64,000 nucleotides of DNA from Staphylococcus sp. IVB6214 (GTDB lineage: Bacteria > Bacillota > Bacilli > Staphylococcales > Staphylococcaceae), in NCBI RefSeq assembly GCF_025558585.1, contig NZ_CP094723.1, positions 1,674,001-1,738,000 on the forward strand, written 5' to 3'. Positions 1-64,000 of this stretch are shown in pieces. The position numbers and the translations under genes are program-made. A model generated the notes under the pieces. It ran no database searches and was not told the DNA's origin. It saw nothing but the letters and a program-made list of their open reading frames with translations. Numbering within the stretch: position 1 is the stretch's first letter; the number at the start of each line of letters is the position of its first letter.

Positions 1-19
1 CTCTATTTTACTGCAAAAC

Positions 20-64
20 AAAAGGTTATGCACAGACGAATCATCATCTGTGACATAACCTTAT
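20..64 (-). terminator. Rho-independent terminator of the tdk-prfA-prmC group
   Basis: Read on the minus strand, a long stem of about 15 bp (arms around 20-36 and 47-62) is followed by a T-rich run. The prmC stop codon at 61-63 lies at the foot of the stem, so coding sequence and terminator touch. Confidence 0.8.
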
Positions 65-915
65 TTTTCTTCTGATGATGCATGCCACGTCATATGAAAG
101 ATACGTGGATGCCCATTGATATCTAACATCACTTCAGGTTGTATGTGCGGGTAATAGGACTTAGCCATTTTACACAACGTTTCCCCTTGTTGATATCCTA
201 TTTCAAAGACGATTGGTGCACCTTCACTCATGACTTTTGGTAAATCCCTCAGTAACTGGTCATAAATCGCATAGCCTTTATCATCAGCAAATAGTGCAAG
301 ATGCGGCTCATGCGTAAGGACATTAGCTCCCATTTCGGATATCTCTTCTTCACCAATGTACGGTGGATTGCTAATCAAACCGTCCAACCGTATATGATGT
401 TCGATAAATGGTGATAACACACTACCTTCCAACGTATGGATTGCAACATGATGATGGTCAGCATTTTGACGTGCAACTGCTAATGCATCTGATGAAATAT
501 CGGATGCCCAAACTTCTAAGTCTGGACATTCTTGCTTGATCGTCAACGCAATGATACCTGATCCGGTTCCAATATCTGCAACTTTTCCCAACTTCGGACA
601 TCGTTCGATAAACGCCGCGACGACTTCTTCTGTTTCCTGTCTTGGAATAAGTACGCGTGTATCAACATGATACGGACGGCCATAAAAAGTCGCTTGTGCG
701 GTAATATATTGAACAGGTTCTCCAGATAAAAGTCGTTCTAGCCCACTATTCAAAAGGACTGTATCACTCTCTATCATCGTCATATCTCCATCAACAAGAA
801 GGTTTACACGTGTCCAACCTAATAAGTCAAACAACAACCACTCTACGGCAGAAGACTCAAGATCAGCCGTCATTGCACGTGCCTTGGCTTGTGTTAGCCA
901 CTGCTTATAACTCAC
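61..915 (-). CDS. prmC: Release factor glutamine N5-methyltransferase PrmC
   Basis: PrmC methylates the glutamine of the GGQ loop in release factors RF1 and RF2, using S-adenosylmethionine, in the cytoplasm. The 284-residue protein has a helical N-terminal part, an IPRQETE segment near residue 90, the SAM-binding DIGTGSG at 114-120 and the catalytic NPPY at 183-186, all expected for the family. It starts with GTG at 915 and overlaps the end of prfA by 11 bases, so it is translationally coupled to its own substrate gene. Length and motifs are normal; I see no defect. Confidence 0.96.
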
Positions 916-1981
916 CGCTATTAAGCTCTTTCAATTTTTCTGTTTGCTCATGCATCGTCAACGCATCTATCACTTCATCTAGCTTTCCTTCCATGATTTG
1001 GTCTAACTTTTGTAAAGTCAATCCAATGCGGTGATCTGTCACACGACTTTGCGGATAGTTATATGTGCGGATACGTTCTGAACGGTCCCCTGTTCCTACT
1101 GCAGATTTACGTTGTGCTGCATATTTTTGTTGTTCTTCTTGTAACTTCATGTCATACAGACGTGCTTTCAATACTTTCATCGCTTTTTCACGGTTTTGAA
1201 TTTGTGATTTTTCTGATGATGTTGCGATGACACCCGTTGGTAAGTGGGTAATACGGACGGCAGAGTCAGTTGTATTGACGTGCTGTCCACCTGCACCACT
1301 TGAACGATACGTGTCAATTTGTAAATCTTCTTTACGAATCTCGATTTCAACATCTTCTACTTCAGGTAACACCGCAACCGTTGCCGTTGATGTATGAATA
1401 CGTCCGCCTGATTCTGTTTCTGGTACACGTTGCACACGATGTGCACCGTTTTCGAATTTTAACTTGCTGTATGCATCTTGACCTGTTACAGAAAAGCTGA
1501 TTTCTTTATAACCACCATGATCACTTTCAGTTGCTTCTACCACTTCTGTTTTCAAACTTTGTGATTCCGCAAACTTTGAATACATACGGAACAAATCCCC
1601 CGCAAAAATAGCCGCTTCATCTCCACCGGCCGCTGCACGAATTTCAACAATAACGTCTTTTTCATCGTTAGGATCTTTTGGAATTAATAAAATTTTCAGC
1701 TGTTCTTCTAACTCTGGTATTTGCGCTTTCAAATCATTGGCATCTTGTTTCAACATATCAATTTCATCTTGATCATCTGTTTCTGCCATCATTAATTCGA
1801 TCTCTTCACTGTCTTCTTTTACTTGTTTATACTGACGATATACATCGACTGTCTTTTGCAGATCCGATTGTTCTTTTGAATATTGACGCAATTTGTTCGC
1901 ATCACTCACAACATCTGGATCACTTAACAATTCATTTAATTGTTCATATCTTTCTTCTACTATATCTAATTGATCAAACAT
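905..1981 (-). CDS. prfA: Peptide chain release factor 1
   Basis: RF1 reads UAA and UAG in the ribosomal A site and triggers peptide release. The 358-residue protein shows a coiled N-terminal domain, a PET tripeptide around 187-189 (the PxT-type codon-recognition motif of RF1) and the GGQ catalytic loop at 231-233. Its ATG overlaps the tdk stop codon by one base (TAATG), and its end overlaps prmC, so tdk-prfA-prmC form a tightly packed operon. Full length with all key residues. Confidence 0.97.
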
Positions 1982-2583
1982 TATTGATTATCCTCCTCTT
2001 CCTTGTCGCTCGGTAACACTACGTGATGTGCGCGACAACGTGGTTCATAACTTTCGTTCGCTCCGACTAAAATAATCGGATCATCGACTTTTGCTGGCTT
2101 GCCGTTAATTAAACGTTGTGTTCGGCTTGACGAAGCCCCACAGACCGCACAAACAGCTTGCAACTTCGTAATATGTTCACTCACTGCCAACATCTCAGGG
2201 ACAGGTTCAAAAGGCTCACCTTTGAAGTCCATATCTAATCCTGCCGTAATCACTCGATATCCTTGTTCAGCAAGCGATGTCGCAACATCCACAATATCAC
2301 GATCAAAAAATTGTATTTCATCAATCCCGACAATATCGACACCTTTTAAGTCGTATTGTGTAATCTCTTCGGCAGACGAAATATTGACTGCTTCTATGGC
2401 ATTACCGTTGTGCGAGACGACTTTCTCTTTATGGTAACGATCGTCGATGAGCGGTTTGAACACGACCACTTTCTGTTTCGCATAGACACCTCGACGTAAT
2501 CGACGAATTAATTCTTCAGACTTACCACTAAACATACTGCCAGTAATACACTCTATCCATCCCGAATGATACGCTTCATACAT
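1981..2583 (-). CDS. tdk: Thymidine kinase
   Basis: Phosphorylates thymidine with ATP in the pyrimidine salvage pathway. The 200-residue type II kinase has a P-loop SMFSGKS at 16-22, the DEIQF segment with catalytic Glu89, and a zinc site made of CAVC (145-148) and CRAH (183-186). It leads the tdk-prfA-prmC operon. Its promoter region now abuts the left end of an IS element: the -35 position falls in the target duplication, so expression may have changed (inference). Nucleoside phosphorylases elsewhere in the window (pdp, deoD) belong to the same salvage network. Confidence 0.96.
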
Positions 2584-2618
2584 GACTTCTATCCACCTTT
2601 TTCAAAACAAATCACTTT

Positions 2619-2648
2619 ATTATATCACAAACTTTTGTCTATTATAAT
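2619..2648 (-). promoter_or_regulatory. Probable tdk promoter at the IS junction
   Basis: On the minus strand an extended -10 (TG-A-TATAAT, box at 2619-2624) lies upstream of tdk. A weak -35 (TTATAA) 17 bp away falls at 2642-2647, inside the 8-bp target duplication next to the IS. The core promoter therefore survives, but everything farther upstream has been replaced by IS sequence. Confidence 0.6.
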
Positions 2649-2654
2649 GGGTCT

Positions 2655-2705
2655 TAATCTTTTGTGGTGGGATGGCATGAACTGCTGTCCCGCCCTTTTT
2701 TGTTT
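2655..2705 (+). terminator. Terminator-like hairpin inside the left end of IS copy 1
   Basis: Just inside the left inverted repeat, GGTGGGATGGCA pairs (with G-U pairs) to TGCTGTCCCGCCC and is followed by a long T run. This has the form of an intrinsic terminator facing the transposase and would block transcription entering from outside. The same structure recurs in IS copy 2 and in the remnant near 45.8 kb. Confidence 0.7.
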
Positions 2706-2792
2706 TTTAAATCATTTTGATACAAAAAAAGCGCTCATGCCTCTATAATTTTAAGTGCCTAAACAAAAAATGAGAGGAGACATGATGCGCCT

Positions 2793-4106
2793 ATGTGTAA
2801 TGATATATTAAAACTATTAAAAATAAAAGATGAAAATATTCAAGTTCTTAAAGTGGAAGAAGATGTAGAAGTGCGTGGTCAGCTTTCTACGGTTGTTTAT
2901 GGAACACTTTCTTATACACCAAAGGCATGTATGAAGTGTGGTTGTGTCAATGACGGACAAATACATAAGCACGGTAAACGTGTTTCGCGTTTAACACTAT
3001 TAAAATCTCAAGAGTCTAATGTTTATCTTAATTTAGCGAAAGAACGCTTTAAGTGTCTACATTGTTTAAAGACTTTTACGGCTCAAACAAACATTGTTGA
3101 TAGTAATTGCTTTATTACTAACCGTGTGAAATTAGCGATTCAGGACAAACTCACACGTGTACAGTCTGAGATAGACATTGCTAATGATTGTAGTGTTTCA
3201 CCAAGCACAGTTAAGAGATGTATTCACCATATCTCACAATCATTAATAGTAAAACCTTCATCTGGATTGCCTAAACATCTCTCCATAGATGAATTTAAAA
3301 GCGTTAAAAATGTGACAACAGCGATGAGTTTTCTGTTTATAAATAATGAAACGAATCAGATTATCGATATCTTAGAAGATAGACGTATTCACAAACTTAA
3401 AGAGTACTTCTATCGTTTTGATCGTCGTGAACGATTAGCTGTCAAAACGGTCACAGCCGATATGTATGAACCCTACATTAACTTCATTCATGAAGTATTC
3501 CCGAATGCGATTTTAATCTTTGATCGTTTTCACATTGTTCAGCACCTTAACCGTGAACTTAATAAGCAACGTATTTCTATAATGAATACTTGTCGCTATA
3601 AGTCATCAACAGATTACACGAAAATGAAAAAACACTGGAAACTTTTCCTTTCTGACAGACAAGATATCAACAGCTATGAATACTTTTGGTCGAAGTCCTT
3701 CAAAACGTATACGACATCAAGAGATATTTTAGAGTATCTATTAAATCTTGATCAGCAGCTCTATGACACATATATGTTAGTTCATCACCTTCGAGAAGCA
3801 TTAAAACAATGTGATTGGTTACGTTTCAAAGAAACTTTAATGAGTGTTGATAAGAAGCATGTATCACGTGGTGTTTGGCGTGTCATTCGGTTCTATAAAA
3901 AATACGAGTATATCCTTTATTCAACAATTAAACACCCTAAGTTAAACAATGGAGCGATTGAAGGTATCAATAATAAAATTAAGCTTATTAAACGTGTATC
4001 ATATGGCTATCGAAACTTTAATAACTTCAAGGCAAGGATACTGATTATTTTTAAGCTATATCAACGACGTAAAAAGGATAGTTTACTAATAAATAACGCT
4101 GCATAA
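2793..4106 (+). CDS. ISL3-family transposase (copy 1)
   Basis: Catalyses transposition of the surrounding IS. The 437-residue protein starts with a zinc-finger-like region (Cys46, Cys49, Cys51, Cys88, Cys91), followed by a helix-turn-helix-like segment and the ISL3 DDE core: likely Asp166 (IDEF), Asp223 (TADM) and Glu390 (AIEG). The reading frame is intact. It differs from the copy at 37501-38814 at one residue (Asp353 here, Glu353 there). AGGAG lies 13 bases before the ATG, a long spacing, which may keep expression low. Length and family resemble staphylococcal IS1181-type transposases, but I cannot name the exact IS. Confidence 0.93.
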   Translation: MCNDILKLLKIKDENIQVLKVEEDVEVRGQLSTVVYGTLSYTPKACMKCGCVNDGQIHKHGKRVSRLTLLKSQESNVYLNLAKERFKCLHCLKTFTAQTNIVDSNCFITNRVKLAIQDKLTRVQSEIDIANDCSVSPSTVKRCIHHISQSLIVKPSSGLPKHLSIDEFKSVKNVTTAMSFLFINNETNQIIDILEDRRIHKLKEYFYRFDRRERLAVKTVTADMYEPYINFIHEVFPNAILIFDRFHIVQHLNRELNKQRISIMNTCRYKSSTDYTKMKKHWKLFLSDRQDINSYEYFWSKSFKTYTTSRDILEYLLNLDQQLYDTYMLVHHLREALKQCDWLRFKETLMSVDKKHVSRGVWRVIRFYKKYEYILYSTIKHPKLNNGAIEGINNKIKLIKRVSYGYRNFNNFKARILIIFKLYQRRKKDSLLINNAA

Positions 4107-4143
4107 ATATATTACGTAGTAATCGCTATCTAATATGTCCTAA

Positions 4144-4294
4144 CACACTTAGAGATGTGTATCTAAAATCATTTCTAATACGAGACGCCTAAGGCAACAA
4201 GCCGAACGGAAAATCCATTTTGGCTTCTTTTATTCAATAAAGCCAAAATTAGTTGAAGTGAGGCGCCTTGGCAAGCGAGTATTAAAGAAATGAT
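4144..4294 (+). repeat. Nested inverted repeats in the non-coding tail of the IS
   Basis: Between the transposase stop and the right IS end, three nested stems can be drawn. ATCATTTCTAATAC at 4168-4181 pairs with 4279-4294, GCCTAAGGC at 4187-4195 with GCCTTGGC at 4265-4272, and TTTTGGCTT at 4218-4226 with AAGCCAAAA at 4240-4248. A smaller hairpin lies at 4144-4160. The second IS copy keeps the structure with one base change. Function unknown. Confidence 0.6.
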
Positions 4295-4453
4295 GGTATA
4301 GAAAAAGCGCACAATTAATAATTAAACTGTACGCTTAAATGAATGTAGAGATGACTACATGTTATGATTAAGTTAAAAATAAAATTAGTTACTTTTTATT
4401 ATCTGCCCACCACAAAAAATGGACTTCCATTATAATTTATCTTCTATTTACAA

Positions 4454-4489
4454 TAAAAAAAGCATCCCCAATTAATATGAGAATGCTTG
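4454..4489 (-). terminator. rpmE2 terminator
   Basis: On the minus strand AAGCATTC and its partner GGATGCTT form a stem followed by seven T residues, directly after the rpmE2 stop codon. It separates rpmE2 from tdk and from the IS. Confidence 0.75.
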
Positions 4490-4497
4490 AATATACA

Positions 4498-4752
4498 TTA
4501 GTTGTTTGATTTGAGACCAAACTTTTTGTTGAAACGTTCCACACGACCGTCTGCAGCAGCAAACTTTTGACGTCCTGTGTAGAATGGGTGTGAATCAGAA
4601 GAGATATCTAAACGGATAACTGGATATTCGTTACCATCTTCCCATTCCATTGTTTCACTTGTTGTTTTTGTTGATCCACTTAAAAACTTAAAGTTCGTTG
4701 TTGTATCTAAAAAGATAACTTTACGATATTCTGGATGAATTCCTTGTTTCAT
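4498..4752 (-). CDS. rpmE2: 50S ribosomal protein L31, type B
   Basis: Small ribosomal protein of the large subunit. The 84-residue sequence starts [14 protein letters not shown], contains [13 protein letters not shown], and lacks the CxxC pairs of the zinc-binding L31 form, so it is the zinc-free (type B) paralogue. AAAGGAGCTGA is a strong ribosome binding site before the ATG. It has its own promoter and terminator and follows rho in the usual staphylococcal order. Confidence 0.96.
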
Positions 4753-4822
4753 TCTTTTCAGCTCCTTTGCCCTGAACCATCTGGAACAGAGTTATTTGTG
4801 AGTTTTTACCCAATACTTAATT

Positions 4823-4851
4823 ATTATAAGGGCTTATGATTCAAAAAGCAA
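4823..4851 (-). promoter_or_regulatory. Sigma-A promoter for rpmE2
   Basis: On the minus strand TTGCTT (4846-4851) and TATAAT (4823-4828) are separated by 17 bp, between the rho stop and the rpmE2 start. Confidence 0.75.
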
Positions 4852-4894
4852 CCCTATACACAATAATTTAATACATTCATTTTATTATCATGTT

Positions 4895-6220
4895 TTAAAT
4901 AATCGGACGTCCTGTTTTCGTACTTTCTTCAGCACTCTTTTGTAATTCTGCAAAAAATTCTTCGTTTGATTTTGTACGCTTTAACTTTCTCATAAAACGC
5001 TCAGTGAAGTCCGGTGCATTTGAAAACATATTTCGCAATTGCCATAAGCTCTCCAATTCGTCCTTAGGAATGAGCAACTCTTCTTTACGTGTAGAACTAC
5101 GCACAATATCAATTGCTGGAAAGACACGTCGTTCTGACAATCTGCGGTCTAAATGTAATTCCATGTTGCCCGTTCCTTTGAATTCTTCATAGATCATATC
5201 ATCCATGCGTGAACCTGTATCCACAAGCGCCGTTGCTAATATTGTCAAACTACCGCCCGCTTCAATATTTCTCGCCGCACCAAAGAAAGCTTTCGGCCCA
5301 TGTAAAGATGCAGGGTCCAAACCACCCGACAACGTTCTCCCACTTGGCGGTACAACTAAATTGTATGCACGAGCCAATCGCGTAATTGAATCCATCAAAA
5401 TAATAACATCTTCACCAATTTCAACAAGACGTTTTGCACGTTCGAGCAACAATTCTGCCACTTTAACATGGTGTTTCGGATGCTCGTCAAATGTTGAATG
5501 AACAACTTCAGCTTCATCGACTGAACGCTCTAAGTCCGTCACTTCTTCTGGACGTTCACCCACTAGAAGTATAAACAACTTCGCATTCGGTTTGTTCTTT
5601 ACAATCGCATTCGCAATTTCTTTTAATAATGAAGTCTTACCCGCTTTTGGTGGTGCTACGATTAATCCACGTTGTCCAAGACCGATTGGTGTGACCAAAT
5701 CCATAACACGTGTTGAATAGTTGTGAGGGGTTGTTTCCAATTTGATTCGTTCTTCTGGATAAAGGGGCGTTAAAGCTTGAAAGTGAGGTCTTTTCTTAAC
5801 TTCCTCTGCGTTGTGATCATTGACAAAATCGACTTGTAGCAAGCCGTAGTATTTTTCGTTTTCTTTTGGTTTGCGTACCTTACCAGTCACCTTGTCACCG
5901 CGTTTTATTTCAAAACGACGTATTTGGCTAGCTGAAATATAAATATCTTTTTCACCTTTAGAAAAATTAACAGTTCTTAAAAATCCATACCCATCTGGCT
6001 GAATATCATCTAAGACGCCTTCCATATAATAATTACCGTCTTTTTCCATCTGTGCTTCCATAATCGCTAAAACAAGTTCTTTTTTGTTCAACTTACTATA
6101 GTTAACCAACTTCAATGCCTTGGCTTTTTCTGTCAGGGCTTTTGTCGTGTTGTTCTTGTATAACTCATGGAACGATTCATACTGTGGTGAAGTTCTCTCC
6201 CTAGTATCCCTTGTAGACAT
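4895..6220 (-). CDS. rho: Transcription termination factor Rho
   Basis: Hexameric RNA-dependent ATPase that ends transcription by translocating on nascent RNA. The 441-residue protein has an N-terminal helical region (about 1-60), a cold-shock-like RNA-binding domain with GYGFLR at 78-83, Walker A around PPKAGKTS (190-197) and Walker B VIILMDS, followed by the ring-closing C-terminal part. It follows the aldehyde dehydrogenase terminator and precedes rpmE2, the conserved order in staphylococci. No anomalies seen. Confidence 0.97.
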
Positions 6221-6397
6221 CTAACACACTCATTTCATTTTAATTTTTATTCGACTATGTAATTTAACATACAATAGCCCACGAAATATGGCAAACAAAA
6301 TTTTGGAAATCTTTAACATATCTCACTCAAATTTAACATTTTAGATAATTTTCGCCATTTATCTTTTTCTGTTCACTTTTACTACATATTTTCTCAA

Positions 6398-6448
6398 CAA
6401 AAAAGGTAGGATACGAGCTCATGTTTCTCAAACTCCATTATCCTACCT
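6398..6448 (-). terminator. Terminator of the proximal aldehyde dehydrogenase gene
   Basis: AGGTAGGATA and TATCCTACCT (ten perfect pairs) form a stem, followed on the minus strand by seven T residues, just after the gene at 6478-7905. Confidence 0.8.
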
Positions 6449-6477
6449 GATTTTATTGTTTCGTATCAAGTGTTTTC

Positions 6478-7905
6478 TTATTTATAAAATCCTGCGATTG
6501 CTTTCACTTCAAGAAACTCTTGGATGCCATAGTCGCCCCACTCACGGCCAATACCTGATTGTTTATATCCACCAAACGGTAAGTCTCGTGTACGTGGTGC
6601 TTCATTGATAACAACTAACCCCGCTTCAATTCCACTCGCAATACGTCGTAACGTGTCTTGGTCTTTGCCGAAGATATAGCCCGCTAAGCCGTATTTTGTA
6701 TCATTAGCAATTCGAATCGCATCATCAAGGTCTTTGTACGTGATGACTGACATAACCGGGCCGAAAATTTCTTCTTGTGCAATCGTCATATGGTTGTCAA
6801 CATCGGCAAAAATAGTTGGCTTAACAAAATAACCCGTCGTTAATCCTTCTGGCTTGCCTAAACCACCATGAACCACTGTTGCACCTTCATCGATTCCTTT
6901 TTGAATATAATCTTGTACTTGAAGATACTGCTTCTCACTTACAATCGGGCCAACTTCCGTTTCAGGAGATTGTGGATCTCCAACTTTCACACGTGCCATT
7001 TCAGCAGCCGCCTTTTCTAAAAAGACATCTTTTAGTCCTTCTGGCACAAGTGTACGTGTACCTGCCGAACATGCTTGCCCAGTATTATTGACAACCGCAC
7101 CAACCGCTGCTTTTACCGCTTCATCTAAGTCAGCATCATCTAAAATAATGAATGGTGATTTCCCACCTAGTTCAAGCGATACTTTTTTGAAGTCTTTGCT
7201 TGCTTGTTCCATAATTTTTGAACCTGTCGGACCTGAACCTGTGAATGAAACCATGCGCACATCTGGATGTTGTGTCAACGGTGTACCAACGCCTTTTCCA
7301 TCACCGTTTACCAGGTTGAACACTCCTTTAGGTACGCCAGCTTCTTCAAAAATCTCTGCCAAAATAACAGCTGCAAATGGTGTTAATTCTGATGGCTTGA
7401 GCACAACCGGTGAACCCGCTGCAAATGCCGCTGCTAGCTTTAATGATGTTTGGTTCGTCGGGAAGTTCCAAGGTGTTACTAATCCTGCTACACCAATCGC
7501 TTCTTTCACAATCAAGTTGTCGCCACGACGTTCTTCAAACTCAAACGTTTCTAACGCTTCATATGCCGCTTCGAAATGCATAAGACCACGCTCATATTGT
7601 ACAGTGTCAGATTTTGTTACGGGTGACCCTAACTCTAACGTCATCACTTCTATTAATTCTTGCTTGCGTGCTTTGTATCCTTCTACAATACGCCCTAATA
7701 ATGCACGGCGTTCTTCGACAGGCGTGTGTCGGAAAGAAACATAAACATCTTTTGCTGCTTGTACTGCCTTATCGACATCCGCTTTATTACCTTTGGCAAC
7801 TTGTCCAAACACTTCTTCTGTCGCTGGGTTAATGACGTCAATCGTTTCGCCACTTTCACTTTCAACCCATGCACCGTTAATGTATTGTTTCGTCTTTTTC
7901 AACAT
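6478..7905 (-). CDS. Aldehyde dehydrogenase family protein (copy A)
   Basis: NAD(P)-dependent oxidation of an aldehyde to its acid; the substrate cannot be told from sequence. The 475-residue protein has TPWNFP with the oxyanion Asn147, the cofactor-binding FTGSGPTGS loop, general base Glu245 (LELGG) and nucleophile Cys279 (GQACSAG), so it should be active. A near-identical paralogue lies directly upstream (8199-9629). Staphylococci normally carry an aldehyde dehydrogenase next to rho, so this or its twin is the inherited copy. Own terminator and a separate upstream region suggest independent expression. Confidence 0.94.
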
Positions 7906-8003
7906 ATAGTTGCACCCCTTTTTTAATTTCTAATCATATAATTACATTATAACCTTTTTTATTGCAGATAAAACGATACTGCTCTCGCATCACTGAAATT
8001 TTG

Positions 8004-8017
8004 AATTGTTCACAATT
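8004..8017. promoter_or_regulatory. Palindrome upstream of aldehyde dehydrogenase copy A
   Basis: AATTGTTCACAATT has two perfect 6-bp arms and lies about 100 bp upstream of the gene at 6478-7905, before a TATAAT-like -10. It looks like an operator, but no regulator is assigned. Confidence 0.35.
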
Positions 8018-8132
8018 AAAATGGCGTGGCATGGGGAATGAGCTATAATAAACATGTACGTTGAGTGATTGATTGTCAGTATTTTCAACTAATCTACTAC
8101 AATCTCAGCAAAATTTGAAATGTCTATATTCT

Positions 8133-8162
8133 AAAAAAGAGCTGAGAACTTTGTCTCAACTC
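8133..8162 (-). terminator. Terminator of aldehyde dehydrogenase copy B
   Basis: On the minus strand GAGTTGAGA pairs with TCTCAGCTC and six T residues follow, so the two dehydrogenase genes are separate units. Confidence 0.75.
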
Positions 8163-8198
8163 CTTTAATCTCATCATTATTTCCCGGGAAAACATTCT

Positions 8199-9629
8199 TT
8201 ATTCTTGATAAAAACCTGCGATTGCTTTCACTTCTAAAAACTCTTCAATACCATAGTCGCCCCATTCTCGACCGATACCAGATTGTTTATAACCACCAAA
8301 CGGTAAATCTGGTGTACGTGGTGCTTTATTAATAATAACAGTACCTGCTTCGATACTGCGCGCAAGTTTTTTCAATGTCTCTTGGTCTTTACCGTATACA
8401 TATCCTGCCAAACCATATTTTGTATCATTGGCAATTTGAATCGCTTGATCCAAATCTTTGTACGTAATCACAGGCATAACTGGTCCAAAAATCTCTTCTT
8501 GTGCAATTGTCATTTGATTGTCGACATCTGCAAAAATTGTTGGTTTCGCAAAATAGCCTGTTTCTAAGCCTTCTGGTTTTCCTAAACCACCATAGACAAG
8601 TGTTGCACCTTCATCAATTCCTTTTTGTATATAGGTTTGCACTTGGTTATATTGTTTTTCACTAACAATTGGACCCATTTCCGTTTCAGACAATTGTGGG
8701 TCGCCCACCTTAACATTTGCCATTTCAGCGGCTGCTTTTTCTAAAAAGTCATCTTTTAAATGTTCAGGAACAAGTGTACGTGTACCCGCTGTACATACTT
8801 GCCCTGTATTGTTTACAACTTTTGCAACCGCTGCTTGAACAGCTTCATCTAAATCAGCATCATCGAGCAGAATAAATGGTGATTTGCCACCCAATTCAAG
8901 CGATACTTTTTTGAAGTCTTTGCTCGCTTCTGCCATAATTTTAGAACCTGTACCACCAGAACCTGTAAATGATACCATACGAATATCTGGATGCTGACTC
9001 AACGGTGTACCAACACCTTCTCCATCACCATTTACGAGGTTGAATACACCTTTAGGTACGCCTGCTTCATCAAAGATCTCAGCAAGGATAATAGCTGAAA
9101 ATGGTGTCATTTCTGATGGTTTCAACACAACTGGAGCACCTGCCGCAAAGGCTGCTGCTAACTTCAATGATGTCTGATTCGTTGGGAAGTTCCATGGTGT
9201 TACCAGTCCTGCTACACCAATCGCCTCTTTAACGATTAAGTTATCGCCACGACGTTCTTCAAATTCGAAAGTCTCTAACGCATCATATGCAGCTTGAAAA
9301 TGTTTAAGCCCCATCTCATAATGTACTTTATCTGATTTTGTCACGGGTGTGCCTAGTTCTAAAGTCATCACATCAATCAAATCTTGCTTGCGTGCTTTAT
9401 ATGCTTCGATAATTCGTCCTAACATAGCTCGACGCTCTTCTACTGGCATATGACGGAATGATACATATACTTCTTTGGCTGCTTGCACTGCTTTGTCTAC
9501 GTCGGCTTTGTTTCCTTTCGCAATGCATCCAAATACTTCTTCTGTTGCTGGATTGACAACATCGATTGTTTCGCCACTTTCACTCTCAATCCATGCACCA
9601 TTAATATATTGTTTTGTATGATTTCTCAT
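8199..9629 (-). CDS. Aldehyde dehydrogenase family protein (copy B)
   Basis: Paralogue of copy A, collinear with it along the whole length. The 476-residue protein keeps Asn147, Glu245 and the catalytic Cys279 (here GQVCTAG). Differences include an extra Cys in FGCIAKG near residue 35, a GGTG in place of GPTG in the cofactor loop, and TPDLP in place of TRDLP near the C-terminus. It therefore arose by tandem duplication followed by divergence and may have another substrate preference (inference). It lies between its own terminator and that of the HxlR-type regulator upstream. Confidence 0.93.
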
Positions 9630-9704
9630 AGTTAAACACCTCTTATTTAAAAATCAGTATGATATGATTCTCTTTTCCCTTTTGATTAAATTTCAAACAC
9701 AACT

Positions 9705-9740
9705 AAAAAGACCAGCGCCTTGAGTCAGCATTCTGGTCTT
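9705..9740 (-). terminator. Terminator of the HxlR-type regulator gene
   Basis: On the minus strand AAGACCAG pairs with CTGGTCTT, with T residues after, between the regulator and aldehyde dehydrogenase copy B. Confidence 0.75.
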
Positions 9741-9759
9741 ATCTATGTTTAACAGTTAT

Positions 9760-10089
9760 TTATTGTGTTTCTTGTTCCAACTCCATATGTGTATGTGCCC
9801 AATCTTCCAAAGGGACTAATGCTTTAGCTAACGCCATCCCTTTATCTGTTAAATAATAACGGACAGATGGCGGGTTTTCTGAAATGACGTCTTTGACAAG
9901 TAACTTTGCATCTGCTAACTCGGATAATTTTAAAGATAGTGCCCGATTGGTGATAGGCTTTAAATCACGCTTCATATCGGAAAAGTGTGCAGACTGATCT
10001 GGGCACTTGTCGAGATAATGTAGAATAAGCCCATTCCAACTGCGCCCTAATATTTTAAATGTCGCTTCAATATATGGACAAACTTCCAT
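9760..10089 (-). CDS. HxlR/MarR-DUF24 family transcriptional regulator
   Basis: Small winged-helix regulator of 109 residues. The opening CPYIEATF followed by LGRSWNGLI matches the HxlR/DUF24 family, which includes the quinone- and aldehyde-responsive YodB, CatR and HxlR of Bacillus. Cys4 aligns with the conserved redox-sensing N-terminal Cys of that family; a second Cys is at position 30. It lies 47 bp after murZ without a clear terminator and just upstream of the two aldehyde dehydrogenase genes. It is a good candidate to sense electrophiles and control them, but no operator is proven. Confidence 0.88.
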   Translation of the reverse strand: MEVCPYIEATFKILGRSWNGLILHYLDKCPDQSAHFSDMKRDLKPITNRALSLKLSELADAKLLVKDVISENPPSVRYYLTDKGMALAKALVPLEDWAHTHMELEQETQ

Positions 10090-10136
10090 AATAATCGCCT
10101 CACTTAATGAACTCTCGACGTACCATTAACTCTCGT

Positions 10137-11399
10137 TTACGCCTGTTGTTCTGTCCAAATATCAGCACCTAGCGCGCTTAATGTTTCAACAATATTTGAA
10201 TAACCACGATAAATATGACGGACATTATAAATTGTTGTCACACCTTCAGCAAGTAACCCTGCAATAATCAAACATGCACCTGCGCGTAAATCACTTGCAT
10301 ATACATCCGTACCAACAAGTTGTGAAGGTTTAATTGTTGCGGTACCTTGATCAGCAGTAATTGCTGCATTCATATTTTGTAACTCTGGAACATGCTTGAA
10401 ACGTTCTGGATAAATCGTATCCGTCACAAAGCTTGGACCATCTGCTAGGAATAACAATGGTGTAATGGGTTGTTGTAAGTCCGTAGCAAAACCGGGATAC
10501 ACAAGTGTCTTGATATCAACATTTTTATAAGGTGCTGTTGATTTAACGATCATATAATCGTCGCCTGATTCGATTTTAACACCTAATTCTTTTAATTTTA
10601 CAGTTAACGGCTCAACATGTTCCGGGATAATGTTATCAATATACATTTCTTCTCCACATGCGGCTGCAATACACATGTATGTACCTGCTTCGATACGGTC
10701 TGGGATAATTGTATGACGGCTTCCTGATAAATGAGACACGCCTGTAATTTTAATCGTACTTGTACCAGCACCAGAAATTTTTGCGCCCAAACTATTCAGG
10801 AAGTTTGCAACATCAACAACTTCTGGTTCTTTTGCGGCATTTTCGATGATTGTTTGTCCTTCAGCACGTGTTGCAGCAATCATAATATTAATTGTTGCCC
10901 CTACACTTACGATATCTAAATAAATATTTGCACCAACTAGGCGTTCTGCTTCAAGTTTCATTGATGTATCATCAGACTCATCAATTGTAGCACCGAGTGC
11001 TTTGAACCCTTTGATATGTTGATCAATCGGTCTCGGCCCTAATGGACATCCACCTGGTAATCCAATCACACATTTATTGAATCGTCCCAACATCGCCCCC
11101 ATCATATAATAAGATGCACGCAATGATTCGACCTTATTATTTGGGAGTGGCGCATTTTTAATATCAGTCGGATCTAACTGCAATGTACCCTCACTTAGAT
11201 TCGTTTTTATATTCAAGTCTTCTAATAAACTTACTAATGTTTCAACATCTGATATTTCTGGCAATCCATCTAATGTTACTGGAGATTCAGCCATCAATGC
11301 AGCCGGTATGATTGCAACCGAACTATTTTTGGCACCGCTGATTTCTACCTTACCCTTTAATTTTTGGCCACCTCTAATTTTAATTACATCTTGTGCCAT
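10137..11399 (-). CDS. murZ: UDP-N-acetylglucosamine 1-carboxyvinyltransferase (second MurA, MurZ)
   Basis: Transfers enolpyruvate from PEP to UDP-GlcNAc, the first committed step of peptidoglycan synthesis and the target of fosfomycin. The 420-residue protein has KNSSVAI near residue 24 and the catalytic Cys118 in [10 protein letters not shown]. Firmicutes have two such enzymes; position next to fba identifies this as the MurZ (MurA2) type. The start ATG is preceded by AAAAGGAG. The same window supplies UDP-GlcNAc precursors via glmS and glmM. Confidence 0.94.
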
Positions 11400-11617
11400 T
11401 TTTCAGAACTCCTTTTCACTCTCTTATAAACCTAGAATACCATATTTAAGGGCATTATAATGTAAAAATTTTCAAATTGCAAAATGTATTATTTTCGAAA
11501 AATTTATTGCATTCTCACATATTTTTAGTTCCCTATTTTAAGAGTCACAATGCATGATGACAAATATAGTGATATCGAGTTCATTTGAGATGCAAGGACA
11601 GAAAATGATTGTATACA

Positions 11618-11665
11618 AAGAAAACCTGAGAAACAATATCCAAAGATATCGCTTCCCAGGTTTTT
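11618..11665 (-). terminator. fba terminator
   Basis: On the minus strand AAACCTGGGAA pairs with TTTCTCAGGTTT and a T-rich tract follows. An inner GATATC/GGATAT pairing extends the stem. Confidence 0.7.
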
Positions 11666-11697
11666 ATAGCCAACATGCAATGATGTGGTTTGTATGA

Positions 11698-12570
11698 TTA
11701 ACCTTTGAAGTTGTCCGCTTTGTTTGAAGTACCAAATTCACGGATTTTACCAACAACTGTTTCTTTAATCGCTTCACGTGCTGGTCCTAAATATTTACGT
11801 GGATCGTAAACTTCAGTGTCAGCTGCTAATACTTCACGAACACGTTTCGCTGAAGCAATTTGGTTTTCAGTGTTAACGTTGATTTTAGCAGTACCTAATG
11901 AAATAGATTTTTTGATGTCATGCGTTGGGATACCAGTACCACCGTGTAATACTAATGGTAAACCAGTTGATAAACCAATTTCTTCCATTTCTTTGAATCC
12001 TAAGTTTGGTTCACCTTTGTATGGTCCGTGTACTGAACCCAATGCAGGTGCCAACGTATCAATACCAGTTTCTTTCACTAAGTTTTGACATTCGATTGGA
12101 TCTGCATAGATTACGCCGTCAGCTACAACGTCGTCTTCTTGACCACCAACAGTACCTAATTCAGCTTCTACTGATACACCGTGTTCGTGTGCGTATTCAA
12201 CAACTTTTTTAGTAATTTTAACGTTTTCTTCATATGGTTCGTGTGATGCATCGATCATAACAGATGTGAAACCAGCATCGATTGCTTCTTTACATTTTTC
12301 GAAGCTTGAACCATGGTCTAAATGAATTGCCACTGGAATTGTAATTTCATAGTCGTGCATTAAACCTTCAACCATTTTTACAACTGTATAGAAACCACCC
12401 ATGTAACGCGCTGCACCTTCAGATACACCTAAGATAACTGGTGCATTTTCTTCTTGTGATGCTTGTAAAATAGCTTGCGTGAATTCTAAGTTGTTTAAGT
12501 TATATTGACCTACTGCATAGCCATTTTCTTTTGCGTCGATTAACATTTCTTTCATTGAAACTAAAGGCAT
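11698..12570 (-). CDS. fba: Class II fructose-bisphosphate aldolase
   Basis: Cleaves fructose 1,6-bisphosphate in glycolysis and runs in reverse in gluconeogenesis. The zinc-dependent class II family is shown by [27 protein letters not shown] and LHGGTGI. I start at 12570 ([10 protein letters not shown]) because AGGAGGAAC lies just upstream; the in-frame extension to 12624 has no ribosome binding site. This gives about 290 residues, the usual length. Single gene between its own promoter and terminator; a cre-like site lies upstream. Confidence 0.95.
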
Positions 12571-12614
12571 GTAAGTTCCTCCTTGAGTGCTTTTGCACTT
12601 ATTTTTATATGTAC

Positions 12615-12623
12615 AGTATAGCA
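12615..12623 (-). promoter_or_regulatory. Extended -10 of the fba promoter
   Basis: On the minus strand TGC-TATACT lies about 45 bp before the aldolase start. No convincing -35 is seen, consistent with an extended -10 promoter. Confidence 0.5.
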
Positions 12624-12697
12624 AAATATAATCATCATTGCATACGAAATCAACTCGAAAAAAGTTTTTTTTGTGAAAAAAATCTCAATTTCAAAAA

Positions 12698-12711
12698 TGT
12701 AAACGCATCCA
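12698..12711. promoter_or_regulatory. cre-like CcpA site between fba and the DUF2529 gene
   Basis: TGTAAACGCATCCA fits the loose catabolite-responsive element consensus (TGNAANCGNWNNCW). It lies about 75 bp upstream of the fba -10 and about 11 bp before the -35 of the divergent gene, so either could be affected. Confidence 0.45.
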
Positions 12712-12721
12712 TTTTTTTACA

Positions 12722-12750
12722 TTGCTTATTTCATATTATTTTTATAGAAT
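12722..12750 (+). promoter_or_regulatory. Sigma-A promoter for the DUF2529 gene
   Basis: TTGCTT (12722-12727) and TAGAAT (12745-12750) with a 17-bp spacer lie 50 bp before the start codon at 12802. Confidence 0.65.
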
Positions 12751-12801
12751 GAACGCATGAAAACTATGATAAAACAGATTATTTTAAGGAGATGAATCTT
12801 C

Positions 12802-13323
12802 GTGTCGAAAATGTTAACAACACAATTGACAGGTGTATTTAACCGATTAGATGCACAATCACTCGATATACAAATGGCAGCACAAAGCTTGATTCAAGCA
12901 ATTGGTGGTGAGGGACATATTTATGTAAAAGGGTATGGAGATATCAAGTCATTCGAATCCTACGTTTTGCACAGTGAAGAAAAGTTAAAAGCCAGTCGCA
13001 CACTCGATAGCCTTTCTTCATTATCAGTGCTTGATTCGACAGATCGTGTGCTTTTGTTTGGCGAACATTATACTGAAGAAATGGCCGCAGATTTAACTCA
13101 ACTGATTGATGATAATCGCGATGTTGTTGTGATTACAAACAAACCATCATCTGTTGACATTCCTGATCATCTCGTGCATTTTATCGACTTATCGACACCA
13201 CGCCCACTCGTTTTCACAGAAGATTACGATAAAGTAGTCGTTCCACATTTAATCGCACTCAACTATATTTACTATGAAATCTACACACAAATGATTGAAA
13301 TGATTCGTGATTTAGATTTATAA
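12802..13323 (+). CDS. DUF2529 family protein (YwjG-like)
   Basis: Protein of 173 residues and unknown function. It resembles the DUF2529 family (B. subtilis YwjG), which is regularly found beside fba and rho in Firmicutes. An N-terminal helical part is followed by alternating beta strands and helices (GEGHIYVKGYGD, RVLLFGEHY, VVVITN) reminiscent of sugar-isomerase (SIS) folds; that resemblance is my inference. The start is GTG with AAGGAG upstream. It is transcribed alone and divergently from fba, and ends in a strong bidirectional terminator. Confidence 0.85.
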   Translation: MSKMLTTQLTGVFNRLDAQSLDIQMAAQSLIQAIGGEGHIYVKGYGDIKSFESYVLHSEEKLKASRTLDSLSSLSVLDSTDRVLLFGEHYTEEMAADLTQLIDDNRDVVVITNKPSSVDIPDHLVHFIDLSTPRPLVFTEDYDKVVVPHLIALNYIYYEIYTQMIEMIRDLDL

Positions 13324-13324
13324 C

Positions 13325-13370
13325 AAAAAAGTAGCGCCCATGTACATATACATGATGCGCTACTTTTTTA
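13325..13370. terminator. Bidirectional terminator after the DUF2529 gene
   Basis: AAAAAAGTAGCGC and GCGCTACTTTTTT flank an inner CATGTA/TACATG stem. It is nearly perfect and has A and T tracts on both sides, so it can act from either direction. Confidence 0.88.
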
Positions 13371-13387
13371 ATGATTAATTATATAAA

Positions 13388-13489
13388 GCAGAATTTGCGA
13401 CAGAACTTCGCAGCTCTACAAAATCAAAAAGCGATTTTACGCATCGCTCGGATTCTGCTCAATCCCTAAACGCTTCTTTCACAACCTCG
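13388..13489 (-). repeat. Dispersed intergenic repeat, unit beside glpT
   Basis: Read on the minus strand, this starts right after the glpT stop codon (ACGAGGTTGTGAAAG) and matches the repeats at 22387-22540 and 27680-27960. It contains terminal GCAGAAT/ATTCTGC arms and an inner AGCGAT/ATCGCT hairpin. It fills the space between glpT and the preceding terminator. Confidence 0.8.
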
Positions 13490-14848
13490 TTAGTGAACGA
13501 CTTCTTGTCCACGTTTATTCCATGTAAAGATAAAGCTTAATGTTGCTAAAATACTTACAACGATGAGTAGGATGAATCCTGCATCCCATCCCATGTTATC
13601 TACAACGATACCCATGATGATGTTCGCCATTACGGCACCACCTAAGTATCCGAATAAACCTGTTAATCCCGCAGCTGTTCCTGCTGCTTTTTTCGGTACA
13701 TAGTCAAGTGCTTGTAAACCGATCAACATAACAGGACCATAAATTAAGAAACCGATTGTAACTAAAGCCAGGTTGTCAACAATTGGGTTACCTGCTGGAT
13801 TTAACCAGTACACAGCAACTGCAATCGTCACACCAATCATAAAGATAAAGCCAGCTGGTCCACGACGTCCTTTGAACACTTTATCCGATAACCAACCGCA
13901 TAGTAATGTTCCTGGAATACCGGCCCATTCGTACAAGAAGTATGCCCAACTTGAACCTTCTACATCGAAATGTTTCACATCGCTCAAGTAAAGTGGTGCC
14001 CAATCCAGCACACCGTAGCGTACAAAGTAAACAAAGATGTTGGCAACTGCAATAATCCAAACCCATTTATTGTTCAACACATATTTGAATAAGATTTCTT
14101 TTGTTGTAAGTTCTGTTTCAAATGTTGTTTTATCTTTTGTTGGGTAGTCATTACGGTAAGATTCAATCGGAGGTAACCCAACTGATTGTGGTGTATCTCT
14201 AATAAGGAAATATGACACAATGGCAACAATCATCGCAATAATTGCTGGGAAGATGAAGATACCTTCATATCCTTTCATATGGTCAAAACCTAGAACAGAC
14301 ATTAAATACACACCGAAAATAGCAAATGGCGCCATTAATCCGCCACCGACGTTATGTGCAACGTTCCAAATGGCTGTCTTACTACCACGTTCACTCACAC
14401 TGAACCAATGAACAAGGACACGACCTGAAGGCGGCCATCCCATCCCTTGGAACCAACCGTTAAGGAATAGCATGATAAACATAATTGTAATACCCGACGT
14501 AAATGCAGGTACAAATCCCATCAATAAGTTAACAATTGCTGTTAACATCAAACCTAATACTAAAAATGTTCTCGCATTACTGCGGTCACTGACCGTTCCC
14601 ATTACAAATTTACTGATACCGTAAGAGATGGAAACAGCAGATAATGCAAAACCTAATCCTGTTGTAGAAAACCCTTGCTCTGCCAAGTAAGGCATGGCAA
14701 TTGAAAAGTTTTTACGCAATAAATAATAACCTGCATATCCTAGAAAAATCCCCATAAAAACTTGAAAACGTAACTTTTTGTACGTTTCATCTACATGTTG
14801 ATCTGCCACTGGTTGTGCAGGTTTAGGTGGTTTTAAAAAGTTAAACAT
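13490..14848 (-). CDS. glpT: Glycerol-3-phosphate transporter GlpT
   Basis: Major-facilitator antiporter of the organophosphate:phosphate type that brings in glycerol-3-phosphate and, in staphylococci, fosfomycin. From the start at 14848 (GGAGGG upstream) it has about 452 residues, as in S. aureus GlpT. It shows [12 protein letters not shown] in helix 1, SDRSNAR between helices 2 and 3, and [13 protein letters not shown], characteristic of GlpT and UhpT. The best match from memory is GlpT rather than UhpT. The stop codon abuts a dispersed repeat. A sigma-A promoter and a near-perfect cre site lie upstream, pointing to CcpA control. Confidence 0.9.
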
Positions 14849-14901
14849 TAACAAAAACCCTCCGATCATGTTGTTATATGATAAAAAGTTAAGACATATA
14901 G

Positions 14902-14930
14902 ATTTTAAAGATAGTTAAAATAATTGTCAA
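14902..14930 (-). promoter_or_regulatory. Sigma-A promoter for glpT
   Basis: On the minus strand a consensus TTGACA (14925-14930) and TAAAAT (14902-14907) are 17 bp apart, about 50 bp before the glpT start. Confidence 0.8.
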
Positions 14931-14948
14931 TAACATCTGAACTATTTT

Positions 14949-14962
14949 TGTAAACGATTACA
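14949..14962. promoter_or_regulatory. cre site (CcpA) upstream of glpT
   Basis: TGTAAACGATTACA matches the cre consensus TGWAANCGNTNNCA at every position and is nearly palindromic. It lies 18 bp upstream of the glpT -35 box. Confidence 0.7.
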
Positions 14963-15005
14963 CATTTATTCTTTAATTTAATAAAGAATTTATAATAAAC
15001 CACAA

Positions 15006-15050
15006 CAAAAAGGCTGGCATCTCTTTCAAACGAGAGAAACCAGCCTTTTA
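15006..15050 (-). terminator. pyrG terminator
   Basis: On the minus strand AAAGGCTGG pairs with CCAGCCTTTTT, with an inner TTTCTCT/AGAGA part, just after the pyrG stop. Confidence 0.82.
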
Positions 15051-15059
15051 TTTATTCTA

Positions 15060-16691
<1,632 letters not shown>

Positions 16692-16732
16692 TCAATAGTT
16701 ACATCGCCCTACCAACATGATGGGTGCTTTTA

Positions 16733-16896
16733 AAAATAAAAAAAGTTCCCTCTCACAATGTCCAGTTTGTAAGGGGGAACGTTTACGTCTACTGTGTCGT
16801 AACACAGCTCTATTAAAGGTCGAAGTGAACAAATTCACTTTCTGACGTATCGGTTTATTCAATCGTCCTAATTAAAGGAGCCCGACTAAAATTTTA
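16733..16896 (-). promoter_or_regulatory. pyrG leader: promoter, GGGCT start and attenuator
   Basis: On the minus strand a TAAAAT -10 (16891-16896) is followed 7 bp later by GGGCTCC, with the first G at 16883. A terminator (16733-16780) has the arms GTTCCCCCTT and AGAGGGAAC plus a T run. This matches the known Gram-positive pyrG mechanism: when CTP is scarce, extra G residues are added at the transcript start and pair with the C/U-rich terminator arm. Confidence 0.85.
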
Positions 16897-17047
16897 TCAC
16901 TTTGAATCAAAAAGTCAATAAACTTCCGATATGAAAAATTAATTTTTATCATAAGTCTCTATTAACTTTCGATTGTTTCATGACAACCTTCGAGAGTATG
17001 AAGAACAAACGTGATAGATCTAACGTGTCTCTATCTCATTTCTCTCC

Positions 17048-17593
17048 TTATAACGCCTCGTCTTCTTCTAACTCATCATCTTCTTCTAGTTCATCATCGT
17101 AAGTTTCGTCGATCTCTTCCTCGTCTTCTTCTACGACAAGATCAGATTCTTCAATCTCATCTTCAACATGTTCATCTTCTGGGTCATTTAACTCTTCTTG
17201 ATCATCCGTACGATTTGGAATATTATCATCGCCTTCTGAATCATCTTCACCAAGTAATGTTAAGTTTTTATCTTCTTCATCATCTTCATCAAGAATTTCA
17301 AATTTTTGGATTGTTGGTGCAATCTTTTCTTCAATATCGTCTACTGAATACCAGTCACGAAGACCCCATACGTTATCACCAACACTCAAAAAGCGACCAT
17401 CTGTGTTTAAGTCTGTGTAGAATTGAACGACACGATTTTCAATTTGTTCATCTTCGTAATGTCCAATTCGTTTGAATGAATCAATAATATCGTATAAGTT
17501 CATTGTTTCGTTCTGTTCGCTTAGCAATGTATAAGCCATATCGATAAATGACTTTTCGTCCATCATTTCTTGTGTGTATTCTTGTAATTTCAT
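17048..17593 (-). CDS. rpoE: DNA-directed RNA polymerase subunit delta
   Basis: Gram-positive RNA polymerase accessory subunit that speeds recycling and affects promoter selectivity. The folded N-terminal HARE-type domain (about 1-90: [33 protein letters not shown]) is followed by a long Asp/Glu-rich disordered tail from about residue 105. I start at 17593 (MKLQEY) because the ribosome binding site GGAAG is too close to the ATG at 17599. It precedes pyrG in the standard order and has its own promoter. Confidence 0.96.
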
Positions 17594-17711
17594 CAGCATA
17601 TCTTCCTTTCAAAGATTCGCGTTTATTATGTTCATATCTTACTGCAATAAACCGTGAGACCAAATCTTTATGACAATCTCACCTTTACATCATTAACTAT
17701 AACAAAAATAG

Positions 17712-17740
17712 ATTATAAATGACTGTGGCGCTTTTCGCAA
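17712..17740 (-). promoter_or_regulatory. Sigma-A promoter for rpoE
   Basis: On the minus strand TTGCGA (17735-17740) and TATAAT (17712-17717) are 17 bp apart. The leader that follows contains a GTGAGA/TCTCAC inverted repeat at about 17653-17682. Confidence 0.7.
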
Positions 17741-17771
17741 TGTTTTACAAAGCTCTTTTTATATTTCTTTC

Positions 17772-18632
17772 CTAGTAATTGATATACTTTTCAAATGTAC
17801 GATAATCGTCTGTCGCCATAGTCTCGACAAAGTTACTCTTCTCAAATAGCGGTTTCAATTGATGATTAGGTCCAAACAATGTGACTTCAATCACTTTGAT
17901 ATCTTCAAAGTTTTTACGCACGTATGTCGCCAATTGTCGAAGTGCATTTTGTGCGACACCTGTTGATTGATAACGCTCATCTACGTAGACAGAACGAATA
18001 ATAAGACGATGTTCAAATTGCTCTAATGCGATAAAGCCAACTTTTTCGCCGTTTAACATTAAATCGACAACATCAAACGTACTTGACGTAGACGCTTCTT
18101 GATATTGAAGTTTGAGCGATGAGACATATTTTGCATCCAAATCTAAATAGTAAAGGCGCTCTTTTCCAATCGGTCCTTCTTCTTTCGTAGCAGCATGCAT
18201 AAACCCAGCACGTTCATACAAGTTCCATGCAGCAGCATTTTCAGCATCGACAACTAAATATAGATGGTTGAATCGTGGAAAAACTTCTTGAACATATTGT
18301 GGTAGAATCATCATCATTTTAGTGCCATATCCATGACCTTGATAACGTTCATTAATCGATAGCGAACGAACATACACGACCTCTTCTGGTGTATCGTATC
18401 CTTCATGTTGATAATGTTTGTGAAGAACGAAAAAACCAATCACTTCATCTTGTGTGTTCAACACAACATTCGCAACACGATTTTCATCTTCCAGTGCTTC
18501 ATCAAGGACTTCTATGGGTAAAGATGAGTAGATACGTTGTCTTTCACTCAACTCAAAGTTGTTTAAGGCATCACGGTATTGCTTGTCATAGGATTGTATA
18601 GTAATATCATCAAAGCGCTTACTTTTTGTCAT
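17772..18632 (-). CDS. Protein with two GNAT acetyltransferase domains
   Basis: Two GNAT (Gcn5-related) domains in tandem, about 286 residues from the ATG at 18632, which follows GGGTGGAG. The first domain (about 1-165) has a standard acetyl-CoA loop, RYQGHGYG, and the typical YERAGF end. The second (about 165-286) has RYQSTGVAQ, a weaker loop, and FEKSNF, so it may bind but not catalyse efficiently (inference). The substrate is unknown. A GNAT gene beside rpoE and coaW is usual in staphylococci. Confidence 0.88.
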   Translation of the reverse strand: MTKSKRFDDITIQSYDKQYRDALNNFELSERQRIYSSLPIEVLDEALEDENRVANVVLNTQDEVIGFFVLHKHYQHEGYDTPEEVVYVRSLSINERYQGHGYGTKMMMILPQYVQEVFPRFNHLYLVVDAENAAAWNLYERAGFMHAATKEEGPIGKERLYYLDLDAKYVSSLKLQYQEASTSSTFDVVDLMLNGEKVGFIALEQFEHRLIIRSVYVDERYQSTGVAQNALRQLATYVRKNFEDIKVIEVTLFGPNHQLKPLFEKSNFVETMATDDYRTFEKYINY

Positions 18633-18839
18633 AGAAAACTCCACCCTTTAGCATTATACTTTATTGATATCATACACTATTTTCGTAAGTTCAAAACACA
18701 TATCACATATAAAAATGGAAATTTTCTAAACGTACAACGAGTAATTGCAAGGCATAGGTTGATTCATCACATATCAATTTTCTAGGTGACGTCTCGGTCT
18801 AAGCTTCTACATCAATTTGACTTTTAGAAAGGGGATACT

Positions 18840-20432
18840 ATGAATCAATCATTATCAAAAAAGAAAAAGCATCGTAATATTGTTTATACTGTCGCTTTCT
18901 CTATCATCTTGCTTTTAACGCTCATAGCTGCTGTCTTCCCAAAAGGTTTTGGTAACTATGCGCAACACGTTTATGATTTTTTAGCTATTAATTTTGGCTG
19001 GCTTTTCCTAATTATCGTATTTGTTTTAGATATATTTTTAATCTTCCTTGCTACATCGCGTTACGGTCGTTTTAAATTGGGACCAGACGACGAGGAACCG
19101 GAATTTTCATTTATTTCGTGGATTGGGATGTTATTCTCAGCAGGTCTTGGTGTAGGAATCGTCTTCTGGGGCGTTGCCGAACCACTTACACACTACTTAC
19201 ATTCCCCTTTCCCAGATAGTGTTAAAGGGGAATCTGTAGAATCGGCACGCTTAGCAATGGGATATACATTCTTCCACTGGGGCATCTCCCAATGGTCGAT
19301 CTTTGCGATGAGTGGTCTCATCGTTGCCTACTTCCAATTCCGTAAACAACGTGACGGACTTATTTCAACAGCAATGGAACCCGTCTTCGGTGAAACATAC
19401 CGACGTCCATTTCGAAATGGGATTGATATCCTTGCAATTATCGCAACAGTAATGGGGATTGCGACATCAATCGGGCTTGGAATTCTTCAGATCGCAGGTG
19501 GCTTGAATCATGTCTTTCATGTTCCGAACAATACAGTCACACTGATTGTCATTACCTTGCTTATGACAGGCATTTTTCTCAGTTCTGCACTCACAGGTAT
19601 TGAACGTGGTGTGAAATGGCTGAGTAATTTGAACATTATCATTGGTGCTGCATTGCTCATTTTCATTTTTATTTTCGGAGACTTACGATTCATCGTAGAA
19701 ACTTTCACTGTATCGATTGGCGACTATATCTCTCATTTTGTAACGTATAGTTTGCGCATCGATCCTTACTCAGGTGACAACAGTTGGATTCAACAGTGGA
19801 CCGTTTTCTACTGGGCATGGGTTATTTCTTGGTCTCCATTCATCGGTGGTTTCGTCGCTCGTGTCTCTCGTGGTCGTACAATACGTGAATTCGTAGTTGG
19901 TGTACTCATTATTCCACCATTAATCTCATTTACTTGGATTGCTGGGTTTGGTGGGACAGCTATTAACTGGGCTTTACACAAAAACTCAGATATCGCACAA
20001 GTTGTCGATAAAGATTATACGGTTGCGCTTTTTGAATTGTTGCGTAACTTCCCATTGTATGAAGTAACAAGTGCTTTGGCGATTATTTTAATTTTTACAT
20101 TCATCGTGACAAGCGCCGACTCAACAACACATATCGTATCAGGCATGGCAACAGGTGGTGTAGAAAACCCAAAACGCAAACACAAGCTTGTATGGGGGCT
20201 TTTAATCGGCGGTATTTCACTTGCGTTGACAGTTGCAGGTGGCTTAACAAGTCTACAAACGGCTTCTGTTGTCACAGGTTTACCTTTCTCTATCATCCTA
20301 TTGCTGATGATTTTCTCATTGATGCGGGCATTACATCGTGAACCGACCGAGCATTTTAAAATGACGCATATTGATGATGAAAAAGACTTTTCTAAGACAA
20401 TTGAAGAACGCGAGAAAAATGATGAAATGTAA
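18840..20432 (+). CDS. BCCT family betaine/carnitine/choline transporter
   Basis: Secondary transporter of the BCCT family, bringing in compatible solutes such as glycine betaine or choline. The 530-residue protein has about 12 membrane segments, the family motif GMLFSAGLGVGIVFWG with following AEPL, and the helix-8 region FYWAWVISWSPFIGGF, whose Trp cluster forms the substrate site. The acidic C-terminal tail after the last helix could be the osmosensory part. Which solute it carries (OpuD-like or CudT-like) cannot be told from sequence. AAAGGGG is the ribosome binding site. It stands alone. Confidence 0.9.
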   Translation: MNQSLSKKKKHRNIVYTVAFSIILLLTLIAAVFPKGFGNYAQHVYDFLAINFGWLFLIIVFVLDIFLIFLATSRYGRFKLGPDDEEPEFSFISWIGMLFSAGLGVGIVFWGVAEPLTHYLHSPFPDSVKGESVESARLAMGYTFFHWGISQWSIFAMSGLIVAYFQFRKQRDGLISTAMEPVFGETYRRPFRNGIDILAIIATVMGIATSIGLGILQIAGGLNHVFHVPNNTVTLIVITLLMTGIFLSSALTGIERGVKWLSNLNIIIGAALLIFIFIFGDLRFIVETFTVSIGDYISHFVTYSLRIDPYSGDNSWIQQWTVFYWAWVISWSPFIGGFVARVSRGRTIREFVVGVLIIPPLISFTWIAGFGGTAINWALHKNSDIAQVVDKDYTVALFELLRNFPLYEVTSALAIILIFTFIVTSADSTTHIVSGMATGGVENPKRKHKLVWGLLIGGISLALTVAGGLTSLQTASVVTGLPFSIILLLMIFSLMRALHREPTEHFKMTHIDDEKDFSKTIEEREKNDEM

Positions 20433-20483
20433 TGCATAATCAAGGCTGACGAGATACGTATCGAGCCACTAGATAAATTGACA

Positions 20484-20535
20484 TGTCTACCTTATATTTT
20501 CCGTTCACTGAACCACCGAAAATGTAAGGTAGACA
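20484..20535. repeat. Long hairpin between the BCCT gene and coaW
   Basis: TGTCTACCTTA-ATTTTC and its reverse complement, broken only by one mismatch and one bulge, form a stem of about 19 bp with a 13-base loop. No T tract follows on either side, so it is not an ordinary intrinsic terminator. Confidence 0.6.
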
Positions 20536-20680
20536 GTATATTGAGAGAGTCAAAAATAATATCTCCTAACTGTGCAAACACAAGATTGTAAAAAACAATT
20601 TTTCCAATCATAGATACTGTCCTTTTACATTAAATTCATTTAATATGTATATGTAAATATAAATGAAGAGGTGACGCTTA

Positions 20681-21478
20681 ATGCGAATCGGTATTGATGC
20701 GGGTGGGACATTGATCAAAATGGTCATTGAACAAGATGACCAGCGTAACTATCAAACGTATCTATCTACACAACTAGAAGAAGTTGCGGCATGGCTCAAT
20801 GACCAACCATGCGAAGATATCCATATCACAGGTGGTAAGGCGAAAATGTTAAATGACCTACTCAACTGTGAAGCAAAGTCTTATATTGAATTTGATGCTG
20901 CTGCAAAAGGCATTCAAATTTTACTGAAAGAGCAAGGAACACAACTAGATCGTTACATTTTCTCAAACGTAGGCACAGGCACATCCATTCATCTATCCGA
21001 TAGTTCAGGTCAACAACGTGTTGGTGGGATTGGAACTGGTGGCGGAATGATTCGTGGTCTTGGGTATCTACTTACCCAAATCGATGACTACGAAACTTTA
21101 ACAAATCTTGCTCAAAATGGGAATCGTGACATTATCGATCTAAAAGTAAAACATATTTATAAAAATGATACGCCCCCTATTTCAGGTGAATTGACTGCCG
21201 CAAACTTCGGACATGTCCTTCATAACTTGGATAAAACTTTTACAGATGCCGATAAGCTTGCCTCTGTCATGGGCGTAGTTGGTGAGAGTGTGACAACAGT
21301 ATCCATTCACGTGGCACGTGAACATCAAGCTGAAGATGTCGTATATATTGGCTCTTCATTCCATAACAATCCATTATTACAACAAGTTGTTACGGACTAT
21401 ACAATCTTGCGTGGCTTCAAACCGCACTATTTAGACAATGGTGCTTTTTCAGGCGCACTAGGAACACTATATCTCTAA
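20681..21478 (+). CDS. coaW: Type II pantothenate kinase
   Basis: Phosphorylates pantothenate, the first step of coenzyme A synthesis. The 265-residue ASKHA-fold kinase starts with the phosphate loop [10 protein letters not shown], has a second phosphate loop in [10 protein letters not shown] and the glycine-rich [14 protein letters not shown]. Type II enzymes in staphylococci are not feedback-inhibited by CoA (known for the family). The ribosome binding site is GAAGAGGTGA. It ends in a bidirectional terminator shared with the convergent gene. Confidence 0.94.
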
Positions 21479-21482
21479 CCAA

Positions 21483-21531
21483 AAAAAGTGGGAAAACAAA
21501 CCTTTCGTTAGGTCGTTCTCCCACTTTTTTA
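21483..21531. terminator. Bidirectional terminator between coaW and the DUF2750-like gene
   Basis: AAAAAAAGTGGGA and TCCCACTTTTTT form a stem with A and T tracts outside, between two convergent genes. Confidence 0.85.
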
Positions 21532-21535
21532 TTCA

Positions 21536-22207
21536 TTAAAATGTTAATTCATTCGCTAACTTCTGAGCAGATACGATTGTGCCAACTACGCCTGGTTTTA
21601 CATCGATAGCCACATAACGATTATCATCACGTAATTCATCGAGCCATTCGGCAAAAACTTCACCTTCCACATCAATGAGTTCAAACGCATCAAAATCTTC
21701 TTCGGCCACTCTCTCAGCACGCTTACTCAAACTCCATACAGGCATGAAGTGAGATTGTTCGAAGTTATCATTCTCATCATAAACCACCGCAAAATGCTTC
21801 ATCCCTTTTTGTGTCAAACCATAAACTGTGTCTGACTTAGCAACATCTTGTACAAACTCACGTACACGAATGTTATCCAAATCCGTCATAATCTCATTCA
21901 TTGCTTCAACAATCTTAATCTCGTGTCCGGCTGCTTTATCTGTCACATTCACGAGCGCTTCATCATCATCGTCGAACATATCATCTAATTCATAAGTTGC
22001 AAAACGATCAATATCCATGGTGATGATCTTATCGAAAGCAACATCAAACGTCTCTAAATACTCAGTTGCAAATGCCTCACGTGTCCAAAAACAGAAATAA
22101 GGACGATCTCGATACATGTGCTTAACAATCTTTTTGTCTTTGACTGCAATAAAAAATTGCTCGTTCGTTAAAATATCTTTATAAAAACGTTCACCTTTAT
22201 AAGACAT
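21536..22207 (-). CDS. DUF2750-like protein with two similar halves
   Basis: Cytoplasmic, strongly acidic protein of 223 residues with no known function. Each half looks like a DUF2750-type module: a beta region with FFIAVKDKK and later HFAVVYDEN, an aromatic-rich strand (YFCFWTREAFATEY and MPVWSLSKRAERV), and then an acidic helix. The second half ends in the typical GVVGTIVSAQKLANEL. I infer a tandem duplication of one domain; the family name is from pattern memory. It has its own promoter (22241-22269) and converges on coaW. Confidence 0.72.
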   Translation of the reverse strand: MSYKGERFYKDILTNEQFFIAVKDKKIVKHMYRDRPYFCFWTREAFATEYLETFDVAFDKIITMDIDRFATYELDDMFDDDDEALVNVTDKAAGHEIKIVEAMNEIMTDLDNIRVREFVQDVAKSDTVYGLTQKGMKHFAVVYDENDNFEQSHFMPVWSLSKRAERVAEEDFDAFELIDVEGEVFAEWLDELRDDNRYVAIDVKPGVVGTIVSAQKLANELTF

Positions 22208-22240
22208 GCTATACCCTCCACTTGTTGGTTCTCTTCATCG

Positions 22241-22269
22241 ACTATAAATGACACCGATGATTCCGTCAA
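22241..22269 (-). promoter_or_regulatory. Sigma-A promoter for the DUF2750-like gene
   Basis: On the minus strand TTGACG (22264-22269) and TATAGT (22241-22246) are 17 bp apart. Confidence 0.65.
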
Positions 22270-22386
22270 TGCCTGATGGCACTCAATAATTCAATCTTTT
22301 GAGAGACTTGAATATACTTGAATAACCGTCATATTGACAATACCTAATTAGTTAGACTATAACATACTTTAGACATATAACCTAGA

Positions 22387-22540
22387 CACGAGGTTGTGAG
22401 AGAAGCGCTTAGAATTTGAGCTGAACCCAAGCAATTTTCAAAATCGCTTTTTGATTTTGGGAGAATTGCGACGTTCTGTCGAAAATTCTGCTTCTCGAAC
22501 ACTGACATCACGAGGTTGTGAAAAGAACGCTTAGGAATTG
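22387..22540 (+). repeat. Dispersed intergenic repeat, one full and one partial unit beside ldmS
   Basis: A unit begins at CACGAGGTTGTG (22387) and a second begins 122 bp later at 22509. The second runs into the 3' end of ldmS: the stop codon and last codons of that gene are repeat sequence. It matches the units at 13388-13489 and 27680-27960. Confidence 0.8.
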
Positions 22541-23727
22541 AGTCCCGCTTCTTCAAGGAATTGTTGTTCATATGCTTCAATATCTGCTTCACTGTCCGCA
22601 TGCCAAATACAGCCAAATCGTGAATCAACATGTTTATCTGTGTACCAATCTCCATCATAATATGACAATGGGAAAAGGACACCTTTTTCGATAAATGTTT
22701 TAATAGCTGCATAGAAACGGTCATTATCCCCTTTCGCCACATAACTATAAAACTTATGATAGGCACCTTCTAAGTTATCGGAAAGTAACAACATACTCGT
22801 AGAGCCGTTTTGTCGATAGTTTAAGTCAATTGCAAAGACTTGACCATCTGCATCTTCTAATAGGTCAAATCCCGCCACACCAATAAAGCCTTCTTCAACT
22901 GCTCGTTCCATAAGTGCTCGTCCAGCATCTATGATTGTCTGTGGTACGTGTTGGGCATTAACGTTACCTTGATAGAAGCCGTATTCATTCGTTAATTGTT
23001 TTGCAGCACCTAAATAAATAATACCTTTATCTGGATGTTTCGCAAACTGCACACAATAGTTATCCACGATATCAATACACTGTTCAATAATCAATGTATC
23101 CGTCGCTGTTTTCGCTTTCTTCACACGTGAAATGGCCTGTTCTAGTTCTGCTTGTGTGTAACAAATCATCACACCATACCCACCAGCTGTTGGTAAGTCA
23201 TCTCCTGGTTTAATAACAACTGGTAAGTCCCAGCGACGAACTGCTTGTTCAAATTCGTTAAACGGCACCACTTCACGCTTTGGCAAGTATTTGCCATCTG
23301 TCCATTCTGGTATTTTTGACTTGTTATTCAAATCAATAAAAGTCTGTTTATTCATCGCATACTTGTCAGCAGGGACGATATCATCACCATGTACATATTG
23401 AAAATAAACTTTCCGTCCCTCTTCATATACAAGTCGTTGTAACAAAGTTTCATATGATGTTTGATCTCTAAAAGAATACAAATTATCAGGAATACGACGA
23501 TGAATCATCGCAAATAATTGCGCTAACTTATCTGTCACACTTGCTTCATGAACAATTACGGGCATATCCGCTATCAGCAATTCTCTCGCAGATAAGAAGT
23601 TAGATTGATGTTCATCGGGTTCTAACCAAGGGTTCGACACATATGAAGGTCGAGATGAATATACGACATCACTTGAATACAACTCAGACATCGTCAAATA
23701 AGACTGGGTATTTTTTACATCGGTCAT
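22531..23727 (-). CDS. ldmS: ATP-grasp amino acid ligase, probably L-aspartate:L-methionine ligase LdmS
   Basis: ATP-grasp enzyme of 398 residues. Visible motifs are VVIKPGDDLPTAGGYGVM (ATP-binding lysine and glycine loop, about 190-207), LIIEQCID, and GVAGFDLL followed by AIDLNYRQNGS, the metal-binding Asp/Asn pair. The layout matches the staphylococcal ligase LdmS, reported to join aspartate and methionine. It overlaps the upstream M20 amidohydrolase by 4 bases (ATGA), and both lie behind a SAM-I riboswitch, which independently supports a methionine link. Odd point: its last codons and stop lie in a dispersed repeat. Confidence 0.85.
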   Translation of the reverse strand: MTDVKNTQSYLTMSELYSSDVVYSSRPSYVSNPWLEPDEHQSNFLSARELLIADMPVIVHEASVTDKLAQLFAMIHRRIPDNLYSFRDQTSYETLLQRLVYEEGRKVYFQYVHGDDIVPADKYAMNKQTFIDLNNKSKIPEWTDGKYLPKREVVPFNEFEQAVRRWDLPVVIKPGDDLPTAGGYGVMICYTQAELEQAISRVKKAKTATDTLIIEQCIDIVDNYCVQFAKHPDKGIIYLGAAKQLTNEYGFYQGNVNAQHVPQTIIDAGRALMERAVEEGFIGVAGFDLLEDADGQVFAIDLNYRQNGSTSMLLLSDNLEGAYHKFYSYVAKGDNDRFYAAIKTFIEKGVLFPLSYYDGDWYTDKHVDSRFGCIWHADSEADIEAYEQQFLEEAGLNS

Positions 23728-24908
23728 AATAAATGCTCCCTTAATAATTGATGTTCTTGTTGTATTTTCTCAAGTTGCGCTGGATCTTGAATTAATTTTG
23801 CGCCCATCAACGCAATAATCTTTGCCCCTTTAATTAGCGCCTTATCACCCATCGGACTAGCTGCAGCTTCTCTAAAACGATGTGTATGGCCTACTAAGCT
23901 TCTTGGACCAATTTTTACATGCGGATGAATTGTTGGTACAACGTGACTTACGTTACCTGTATCTGTTGATCCAAATCCAAAGTCATCATGACTGACTTCT
24001 TCACCGAGTTCCGTTGCATATTTCTCAAATAGGTCATCTAACAATGGTGCTTTAATAAATTCATTTACACCATTTTGAATCGGTCCAAATTCATAGTTAC
24101 AGCCTGTTTGTAGTGCAGCCCCTTTGGCAATATCGTGCACACGTTCAGTGAGAACATCCAGTGACTTTCGTGTTGTCCCTCTCGTGTAAAAACGTGCATG
24201 TGTAAAGTCAGGAATAATATTCGCTGCTTTCCCACCATCTAAGATCACACCATGTACGCGTTCAGACGGTTGAATGTGTTGACGTAACTGAGCAACACCG
24301 TTGAAGAAGCTTAACATTGCATCGAGTGCGTTACGTGCTTCATACGCATTTTCTGAAGCATGCGCACTACGTCCGAAGAACTTAATATCCAACACGTCAA
24401 CTGCAAGAGTATGAATCGTTGGGTACGTTTCATTGCCCGGATGTATCATCAATGCTACGTCAACATCTATAAGCCCTTCTTTAACATACGACGCCTTGGC
24501 AGAGCCGTTTTCGCCGCCTTCTTCTGCTGGACAGCCGTATACGACAACAGTCCCACCAATCTCGTCGACAACATGTTTCAATGCAACACCAGCTAATACA
24601 CTGGCTGTTCCGATAATGTTATGTCCACAAGCATGTCCAAGTCCAGGTAACGCATCATATTCAGCCAAAAAGCCAATTCTTGGACCCGGTTTATCAGATT
24701 GGTAAGTTGCAATAAAGCCCGTCGCATGACCAGCAATATCACGTGTCACTTCAAAATCATGTTGCTTTAAATGATCAATTAATAATCGTGATGCGAATAG
24801 TTCTTCATTTCCTAATTCAGGGCGCTCATGTATTTGATGACTCATGTCCAAATAGTTCAGCCTATGGTTATCTATATAGTCTAGGATCTGTTGTTTTACT
24901 GTTATCAA
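23724..24908 (-). CDS. M20 family amidohydrolase/peptidase
   Basis: Zinc-dependent M20 (peptidase D family) amidohydrolase of 394 residues. Metal and catalytic motifs visible are FLAEYDALPGLGHACGHN, CPAEEGGENGSA, and the C-terminal GPRSLVGHTHRFREAA. The inserted dimerisation domain begins near DIKFFGRSAHASENAYEARN. It is the first gene after the SAM-I riboswitch and overlaps ldmS by 4 bases. I infer that it hydrolyses an N-acyl or dipeptide substrate linked to methionine, acting opposite to or together with LdmS. The exact substrate is unknown. Confidence 0.9.
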   Translation of the reverse strand: MITVKQQILDYIDNHRLNYLDMSHQIHERPELGNEELFASRLLIDHLKQHDFEVTRDIAGHATGFIATYQSDKPGPRIGFLAEYDALPGLGHACGHNIIGTASVLAGVALKHVVDEIGGTVVVYGCPAEEGGENGSAKASYVKEGLIDVDVALMIHPGNETYPTIHTLAVDVLDIKFFGRSAHASENAYEARNALDAMLSFFNGVAQLRQHIQPSERVHGVILDGGKAANIIPDFTHARFYTRGTTRKSLDVLTERVHDIAKGAALQTGCNYEFGPIQNGVNEFIKAPLLDDLFEKYATELGEEVSHDDFGFGSTDTGNVSHVVPTIHPHVKIGPRSLVGHTHRFREAAASPMGDKALIKGAKIIALMGAKLIQDPAQLEKIQQEHQLLREHLL

Positions 24909-24930
24909 TGCAAAAAGCTCCTTTCAAAAA

Positions 24931-25106
24931 AATATCAACCTTGTACGAGCGCTACATTTATCAAGTGCGGTATGTACAAAGTTGATAATATCTTGTCCAC
25001 GTCATTTATCTGTCAGCTAACTTGCTGTTGGATTTAGCACCTTTATCGTCACCGATGAGGTTGCAGGGCTTCACAGGGCCAATTCCCTCCACCACTCTTG
25101 ATAAAT
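24931..25106 (-). promoter_or_regulatory. SAM-I (S-box) riboswitch with terminator
   Basis: On the minus strand the aptamer (25004-25106) shows the S-box hallmarks TTATCAAGAGTGGTGGAGGG, GGCCCTGTGAAGCC, CAACC, AAGGTGCTAAATCC and GACAGATAA. It is followed by a terminator (24931-24990) with arms GTACAAGGTTGATATT and its partner. High SAM should terminate transcription before the M20-ldmS operon. Confidence 0.95.
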
Positions 25107-25124
25107 TATATTTAATTATTACTT

Positions 25125-25153
25125 ATTCTATCGGATTTACGATCATTTGTCAT
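25125..25153 (-). promoter_or_regulatory. Promoter of the riboswitch-controlled operon
   Basis: On the minus strand ATGACA (25148-25153) and TAGAAT (25125-25130) are 17 bp apart, just upstream of the SAM aptamer. Confidence 0.65.
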
Positions 25154-25344
25154 GTCATTTTTTCAATATTTTCTAAAATCTTTGTAAACGAGTTATTTCC
25201 GTCTACTCGACAGCATATCCTATACATAGAACCTTTTATTGTTTTCAAATCTATACCCACATATTCAAAATTCAAATCATGTCCCTGTTAGTTTCTTCTG
25301 AATATGATAAAATAACGATAAACTATAAAGGAGGCGTTATCACA

Positions 25345-25812
25345 ATGCCAAAAATGAATGTTGAAAGTTTTAACCTAGACCATACTAAAGTTGTTGCCCC
25401 TTATATCCGCTTAGCTGGTAAAATGACTGGGAACAACGGTGACGAAATCCACAAATACGATATTCGTTTTAAACAACCAAACAAAGAACATATGGACATG
25501 CCAGGCTTACACTCATTAGAACATTTAATGGCAGAGAATATTCGAAACCATTCAGACAAAGTGGTTGATTTAAGTCCTATGGGCTGTCAAACAGGTTTTT
25601 ACGTCTCATTTATTAATCATGATGACTATGAAGATGTATTAAACATCATTGAAAAAACGATTCAAGATGTCCTTAATGCAACAAAAGTTCCTGCTTGCAA
25701 TGAAGTACAATGTGGCTGGGCTGCTTCTCACTCATTAGAAGGTGCAAAAGTAATTGCACAAGCTTTTTTAGACAAGCGTGATCAATGGCACGATGTCTTC
25801 GGTGAAGGATAA
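25345..25812 (+). CDS. luxS: S-ribosylhomocysteine lyase LuxS
   Basis: Converts S-ribosylhomocysteine to homocysteine and the autoinducer-2 precursor, recycling the product of SAM-dependent methylation. I choose ATG 25345 because AAAGGAGG precedes it; this gives 156 residues, the normal length. Metal ligands are His56 and His60 (HSLEH) and Cys123 (VQCGW); Cys81 (MGCQTGF) is the catalytic Cys. It is divergent from the SAM-regulated M20-ldmS operon, so two methionine-cycle units share one intergenic region. Confidence 0.96.
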
Positions 25813-25829
25813 AGTAAATTAAACGTAAA

Positions 25830-25861
25830 AAACACGGATGCAATTGCACCCGTGTTTTTTG
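25830..25861. terminator. Bidirectional terminator between luxS and the DoxX-like gene
   Basis: AAAACACGG and CCGTGTTTTTT flank an inner TGCA/TGCA stem, between convergent genes. Confidence 0.82.
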
Positions 25862-25863
25862 GA

Positions 25864-26217
25864 TTAAAGTTTGCGTATCCATGCCATTAAGACAAATTGC
25901 AATGGAAGCCGACCATATAAAACGGATTTTGGTAACACTTTGTCACCAAGTGGTAATCCCTGACGTGCCATATAAATATTAGCTGGGAATACTGCCCATA
26001 AAAATGCAATCATCGCATGTTTAAACCAGTATCCAGGTTTTCTCAACGCCAAGCCAATACCAAAGATCAGTTCCATGACACCCGTTATCCATACAATCTC
26101 CTTCTTAAACGGTAAATAGTGCGGCACAATATTTGTGAAGTTACGTTCACGTTTAAAGTGTAAGTAACCCGCCCCCGTAAATAAGATTGCTAACAGTTGT
26201 CGACTTATCCATTTCAT
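25864..26217 (-). CDS. DoxX-like small membrane protein
   Basis: Integral membrane protein of 117 residues with four predicted hydrophobic segments, resembling the DoxX/DoxD-like group (GAGYLHFKRERNF, VMELIFGIGLAL, LWAVFPANIYMA). Members have been linked to redox or membrane stress in other bacteria, but no function can be set here. I take the ATG at 26217, which follows AAAGGA, over the upstream TTG. It lies 19 bases after pdp on the same strand, so it is probably cotranscribed with it. Confidence 0.8.
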   Translation of the reverse strand: MKWISRQLLAILFTGAGYLHFKRERNFTNIVPHYLPFKKEIVWITGVMELIFGIGLALRKPGYWFKHAMIAFLWAVFPANIYMARQGLPLGDKVLPKSVLYGRLPLQFVLMAWIRKL

Positions 26218-26236
26218 TATATTCAATCCTTTATAC

Positions 26237-27538
26237 TTATTTTGTAATCACTTCGTGAATTAATGTAGGTGTTTCTCCACGATCACTAATTGTGATATTA
26301 TCATATAATTTTTCTTTCACTTGTTCAACATCTTCTTGGTTTGCATAAATTGTTAATAGTGATTCGCCTTCTTCAACTTTGTCGCCAACTTTTTTATTTA
26401 ATACAAGACCTACAGCTAAGTCAATTGTATCTTCTTTTGTTTGACGGCCTGCACCTAACATCATAGAAGCAATACCAATTTCATTTGCAATCATTTCAGA
26501 CACAACACCAGATTGTTTAGCTGGCAATTCGAACGTGTATTTCGCAGTTGGTAACTTAGATGGATCATCTACAACAGATGCGTCTCCACCTTGATTGCTC
26601 AAGAAAACTTTGAATTTTTCAAGTGCTTTACCGTTCTCAATGACACCTTTTAACAATTCACGTGCTTCATCTAATGTCTCAGCTTTTTCAGCTAATACGA
26701 CCATTTGAGAGCCAAGTGTTAAAACTAATTCTGTTAGGTCTTCTGGTCCTTCACCTTTCAATGTGTCAATTGCTTCTTTCAGCTCAAGCGCATTACCAAT
26801 AGCACGACCAAGTGGTTGGCTCATATCAGAAATAATCGCCATCGTGTTACGTCCAACTTGGTTACCAATTTTTACCATTGCGTTTGCCAGTTGTTCAGCA
26901 TCTTCAACTGTTTTCATAAATGCACCGTTACCCGTCTTAACATCTAATACAATCGCATCTGCACCTGCAGCAATCTTCTTACTCATAATTGAAGATGCAA
27001 TTAATGGAATTGAGTTGACCGTACCTGTTACATCACGTAGCGCATAGATTTTTTTATCAGCAGGTGTTAAGTTCCCTGTTTGACCGATAACTGCAAGATG
27101 ATCTTCATTTACTAGCTTAATAAACTCATCTTCAGAGATTTCAACGTGGAAGCCTTCAACCGCTTCTAATTTATCAATCGTGCCACCTGTATGACCCAAT
27201 CCACGACCACTCATTTTTGCTACTGGAATTTCTAATGCAGCCACTAATGGTGCTAGCACAAGTGTTGTTGTATCACCGACACCACCTGTTGAGTGCTTAT
27301 CTACTTTGATACCATTTATATCAGAAAGATCGATTTGATCACCAGATTCTACCATTGCCATTGTCAGGTCTGCACGTTCCTCATCAGTCATATCTTGGAA
27401 GAAAATCGCCATCGCTAAACTCGACATTTGATAATCAGGAATATCACCATTCGTATATCCGTTCACAAAAAACTTAATCTCTTCCGTTGTCAATACTTCT
27501 CCGTCTCGCTTTTTTGCGATAATGTCTACCATTCTCAT
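26237..27538 (-). CDS. pdp: Pyrimidine-nucleoside phosphorylase
   Basis: Phosphorolysis of uridine, thymidine and deoxyuridine to free base and (deoxy)ribose-1-phosphate. The 433-residue protein has [11 protein letters not shown] (phosphate-binding) and the family signature [18 protein letters not shown] around 108-125. Normal length. It is followed by the DoxX-like gene and is divergent from deoD across a repeat-filled interval. Together with deoD, tdk and rbsK it covers nucleoside salvage. Confidence 0.95.
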
Positions 27539-27679
27539 GATTATTCTCCTCTTCTCTATTTACATTTAAACAATATATTTAAATATCATTTATTTTGTAA
27601 GCCTTTTCTATTTCATTATAAACGATTATATTTCATTTGATAAATAATTCGTGTTATAAATCGGAAATATTTTGATTAA

Positions 27680-27960
27680 GCCCCCCTAAGAGATTGTGAG
27701 AGAAGCGATTAGAATTTGAGCAGAATCCGAGCGATGCGTAAAATTGCTTTTTGATTTTATCGAATCGTGAAATTCTGTCGAGAATTCTGCTTCTCGAACA
27801 CTGACATCACGAGGTTGTGAAAAGAGTGATTAGGGATTGAGCAGAACCTAAGCAATTCTTAAAATCGCTGGAATTACGACGTTCTGCCGAAAGCCCTGCT
27901 TCTTGAACACTGACATCACGAGGTTGTGAGAGAAGCGGTTATAATTTGAGTGGAGGTGTT
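27680..27960 (+). repeat. Dispersed intergenic repeat, tandem units between pdp and deoD
   Basis: Two full units and a partial third begin near 27685, at 27808 and at 27917 (CACGAGGTTGTG at the last two), with spacings of about 122 and 109 bp. Each contains a GCAGAA...TTCTGC-type arm pair. The 530-bp interval between pdp and deoD otherwise holds only promoter DNA. Confidence 0.82.
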
Positions 27961-28068
27961 TAATTCGTTCTTCATTCTTCTAGTAACTCTAATCGACATT
28001 TCAGAGTAGGTCTGTTATCTTTAAAGTAATCCAATATAAAAATAAATGATTTTAAGGAGCTGTTTGTT

Positions 28069-28779
28069 ATGACACAAGGTACACCACATATTCAACCAAA
28101 TGGAACAAAAATTGCTAAAACGGTTTTAATGCCGGGAGATCCATTGCGTGCAAAATATATTGCGGATAACTTCTTAGAAAATGTAGAACAGTTCAATGAT
28201 GTACGTAATATGTTTGGTTATACAGGCACATACAAAGGGAAGGAAGTCTCTGTGATGGGTTCTGGTATGGGGATTCCAAGTATCGGTATCTATTCTTACG
28301 AGTTATATAACTTTTTCGATGTAGACACAATTATTCGTATCGGTTCTTGTGGCGCAATGCAAGAAGACATTCAACTTTACGATATTATCATTGCACAAGG
28401 CGCATCAACGAACTCAAACTTTGTTGATCAGTATCAAATCCCAGGTAACTTCGCACCACTAGGTGATTTTGACTTAATTGTTAAAGCAAAAGAAAAAGCT
28501 GATGCAATTGGCGCACGTACTCATGTTGGGAATGTCTTATCTTCAGACACATTCTACAATGCAAATGCTGACTTCAACCAAAAATGGATTGATATGGGCA
28601 TCTTAGGTGTAGAAATGGAATCAGCAGGACTCTACTTAAATGCAATTCAAGCAGGCAAAAAGGCATTGGGTATCTTCACAGTTTCTGACCATTTATTACG
28701 TGATGAAGCAACAACACCTGAAGAACGTCAAAATTCATTTACTCAAATGATGGAAGTAGCACTTGAAATCGCTGAATAA
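28069..28779 (+). CDS. deoD: Purine nucleoside phosphorylase, DeoD type
   Basis: Cleaves purine (deoxy)nucleosides with phosphate. The 236-residue hexameric-type enzyme has VLMPGDPLRAKYIA at the phosphate site, GSGMGIPSIGIY, and GVEMESAGLY, where Glu contacts ribose, plus the base-binding Asp in TVSDHLL. AAGGAG precedes the ATG. It ends in a strong bidirectional terminator shared with the convergent rbsK. Confidence 0.96.
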   Translation: MTQGTPHIQPNGTKIAKTVLMPGDPLRAKYIADNFLENVEQFNDVRNMFGYTGTYKGKEVSVMGSGMGIPSIGIYSYELYNFFDVDTIIRIGSCGAMQEDIQLYDIIIAQGASTNSNFVDQYQIPGNFAPLGDFDLIVKAKEKADAIGARTHVGNVLSSDTFYNANADFNQKWIDMGILGVEMESAGLYLNAIQAGKKALGIFTVSDHLLRDEATTPEERQNSFTQMMEVALEIAE

Positions 28780-28799
28780 TTCACTCTTATAAAATGTTT

Positions 28800-28843
28800 A
28801 TCCCCACAATCATGGTGTCATGCCATGATTGTGGGGATTTTTT
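28800..28843. terminator. Bidirectional terminator between deoD and rbsK
   Basis: ATCCCCACAATCATGG pairs with CCATGATTGTGGGGAT and is followed by T residues. It is among the strongest hairpins in the window. Confidence 0.9.
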
Positions 28844-28850
28844 ATTTCTC

Positions 28851-29738
28851 TTATTTATTCAGTGCCGCATCAACCGCTTCACGTGTGGGAATACCACCTT
28901 GTGCACCTAACGCAGTTACCGCAAAGCTAGATGCCATATTGGCAAACTGTATGGCTGTTTCAAGTGATTGTCCTTCACTCAATGCAACTGCAAGCGTACC
29001 GTTAAATGTGTCACCTGCACCAGTCGTATCTATCACATCACATGGGTAAGCAGGTACCATTTGGCGTGTTTGATCGAAATACGTCGCACCTTCTGCGCCA
29101 AGTGTCACTATCAGTTGATTTGGATATTGTGCTAACGCATCGTCAATTGATGCACCAAACAATTGCTGACACTCACTTGCATTCGGTGTCAAATAAGTCA
29201 CCTTATTTAATAAATGAATATCTATTGCACGGTAAGGTGCCGGATTTAATATCACTTGCAACCCCAATCGAGCGGCTTCATCAATCACCGCTTCAACTGT
29301 TTCAGCTGGTATTTCTTGTTGCATCACAATGATGTCGCCCTTTTCAAACTGCTGTAAAATAGGCAATACAACTTCAGGTATCATTTTATTGTTTGCTGCA
29401 GGTACGACAATAATGCGATTATCTTGTTCATATAATGTAATGTGCGCTGTTCCAGAGTGTTCTCCTTCAATGATTTGCATATAATCTACATTGACACTAT
29501 GTTGTCTAAAATTATTAAGAATCGTTTGTCCAAACGCATCATCACCTACTGCACCAACGATGTAGACATCTCTGTCACGTTTCAAACGAGCAGCTGCCAC
29601 TGCTTGGTTTGCGCCTTTTCCCCCCGGCGCCATATATAAAGTCTCTCCTAATACCGTTTCACCTTGATCAGGTATCACTTGCGTCTGTACTGTTAAATCC
29701 ATAGACGCACTTCCGATGACAATAATTTTATGTGTCAT
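28851..29738 (-). CDS. rbsK: Ribokinase
   Basis: PfkB-family sugar kinase that phosphorylates ribose. The 295-residue protein has the N-terminal signature GGKGANQAVAAARL and the C-terminal DTTGAGDTFNG, which carries the catalytic Asp and the anion hole. These and the length fit RbsK. It starts 15 bases after the DCC-family gene, suggesting an operon. No ribose transporter is nearby, so ribose released by the neighbouring nucleoside phosphorylases may feed it (inference). Confidence 0.9.
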   Translation of the reverse strand: MTHKIIVIGSASMDLTVQTQVIPDQGETVLGETLYMAPGGKGANQAVAAARLKRDRDVYIVGAVGDDAFGQTILNNFRQHSVNVDYMQIIEGEHSGTAHITLYEQDNRIIVVPAANNKMIPEVVLPILQQFEKGDIIVMQQEIPAETVEAVIDEAARLGLQVILNPAPYRAIDIHLLNKVTYLTPNASECQQLFGASIDDALAQYPNQLIVTLGAEGATYFDQTRQMVPAYPCDVIDTTGAGDTFNGTLAVALSEGQSLETAIQFANMASSFAVTALGAQGGIPTREAVDAALNK

Positions 29739-29753
29739 AGTTACTTATCCTCG

Positions 29754-30137
29754 CTATTCTATAAAAAATGACTTTTCATATTCGGTAGGTTCTACCCATG
29801 TTGTTGACCATAATTTATCACGATTACTAGCAAATGTACGGTAACCTAAGTTACGTATTGGCTTAGGGACAAGCCATAATAAAAGTGCAAACCATTTGTA
29901 CCCACCTAACGCCCGTAACATATGTACGATAGCTGTTGATTCAAAAGTAAGCTCTTTTCCACGTTGTAACACAACACTGTTTTTCTTTGTAACACCTGAT
30001 TGCTGTGCTTCTAATACTTGACCCGCCTTGCCCTTCAGCGGTGCGAATTGATAGCTTCTCGGTAATCCATGACGAATTAACCATATCGCATAGTTATAAC
30101 AATACACACATTTATGATCATAATAAATAATTGGCAT
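29754..30137 (-). CDS. DCC-family thiol-disulfide oxidoreductase-like protein (DUF393)
   Basis: Protein of about 127 residues with the DCC family hallmark DHKCVYC near the N-terminus, a thioredoxin-like CxxC redox motif, then YQFAPLKGKAGQ and the typical ending with NRDKLW. Function is unknown; the family is thought to be oxidoreductases. I start at ATG 30137 after GAGGTGAG; an in-frame GTG at 30146 is the alternative. It is upstream of rbsK in the same direction. Confidence 0.85.
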   Translation of the reverse strand: MPIIYYDHKCVYCYNYAIWLIRHGLPRSYQFAPLKGKAGQVLEAQQSGVTKKNSVVLQRGKELTFESTAIVHMLRALGGYKWFALLLWLVPKPIRNLGYRTFASNRDKLWSTTWVEPTEYEKSFFIE

Positions 30138-30199
30138 TATACTCACCTCAACTTTATTTTAACGTTTCTCTAAAAAGATAGAAAAGAATTCCACTCAAA

Positions 30200-30242
30200 A
30201 AAATTGTGGCCAGCAAAATATATTATTTGCTGAACCACAATT
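30200..30242 (-). terminator. Terminator in front of the DCC gene (after nhaC)
   Basis: On the minus strand ATTGTGGTTCAGCAAAT pairs with ATTTTGCTGGCCACAAT and seven T residues follow, just downstream of the nhaC stop. Confidence 0.85.
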
Positions 30243-30256
30243 GTCTATATTATTTC

Positions 30257-31687
30257 TTATTCCAATGCTTGTTGTTGTTGGAAATAGACCTTTTCTTCTT
30301 TTGTTAATTGAATGATTTTGAAGCCGATAAAACCATAAATAATTGAAATAATAGGAACGACATAATTCAAAATCGCAAATGGTGCATACTCAATCACATG
30401 TACATTTAGTGTTGTTAAGATGAACACACCACATGTATTCCAAGGAACAAAAACAGATGTTAATGTCCCACCATCTTCTAGCGCACGTGATAAGTTTTTC
30501 GGATGTAGCCCTTTATCAATAAATGTTGAAACGTACATACGTGATGGTACAATAATTGAAATATATTGTTCTGAACAAGATAAATTCGTACCGAAACATG
30601 AAATGATCACGGATGCAATCAGCGTACCTGTATTTTTAGCAAACTTTAAAATAACTGAAATTAAGGCTTTCAACATTCCTGAATACTCGAGTAGTCCACC
30701 AAATGTCATCGCAACAAGTGTCAATGAAATGGTATAGAACATCGACTCGAGACCACCACGATTGAACAACTCATCAATTGTTTTATTGCCAGATTCTAAC
30801 ACATAACCTGTCTGCAATGACTGAACAGCTGTTGCTAAAGAATCACCTTGTACAAAGATTTGTGTAAAGAAACCAAGTACAATACCTAACACGATAGCTG
30901 GTATCGCTGGCACTTTCAACGCAACTGCAATAATGACAATGAGTGGTACAAGTAATAACCATGGAGAAATAAAAAACGAATCATCAATGGCATTCATAAT
31001 GCTATCGATACGTCCACGATTCAAATGATCACTGCCATACATCTGTCCTAAAACGAAGAATACAACCAAACTGATCACTAACCCGGGTATTGTTGTATAA
31101 AACATATGTTTGATGTGATCGAATAAATCAACGTTTGTTAACCCTGAAGCTAAGTTCGTCGTATCAGATAACGGGCTCATCTTATCACCGAAATATGCCC
31201 CTGAAATAACCGCACCAGCTACCATACCTGGTGACAATCCCATACTAATACCAATCCCCATTGATGCAACACCTACTGTTGCCATTGTCGACCAAGAACT
31301 TCCGATTGCTAATGATACGATACCACAGATCACAACAACGACTGCTAAGAAATACGTTGGTGAAATCAGTTTTAAACCATAATATATCATTGCAGCAACG
31401 ACACCGCTACCAATCCACGCACCGATGATCAAACCGACCAGCATGATGATCACTACGGCAGGCAATGCATGTTTGATCCCCTTGTACATCATCTCTTCTA
31501 CTTCTTCCCATTCATAACCGTGAAACATCGTCACAATTATTGCGACAGTTGTTCCAATGAGTAAAGGAATATGCGGTGCTTGTTGCAGCTTTACCACAGT
31601 AAAGAGCATTGCAACAATCATAATGCTAAGCGTCAATAGTGCATACCAAACATTTATCTCTTTCTTATTACGTTTCTTAATATTCAA
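30257..31687 (-). CDS. nhaC: Na+/H+ antiporter NhaC family
   Basis: Twelve-helix sodium/proton antiporter of the NhaC family. Family features include GSSWSTMATVGVA, SGAYFGDKMSPLSDTTNLAS and GTNLSCSEQY. The likely start is TTG 31687, preceded by GGGGAGAGG, giving 476 residues; the longer open frame to 31759 would contain the promoter and has no ribosome binding site. Some NhaC members are malate-lactate exchangers, so the substrate is not certain. A perfect cre site overlaps the transcription start. Confidence 0.88.
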   Translation of the reverse strand: MNIKKRNKKEINVWYALLTLSIMIVAMLFTVVKLQQAPHIPLLIGTTVAIIVTMFHGYEWEEVEEMMYKGIKHALPAVVIIMLVGLIIGAWIGSGVVAAMIYYGLKLISPTYFLAVVVVICGIVSLAIGSSWSTMATVGVASMGIGISMGLSPGMVAGAVISGAYFGDKMSPLSDTTNLASGLTNVDLFDHIKHMFYTTIPGLVISLVVFFVLGQMYGSDHLNRGRIDSIMNAIDDSFFISPWLLLVPLIVIIAVALKVPAIPAIVLGIVLGFFTQIFVQGDSLATAVQSLQTGYVLESGNKTIDELFNRGGLESMFYTISLTLVAMTFGGLLEYSGMLKALISVILKFAKNTGTLIASVIISCFGTNLSCSEQYISIIVPSRMYVSTFIDKGLHPKNLSRALEDGGTLTSVFVPWNTCGVFILTTLNVHVIEYAPFAILNYVVPIISIIYGFIGFKIIQLTKEEKVYFQQQQALE

Positions 31688-31712
31688 TTTTAACCTCTCC
31701 CCTTCACTTAAA

Positions 31713-31759
31713 ATGCAAGCGATTACAAATATCATACTATGACTCAATTTCTTCTGCAA
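31713..31759 (-). promoter_or_regulatory. nhaC promoter with a cre site at the transcription start
   Basis: On the minus strand TTGCAG (31754-31759) and TATGAT (31731-31736) are 17 bp apart. TGTAATCGCTTGCA, which matches the cre consensus at every position, lies at 31714-31727, right at the expected start point. CcpA binding here should repress. Confidence 0.72.
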
Positions 31760-31802
31760 GAATTTTCGGAATATTTGATATCTATACGATTATATTGATG
31801 TA

Positions 31803-31847
31803 AAAAAGAAGTCTCGCTTACTTTGGATAAACGACACTTCTTCATAT
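31803..31847 (-). terminator. Terminator of the EVE-domain gene
   Basis: On the minus strand AGAAGTGTCG pairs with CGAGACTTCT (one mismatch), with an inner TTTA/TAAG part, and six T residues follow. Confidence 0.78.
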
Positions 31848-31849
31848 AA

Positions 31850-33214
31850 TTATTTTTTAGCTTGAATAATACGTGTATATTTCAACATTTGTTGCGTGTA
31901 TGTTTCTTTCACTTCTTGAGGCGTTAAGTATGTCACACCGACAATATGCCAATTAGGATTGAAACGATAAAATGAATCCTTATCACGACTCCATTTAATC
32001 ATACTGCCATCCTTGTTATAGCGTGGCAACGTCATCTCATAACCTTCTAACACATTGATGTACGTCTGGAAAATATCTGGATCAATGCGTTCAAACTGAT
32101 CGACAACTAAATATTGTCGGTCTGATTTTGGCATTAATTCAGTAATAAACCCTTCACGATAATATAATGCTCCTGCCTCATTCGGCAAATATCGACCATA
32201 CAACATCTCTTCAGAAAAATCTGGATGGCCGACTGTCATCACAGGTGTCGCATTCGCTTTCTCTACTAGAGAAGTCGCTGCTTTGAGACCTTCTGTTTTA
32301 TCATCAGCCAATAATAGAATAAACGGCTTTACATCCTCTTCCTTAGGCAACTCATAATCAGCTTTCACAGTTTCAAACTGTCCTTTGAGACCATCATTTT
32401 CACTCATCTCCATCATCGCATGATACTGCGTTGGTGTTAAGCTCGCAATAGCTTGCTTCGCATTTTCTTGTAAGAAATAGAGATTTTTAAGTTTGGGATG
32501 TTTATTTAATGTCATCAAACTCATCGGATGAATATCTTCAAGATAACGTATCTCAATCGCTGTACTATTCGTTCTTCCTGACTCAGGCGGGCGCGTATGA
32601 ATATGATGTGAAACTTCTGCACGCCCTACAATTGATTGATTCATATATTTGTTATACACCACAATCTGGTCGCCAACTTCAAGCTGTGTGTAGTGATGAT
32701 AGCCATTTCGCTTAATGCCATTACGCGTATGTGTATAAATCGTATACGTTTCACCCGGTTCAAACGTTTCTGTTTCAGCCATAAAGAAATAACGTGGGAT
32801 CGTAACGTCCCCAGTCCCAAGTCCTTTTATTAATTCGAACTCATCATAAGAAATTTTGTTGAACAGTGTCTCTTTCATATTGTTCATGCGAAATTCTAGC
32901 GCTTCACTACGCTTTAAATACTCTGTTGTTAAAGGCTTGAATGTTTCATTAAACTTAAATTGAACGTGAATTTTATTCTGTGCACCTGTTGTGACACTGA
33001 TGATTTCACCCCATCCAAGTAATCCGGCATCTGTTTGCACTTGATAAAAGATAACTTTATCTCCTACTTGTGCTTGCTTAAATGCACGAAATCCTTGCGT
33101 CGGATTGAATTGTGCACCTGATTCAAAGACAGTCGTTTGTCCTACTAACGGTTCATTGTGATTCCATCTGTTATAACCACAATTTAGCCAAAAGTAATTA
33201 GTTTCTGCAGCCAT
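31850..33214 (-). CDS. EVE-EVE protein with a degenerate McrB-like AAA+ domain
   Basis: Protein of 454 residues. Residues about 5-130 look like an EVE/PUA-like domain (NYFWLNCGYNRWNH, GDKVIFYQV, GWGEI); such domains bind modified bases in DNA or RNA. Residues about 140-270 look like a second one (RYFFMAE, GDQIVVYNKY, VGRAEV). Residues about 290-454 follow the McrB GTPase pattern: GHPDFSEEMLYGRYLPNE, YREGFITE, YLVVDQFERIDPDIFQTYI, WHIVGVTY. The Walker A glycines are missing (LLLADDKTEG) and Walker B ends in DQ, not DE, so NTP hydrolysis is unlikely. No McrC or nuclease gene is adjacent. AAGGAG precedes the ATG. Role unknown; see the findings. Confidence 0.7.
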   Translation of the reverse strand: MAAETNYFWLNCGYNRWNHNEPLVGQTTVFESGAQFNPTQGFRAFKQAQVGDKVIFYQVQTDAGLLGWGEIISVTTGAQNKIHVQFKFNETFKPLTTEYLKRSEALEFRMNNMKETLFNKISYDEFELIKGLGTGDVTIPRYFFMAETETFEPGETYTIYTHTRNGIKRNGYHHYTQLEVGDQIVVYNKYMNQSIVGRAEVSHHIHTRPPESGRTNSTAIEIRYLEDIHPMSLMTLNKHPKLKNLYFLQENAKQAIASLTPTQYHAMMEMSENDGLKGQFETVKADYELPKEEDVKPFILLLADDKTEGLKAATSLVEKANATPVMTVGHPDFSEEMLYGRYLPNEAGALYYREGFITELMPKSDRQYLVVDQFERIDPDIFQTYINVLEGYEMTLPRYNKDGSMIKWSRDKDSFYRFNPNWHIVGVTYLTPQEVKETYTQQMLKYTRIIQAKK

Positions 33215-33345
33215 GGTATATGATTCTCCTTCACCACATAGTTATCTTGTTCATTATAAGTGTTTATAGTTTAAACAACAACAGATTTTCTAGAGTTTCT
33301 TATGCGTGTATAATAAATTATGTCCAGTTCACAGACATACAATCT

Positions 33346-33576
33346 TTAAACTATTTGCATCAATCCAGCGATTACTGGAAAAGCATTAATTAAAATGCCA
33401 CCTAACTTTAGCATATGACTAATATCAGAGTTGGGTAATGTCCATAAAGTCGCAATTATTCCCAACATGCCAATTATGACTGGAAATACGAGCGACGGGA
33501 AAAGTGGCACTTCAAAAAATATACAAGCGCCTGACAAAATGCCACAAACAAGCGCAATATACAGTCCGATTTTCAA
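33346..33576 (-). CDS. Small membrane protein
   Basis: Protein of 76 residues that is almost entirely hydrophobic, with three likely membrane segments (about 5-22, 27-45 and 55-75). I do not recognise a family. The start is TTG at 33576 with a strong AAGGAGGG seven bases upstream, which supports that it is a real gene. It begins 28 bp after the GntR-type regulator on the same strand and is probably cotranscribed with it. Confidence 0.7.
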   Translation of the reverse strand: MKIGLYIALVCGILSGACIFFEVPLFPSLVFPVIIGMLGIIATLWTLPNSDISHMLKLGGILINAFPVIAGLMQIV

Positions 33577-33604
33577 TAAAATCCCTCCTTATGACTGATA
33601 CACA

Positions 33605-34303
33605 TCAATCGACAATATAATGATCAATTAATGTTTGGCGAACTTCTGCAAGATGACACGCCATATTTTTCATCGCTTTTTCACCATCTTGTTGCTGAAT
33701 AGCTTCCAAAATTACTGTATGCTCATGAAAAAGTCGTTCCATCGTTTTTTGACGATTATATAAATAGATGTGACGTGTTCCCTTCATTGTTTGTTGAATC
33801 AAATCAGAAATATTGTGTAATAGTTCGTACAACAACTGATTATCTGATGCTTTCGCAATCGTTAGGTGAAAACGTAAATCCGCTTCTTCCCCAGATTCAC
33901 CTGAATGAATCGCATTGCGCATATCAGCGAGCGCACGTTTCATTTCTTCCAACATTGCATCTGTCCGACGTTCTGCCGCAAACTGTGCCGTCGACAGTTC
34001 GACCACTTCACGCAACTCCAAGATTTCTTTCACTCTTTTAGGCGTCAATGACTGTGTAATAAAGTCAAAGAGCTGTGGCGTTTTCTGTTTAACAAACGTA
34101 CCGTAACCATGTTTCATTTCAATTAAACCGATAATTCGTAATGCATTTAATGCTTCACGCACGGAGGCATTACTCACCCCAAAATCTTCCGCTAATTTTT
34201 GTATTGATGGAAGACGTTCTCCTTCTTTTAACACACCACTTTCTATTTGTTCTATCAATCTATTTGCAATTTGCTCATAAATTTTAGGGCGTGATATTTT
34301 CAT
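33605..34303 (-). CDS. GntR/FadR family transcriptional regulator
   Basis: DNA-binding regulator of 232 residues. The N-terminal winged helix shows LPSIQKLAEDFGVSNASVREAL followed by the wing HGYGTFV; the C-terminal FCD domain (about 90-225) has the metal-binding Asp/His pattern (DLRFHLTIA, HTVILEAI, HLAEVRQ). It resembles the LutR/LldR group, regulators of lactate utilisation, but no lactate genes are next to it. The target may be the following small membrane protein or itself. Confidence 0.88.
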   Translation of the reverse strand: MKISRPKIYEQIANRLIEQIESGVLKEGERLPSIQKLAEDFGVSNASVREALNALRIIGLIEMKHGYGTFVKQKTPQLFDFITQSLTPKRVKEILELREVVELSTAQFAAERRTDAMLEEMKRALADMRNAIHSGESGEEADLRFHLTIAKASDNQLLYELLHNISDLIQQTMKGTRHIYLYNRQKTMERLFHEHTVILEAIQQQDGEKAMKNMACHLAEVRQTLIDHYIVD

Positions 34304-34512
34304 TGTGATCCTCCTTATAACGATCCTGTTAAATTAATGAATATTGCATCTAAAACATGATTCATTTTCTTACTAATGTTATAACACAATTAATCTATTC
34401 ATGCGATAAAACATCACAGTATTAAAATTTAAGACACTTCTTTTATCATATTAATTTGCAAATGAGCGTGTTTTTGATATCGTTGAGTATATGTCGAAAG
34501 GAGTGCTCACCT

Positions 34513-35382
34513 TTGTTTAAATTTACAAGATTATTTTTAGAACATACAAAGTTACAGCGAAAAAAATTATATAGTATGAACCTAGTCAATTTCCTATTGA
34601 TGCTAATACTTTTAAGTCTCTCAGTATTACCGATGGGACTCGTATTTAACTTATGGGCAATGGCTTTCTTTACAGGACAAAGCAATACATTGTCGCTCAT
34701 ATTGGTGACGCTGGGCGCATTGCTGTTAATTGCATTGATCTTCTTAATGATTACCTTCCCACTCTTCATTGGAACGATTCGTGCGATGTACCAAGCGATT
34801 ACACAACAAACCACACTTAAATGGTCTGTGTTGTTTAGTACTTTTAATGGGAAAATATGGCGTAAAAGTCTTCTAGTTGGTCTTGTTACCTCTCTATTCT
34901 TACTTGTGTTAGTCATTATTGATTACTTTATTACAATGGGCTTACGTCAACTCTTAAAGTCTCTTGTATCAAGTAACTTTACTGAAATGATGGTCTTATT
35001 TGTTATTGCTGTTATTTCTAGTATTGTTTCATTATTTATTGCGATTTTTATCATCAATTTCATCACAGCATTTGTTAAAAATCCCGATCATAAAATTCGT
35101 CATAATATTAAAATCGCATGGACAACAATCAAAAATGGTCAAAAAACATTTTTACCATCCTTTATCGGACTTTACCTATTAAATCTTATCTTACTTGTCT
35201 TTGCAGGTCCTGTCTTTTATGGCATTCAAATGAGCCAAGCACATATTTCACAAAATCTTGCCTCAATTATTACCGGTGTTGTGAGTGCTATATTCTTTAT
35301 TATTCGTTATACTGTTTATTTCTTTATGCTCGGTACAATTATCACGTACTTTCATCATCAAGGACGTAAAAACGTATCCTAA
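34513..35382 (+). CDS. Multi-spanning membrane protein, unknown function
   Basis: Integral membrane protein of about 289 residues with six hydrophobic segments and basic cytoplasmic loops (e.g. KNPDHKIRHNIKIAW). The topology recalls DUF975-type proteins, but I cannot assign a family with confidence. The start is TTG 34513 because AAAGGAG lies about nine bases upstream; the longer frame to 34456 has no such site. It is divergent from the GntR regulator and ends in a strong bidirectional terminator. Confidence 0.78.
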   Translation: MFKFTRLFLEHTKLQRKKLYSMNLVNFLLMLILLSLSVLPMGLVFNLWAMAFFTGQSNTLSLILVTLGALLLIALIFLMITFPLFIGTIRAMYQAITQQTTLKWSVLFSTFNGKIWRKSLLVGLVTSLFLLVLVIIDYFITMGLRQLLKSLVSSNFTEMMVLFVIAVISSIVSLFIAIFIINFITAFVKNPDHKIRHNIKIAWTTIKNGQKTFLPSFIGLYLLNLILLVFAGPVFYGIQMSQAHISQNLASIITGVVSAIFFIIRYTVYFFMLGTIITYFHHQGRKNVS

Positions 35383-35392
35383 CACATAATAT

Positions 35393-35433
35393 AAACGTAA
35401 GTGTCGTTTAACCATAAACGCACTTACGTTTTT
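35393..35433. terminator. Bidirectional terminator between the membrane protein and the HAD gene
   Basis: AAACGTAAGTG pairs with CACTTACGTTT, with an inner CGTTTA/TAAACG stem, and T residues follow on both strands. Confidence 0.88.
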
Positions 35434-36291
35434 TTATTTATTCATTAAATGTTCAATGAGAAATCGTGCTGCACCATCTTCATTATTAGTCACTGCGGTT
35501 TCATACATTGTTAATGTTTTAATTGCATCACTCGCATTTTTCATCGCAACTGTCACGCCACCAACTTCAAACATCGTTCGGTCATTATCACTGTCACCCA
35601 TCACAAGCGTCTCAGAAATATCAATATTGAAATGTTGACACATCTCCTGAATACCTGTCCCTTTATTGACCTGATAAGCCATCGTTTCTACATTGTTCGG
35701 TGTTGATTGTGAGACTTCAATTTTCAACGTATCTATTTGTGACTTAATCGCTTCACGAAACGCAGCAATTTTTTCCAAATCAGGATGGAATAAATAAATT
35801 TTGGAGTAGCTCAATCCTTCTGGAAATGTATTTTGCCATGATAACTTCGCTTCAACCGCTTCTTGTCGAGACAACCATTCACTTGTCCCTACTGATTCGG
35901 GTTGTTCGCCTTCAATAAGTTGTAACATCCATGTGCGATCTTCGGTTAACGCAAAACGTGGTTGATTGAACGGAAATACTTCATAATAAATGCCTGCATC
36001 TTGTGCTTGTTGAACGATTGCACGGACACCTTTATCTGATAAACCATGTTGAAATAACACTTCTTCTCCGATATGACCACTCGTACCATTAGATGAAATA
36101 ATGCCATCAAAATGTAATGTATCAGGGATCAACAATGAAATCTCTTCCTTTGCCCGTCCGGTTGCTAAAAAGACTTTGTACCCCGTTTGTCTTAATCTTG
36201 AGATAGCTTCTGATGTCTCATCACTTGCGCGGTTATTCTCACGTAAAATTGTTCCATCCATATCTAAAAATATTGCCTTCACTTGTTGCAT
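35434..36291 (-). CDS. Cof-type HAD-IIB phosphatase
   Basis: Haloacid-dehalogenase-superfamily hydrolase of 285 residues. Motif I is FLDMDGTIL with the nucleophile Asp, motif II LATGRA, motif III Lys in the AKLSW region, and motif IV MGDSDNDRTMF, all intact. The C2-type cap between motifs II and III places it in the Cof/HAD-IIB group, usually sugar phosphatases or flavin/PLP phosphatases. Start ATG 36291 follows GGAAAGGA. Substrate unknown. Confidence 0.9.
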   Translation of the reverse strand: MQQVKAIFLDMDGTILRENNRASDETSEAISRLRQTGYKVFLATGRAKEEISLLIPDTLHFDGIISSNGTSGHIGEEVLFQHGLSDKGVRAIVQQAQDAGIYYEVFPFNQPRFALTEDRTWMLQLIEGEQPESVGTSEWLSRQEAVEAKLSWQNTFPEGLSYSKIYLFHPDLEKIAAFREAIKSQIDTLKIEVSQSTPNNVETMAYQVNKGTGIQEMCQHFNIDISETLVMGDSDNDRTMFEVGGVTVAMKNASDAIKTLTMYETAVTNNEDGAARFLIEHLMNK

Positions 36292-36376
36292 TATTAACGA
36301 TCCTTTCCACATTGTTCTTAATATCTATACATATAAAGTGTGTCATCTTCTCATACGAAAATCAATCAATACCTAT

Positions 36377-37153
36377 TTATAATCGAATCAGTTGGTACCT
36401 TCCTTTTTGATGCTCTAACTGCACAGGCATTTCAAATAATTGTGTAAGTGTTTGACTCGTCAAAGTATGCTGAAGTTCACCACTTTTTTGTACCTTTCCT
36501 TCATTCAATAACAAAGCATGCGTAAAGTCTGCGGTCACTTCTTCCACAACGTGCGTGACATAAATGACAGCCAACTCTTTATTATCATCTTGCAAATTCA
36601 CAATCATATCCAACAGTTGTTCACGTCCCACGTAGTCCAACCCATTACACGGCTCATCTAATATTAACAAACGTGGACATGTAACAAGGGCACGTGCTAA
36701 CAAGACACGTTGTTGCTCTCCAGTTGATAACTGCCCAAAGTAACTTTCTTCAAAATGTGACATGCCAAAGCGACACAATACTTGTTGTGCCTTTTCTATT
36801 TCCTGTTGTGTTGGTGTTTGATATACCCCTATCGATTTGTATATACCACTTAAAACAACATCTCTGACTAATTCACCTTCCGCAAATCGATCACGTAAAC
36901 TACCCGAAACATAGCCGATTTGTTCTCGAACCCGGTATGCGGAGTATCCTTCATGTCCGGGCTTCATACCAAATAGACAGACTTCTCCTTTGGATGCAAA
37001 ATCATAGGCAGTTATGACATTTAATAACGTACTCTTACCGGCACCATTCATACCATAAACTAACCATTTTTCCCCCGGTTGAATCTGCCATGAAATATTA
37101 TGCAGTAGTTGTTTGCCACCTTTTACCTTAGTCATATTGTTTAATTCAATCAT
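36377..37153 (-). CDS. Stand-alone ABC transporter ATPase (YlmA-like)
   Basis: ATP-binding protein of 258 residues with Walker A GMNGAGKST (about 35-43), signature LSTGEQQR, Walker B LLILDEP and H-loop VTHVVEE, so it is likely active. No permease gene adjoins, as for the YlmA/ModF-like group. True start is ATG 37153 with AGGGGTGG upstream; an open frame continues into the IS but has no support. The IS at 37179 sits only 25 bp before the start and separates this gene from the glmS terminator. Confidence 0.88.
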   Translation of the reverse strand: MIELNNMTKVKGGKQLLHNISWQIQPGEKWLVYGMNGAGKSTLLNVITAYDFASKGEVCLFGMKPGHEGYSAYRVREQIGYVSGSLRDRFAEGELVRDVVLSGIYKSIGVYQTPTQQEIEKAQQVLCRFGMSHFEESYFGQLSTGEQQRVLLARALVTCPRLLILDEPCNGLDYVGREQLLDMIVNLQDDNKELAVIYVTHVVEEVTADFTHALLLNEGKVQKSGELQHTLTSQTLTQLFEMPVQLEHQKGRYQLIRL

Positions 37154-37170
37154 CCAGACCACCCCTATGT

Positions 37171-38966
37171 TTAAAAAAGGAAGTCCATTTTTTGTGGTGG
37201 GCAGATAATAAAAAGTAACTAATTTTATTTTTAACTTAATCATAACATGTAGTCATCTCTACATTCATTTAAGCGTACAGTTTAATTATTAATTGTGCGC
37301 TTTTTCTATACCATCATTTCTTTAATACTCGCTTGCCAAGGCGCCTCACTTCAACTAATTTTGGCTTTATTGAATAAAAGAAGCCAAAATGGATTTTCCG
37401 TTCGGCTTGTTGCCTTAGGTGTCTCGTATTAGAAATGATTTTAGATACACATCTCTAAGTGTGTTAGGACATATTAGATAGCGATTACTACGTAATATAT
37501 TTATGCAGCGTTATTTATTAGTAAACTATCCTTTTTACGTCGTTGATATAGCTTAAAAATAATCAGTATCCTTGCCTTGAAGTTATTAAAGTTTCGATAG
37601 CCATATGATACACGTTTAATAAGCTTAATTTTATTATTGATACCTTCAATCGCTCCATTGTTTAACTTAGGGTGTTTAATTGTTGAATAAAGGATATACT
37701 CGTATTTTTTATAGAACCGAATGACACGCCAAACACCACGTGATACATGCTTCTTTTCAACACTCATTAAAGTTTCTTTGAAACGTAACCAATCACATTG
37801 TTTTAATGCTTCTCGAAGGTGATGAACTAACATATATGTGTCATAGAGCTGCTGATCAAGATTTAATAGATACTCTAAAATATCTCTTGATGTCGTATAC
37901 GTTTTGAAGGACTTCGACCAAAAGTATTCATAGCTGTTGATATCTTGTCTGTCAGAAAGGAAAAGTTTCCAGTGTTTTTTCATTTTCGTGTAATCTGTTG
38001 ATGACTTATAGCGACAAGTATTCATTATAGAAATACGTTGCTTATTAAGTTCACGGTTAAGGTGCTGAACAATGTGAAAACGATCAAAGATTAAAATCGC
38101 ATTCGGGAATACTTCATGAATGAAGTTAATGTAGGGTTCATACATATCGGCTGTGACCGTTTTGACAGCTAATCGTTCACGACGATCAAAACGATAGAAG
38201 TACTCTTTAAGTTTGTGAATACGTCTATCTTCTAAGATATCGATAATCTGATTCGTTTCATTATTTATAAACAGAAAACTCATCGCTGTTGTCACATTTT
38301 TAACGCTTTTAAATTCATCTATGGAGAGATGTTTAGGCAATCCAGATGAAGGTTTTACTATTAATGATTGTGAGATATGGTGAATACATCTCTTAACTGT
38401 GCTTGGTGAAACACTACAATCATTAGCAATGTCTATCTCAGACTGTACACGTGTGAGTTTGTCCTGAATCGCTAATTTCACACGATTAGTAATAAAGCAA
38501 TTACTATCAACAATGTTTGTTTGAGCCGTAAAAGTCTTTAAACAATGTAGACACTTAAAGCGTTCTTTCGCTAAATTAAGATAAACATTAGACTCTTGAG
38601 ATTTTAATAGTGTTAAACGCGAAACACGTTTACCGTGCTTATGTATTTGTCCGTCATTGACACAACCACACTTCATACATGCCTTTGGTGTATAAGAAAG
38701 TGTTCCATAAACAACCGTAGAAAGCTGACCACGCACTTCTACATCTTCTTCCACTTTAAGAACTTGAATATTTTCATCTTTTATTTTTAATAGTTTTAAT
38801 ATATCATTACACATAGGCGCATCATGTCTCCTCTCATTTTTTGTTTAGGCACTTAAAATTATAGAGGCATGAGCGCTTTTTTTGTATCAAAATGATTTAA
38901 AAAACAAAAAAGGGCGGGACAGCAGTTCATGCCATCCCACCACAAAAGATTAAGACCCTTAAAAAA
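37171..38966 (-). mobile_element. Complete ISL3-family insertion sequence, copy 2, with 8-bp target duplication
   Basis: The element spans 37179-38958 (1,780 bp), the same length as copy 1. It is flanked by TTAAAAAA at 37171-37178 and 38959-38966. The target was the T tract of the glmS terminator, and the duplication leaves a T tract on the glmS side. Known differences from copy 1 are one amino acid in the transposase and one base in the 3' structured region. Confidence 0.95.
37501..38814 (-). CDS. ISL3-family transposase (copy 2)
   Basis: Identical in length (437 residues) to the protein at 2793-4106 and different only at residue 353 (Glu here, Asp there). Zinc-finger Cys residues and the likely DDE triad (Asp166, Asp223, Glu390) are intact, so it should be functional. 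It is oriented so that transcription leaving the IS would run into the ABC ATPase gene; no clear terminator lies between the transposase stop and that gene. Confidence 0.93.
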   Translation of the reverse strand: MCNDILKLLKIKDENIQVLKVEEDVEVRGQLSTVVYGTLSYTPKACMKCGCVNDGQIHKHGKRVSRLTLLKSQESNVYLNLAKERFKCLHCLKTFTAQTNIVDSNCFITNRVKLAIQDKLTRVQSEIDIANDCSVSPSTVKRCIHHISQSLIVKPSSGLPKHLSIDEFKSVKNVTTAMSFLFINNETNQIIDILEDRRIHKLKEYFYRFDRRERLAVKTVTADMYEPYINFIHEVFPNAILIFDRFHIVQHLNRELNKQRISIMNTCRYKSSTDYTKMKKHWKLFLSDRQDINSYEYFWSKSFKTYTTSRDILEYLLNLDQQLYDTYMLVHHLREALKQCDWLRFKETLMSVEKKHVSRGVWRVIRFYKKYEYILYSTIKHPKLNNGAIEGINNKIKLIKRVSYGYRNFNNFKARILIIFKLYQRRKKDSLLINNAA

Positions 38967-39002
38967 CGACTGACTTCACAATTGAGGTGAAATCAGCCGT
39001 TT
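38963..39002 (-). terminator. glmS terminator, with the IS inserted in its T tract
   Basis: On the minus strand ACGGCTGATTTCA pairs with TGAAGTCAGTCGT and is followed by TTTTTTAA, which is the target duplication bordering IS copy 2. Confidence 0.85.
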
Positions 39003-39039
39003 GATATTAATTATATGTTTGTCATTTAAAAACCGCAGC

Positions 39040-40842
39040 TTATTCTACTGTTACAGATTTCGCTAAGTTACGTGGTTTGTCCACATCTAAGTCACGATGA
39101 AGCGCAGCATAGTACGAAATCAATTGTAATGTAATCACTGAAACTAATGGCGTTAATAATTCATGAACGTGAGGAATCACATATGTGTCTCCTTCTTTTT
39201 CAAGGCCTTCCATTGAAATAATACTTGGACGTGCACCACGTGCAACGACTTCGTTCACGTTACCACGAATTGATAAGTTCACATGACTTTGTGTTGCTAA
39301 TGCAATGACTGGCGTGCCATCTTCAATTAATGCAATCGTACCATGTTTCAATTCGCCACCTGCAAAACCTTCCGCTTGAATATATGAAATCTCTTTTAAT
39401 TTCAATGCGCCTTCCAAGCTGACATGATAATCAAGGGCACGACCGATGAAGAATGCATTACGTGCTGTTTCAAGGAAATCTTTTGCAATTTGTTCCATTT
39501 TCGGTGCATCATCAACGATTGTTTCGATAGCGGCTGTTACTTTCGCTAGTTCAGGCAATAAATCCACGCCTGTTTCACGACCACGTGCTTCTGCTACAAC
39601 TTGTGCTAAAATTGCTAGTACTGCAATTTGTGCTGTGTACGCTTTTGTTGAAGCAACTGCAATCTCAGGACCAGCATGTAGCAACAACGTATGATCCGCT
39701 TCACGTGATAACGTTGAACCTGCTACGTTAGTGATCGTTAATGAACGGTGACCTAGCTTCGTAGTTTCAACGAGTACTGCACGGCTATCTGCTGTTTCAC
39801 CTGATTGTGAAATGTAGATGAATAATGGACGTTCAGATAGTAATGGCATATTGTACACAAATTCCGATGATACGTGCACTTCTGTTGGTACGCCTGCCCA
39901 TTTTTCTAGATATTCTTTTCCGACTAGACCTGCATGATAGCTTGTACCCGCTGCAATGATATAGATACGGTCTGCTTTTTTAACGTCTTCAATAATTTTC
40001 GAATCCATATTCAAGCGACCTTGTTCATCTTGGTAAGCTTGAATAATGCGACGCATCGCTGCAGGTTGTTCGTGAATCTCTTTCAACATATAGTGATCAT
40101 AGACACCCTTTTCAGCATCAGATGCATCGATTTCAGCTGTATAGCTGTCACGTTCAACGATATTTCCTGCTAAATCTTTAATAGTTACTTGATCACGTTG
40201 TACGAATACGATCTCTTGGTCTTTTAATTCTTTGTATTCACTTGTAATTTGAATCATTGCTAACGCATCAGATGCAATTACGTTAAAGTTATCACCAATA
40301 CCTACTAGTAACGGAGATTTATTTTTTGCAACATAGATTGTATCGTCGTCTTCACTGTCTAACAAACCTAAAGCGTATGAACCATGTAATAATGAAATCA
40401 CTTTTGTAAATGCTTCTTCTGTATTCATACCTTGATTCGCAAAGTATTCTACTAACTGTACGATAACTTCTGTATCTGTATCTGACACAAGTGTTACTTC
40501 TGGAATATAAGTGTCTCTCAACTCTTCATAGTTTTCGATAACACCGTTGTGTACAAGTGTAAAACGCTCACTTGTTGATTGATGTGGGTGAGAATTTTCA
40601 TAACTTGGGACACCGTGTGTTGCCCAACGTGTGTGACCGATCCCAACTTGGCCATCAATATCATCGTCTGCTGCTTTGCGCAACTCAGCAATACGGCCTT
40701 TTGCTTTCGTTACAGTAACTTCATTGTCGTCACGTGTTGCAATTCCAGCTGAGTCGTAACCACGATATTCTAACTTTTCAAGTCCATTTAATAAAATTTC
40801 TTTTGCTTTTTCATAACCAATATATCCTACAATTCCACACAT
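39040..40842 (-). CDS. glmS: Glutamine-fructose-6-phosphate aminotransferase
   Basis: Makes glucosamine-6-phosphate from fructose-6-phosphate and glutamine, the entry to UDP-GlcNAc and cell wall synthesis. The N-terminal glutaminase domain exposes Cys1 after Met removal (MCGIVGYIG); two SIS sugar-isomerase domains follow (for example [19 protein letters not shown]), ending in the conserved [11 protein letters not shown]. The 600-residue length is normal. Expression is controlled by the ribozyme in its leader. glmM lies upstream on the same strand. Confidence 0.97.
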
Positions 40843-40970
40843 ATTTTTTCCTCCATATTAAAAGAACGGTACATCCAGCTATCTTGATATCATATGCATT
40901 CTGTTTAATCCATCATAATATCAATAACACTCGTGTATCGTTTTGCTTATTATTCGTAAATTTTTGGCGA

Positions 40971-41163
40971 TCTTATTAACTTTGTCCAAAAGGTTACCCT
41001 TTTGTTTTAATTAATAAGCTACGAATGAGCCACATCCGGGATAGCATCCGCCGATCTGATTCGATCACTATCCTCCTCGTCTACAAGTATATACATTCAT
41101 CTCTTAATAAACTCTGTTTAGCCTATCAATCTACAATGAACGACAATCACTTGTACTGGCGCT
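40971..41163 (-). ncRNA. glmS ribozyme-riboswitch
   Basis: On the minus strand the cleavage site precedes GCGCC (G at 41162). GACGAGGAGGATAGTGATCG and TCGGCGGATGCTATCCCGG form the catalytic core with its pseudoknot. A closing CTTATTAA-type helix with the inner AAAAGGGTAACCTTTT hairpin ends the element. Glucosamine-6-phosphate triggers self-cleavage and lowers glmS mRNA (established for the family). Confidence 0.93.
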
Positions 41164-41209
41164 TTAATTAACTACAATACTACCCTCCTATCAGTACACA
41201 ATATATTTT

Positions 41210-41239
41210 ATTTTACACTGTTCAAAACTTCCAATGCAA
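41210..41239 (-). promoter_or_regulatory. Probable glmS promoter
   Basis: On the minus strand TTGCAT (41234-41239) and TAAAAT (41210-41215) are 18 bp apart, about 45 bp before the ribozyme cleavage site. Confidence 0.5.
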
Positions 41240-41326
41240 ATAAAAAATGCTAATTATATTAAAAACCTGATAAAAATACTCTTGTTTTATTTTAATAACC
41301 ACTACCATACAGTGTCAACAGCATAC

Positions 41327-41368
41327 AAAAAAGAAACCCGCTATCTTCAATTAGATCACGGATTTCTT
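41327..41368 (-). terminator. Terminator of the cdaA-cdaR-glmM operon
   Basis: On the minus strand GAAATCCGTGATCT pairs with AGATAGCGGGTTTC and six T residues follow, after the glmM stop. Confidence 0.8.
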
Positions 41369-41374
41369 AATCGC

Positions 41375-42724
41375 TTATAAGCCCATTTTTTCTTCTACAA
41401 CATCTGCAATCGTTTGTGCAAAACGAACAGCGTCTTCATCTGTTTTTGCTTCAACCATGACACGAACAAGTGGTTCTGTACCAGATGGGCGAACTAAGAT
41501 ACGTCCTTCCCCATTCATCTCCGCTTCAACACGGTCCATGACTTCTTTGACATCAGCGTTATCTTCTACGCCATATTTATCAGTGACTCTTACGTTCACA
41601 AGTGATTGTGGGTATTTTTTCATTTGGGCAGCTAACTCACTAAGTTTTTTACCTGTACGCTTCACAACAGCCGCAAGTTGTACGCCTGTTAATAAACCGT
41701 CACCTGTTGTATTATAGTCCATCAACACGATATGACCTGATTGCTCGCCACCTAAGTTGTAATTACCACGACGCATTTCTTCTACAACGTAACGGTCGCC
41801 AACTTTTGTTTTATTTGATTGAATGCCTTCTGCTTCTAAAGCTTTGTAGAAACCTAAGTTACTCATCACCGTAGAAACAATCATGTTATCATTTAATTCT
41901 TGGTTTTTCGCCATTTCTTGACCGATGATGAACATAATTTGGTCTCCATCAACGATATTTCCTTTTTCATCCACAGCAATTAAGCGATCTCCATCACCAT
42001 CGAAAGCCAAACCAAAATTACAACCTTCTTCAACAACCTTATTCGCTAAAGGTTCTGGGTGTGTGGATCCAACACCTTTGTTGATATTGTATCCATCTGG
42101 ACTGCATCCAATTGTCACTGTGTCTGCTTCAAGATCACCAAATAAGAAAGGTGCAAGAGAAGCTGTTGAACCGTTAGCTCCATCTAAACCAATCTTCAAT
42201 CCTTCTAAGTTTACTTCGATTGTTGACTTCAAGAAACTTAAATACTTTTGTGCGCCTTCAAAGTAATCTGATGTATGTACGATCTTAGAACCAACTGGTC
42301 GTGGCAATTCTGTCGTTTCATCATCCAATAAAGCTTCAATTTCTTGTTCTTGCGCATCTGTTAGCTTGAAACCATCTGAACCGAAAAACTTAATACCGTT
42401 ATCGGCAACAGGGTTATGAGATGCTGAAATCATTACACCTAATTCGGCTTCCATTTCACGAGTTAAATACGCAACTCCTGGCGTTGAGATAACGCCTAAG
42501 CGCATCACTTCTGCACCAATTGATACAAGCCCTGCAATTAACGCGTGTTCTAACATCTCCCCAGATACACGTGTGTCTTTCCCCACTAACACACGTGGGT
42601 GTTCTGTGTGTGCGTTATGTGCTAAGACATAGCCACCGTATCTTCCTAATTTAAACGCTAACTCTGGTGTTAACTCTTGGTTGGCTACACCTCTGACACC
42701 GTCTGTCCCAAAATATTTACCCAT
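41375..42724 (-). CDS. glmM: Phosphoglucosamine mutase
   Basis: Interconverts glucosamine-6-phosphate and glucosamine-1-phosphate, the step after GlmS. The 449-residue alpha-phosphohexomutase has the phosphoserine loop MISASHNP (Ser near 102), the metal-binding DGDGDR, the sugar-binding GGEQSG and the C-terminal phosphate loop RPSGTEP. It is the third gene of cdaA-cdaR-glmM; this arrangement links c-di-AMP synthesis to wall precursors, and GlmM is known to inhibit CdaA. Confidence 0.97.
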
Positions 42725-42747
42725 AATTCATATCTCCTTTATATTAT

Positions 42748-43680
42748 TCATTCAACGGATATCGTAGCTGTGACATCTGCTGGTTTCGTGTAGGATACTT
42801 GATCTGGTAAATCTAACTTCACTGACCTTGTTGTAGTTGTCGATACGCCATTAACATCTACTTCTCCAGATATTTTATCGATGTCTTCCAAAGCTTCTCG
42901 ATTACCATAAAGGTCAATTGTTGATTTATCCAAGGTCACATCACTCACCTTAAAACCGTCAGCAGCTGTGCCTTTTTTCGTCAAATCAATCTTCACTTTT
43001 TTATGATACGGTTCAACATCCACTGTTACATCGACAGTTGAAGGAACCACTTGCACATCCAACTTATTCATATTTTTATCAAAAACAGCGACATTTGCTT
43101 TAGCAGTTGTTTTTTGGGTGATTTGAAAATCTTCTCTTAAACTTGCTTTAGCAAATGCGATTCGATCCAATTGTTCTTTTCCACCGATGACTTTCACCGT
43201 ATGATTTTTAACAGTTGCTTCGGAAACTTGGTAATTTGGATCAACTGCATATCGACTAATATTTGGCTCGATTGCCACTTCTCGTGATTCTTTCTTCTCA
43301 ATAGAGAGTGTTGCTTCTTTAGGATAGACACGATAATTAATATCTCTGTCTAAACCTCGCACTTGAAATGCAATCGTTTGTTCCCCTGTACTGGCATCTG
43401 TCGCATCTAACGTGACTTTGTAATCTTCAACTTTTGTTGCTTGTAACACTTTAGATTGTGGACCATTCAACTCAACATCGACTGTATCTGGTGCCCCTGA
43501 CACATAAAGGTCTTTGTTGTTATTGATCACTTCTACTGGTACATTTTTAATCGTCTTGTGTCCATCTTTGGCAATGTTATCCGTAGTAAACGAATCGCCT
43601 AAAACATTGTTTACCGATAAAAACAGCAGTAGTGCCAATATTAACGCAAAAAAGCGCAAGCCCCATTTAGACTCTAACAT
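42748..43680 (-). CDS. cdaR: CdaA regulatory protein CdaR (YbbR domains)
   Basis: Membrane-anchored regulator of the diadenylate cyclase CdaA. An N-terminal membrane segment (about 8-27, FFALILALLLFLSV) is followed by extracellular YbbR repeats rich in beta strands (for example NVPVEVINNN, VDVELNGPQ, AEVDVNG-like ends). The gene starts directly after cdaA with no intergenic base, and glmM follows after 23 bp. The 310-residue length is typical. Confidence 0.94.
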   Translation of the reverse strand: MLESKWGLRFFALILALLLFLSVNNVLGDSFTTDNIAKDGHKTIKNVPVEVINNNKDLYVSGAPDTVDVELNGPQSKVLQATKVEDYKVTLDATDASTGEQTIAFQVRGLDRDINYRVYPKEATLSIEKKESREVAIEPNISRYAVDPNYQVSEATVKNHTVKVIGGKEQLDRIAFAKASLREDFQITQKTTAKANVAVFDKNMNKLDVQVVPSTVDVTVDVEPYHKKVKIDLTKKGTAADGFKVSDVTLDKSTIDLYGNREALEDIDKISGEVDVNGVSTTTTRSVKLDLPDQVSYTKPADVTATISVE

Positions 43681-44487
43681 CTAATTCACACCTTTCTTTA
43701 CAAAGTGTGTTCCAAACCAATGTTCAGACAGTAATTCTTCAAAAACTTCGACCGAAATATCTTTACGCAACTTGCCATCAAAAGTAACGGATATCGAACC
43801 TGTTTCTTCTGAGACGATGACAGTGAATGCATCGGATACTTCTGAAATACCAACAGCTGCGCGATGACGAGTCCCTAGACTTTTAGCAATTTTCGGACTA
43901 TCAGACAACGGCAAATAACTTGCTGCAGTCGCAATCTTATCTCCTTGAATAATCATCGCACCATCATGTAACGGAGTATTCGGAATAAATACATTCGTCA
44001 ATAACTCTTGTGAAATGTCCGAATGCATTGGAATTCCCGTTTCAATATAATCCTGTAATCCCGTTTCTTTTTCAAAAACAATCAAAGCTCCGATACGGCG
44101 CTTCGCCATATATTGAACGGCTTTTGATACGGCATCAACAAGTTTTGGTACTTCTTCATAAGATGTTGTCGTATAGCGTTTAAAGAAGCTGCCACGCCCT
44201 AATTGTTCAAGTGCTCGTCTAATCTCAGGTTGGAAGATAACAATGATTGCTAAAAAGCCCCATTGCATCGCCAAATCAAACATTCTTGAAGTTGTTGTCA
44301 GTTGTAGATATTCACTGACGGCTTTCCCGATTAAGATAAATAATATCCCTTTTAATAATTGAATCGCTTTCGTTCCCCTAAAGACTGCAATCAATAGGTA
44401 GATCACATACCAAACAATTAATAAATCTAGAATACCAGTAACAACTTCAAGCGTACTTAATTTTTCAAAGAGATTTGAAATATGCAT
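43681..44487 (-). CDS. cdaA: Diadenylate cyclase CdaA (DacA)
   Basis: Makes the essential messenger c-di-AMP from two ATP. Three N-terminal membrane helices (about 12-80) precede the cytosolic DAC domain, whose catalytic DGA motif is at 175-177 and the GTRHR motif at 205-209. The 268-residue protein is complete. It heads the cdaA-cdaR-glmM operon, which is conserved in Firmicutes. Confidence 0.96.
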   Translation of the reverse strand: MHISNLFEKLSTLEVVTGILDLLIVWYVIYLLIAVFRGTKAIQLLKGILFILIGKAVSEYLQLTTTSRMFDLAMQWGFLAIIVIFQPEIRRALEQLGRGSFFKRYTTTSYEEVPKLVDAVSKAVQYMAKRRIGALIVFEKETGLQDYIETGIPMHSDISQELLTNVFIPNTPLHDGAMIIQGDKIATAASYLPLSDSPKIAKSLGTRHRAAVGISEVSDAFTVIVSEETGSISVTFDGKLRKDISVEVFEELLSEHWFGTHFVKKGVN

Positions 44488-44568
44488 AGCATCTCCTCCG
44501 GTAATCTATTCCCATAAAATCTATTATAACAAGGATAACAGTCACTTGTCATATATCATTTGTGAAGA

Positions 44569-45474
44569 TTATAATAATGTTTCACCGAAGAATGATCCCA
44601 ACAATGCTACCGCTTGTTCTGCCGTATGATTGCCGTTGTCTAATAGTGGATTTACTTCTACTAAATCCAACGAAGTAATCAAACCTGATTGCTGTAATAA
44701 CTCTAATGCGAAGTGGCTTTCCCGATATGTTAGACCACCAGATACTTTCGTACCAGTTCCAGGTGTTTCGTTTGGGTCTAGGGCATCTACGTCCAATGAC
44801 AAATGGACACCATCCGTACGTTCTTTTAGATATGCTATCGTTTCAGAAATCACTGTCTTAATTCCTAACGCATCGATATCTGCCATCGTATACGTTTTAA
44901 TATTATGCTTTTTAATATATTGTCGCTCACCATAATCTAAGTCACGCATACCAATTAACACAATACGATCGGGTGAGACTTTAGGAGACGTACCACCAAG
45001 CTGTACGAGTCGTTCATCTCCTTCACCTGCAAGAATGCGGAGAGACATCCCGTGTACATTGCCAGATGGTGATTCTTCAGGAATATTCAAATCACCGTGT
45101 GCATCATACCAAATCACACCGAGTTGATCATAATGAGCACTTACACCTGATACAGAACCAATTGCCAATGAGTGATCTCCACCGAGTACAACTGGAAAAT
45201 GACCTTGTGTGATACTTTCTGACACCTTATCCATTAATGTTTTATTGTAAGCGTAAATTTCATCATAATTTCTCAGTCCTGACGTTTCAGCTTGTAATTT
45301 TTCAACACTGACTTTTGGGACAGAAATATTCCCACTGTCTAGCACTTCATGACCAATTCTTTGAAGTCTTTCAACAACCCCTGCATAACGAATTGCATCT
45401 GGACCAAAGTCCACTCCAAATTTTCTTTGACCAAATAATACTGGTGCCCCTATCAGTTCTATCTTTTTATTCAT
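44569..45474 (-). CDS. rocF: Arginase
   Basis: Hydrolyses arginine to ornithine and urea. The 301-residue ureohydrolase has the binuclear manganese motifs GGDHS, DAHGDLN and SLDVDALDP, plus the His in GNVHGMS. AAGGGGGAT precedes the ATG. It stands alone; a perfect 25-bp tandem repeat sits just before its ribosome binding site and could affect its promoter. Confidence 0.95.
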
Positions 45475-45488
45475 ATATAATCCCCCTT

Positions 45489-45538
45489 ATTTTAGATCGT
45501 ACTTGATTACCCCATTTTAGATCGTACTTGATTACCCC
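45489..45538. repeat. Perfect 25-bp tandem duplication upstream of rocF
   Basis: Two adjacent identical 25-bp units (45489-45513 and 45514-45538), each containing TTTTAGATCGTACTTGATTA then CCCC. Read toward rocF each unit carries a TAAAAT, a possible -10, so the promoter may be duplicated. Confidence 0.9.
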
Positions 45539-45639
45539 TTGAATACATCAAGCACATCATTGTCAGAATAATCAAGCAATCGAATAAAATCAAGTATTTA
45601 TAGGCTCACTTTTATATATTTTAATAGTTTCATTCATTT

Positions 45640-45817
45640 TGACTTTCATTTTTAGTATTTTTAATATATCATTACACATAGGCGCATTATGTCTCCTCTC
45701 AATTTTTGGTTTGGTCACTTAAAATGATAGAGGCATGAGTGCTTTTTTTGTATCAAAATGATTTAAAAAACAAAAAGGGCGGGATAGCAGTTCATGCCAT
45801 CCCACCACAAAAGGTGA
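45640..45817 (-). mobile_element. Decayed left end of the ISL3-family element
   Basis: This segment matches the left end of the two complete IS copies, including the first codons of the transposase and the terminator-like hairpin, with scattered base changes. The terminal inverted repeat tip and the rest of the transposase are lost, so it is an old remnant. It lies between rocF and the terminator of the rRNA-tRNA operon. Confidence 0.88.
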
Positions 45818-45832
45818 ACATTTGTAAAAACT

Positions 45833-45862
45833 CAAAAACCCTACCTCGATTGAGATAGGGTT
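45833..45862 (-). terminator. Terminator of the rRNA-tRNA operon
   Basis: On the minus strand AACCCTATCTC pairs with GAGGTAGGGTT and T residues follow, six bases after tRNA-Lys. Confidence 0.82.
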
Positions 45863-45867
45863 AAAAG

Positions 45868-45940
45868 TGAGCCATAGAGGATTCGAACCTCTGACCCTCT
45901 GATTAAAAGTCAGATGCTCTACCAACTGAGCTAATGGCTC
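45868..45940 (-). tRNA. tRNA-Lys (anticodon TTT)
   Basis: Cloverleaf with GAGCCAT acceptor arm, TTCGAAT in the T loop and anticodon TTT. CCA is not encoded. It is the last gene of the rrn-linked tRNA block. Confidence 0.95.
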
Positions 45941-45943
45941 ATA

Positions 45944-46018
45944 TGGCTGGGCTAGCTGGATTCGAACCAGCGAGTGACGGAGTCAAAGTCCGTTGCCTTA
46001 CCGCTTGGCTATAGCCCA
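45944..46018 (-). tRNA. tRNA-Gln (anticodon TTG)
   Basis: Cloverleaf beginning TGGGCTATAGCC, anticodon TTG in CTTTGAC, T loop TTCGAAT. The CCA end is encoded. Confidence 0.95.
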
Positions 46019-46022
46019 AAGA

Positions 46023-46106
46023 TGGTGGAGGGGGGCAGATTCGAACTGCCGAACCCGAAGGAGCGGATTTACAGTCCGCCGCGTTTAGCCACTTCGCTAC
46101 CCCTCC
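46023..46106 (-). tRNA. tRNA-Tyr (anticodon GTA)
   Basis: Class II tRNA with a long variable arm, 84 bases, anticodon GTA in CTGTAAA. CCA is encoded. Confidence 0.95.
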
Positions 46107-46122
46107 GCATATAAAATTAAAA

Positions 46123-46198
46123 TGGTGGAGAATGACGGGTTCGAACCGCCGACCCTCTGCTTGTAAGGCAGATGCTCTCCCAGCTGAGCTAATTCTCC
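46123..46198 (-). tRNA. tRNA-Val (anticodon TAC)
   Basis: GGAGAATTAGCTCAG start, anticodon TAC in CTTACAA, CCA encoded. Confidence 0.95.
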
Positions 46199-46205
46199 AA
46201 AAAAG

Positions 46206-46277
46206 TGACCCCTACGGGACTCGAACCCGTGTTACCGCCGTGAAAGGGCGGTGTCTTAACCGCTTGACCAAGGGGCC
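46206..46277 (-). tRNA. tRNA-Glu (anticodon TTC)
   Basis: GGCCCCTTGGTCAAG start, anticodon TTC in CTTTCAC, no CCA encoded. Confidence 0.95.
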
Positions 46278-46281
46278 TTAA

Positions 46282-46356
46282 TGGCTCCACAGGTAGGACT
46301 CGAACCTACGACCGATCGGTTAACAGCCGATAGCTCTACCACTGAGCTACTGTGGA
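46282..46356 (-). tRNA. tRNA-Asn (anticodon GTT)
   Basis: TCCACAGTAGCTCAG start, anticodon GTT in CTGTTAA, encoded CCA. First tRNA after 5S rRNA. Confidence 0.95.
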
Positions 46357-46369
46357 TTAATAAGAGATT

Positions 46370-46484
46370 ACCTGGCACCGTCCTACTCTAGCGGAACGTC
46401 AGTTCAACTACCATCGGCGCTAAAGAGCTTAACTTCTGTGTTCGGCATGGGAACAGGTGTGACCTCTTTGCCATTGGCACCAGA
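46370..46484 (-). rRNA. 5S ribosomal RNA
   Basis: On the minus strand it starts TCTGGTGCCAATGGC and contains the conserved CCATGCCGAACACAGAAG, ending GGACGGTGCCAGG. It follows 23S by about 78 bp, the usual layout. Confidence 0.96.
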
Positions 46485-46561
46485 TAAAATTGAATGTTAT
46501 ACATTCAAAACTAGATAGTAAGTATATCATTTACACAAACAAAACCTTGTGAAAAAATTTT

Positions 46562-51552
<4,991 letters not shown>

Positions 51553-51819
51553 GAAGTAAGCTTGATTAGCTCGTTTTGATTGTTTAAGTCAATCACTCTT
51601 GAAAGTACTACTCTGAGCACTCAAATTATCGGAATTAACGTTGACATATTGTCATTCAGTTTTCAATGTTCATCTTCAGTTGAACTAAGTTTTGATAACT
51701 TTAGTTTGTTTCAAGACTTAATCAATCATAAATCATTTTAAAAACTTTATCAATAGTAATTTTTACACTATCGTTATGTTTTTTGATTTATTCTTGTTCG
51801 TCGTTTGTGCGTCTTTAAC

Positions 51820-51937
51820 ATCTTAACAAGTGATTTATTTGTTGTCAACCATAAAATAAAATTTATTTTTTATTTTAGATTTATATGAACTCTCGCTCAC
51901 AAGAAATTATTCTACTGCCTTTACAACAAAAAATCAA
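51820..51937 (-). promoter_or_regulatory. Two tandem rRNA promoters
   Basis: On the minus strand, proximal: TTGACA (51843-51848) and TAAGAT (51820-51825), 17-bp spacer. Distal: TTGATT (51932-51937) and TAGAAT (51909-51914), 17-bp spacer. A boxA-like GAACATTGAAAACT lies in the leader near 51660. The rest of the interval 51553-52012 is AT-rich with no gene. Confidence 0.8.
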
Positions 51938-52012
51938 GTCTCATTTTTAATTTTTTTATATTTTTATATTTCACATCTCACGTCACAATACGACAACAAT
52001 GCTAACACATAA

Positions 52013-52055
52013 TAAAAAGCCAGAAAAGATGCTATTCCAGCACCTTTCCTAGCCA
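52013..52055 (-). terminator. Terminator of mrp
   Basis: On the minus strand a stem with GCTAGGAAAGGTGCT and AGCATCTTTTCTGGC (a few mismatches) is followed by T residues. Confidence 0.65.
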
Positions 52056-52068
52056 TGATATCTTCATA

Positions 52069-53133
52069 TTACTTCGCTGTTTTCTCAATGATTTTGCGTG
52101 CAATAGATTGATAGATTTCACCTAATTTGTCTTCTGGCTGATAAATAGATGGTGCAAAGTCTACTGGTTTCCATGAAGGTTGTTCTAATGGTAATTGGCC
52201 AAGAAGATCTGTTTGTAATTCGTCCGCAAGCTTTTGACCGCCACCTTGACCGAATACATATTCTTTGTTACCAGTTTCCTTACTTTCAAAGTAAGACATA
52301 TTTTCGATAACACCTAAAATAGAATGCTCTGTATGTTTTGCCATTGCACCTGCACGTGCTGCAACAAATGCTGCTGTTGGGTGCGGTGTTGTGACAATAA
52401 TTTCTTTACTTGATGGTAGCATTGTATGAACATCAAGTGCGACGTCCCCTGTACCAGGCGGTAAATCTAGGATGAGATAGTCTAAATCTCCCCATTTTAC
52501 ATCAGTGAAGAAGTTCGTCAACATTTTACCTAACATTGGTCCACGCCAAATAACAGGTGCATTTTCTTCTACAAAGAAGGCCATTGAAATAACTTTAACA
52601 CCATGATGCTCAACTGGAACAACTGTTTTACCCTCAATACCTGGTTTTTCATCAATCCCCATCATATCAGGTACACTAAAACCATAAATATCTGCATCGA
52701 TTAGTCCAACACGTTTGCCTTCACGTGCAAGTGAGACAGCTAAATTGACAGCAACTGTTGACTTCCCAACACCGCCTTTACCTGAAGCAACAGCTATAAA
52801 TTCTAAGTCATTGCCTTGTGCGATAAATTGTTCGATTGTTTGTTGTTCTTCTTCCTTGCTACCACGGTATTTTGATACAGTTTCTTCAGGTAATTCTTCA
52901 AATCGAATACCGACTGTTTTCGCACCGTTTTCTTTTAACTTTTCAACAATTTCCATTTGTAAATCTAATTGCGTTTGTCCACCTAATTGTGCCATCGCAA
53001 CTTTAACACTCACATGCTCTTTCTCTTCTTTTACTGACACATCTATGACGCCACCTGTTTCACTCAGTGGCACATGAATAATTGGATCATTAATCTCTCC
53101 AACGAGTGTTTTCACTTGTTCTACTGTTAACAC
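52069..53133 (-). CDS. mrp: Mrp/ApbC-type iron-sulfur carrier ATPase
   Basis: ParA/MinD-like P-loop ATPase of the Mrp (ApbC) group, which carries or helps assemble iron-sulfur clusters. The 354-residue protein has an N-terminal MIP18-like domain (about 1-90), then the deviant Walker A ASGKGGVGKST and the LILDLPPGTGD switch. The start is GTG after AAAAGGAG. Odd point: the protein contains no cysteine at all, so the usual CxxC cluster ligands are absent; NMSYF is followed by ESKETGN. The role in cluster transfer is therefore uncertain. Confidence 0.9.
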   Translation of the reverse strand: MLTVEQVKTLVGEINDPIIHVPLSETGGVIDVSVKEEKEHVSVKVAMAQLGGQTQLDLQMEIVEKLKENGAKTVGIRFEELPEETVSKYRGSKEEEQQTIEQFIAQGNDLEFIAVASGKGGVGKSTVAVNLAVSLAREGKRVGLIDADIYGFSVPDMMGIDEKPGIEGKTVVPVEHHGVKVISMAFFVEENAPVIWRGPMLGKMLTNFFTDVKWGDLDYLILDLPPGTGDVALDVHTMLPSSKEIIVTTPHPTAAFVAARAGAMAKHTEHSILGVIENMSYFESKETGNKEYVFGQGGGQKLADELQTDLLGQLPLEQPSWKPVDFAPSIYQPEDKLGEIYQSIARKIIEKTAK

Positions 53134-53236
53134 GGATGATCTCTCCTTTTGTACACGTTTGTATATAGTTTAACAAAATATAAAGCGATTGCATAAGGTA
53201 AAAGCCCTTATTTCTCGCAAAAAGTCCCCTATTCCT

Positions 53237-53290
53237 AAAAAACTGACTCGACAAGTCTACATTAAGGCTTTCCAAGTCAGTTTTTTCTGT
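53237..53290 (-). terminator. Terminator of the sdrM-sepA-lmrB operon
   Basis: On the minus strand AAAACTGACT pairs with AGTCAGTTTT, followed by T residues, after the lmrB stop. The loop is long (about 27 bases). Confidence 0.72.
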
Positions 53291-53304
53291 TTATTATCTG
53301 ATAA

Positions 53305-54777
53305 TTAATGTGCAGTTTTATTGGACGCTTGCCATTTCTTAGGTGATTTAGGTGTTTTAATTTTTTTACCGCGGTCATATATGAAGAAACTAATCACAAA
53401 TCCGATAAGCACTAGAACTGTTGTAACATAAAATGCCAAATCGACACCTGCTGCCATTGCTTCTCGTTGCACGAGTGATGTTGACATACCTGTTGGTGCA
53501 ACGTAATGTGCGGCGCCAAGCGACATCAATGTCACCATTAATGCAGTGCCCATTGAGCCAGCAATTGTTCGCAATGTATTCATAATCGCTGTGCCGTGCG
53601 ACATCATTTCATTTGACAGGGAGTTTATTCCCGCGGTGTTCAACGGCATCATAATTAAAGAAATTGCGAATAGGCGAATGGTATACATACTAATTACATA
53701 CAGATATGCGGTATGTCCTGTTAACTGAGACATCATAAATGTTGAGACTAATAATATTGCAAATCCCGGTATGACTAGTACTCGTGCACCAAATTTATCG
53801 TACAGCCGTCCCGTAATAACGGACATAATACCATTAATAACAGCACCAGGTAATACAACTAAACCGGATAACATTGCTGATAAGCCTAAGGAGTTTTGGA
53901 CGTACAGTGGAATTAACAATGCAGGTCCTACCATAGATGTAAAAGCGATCATAGAGGCGATAGATGTCAATGTAAAAGTGCGTGTTTCAAATGCGTGTAA
54001 GTTCAATATTGGATTGTCAATTTTAAGTTGACGTACAACGAAGATACCGACAATCACAAGGCTAATTAATAAGCTGACAAAGACGCTTGGATGGTGGAAT
54101 CCTTGTGACCCTGCAATACTGAAGGAATAAAGCATTAGTCCAAATCCTAATGTAGAAAGTACAACAGATAGTTTATCCAATACAACAGGTCTTGTATCGC
54201 TAAAGTTACGCATGTAAACCATTCCGAATATATAACCAATTACTGCGACAACAACAACGACATACAGTGGTGCACGCCAAGAAAAATGATCGACGAGCAC
54301 ACCAGATAACGTAGGCCCAATTGCCGGCGCAAACTGAATAACCAATCCAGAAAGTCCCATGGCAAATCCACGTCGGTCTTTAGGAAAAAGTGAAAACATT
54401 GTAAATTGACTCAGTGGCATAATAATACCTGCACCCATAGCTTGTATCACACGTGCAATCATCAGTGTCATAAAGTTTGGTGACAAGGCAGCAGTCACAG
54501 AACCAATTAAAAACATCCCCATTGCTATAATGTACAATCTGCGCGTAGGGATGCGATCCATAAAATAGGCTGTCAACGGAATCATAATACCATTTACAAG
54601 CATAAAACCAGTCACCAGCCACTGTGATGTACTCTCATCAATGTTTAATCCATGCATAATTGCAGGAAGCGCTGTATTTAATAAAGTCTGGTTCAATATG
54701 GCAATGAAGGCGCTGATGAGCATGACTGCAACAATAATATTTCGTTGCTCTCTACTAACTTGAACTTGAGATGTCAT
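53305..54777 (-). CDS. lmrB: EmrB/QacA-family drug exporter LmrB
   Basis: Major-facilitator drug:proton antiporter of the DHA2 type with about 14 membrane segments. Visible signatures are LNTALPAIM in helix 1 and GRLYDKFGAR-type loops. I choose ATG 54777 (MTSQVQV) because AGGAG is seven bases upstream; it gives about 490 residues. It is the third gene after sdrM and sepA, as in S. aureus where the three neighbours contribute to multidrug resistance when amplified. The symbol rests on this context. Confidence 0.85.
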   Translation of the reverse strand: MTSQVQVSREQRNIIVAVMLISAFIAILNQTLLNTALPAIMHGLNIDESTSQWLVTGFMLVNGIMIPLTAYFMDRIPTRRLYIIAMGMFLIGSVTAALSPNFMTLMIARVIQAMGAGIIMPLSQFTMFSLFPKDRRGFAMGLSGLVIQFAPAIGPTLSGVLVDHFSWRAPLYVVVVVAVIGYIFGMVYMRNFSDTRPVVLDKLSVVLSTLGFGLMLYSFSIAGSQGFHHPSVFVSLLISLVIVGIFVVRQLKIDNPILNLHAFETRTFTLTSIASMIAFTSMVGPALLIPLYVQNSLGLSAMLSGLVVLPGAVINGIMSVITGRLYDKFGARVLVIPGFAILLVSTFMMSQLTGHTAYLYVISMYTIRLFAISLIMMPLNTAGINSLSNEMMSHGTAIMNTLRTIAGSMGTALMVTLMSLGAAHYVAPTGMSTSLVQREAMAAGVDLAFYVTTVLVLIGFVISFFIYDRGKKIKTPKSPKKWQASNKTAH

Positions 54778-54857
54778 ATTCATTCTCCTCTCTTTTAACC
54801 ATTTTATTCTACGCCTATAAATTTCTATTGGCAAATTAATAAACTGACATCCCCTAT

Positions 54858-55313
54858 TTATGGACGTCGATTCAAATCTTCAGAGTCCGGATAGAAGACT
54901 TCCTTGCATAGATATAAAAAAGCGATGATCACCATTAGTACCCAATAATCAATATGAATTTTTGTATAGTAAATATGGACCATATAATAAAACATCACAA
55001 CCATTAATGTATAGGTAATCAAGTGAAAAGTTGCTCCTTTTAAGTAAGGACTGGCATACAATTTTTTTCGTAAAAGATCCATCGTATATTCAATGCAAAA
55101 TATGACAAAATAGCTCAATAAAATATAACTTCCATAATAAATCAAGTTGTCATAAAACCCTTTATTATATTCAAACTCACCTAATTGTAAAAAAATCAAG
55201 ATACGACTCAAACCATATAAGCCAAATGCTAACAATATTAAAAAAATCATACCTGAAATGACAAAAATGGAGAGTACAACAACTAAGGACATCATATTAA
55301 ATTTACCTTTCAT
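54858..55313 (-). CDS. sepA: Multidrug efflux-associated membrane protein SepA
   Basis: Small staphylococcal membrane protein (about 151 residues) with four hydrophobic segments, linked in S. aureus to resistance against antiseptic dyes and acriflavine. The sequence closely follows SepA (for example GLYGLSRILIFLQLG, YDNLIYYGSYIL, KGATFHLITYT). ATG 55313 follows six G residues; GTG 55337 is a possible longer start. It lies 27 bp after sdrM and 80 bp before lmrB. No other family member is known outside staphylococci, which supports the genus. Confidence 0.92.
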   Translation of the reverse strand: MKGKFNMMSLVVVLSIFVISGMIFLILLAFGLYGLSRILIFLQLGEFEYNKGFYDNLIYYGSYILLSYFVIFCIEYTMDLLRKKLYASPYLKGATFHLITYTLMVVMFYYMVHIYYTKIHIDYWVLMVIIAFLYLCKEVFYPDSEDLNRRP

Positions 55314-55340
55314 GCTGTTCCCCCCATTTCCTATCACATC

Positions 55341-56666
55341 TTAAATCTCATCTTTATTCACCACAGACCATACAGCTATCAACATCAGTACAACAAACAA
55401 ACTTGTTGCCATTACGTTTTGAATTGGCCATGATGTCCATGATACTTGCCATGCGTAAACCATACCTACTACTGCCGATCCAGTCGCATTGCCCATATTA
55501 CGTGTCAAAGTAAATAATGACATCATTTTCTTCATATGATTTTGTGTCGCAGTTTCTTGAACGACAATACTATCTTTAGTATAAAGCATACCAAAACTCA
55601 AACCGACAACAAACATCACAACGGCAATAATGCCGATTTTTGTTGCACCGAGAAACATACTCACACTTCCCACTACGAGTATTGTAAATGCTAACAAGTA
55701 TATACCTTTCGTCGAGAGTCGTGCTTCTATTTTATCCAGTGTAAAATTAATGAGCAACCATGCCATCGTGAGCGGAAAAACGATCAAACCACTTTGTAGC
55801 GGTGTCAAATGCAAATAGTCTTGTAAATACGTCGGCACAAAGACATTGAAACCAATTAATACAAACGCAACGAAGAAGTCCGTAAAGAAAGCACGTGAAA
55901 TTTTAGGTTGAAATTCACTTATCGGTAAAAATGGTGATGTGTGACGTCTTGATACATAAAACAGGTACATACTGCATAAAATTACCAATAAAATACCAAT
56001 CGATGAGAGCGTGCGGGAGATTGGTATCACCATCGCTCCAATTAATAAGAAAATAATCACATAGAACATGAGCATTCCTGCATAATCTACTTTTTGACGC
56101 ACAACTTTTTCATTTTCAAAATGATATGCATAAAGTACGAAAAAGAAGGCAACCAATCCAATTGGAACATTGATATAAAATAACCAATGCCATGTCGCAA
56201 CTTCTAGTATAAATCCACCAAGAAACGGGCCTAAAATACTAGAAATCCCCCAGACACTTCCTACGATGCCCATTACTTTATAACGGAAAGGTATTTCAAA
56301 TGCCAACTTAGGAATTATTTGTGCTAAAGACATATTCACCCCTGCACCGATACCTTGAATGAAACGGGCAATGAATAACACTTCAAAGTTCGGACTTAGA
56401 CCAGATAGCAAACTACCTCCAATGAACAACACTAAACCTACCATTGTGACGTAGATGACTTTGACACGTGACATCAGCTCACTCAACAGTGGGATGACAA
56501 GAACAATCCCTACAAAATAAACTGTAAAAACAAGTGAAATCGGAAGTGTTGCATTGAGATCGTCTCGAATAGTAGGCAGCGCAAGCGAGACGATAGATGT
56601 TTCAATCGCAGACATAAACATAATGAGTACGAGCGAAATAATGACACTAATTTTTTTAAAACTCAT
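55341..56666 (-). CDS. sdrM: Multidrug exporter SdrM
   Basis: Major-facilitator drug exporter, first gene of the sdrM-sepA-lmrB set; in S. aureus it exports norfloxacin, acriflavine and related drugs. The protein has about 14 membrane segments, helix-1 motif IETSIVSLALPTIR and helix-5 GSVWGISSILGPFLGG. Three consecutive ATG codons follow AGGAG; the third (56666) has the best spacing and gives about 441 residues. Confidence 0.92.
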   Translation of the reverse strand: MSFKKISVIISLVLIMFMSAIETSIVSLALPTIRDDLNATLPISLVFTVYFVGIVLVIPLLSELMSRVKVIYVTMVGLVLFIGGSLLSGLSPNFEVLFIARFIQGIGAGVNMSLAQIIPKLAFEIPFRYKVMGIVGSVWGISSILGPFLGGFILEVATWHWLFYINVPIGLVAFFFVLYAYHFENEKVVRQKVDYAGMLMFYVIIFLLIGAMVIPISRTLSSIGILLVILCSMYLFYVSRRHTSPFLPISEFQPKISRAFFTDFFVAFVLIGFNVFVPTYLQDYLHLTPLQSGLIVFPLTMAWLLINFTLDKIEARLSTKGIYLLAFTILVVGSVSMFLGATKIGIIAVVMFVVGLSFGMLYTKDSIVVQETATQNHMKKMMSLFTLTRNMGNATGSAVVGMVYAWQVSWTSWPIQNVMATSLFVVLMLIAVWSVVNKDEI

Positions 56667-56694
56667 CATCATTCTCCTTTCAAATATTTCACAC

Positions 56695-56736
56695 AAAAGG
56701 CTAGGTTTCACTTCAACAATGAATTCCTAGCCAATC
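56695..56736 (-). terminator. Terminator after the hemolysin-III-like gene
   Basis: On the minus strand GGCTAGG pairs with CCTAGCC, followed by a short T run, between the hemolysin-III-like gene and sdrM. Confidence 0.65.
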
Positions 56737-56766
56737 AATACTACTTATTTATTTAAGTTCTTTGCA

Positions 56767-57465
56767 TTACATAAAATAGAGAATCCCTATAAAATGAAAG
56801 AGTGAAGCAATTAATATAAAAATATGCCAAATCATATGGAAGTAGGGACGGTTCTTTTGTGCGTAAAACCAAGCGCCAATCGTATATGAAATACCACCTA
56901 GTAAGATAAAAATTAAGAACCACCATAACCCTTTTCCAATGATGATAGGACCATAAATGACACCTACCCACCCCATCAGTAAATAAATCATTAAGCTGAG
57001 TTTTGGATTCACTTTTGTTGCAATTGCTTTATATAAAATTCCCCAAATCGTAGTTGCCCACAAAATAATCATAATTGTCCAACCGAGCCAACCACCTACT
57101 AACACAAGTGATACGGGCGTATAAGTTCCAGATATCGCGACATAAATCATACTGTGGTCGATGATACGCATCACGTACTTATGCGGAGAATTCTGTTGCA
57201 TGGAATGATATACCGTTGAAGACATAAACATTAAAAACAAACTGATTACAAAAATAGAAACACTGACCGACATTAAAACACCATGGTTAATGTAACTATA
57301 AACTGCAGCATACGGCAAGGCGATCAGCATCATCATTGCTGCCACACCGTGTGATACAGAATTTCCAATCTCTTCACCAAAAGTTAATGGATTGATTTCT
57401 TTGAATGTCTCGAGGGCTGTTTTTTTCTTAACCTTCTTGGCATTCACTGCATCTACTTTCGACAT
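56767..57465 (-). CDS. Hemolysin III / YqfA family membrane protein
   Basis: Seven-helix membrane protein of the PAQR-like hemolysin III family (232 residues). Motifs: GEEIGNSVSHGVAA near the start, SSTVYHSM, IDHSMIYVAISGTYTP and HMIWHIFI, which supply the conserved His/Ser/Asp metal site. Cytolysis has been shown for a few members only; role here unknown. It starts eight bases after the UDP-sugar pyrophosphorylase gene and is likely cotranscribed with it. Confidence 0.92.
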   Translation of the reverse strand: MSKVDAVNAKKVKKKTALETFKEINPLTFGEEIGNSVSHGVAAMMMLIALPYAAVYSYINHGVLMSVSVSIFVISLFLMFMSSTVYHSMQQNSPHKYVMRIIDHSMIYVAISGTYTPVSLVLVGGWLGWTIMIILWATTIWGILYKAIATKVNPKLSLMIYLLMGWVGVIYGPIIIGKGLWWFLIFILLGGISYTIGAWFYAQKNRPYFHMIWHIFILIASLFHFIGILYFM

Positions 57466-57473
57466 CTTATCAC

Positions 57474-58664
57474 CTACTCTATAATATTCAAACGTCTCAA
57501 GTCTACAGTTGCCGTCTCAACGCTGTCTTTACCTTCTTTGTTTTTTAATGGACTAAACTCTTCTTCACGTGGTACTTGTAATGTGATGAATGAGTTTGCG
57601 TATTCGAAAATATCAAAATAGAATAACTCAAATTTAAGTGTTGGTCGTGTGACTACACCGAAATCTTCATCTAGCTGCTCAAGTTGTTTGACTGCCAAAT
57701 GATATGGCAGTGCTTTATCTACTGTCTGATTGACAAAATCAAGACGGAAGGCATGAATACCAATATTGGCATTATTAAAGTTATCTGCTGCACCATCTGC
57801 TAGCTCTGAATACTCTAATACGGCATCTTTGCCTGCTTTCGCTACAAGTCGCCCTACTGACTCACCTGGCTTTGGTGCGATTGACTTAGATGTCACATCT
57901 TTTTGATGATGCACCGTGAAGCCTGCGAATAATGGGTCTAATACACGAACAAGCACATTATCAATATTGTTCATAAACACGTATTCATTGCCGTTTTCAA
58001 TCATCTGTGACAGAAATCCTGCTTTTTTCAATGATTTAAAGACACCACCATTACCATTTGGTGTTTCCATAATTCGACCTGTTTTGTCAAAAATCAACTG
58101 CCCAGCTTCATTCAACGCCACCATATTATCTTGCTTATAAAAATGAATATGTTCTTGTGGGTAATTGAAATAACGATGTGTTTCAAAAAATGCACGTGTT
58201 TCTTCATCATTGATATCACTTGTCATAATATACCAATCAACAAAACGTCCTGTATCTTTTTGAAGTTGTAACAATTGATCTGCTTGCAGTTCAAACAAAC
58301 TCTTATTCCCTAATGTAAATGTACCTTTAGGACCTTTATGTCCTAAACGCGTCCCTTGTCCACCAGCCATAAGCAACACTGCAAACTGGCCATCACGAAT
58401 TGCTTCCAATCCTTTTTCAGTATATAAAGCAATGGCCTCATCCGTTAATGACGCACGTTGCTCAAAGTCAACTTCTTGTACATCAGAAACATCTTCAATC
58501 TCTTGTCTATTCACATAAACTTCATTGTATAACGATTGAATGTTTGCCAAATCCAATGATTGAATTTTATCATTCAGACGTTCTTTTTCATTTGTACTCA
58601 TCATTTTTTCATATTCGCACAAATGTGCTTGATTAACCTTCTCTAATTTATTCTTATCTAACAT
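57474..58664 (-). CDS. UDPGP-family uridylyltransferase (UDP-N-acetylglucosamine pyrophosphorylase-like)
   Basis: Nucleotidyltransferase of 396 residues in the eukaryote-like UDP-sugar pyrophosphorylase family. It has the nucleotide loop [18 protein letters not shown], the sugar/uridine-binding [14 protein letters not shown] and NANIGIHAF. The sugar is not certain; UDP-GlcNAc or another UDP-sugar is expected from similarity. ATG 58664 is used because homologues begin MLDKN; AAAAGGAG lies 14 bases upstream, a rather long spacing. Operon with the hemolysin-III-like gene. Confidence 0.88.
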
Positions 58665-58724
58665 AACTTTGTATTCCGCTCCTTTTGAATGAATCATTCA
58701 TATACTTCACTCAGTTCTATCCAA

Positions 58725-59237
58725 TCACATGCCATGAAGTAGTGAGTCAATAATATTTCTTACCCCTTCATCAAATAGTATGTATATCGTCAAAATACTA
58801 AATGTTGTTGCCAAAGACAAATCAAGCAAGCCACCCGTTTTAAATTGTATCGGGAATCTCACTCTGATAGGCAACGGAAATAATAGGTGAACGCCTCTAG
58901 GGGTCAACATATCTAATATTACATGTGAAAGCATACCACAGATTATAGAAATCATGTAGTATATCGGTGTTTGTATCGTATACAATAACCCGTATATCAT
59001 GACGATAAACAATATCGAATGCGTTAATGTCCGATGCCCAAACAAACGTTTGATAATCCAACTCAAAAGTGGCACTTTACGCCCTATTTTACTCTGCGTA
59101 TGGCAAATATCCGGAAATACACTCGCAATACTAGCGATGACCATACTAGTGACGGTTTCAAAAATATCTAATTCGAAATGCATTGCAACTGCTGTACCGA
59201 CTAACAAACCAGCTGCGGCATGTGTTTTACCTGTCAT
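58725..59237 (-). CDS. YdjM-like membrane-bound metal-dependent hydrolase
   Basis: Membrane protein of 170 residues of the YdjM/DUF457 family, with four hydrophobic segments. Likely metal ligands are GKTHAAAG, FPDICHTQSKIG, GHRTLTHS and SHVILDMLTPRGVHLLFP. In Escherichia coli ydjM is LexA-regulated; no LexA box is evident here. The start ATG follows AAAGGAG. It reads toward the UDP-sugar pyrophosphorylase gene and may share its transcript. Confidence 0.87.
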   Translation of the reverse strand: MTGKTHAAAGLLVGTAVAMHFELDIFETVTSMVIASIASVFPDICHTQSKIGRKVPLLSWIIKRLFGHRTLTHSILFIVMIYGLLYTIQTPIYYMISIICGMLSHVILDMLTPRGVHLLFPLPIRVRFPIQFKTGGLLDLSLATTFSILTIYILFDEGVRNIIDSLLHGM

Positions 59238-59414
59238 GAAGCGGCTCCTTTCAATAATAAAAAATTATAGCATAAAACACCGCTTTATACGAACGTATTT
59301 TCGCCCACAATTAGTATGTCACATTTATTTAAAAAGTATCACATATTAACTTGCATTTTTTGTGTGAATGCGTTATCATATAATTACAAATTAGTTAAAG
59401 GATGTGTCAGTCAA

Positions 59415-59675
59415 ATGGCTATGACAGTTAAGAAAAACGACAAAGAAGTACAAATTCAATGGAGAGTTGCAGATATCCGCATCCCTAATGAAGCAATTAA
59501 AAATGTTTCAGAAGACAAAGATATCCATGCAGTACCAGAGTTAGACAGCAAGCACGTTTCTCGTATTGGTTCAACATTTGGTAAAACGAACCGTGTCATT
59601 ATTGATACTGAAGATCATCAATACATCATCTACACATTTAACGATAAAAAAGTTTACAACGAAGTTACGAAATAA
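59415..59675 (+). CDS. SunI-like PH-domain protein
   Basis: Small protein of 86 residues with the layout of a single bacterial PH domain of the SunI/YnzG type: [18 protein letters not shown], then [18 protein letters not shown] and [10 protein letters not shown]. In Bacillus, SunI confers sublancin immunity, but most chromosomal relatives have no known function. AAAGGA precedes ATG 59415 (ATG 59421 is possible). No bacteriocin genes are nearby. It is divergent from the YdjM-like gene and ends in a strong terminator. Confidence 0.8.
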
Positions 59676-59696
59676 ATGACTTTCTCATCATAAAAT

Positions 59697-59735
59697 AAAC
59701 GGCGTTCTCTTTCAGGAGAGCGCCGTTTTTTATGG
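59697..59735 (+). terminator. Terminator of the SunI-like gene
   Basis: AAACGGCGTTCTC pairs with GAGAGCGCCGTTT, followed by T residues. Confidence 0.85.
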
Positions 59736-59779
59736 TAATTAACATCACACAAAATAAGTTCTTTATAGATATCAAAAAA

Positions 59780-60075
59780 ATGGGAGTGGGACAGAAATCT
59801 TTTTTGCTATAAAAGATTTCGTCGTCCCACCCCGGCAAGGGTGAATAGAAGTTTTGCAGTAGCTAATTGATATGTGACTACGTTTACTTAATAAACTTGT
59901 CACACATCTAATCATCTTTGCAGGGGCACTATGACAAAATCATTATAAAAGTTTATGATTTTTGTAGTGCTCCCAAAGTTTGTAAGAACGCATTTTCACT
60001 TCAGATACCTACTGCCCTTACACTGATTTCTACATCTTAAAAGCGAGGAGCTGAGCACTATGTCCCAGCCCCACC
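59780..60075. repeat. Structured staphylococcal intergenic repeat
   Basis: A roughly 300-bp block with several hairpins. GTGGGAC with GTCCCAC (59787-59836) encloses ATCTTTT/AAAAGAT; TGATATGTGAC pairs with GTCACACATC; GGGCACTA...CAAAATCATTA pairs with TATGATTTTTG...TAGTGCTCCC. The distal end TGTCCCAGCCCCA can also pair with the proximal TGGGAGTGGGACA. Similar GTGGGACAGAAAT blocks occur between genes across staphylococci (from memory). No coding frame is convincing. Confidence 0.7.
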
Positions 60076-60095
60076 TTGAAAATGTATATATGGTT

Positions 60096-61466
60096 TTAGA
60101 AAAAGATATGTGCGAATAAAACGATAACTGGCAATGTGATAATTGTACGAATGAGGAAAATCAAGAATAACTTTCCTAGACTGACTGGTATTTTAGAACC
60201 TAGAATTACACCGCCAACTTCTGATAAATAGATTAACTGACATACGCTAAGCACACCTACTACAAAACGCGTTAAGTCACTTTGAACACCCTCAATGAGA
60301 ATAGATGGTAAGAACATATCTGCAAAACCGATAATCATTGTTTCAGATGCGGCAGCCGCTTCTGGAACTTGCAACAGCTCTAAAAATGGTACAAATGGCT
60401 TACCAACAATAGTAAAAATGGGTGTATACGTTGCCAGTATTGTAGCAGCTGTACCGATTGCCATTACGACTGGAATAACGACTAACCACATATCCATCAC
60501 AGTGCGTACTGCTGTATGAACATAACGCTGGAATCCTGGTGCGTGATAGCCTGTTTCAACCGCATCGCCGTATCCTTTTGTGAGTGCTTCTTTGTATGAA
60601 TAACGCTTCTCTGGGCGTTCTTTTGCAGAAACACCGTCTACATAGTTATCTTCTACTGAACGCAACGGCCAAATACGTGGCATAATTAATGCGGCGACAA
60701 AACATGCAACGATTACTGTAAAGTAAAACGCAGCGAATCGATTGATCAGACCGATTGTTTCAGCGATAACAATCGCAAATGTTAAAGATACCACGCTGAA
60801 CGTTGTCGCAATAACGGTTGCTTCTCTACGTGTATAAAAACCTTGCTCATATTGTTTACTCGTAATCATCACACCGACTGTACCGTCACCAATAAATGAG
60901 GCTAAGTTATCAACTGTTGAGCGTCCTGGCAATGTAAATAAAGGGCGCATAATAGGTCTAAAAATGGGTCCTAAAAATTCTAACAGCCCATATTCTAACA
61001 ACAATGGTAAGAAGATTGCAGCGAAGAAAAAGACTGCAACAAGTGTTGGGAGTAAATCAGCAAAAATCAAGGCACCTGTATCTTCTGATGTCACCCATTC
61101 TGGTCCGACTTGTAAAAACGTAAGCCATGCAAAAGCAACGGCGAATAGTCGAACGACAACCCATGGCCAAGTAACATTAAAAGTATTAACCATAAATTCT
61201 GATTGATTTTTTTTGTTACGCCAAATCAAACTATATAAAATTGTTAAAATCCCGGAAATAGTAATAATCGCAATTATTAAATATGGCATTACACCACCAA
61301 TTGTGTCTTTGAAAATACCTGCTAAAAATGCAATTGGCAATGTTGTTTTACGTTGTCCATCTTCAACAATTGGCACAGGTACTAAAAATAAAATAATACC
61401 AATTAATGACAAGAGAATAAATTTCCATTTTCCTAGTGTTTGCTGCTGTTTTGTTAAGTTATCCAT
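60096..61466 (-). CDS. YjiH family membrane protein (nucleoside-recognition/Gate domain)
   Basis: Integral membrane protein of about 456 residues with some ten or more helices and two Gate-type segments (LPGRSTVDNLASFIGDGTVG and VPEAAAASETMIIGFADMF). This is the YjiH/Gate family, related to nucleoside transporters and spore maturation proteins; the substrate is unknown. ATG 61466 is preferred because AAGGATGG is at the right distance. Nothing in the neighbourhood gives its role; it lies between the structured repeat and the hts operon. Confidence 0.85.
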   Translation of the reverse strand: MDNLTKQQQTLGKWKFILLSLIGIILFLVPVPIVEDGQRKTTLPIAFLAGIFKDTIGGVMPYLIIAIITISGILTILYSLIWRNKKNQSEFMVNTFNVTWPWVVVRLFAVAFAWLTFLQVGPEWVTSEDTGALIFADLLPTLVAVFFFAAIFLPLLLEYGLLEFLGPIFRPIMRPLFTLPGRSTVDNLASFIGDGTVGVMITSKQYEQGFYTRREATVIATTFSVVSLTFAIVIAETIGLINRFAAFYFTVIVACFVAALIMPRIWPLRSVEDNYVDGVSAKERPEKRYSYKEALTKGYGDAVETGYHAPGFQRYVHTAVRTVMDMWLVVIPVVMAIGTAATILATYTPIFTIVGKPFVPFLELLQVPEAAAASETMIIGFADMFLPSILIEGVQSDLTRFVVGVLSVCQLIYLSEVGGVILGSKIPVSLGKLFLIFLIRTIITLPVIVLFAHIFF

Positions 61467-61550
61467 TTTATCCATCCTTCTTTTTTTGTCAGTGGTTATG
61501 GCTAAAAATGATATATCATTTGTATGTGACTCTGATCATTATGTAGTAAT

Positions 61551-61606
61551 ATAAAAAATCATCTTTATCCTATTGTTTATAAATTATACATAGGATAAAG
61601 ACGATA
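61551..61606 (-). terminator. Terminator of the hts operon
   Basis: On the minus strand a stem of about 15 bp (ATCGTCTTTATCCTAT with ATAGGATAAAGATGAT) is followed by six T residues, downstream of htsC. Confidence 0.82.
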
Positions 61607-61650
61607 TGCAATCATCATTTGAATATTGATACACTAAAATGCATATTCAA

Positions 61651-62613
61651 TTACATCTTTCTTAACACAAACAAGAAGTAAGGTGCGCCAATAATCGCAA
61701 TTAGTACACCTACCGGGATATCAATCGGTGGTGCAATGATACGCGCGGCTGCATCACCCACTACCATTAATACGCTACCGATCAAACCAGACATCAGCAC
61801 AATATGAAAATGTTTATGCCCTACAATGCTACGTGCTATATGTGGTGCAATTAAACCTAGAAAACTCAATCCCCCTACAACTGAGATAGCCGAACCTGCT
61901 AACATCACAGCTGCCAGTAAAAGCATCATTTTAACACGTTTCACTTCTGTCCCGAGTGCAGTCGCTACTTCATCACCTAAATGTAGAATATCAAGTTTGT
62001 GACTGTAATATAAAATGATTGGAATGCCCACACATAACCAAGGCAAGATAGTCATGACATGCTGCATAGAACGACCAAACAAACTACCTGTTAACCATAC
62101 AAGCGCAATATTAGCTTCCATAGGATGACGAATTAACAGATATTGAACGACAGCCATAGCGATGGCACCGATTGCCATCCCAATCAAAGCAAGTTGTGAA
62201 CCTTTTACATTTTTATAACTAATGAGAAGGGATAAAATGATACTAATAACGAGTGCACCAGCAAACGATGCAACTGGCAAAATAAAGAGCGGCGCAGCCG
62301 GAAATACAATAATGACAATAACTGCTGCCAAACTTGCTCCTTTCGTAATACCAATCACATCCGGCGATGCCAATGGATTGCGTACGACTCCTTGTATTAC
62401 AGCCCCTGAAATCGATAACGCAGCACCAACTAATATGGCTAATAACATACGGGGGACGCGATATTCTGCAAGGATAAAGTTCCGGTTGGTCCATACTTCT
62501 TGGAGTACTTGCGTCGGCGCAATCCACACAGCTCCTGCACTTAAACCTAAAACCGCAAAAACAATCAGAAATAGGGTCACTATGATATAACTTTGTTTTA
62601 AATGTAATCTCAT
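61651..62613 (-). CDS. htsC: Siderophore ABC transporter permease HtsC
   Basis: FecCD/BtuC-type permease of about 320 residues and roughly ten helices. It pairs with HtsB in a membrane channel for ferric staphyloferrin A (and heme, per early reports). Family features include RNPLASPDVIGITKGA and the ATPase-contact loop GLIAPHIAR. ATG 62613 overlaps the htsB stop (ATGA) and follows GAGGGGTG. Order htsA-htsB-htsC and the position near sdrM-sepA match S. aureus. No own ATPase is encoded; FhuC is the known partner. Confidence 0.9.
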   Translation of the reverse strand: MRLHLKQSYIIVTLFLIVFAVLGLSAGAVWIAPTQVLQEVWTNRNFILAEYRVPRMLLAILVGAALSISGAVIQGVVRNPLASPDVIGITKGASLAAVIVIIVFPAAPLFILPVASFAGALVISIILSLLISYKNVKGSQLALIGMAIGAIAMAVVQYLLIRHPMEANIALVWLTGSLFGRSMQHVMTILPWLCVGIPIILYYSHKLDILHLGDEVATALGTEVKRVKMMLLLAAVMLAGSAISVVGGLSFLGLIAPHIARSIVGHKHFHIVLMSGLIGSVLMVVGDAAARIIAPPIDIPVGVLIAIIGAPYFLFVLRKM

Positions 62614-63635
62614 CGTGTACGCACCCCTCTTAGCGTAATCCATAAGAAGTAAAAGGCACCGACAAAGGAAGTCACAATACCTACGGGAGATTCAAATGGG
62701 AAAGCAATCAATCGGCTTAACACATCAGATAAGAGTAACAAGTTAGCCCCCATAATCATGGATAGCAAAATAATTAAAAAGTAATTACGGTTGAGATAGT
62801 ATTTCACGATATGTGGGATAATCAAACCGATAAATCCAATTGGCCCTGAAATGGCAACACAAGAGCCTGCTAAGATAACAACTAAAAATCCTGCTATCGC
62901 TCTAATCACTTGCGTATTTTGACCGAGACCTGTTGCAATTTGATCGCCCAAATCAAGTACAGCAAGTTGTTTCCCTAGTAGCAGTGCGCCAATCAGTCCT
63001 GCAATCAAAAATGGTGCGACCTTCACAATATGTACCCATTTAATCGTATGCAATGCACCGACGAGCCAAAACATAACTGTCGTTGTCGCATCTTCATGCA
63101 ACAAAATAATCCCTTGCGTCAAACTTGTAAAGAACAAATGAATTGTCATACCAGCAAGCGCCAACTTAATTGGCGTCATGCCTTTTGTTGTATCTGCCAA
63201 CAAGTAGACGGTCAACCCCCCGATAAACGCACCGACAAATGCGAACACCACGTTGTAGGCTGCAAAAGATGGGATGAGCACGGTGATTAACACAACAGCA
63301 AATGAAGCGCCGGCATTGACACCAAATATTTGTGGTGATGCCAATGGGTTCCGTGTGATAGCTTGCATCAACACCCCTGCAACACCTAATGCAGCACCAA
63401 TCATCACGGCAGCAACCATTCGAGGCATGCGCACGTTATGTATAATAAATGTTGATTTCGTTTCTTTTATAGAGAAAAAATAATCTACAAGCGACTGAAA
63501 GTTAATTTTGGACGATCCGACTGCAAGATTTAAATAGATTGCAAAAACAAGAAAGCACACGCTCACAATAAATGCGAGCGTGGTGCGTCTCTTTTGGTGA
63601 TGTCCATCATATGATTTCATTGTTTGTTTTGACAT
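62610..63635 (-). CDS. htsB: Siderophore ABC transporter permease HtsB
   Basis: FecCD-type permease of about 341 residues, the second half of the HtsBC channel. Signatures: VRMPRMVAAVMIGAALG, RNPLASPQIFGVNAGAS and GLIIPHIVKYY. ATG 63635 follows AAGGTGAT at good spacing. It follows htsA by about 35 bp and overlaps htsC by four bases, so the three genes are one operon, expected to be Fur-controlled from a promoter beyond the window. Confidence 0.9.
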   Translation of the reverse strand: MSKQTMKSYDGHHQKRRTTLAFIVSVCFLVFAIYLNLAVGSSKINFQSLVDYFFSIKETKSTFIIHNVRMPRMVAAVMIGAALGVAGVLMQAITRNPLASPQIFGVNAGASFAVVLITVLIPSFAAYNVVFAFVGAFIGGLTVYLLADTTKGMTPIKLALAGMTIHLFFTSLTQGIILLHEDATTTVMFWLVGALHTIKWVHIVKVAPFLIAGLIGALLLGKQLAVLDLGDQIATGLGQNTQVIRAIAGFLVVILAGSCVAISGPIGFIGLIIPHIVKYYLNRNYFLIILLSMIMGANLLLLSDVLSRLIAFPFESPVGIVTSFVGAFYFLWITLRGVRTR

Positions 63636-63669
63636 AGCCAATCACCTTTATTTAAGTCATTCAAGTTGC

Positions 63670-64000
63670 TTATTTTTCTGATTTAGAAATCTCTGCAAGT
63701 TCTTTGGCAATTTCTTCAGAAGAGATTAAACCACGGAACTTCGCCCATGTTAAACGATCCACAACATGTACACGATCATTCTTCACAGCATCTAATTCAT
63801 TCCAAACCTTATCTTCTTTCATTTTAACGTAAAATGGGTCATCTTCGCCATTCACCATTATAAACATACGTTCAGGGTTTACATCTGATAACTGTTCTGA
63901 GTTCATGTTCAAGTATGGTGCATTTAAGTATTCTGGCAACTGATCTGCAACATCTTTTGTCAATGCTTCTTTAAAGCCAAGCTCATGTAAGAATTGACCA
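63670..64000 (-). CDS. htsA: Siderophore-binding lipoprotein HtsA (C-terminal part, cut by the window edge)
   Basis: Only the last 109 codons are in the window; the frame is open through base 64000 and the start with its lipoprotein signal lies outside. The fragment shows features of the periplasmic-binding-protein C-lobe: GFKEALTKDVADQLPEYLN, RMFIMVNGEDDPF and VVDRLTWAKFRG. Gene order with htsB and htsC identifies it as HtsA, the receptor for ferric staphyloferrin A. Confidence 0.86.
   Translation of the reverse strand, partial: GQFLHELGFKEALTKDVADQLPEYLNAPYLNMNSEQLSDVNPERMFIMVNGEDDPFYVKMKEDKVWNELDAVKNDRVHVVDRLTWAKFRGLISSEEIAKELAEISKSEK

Follow-up and report, generated by a model that had tools for sequence, protein, structure and literature searches.

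One gene of the window, by which we mean the whole 64,000 nt stretch of Staphylococcus sp. IVB6214 DNA analysed here, is on sequence comparison very probably (about 0.95) the ortholog of Staphylococcus aureus pcdA (SAUSA300_2094), and its product would act as PcdA does there, its role in the species of the window being inferred from this orthology. The function of PcdA is already published in another species, and what we add is modest and at the level of the family: across the aligned sequences the catalytic residues of the AAA+ domain appear to drift, while the surface of the first EVE domain proposed to contact FtsZ hardly changes. This pattern is an addition to the account given in the available part of the preprint PMC10602043; some of the AAA+ variation may already be visible there, as it shows a logo of the same motifs.

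PcdA of S. aureus (gene sausa300_2094) was described by Ramos-Leon et al. in that 2023 preprint, and two 2025 reviews (PMC12203958 and PMC12272431) cite, in their available parts, the PcdA work as Nat Microbiol 2024, 9:2997-3012. According to the part of the preprint that was accessible, which includes a tree of McrB proteins, PcdA was coopted from an McrB restriction subunit; it has tandem EVE domains and an AAA+ domain of McrB that lacks the helical bundle at its C-terminus, its Walker A motif is degraded, the Glu of Walker B is lost and McrC is absent. The protein interacts with FtsZ as well as with DivIVA and makes the division planes orthogonal, its rings localise before FtsZ, its deletion results in non-orthogonal division, and it slowly hydrolyses ATP and GTP (PMC10602043).

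Gene and domain organisation

The window protein has the layout of PcdA, with two EVE domains in tandem and an AAA+ domain after them (Table 1). The initial annotation of this DNA had described the same anatomy, with the Walker A motif destroyed and the Walker B Glu replaced by Gln, and in this it was right; its proposals on function are not the best reading. Pfam hmmscan of the protein gives EVE (E 3.5e-11), and by structure comparison both EVE folds are intact and similar to those of EVE and YTH readers, among them the structure of THYN1 in complex with 5mC DNA. Residues 295-454 have an AAA+ fold and align to residues 193-357 of E. coli McrB (6ut6_D), in a comparison which does not separate McrB from other AAA+ proteins such as NorQ. 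In sequence searches against solved structures the best match is 1zce, with an E of 0.023 for the single sequence and 0.012 for a profile of 18 rows, and at E up to 1 the structure-sequence matches include no solved PcdA. A Pfam scan of the 18-row ortholog alignment (E up to 1) recognises EVE in all 18 rows and AAA_5 in only seven.

In the AAA+ domain the Walker A motif is gone, D372-Q373 stand at Walker B, T428 is the sensor residue and R448 is present. The C-terminal helical lid is missing, the protein stopping at residue 454 soon after the strand 447-451. Of the features of an McrB restriction subunit, an intact Walker A and the Walker B Glu are lacking in the window protein, and an McrC nuclease partner was not found. 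The terminator-like hairpin 3' of the gene is absent from the output of a consensus terminator scan.

Table 1. Features of the pcdA region, in window coordinates.
Feature	Position	Strand	Remarks
pcdA, probable ortholog, 454 aa	31850..33214	-	ORF, family matches and published residues agree
EVE-1, residues 1-135	32810..33214	-	bears R16, E31 and Q60, the proposed FtsZ-contact residues
EVE-2, residues 136-272	32399..32809	-	
Variable linker, residues 273-294	32333..32398	-	low pLDDT, low identity to the window in Mammaliicoccus and macrococcal-type orthologs
Degenerate McrB-like AAA+ domain, residues 295-454	31853..32332	-	
Ribosome binding site AAGGAG	33226..33231	-	11 nt 5' of the pcdA ATG, read from the sequence
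Terminator-like hairpin with U tail, 3' of pcdA	31799..31843	-	fold -18.6 kcal/mol, z -6.3
Gene of 76-aa hydrophobic protein, upstream of pcdA	33346-33576	-	window copy of the small gene
ISL3-family transposase gene	37501-38814	-	PF01610, E 1.9e-49; about 4 kb from pcdA

Correspondence with S. aureus PcdA

The identification is based on residue numbering, on named close relatives and on architecture, with no sequence labelled S. aureus in the comparison. Eleven residues named in the accessible part of PMC10602043 were checked: R16, E31, Y57, Q60, K114, Y187, K253, K313, D374, T430 and R450. Of the four named relatives checked, L010 (S. schweitzeri), L017 and L031 carry the published letters at 11 of 11 positions each; when the numbering of L010 is shifted by any other offset between -15 and +15, no more than three of the eleven agree. 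The fourth, L033, has seven, its four AAA+ numbers being out of register. In the window protein all seven EVE positions carry the published residues at identical numbers, and the four AAA+ residues are found two numbers earlier, at K311, D372, T428 and R448. The window gene has in common with S. aureus PcdA, as far as the published text is available, the architecture, the lost motifs, the lack of McrC and the residues of published function, and differs from it in this shift of two numbers within the AAA+ domain. A further difference is that the Walker B Asp is followed by Gln and not by the commoner Asn, Gln being present in 21 of the 62 Staphylococcus-type sequences including that of the window.

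Residue variation across the family

All 108 loci examined gave an ortholog. Together with the window these make 81 distinct sequences, which were cut by identity into 62 Staphylococcus-type (window included), three Mammaliicoccus (L028-L030) and 16 macrococcal-type sequences, the last being a label inferred for sequences from three other genera of the family. In EVE-1, R16, Y57 and Q60 are invariant (81/81), and position 31 is E in 65 sequences and D in 16. Invariant in all 81 are also Y339, G340, G355 and T358. K114 is changed to T and Y187 to L in all three Mammaliicoccus sequences, and K253 to N in all 16 of the macrococcal type.

The Lys remnant of Walker A is kept in 49/62 Staphylococcus-type, 3/3 Mammaliicoccus and 2/16 macrococcal-type sequences. 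The Walker B Asp is D in all 65 Staphylococcus-type and Mammaliicoccus sequences and E in 14/16 of the macrococcal type; the residue following it is never E (0/81), being Q or N in the same 65 and N, D, G or H in those of the macrococcal type. At the sensor position Thr is present in 62/62 Staphylococcus-type and 16/16 macrococcal-type sequences and is replaced by C in the three of Mammaliicoccus. R448 is R in 65/65 Staphylococcus-type and Mammaliicoccus sequences and K in 16/16 of the macrococcal type. Mean identity of the macrococcal-type sequences to the window (n=16) is 48% in EVE-1, 39% in EVE-2 and 18% in the AAA+ domain, a value so low that single AAA+ residues of this group can be trusted less than those of the Walker B strand. 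In the linker, where the pLDDT of the window protein is below 50 at 275-294, mean identity to the window is 50% for Staphylococcus-type, 8% for Mammaliicoccus and 5% for macrococcal-type orthologs.

As AAA+ catalytic-site residues which are important in S. aureus vary within the family, the nucleotide step may not be general. A tentative reading, to which we would give less than even odds, is that the ATP switch of S. aureus PcdA does not belong to the core of the family, that the ancestral cooption was that of an FtsZ-binding EVE-1, and that the AAA+ domain was kept as an oligomer scaffold whose use of nucleotide varies by genus.

Distribution, selection and neighbourhood

PcdA was matched in 108 of 108 Staphylococcaceae genomes searched, in all cases without internal stops. 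An order-wide search gave matches in 109 of 157 genomes; outside the family only one of 49 matched, over residues 4-130, and full-length PcdA was found in none of these 49. Out of 398 genomes sampled from the class, 43 matched the profile, 36 of them family members and seven outside the family, and none of the seven matches covers the EVE part. Five are AAA+ proteins of other Bacilli and two are weak matches (G343 and G351) in a protein of 786-788 aa, which we take to be SecA-like; these two were rejected as relatives and attributed to chance. Among the genomes searched PcdA is accordingly restricted to Staphylococcus and close genera.

When the window gene is compared to three close species (L001-L003), dN/dS is 0.006-0.017 for EVE-1, 0.027-0.040 for EVE-2 and 0.019-0.048 for the AAA+ domain; the ratios are rough, since dS is close to saturated, and no ratio was obtained for some of the comparisons with L003, L004 and L009. 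The values point to strong purifying selection on pcdA.

At all 36 named loci from staphylococci and Mammaliicoccus a small gene lies 5' of pcdA on the same strand, separated from it by as much as about 1.6 kb. The 76-aa protein which it encodes in the window has no Pfam match at E up to 0.001 and, at E 1e-8, none among the 16 stretches of the macrococcal type (each 10 kb or less). Downstream of pcdA are found a DCC1-like gene in 35 of the 36 named loci and deoD in 30, some contigs ending early. In the 16 macrococcal-type stretches the synteny is not conserved, except for an NhaC-like gene in four.

Proposed McrB ancestry and other AAA+ relatives

In agreement with the initial annotation, McrC was not found in the window genome at E up to 0.001, and no McrC is linked to the window gene. 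Searches of this kind may overlook divergent proteins: with the Pfam EVE model this genome gave zero matches, although hmmscan of the protein itself finds EVE, and as that search missed PcdA, the absence of McrC carries the same caveat. An McrC gene is present somewhere in 19 of the 108 family genomes. It is on the same contig as pcdA in five of these (G039, G051, G097, G104 and G107), the contig coordinates placing the two genes at least 580 kb from each other, and on a separate contig in the other 14.

The only match of the order outside the family (L093) is an ordinary EVE-McrB of 802 aa; its ORF and the ORF of an McrC gene overlap. It has one EVE stretch by Pfam, AAA_5 (E 2.6e-23), an intact P-loop and the adjoining McrC (E 1.1e-34). 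This type IV restriction system has in common with the window protein the EVE and the AAA_5-kind AAA+ domain, and differs in its P-loop and McrC, of which the window gene has neither. L093 gives a useful picture of the ancestral kind of protein.

The nearest AAA+ relatives in other Bacilli (L120-L124, five genomes) match the PcdA profile over the AAA+ region with E 2.9e-11 to 7.6e-9. A separate hmmsearch with the same alignment recovered L121, L122 and L124 and not L120 and L123, which are therefore less sure relatives. The four proteins scanned (L120, L121, L122 and L124) differ from PcdA in having AAA_5 and no EVE by Pfam at E up to 0.01, and L121, L122 and L124 also in that their Walker A is intact and their Walker B reads DE(I/L)NR.

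In all five loci the AAA+ gene is followed by a gene for a protein of 423-430 aa (L120 3509-6978, L121 3046-6215, L122 3222-6291, L123 3431-6509, L124 3393-6328). This partner has no Pfam match over cut-off in the four scanned (L120, L121, L122, L124), and PADLOC, at E up to 0.01, matched it in none of the three scanned (L121, L122, L124). ORFs nearby in L121 and L124 look, by their motif, like DNA cytosine methyltransferases. The two genes possibly constitute a restriction system.

Alternative functions

The initial annotation had suggested, among other roles, a reader of modified DNA or RNA. In such a reader a modified base would be bound in the clefts of the EVE domains, with the AAA+ domain as scaffold, in regulation or in defence. 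Such a role would be compatible with that of PcdA, and the intact reader-like EVE folds, the invariant Y57 and the impairment of S. aureus PcdA by substitution of cleft residues (PMC10602043) speak for it. However, of the four residues which the available part of that preprint places in the cleft, three (K114, Y187 and K253) change between genera, the proposed FtsZ surface is steadier than the cleft, and in S. aureus PcdA localises correctly in anucleate cells (PMC10602043). With no McrC found in the window genome and nothing from PADLOC at E up to 1, we consider this reading unlikely; the ortholog works, in the published part available, through DivIVA and FtsZ. An undescribed defence pathway, also suggested, is no better a reading for a gene whose ortholog is a published early cell-division protein (PMC10602043), and a known defence system was rejected, PADLOC being negative at the threshold above and NCBIfam giving one chance match far below cut-off.

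The loss of Walker A and of the Walker B Glu, together with the missing McrC, would also fit a functionless leftover of a restriction system in decay, and the initial annotation had named a structural relic among its options. A relic would hardly be intact in every family genome and under such selection (dN/dS 0.006-0.048), which instead bears out the annotators' view that the gene is maintained; conservation and the deletion phenotype in S. aureus (PMC10602043) already refute this reading, and its probability is close to nil. Equally improbable is a catalytically silenced subunit working with McrC or a nuclease encoded elsewhere: the McrC genes present in some of the family would allow it, but pcdA is in all 108 genomes and McrC in 19, never close to it where both share a contig, and the window genome itself gave none.

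Proposed mechanism and meaning

As a PcdA, the protein would derive from an EVE-McrB restriction subunit which lost its P-loop, catalytic Glu, C-terminal helical lid and McrC partner. DivIVA, whose gene is present in the window genome, would gather at the ends of the slightly elongated cell and bring PcdA to the next division plane. There the self-associating EVE-EVE-AAA+ protein would bind unpolymerised FtsZ, probably via EVE-1, and start a Z-ring roughly at right angles to the previous septum.

PcdA is a striking and already published example of a phage-restriction protein which has become a landmark of cell division. To this the comparison of the family adds a testable point, an EVE-1 surface which appears fixed and a nucleotide pocket which appears to drift, in a protein which, by the published account as far as available, now helps round staphylococcal cells to choose their next division site.
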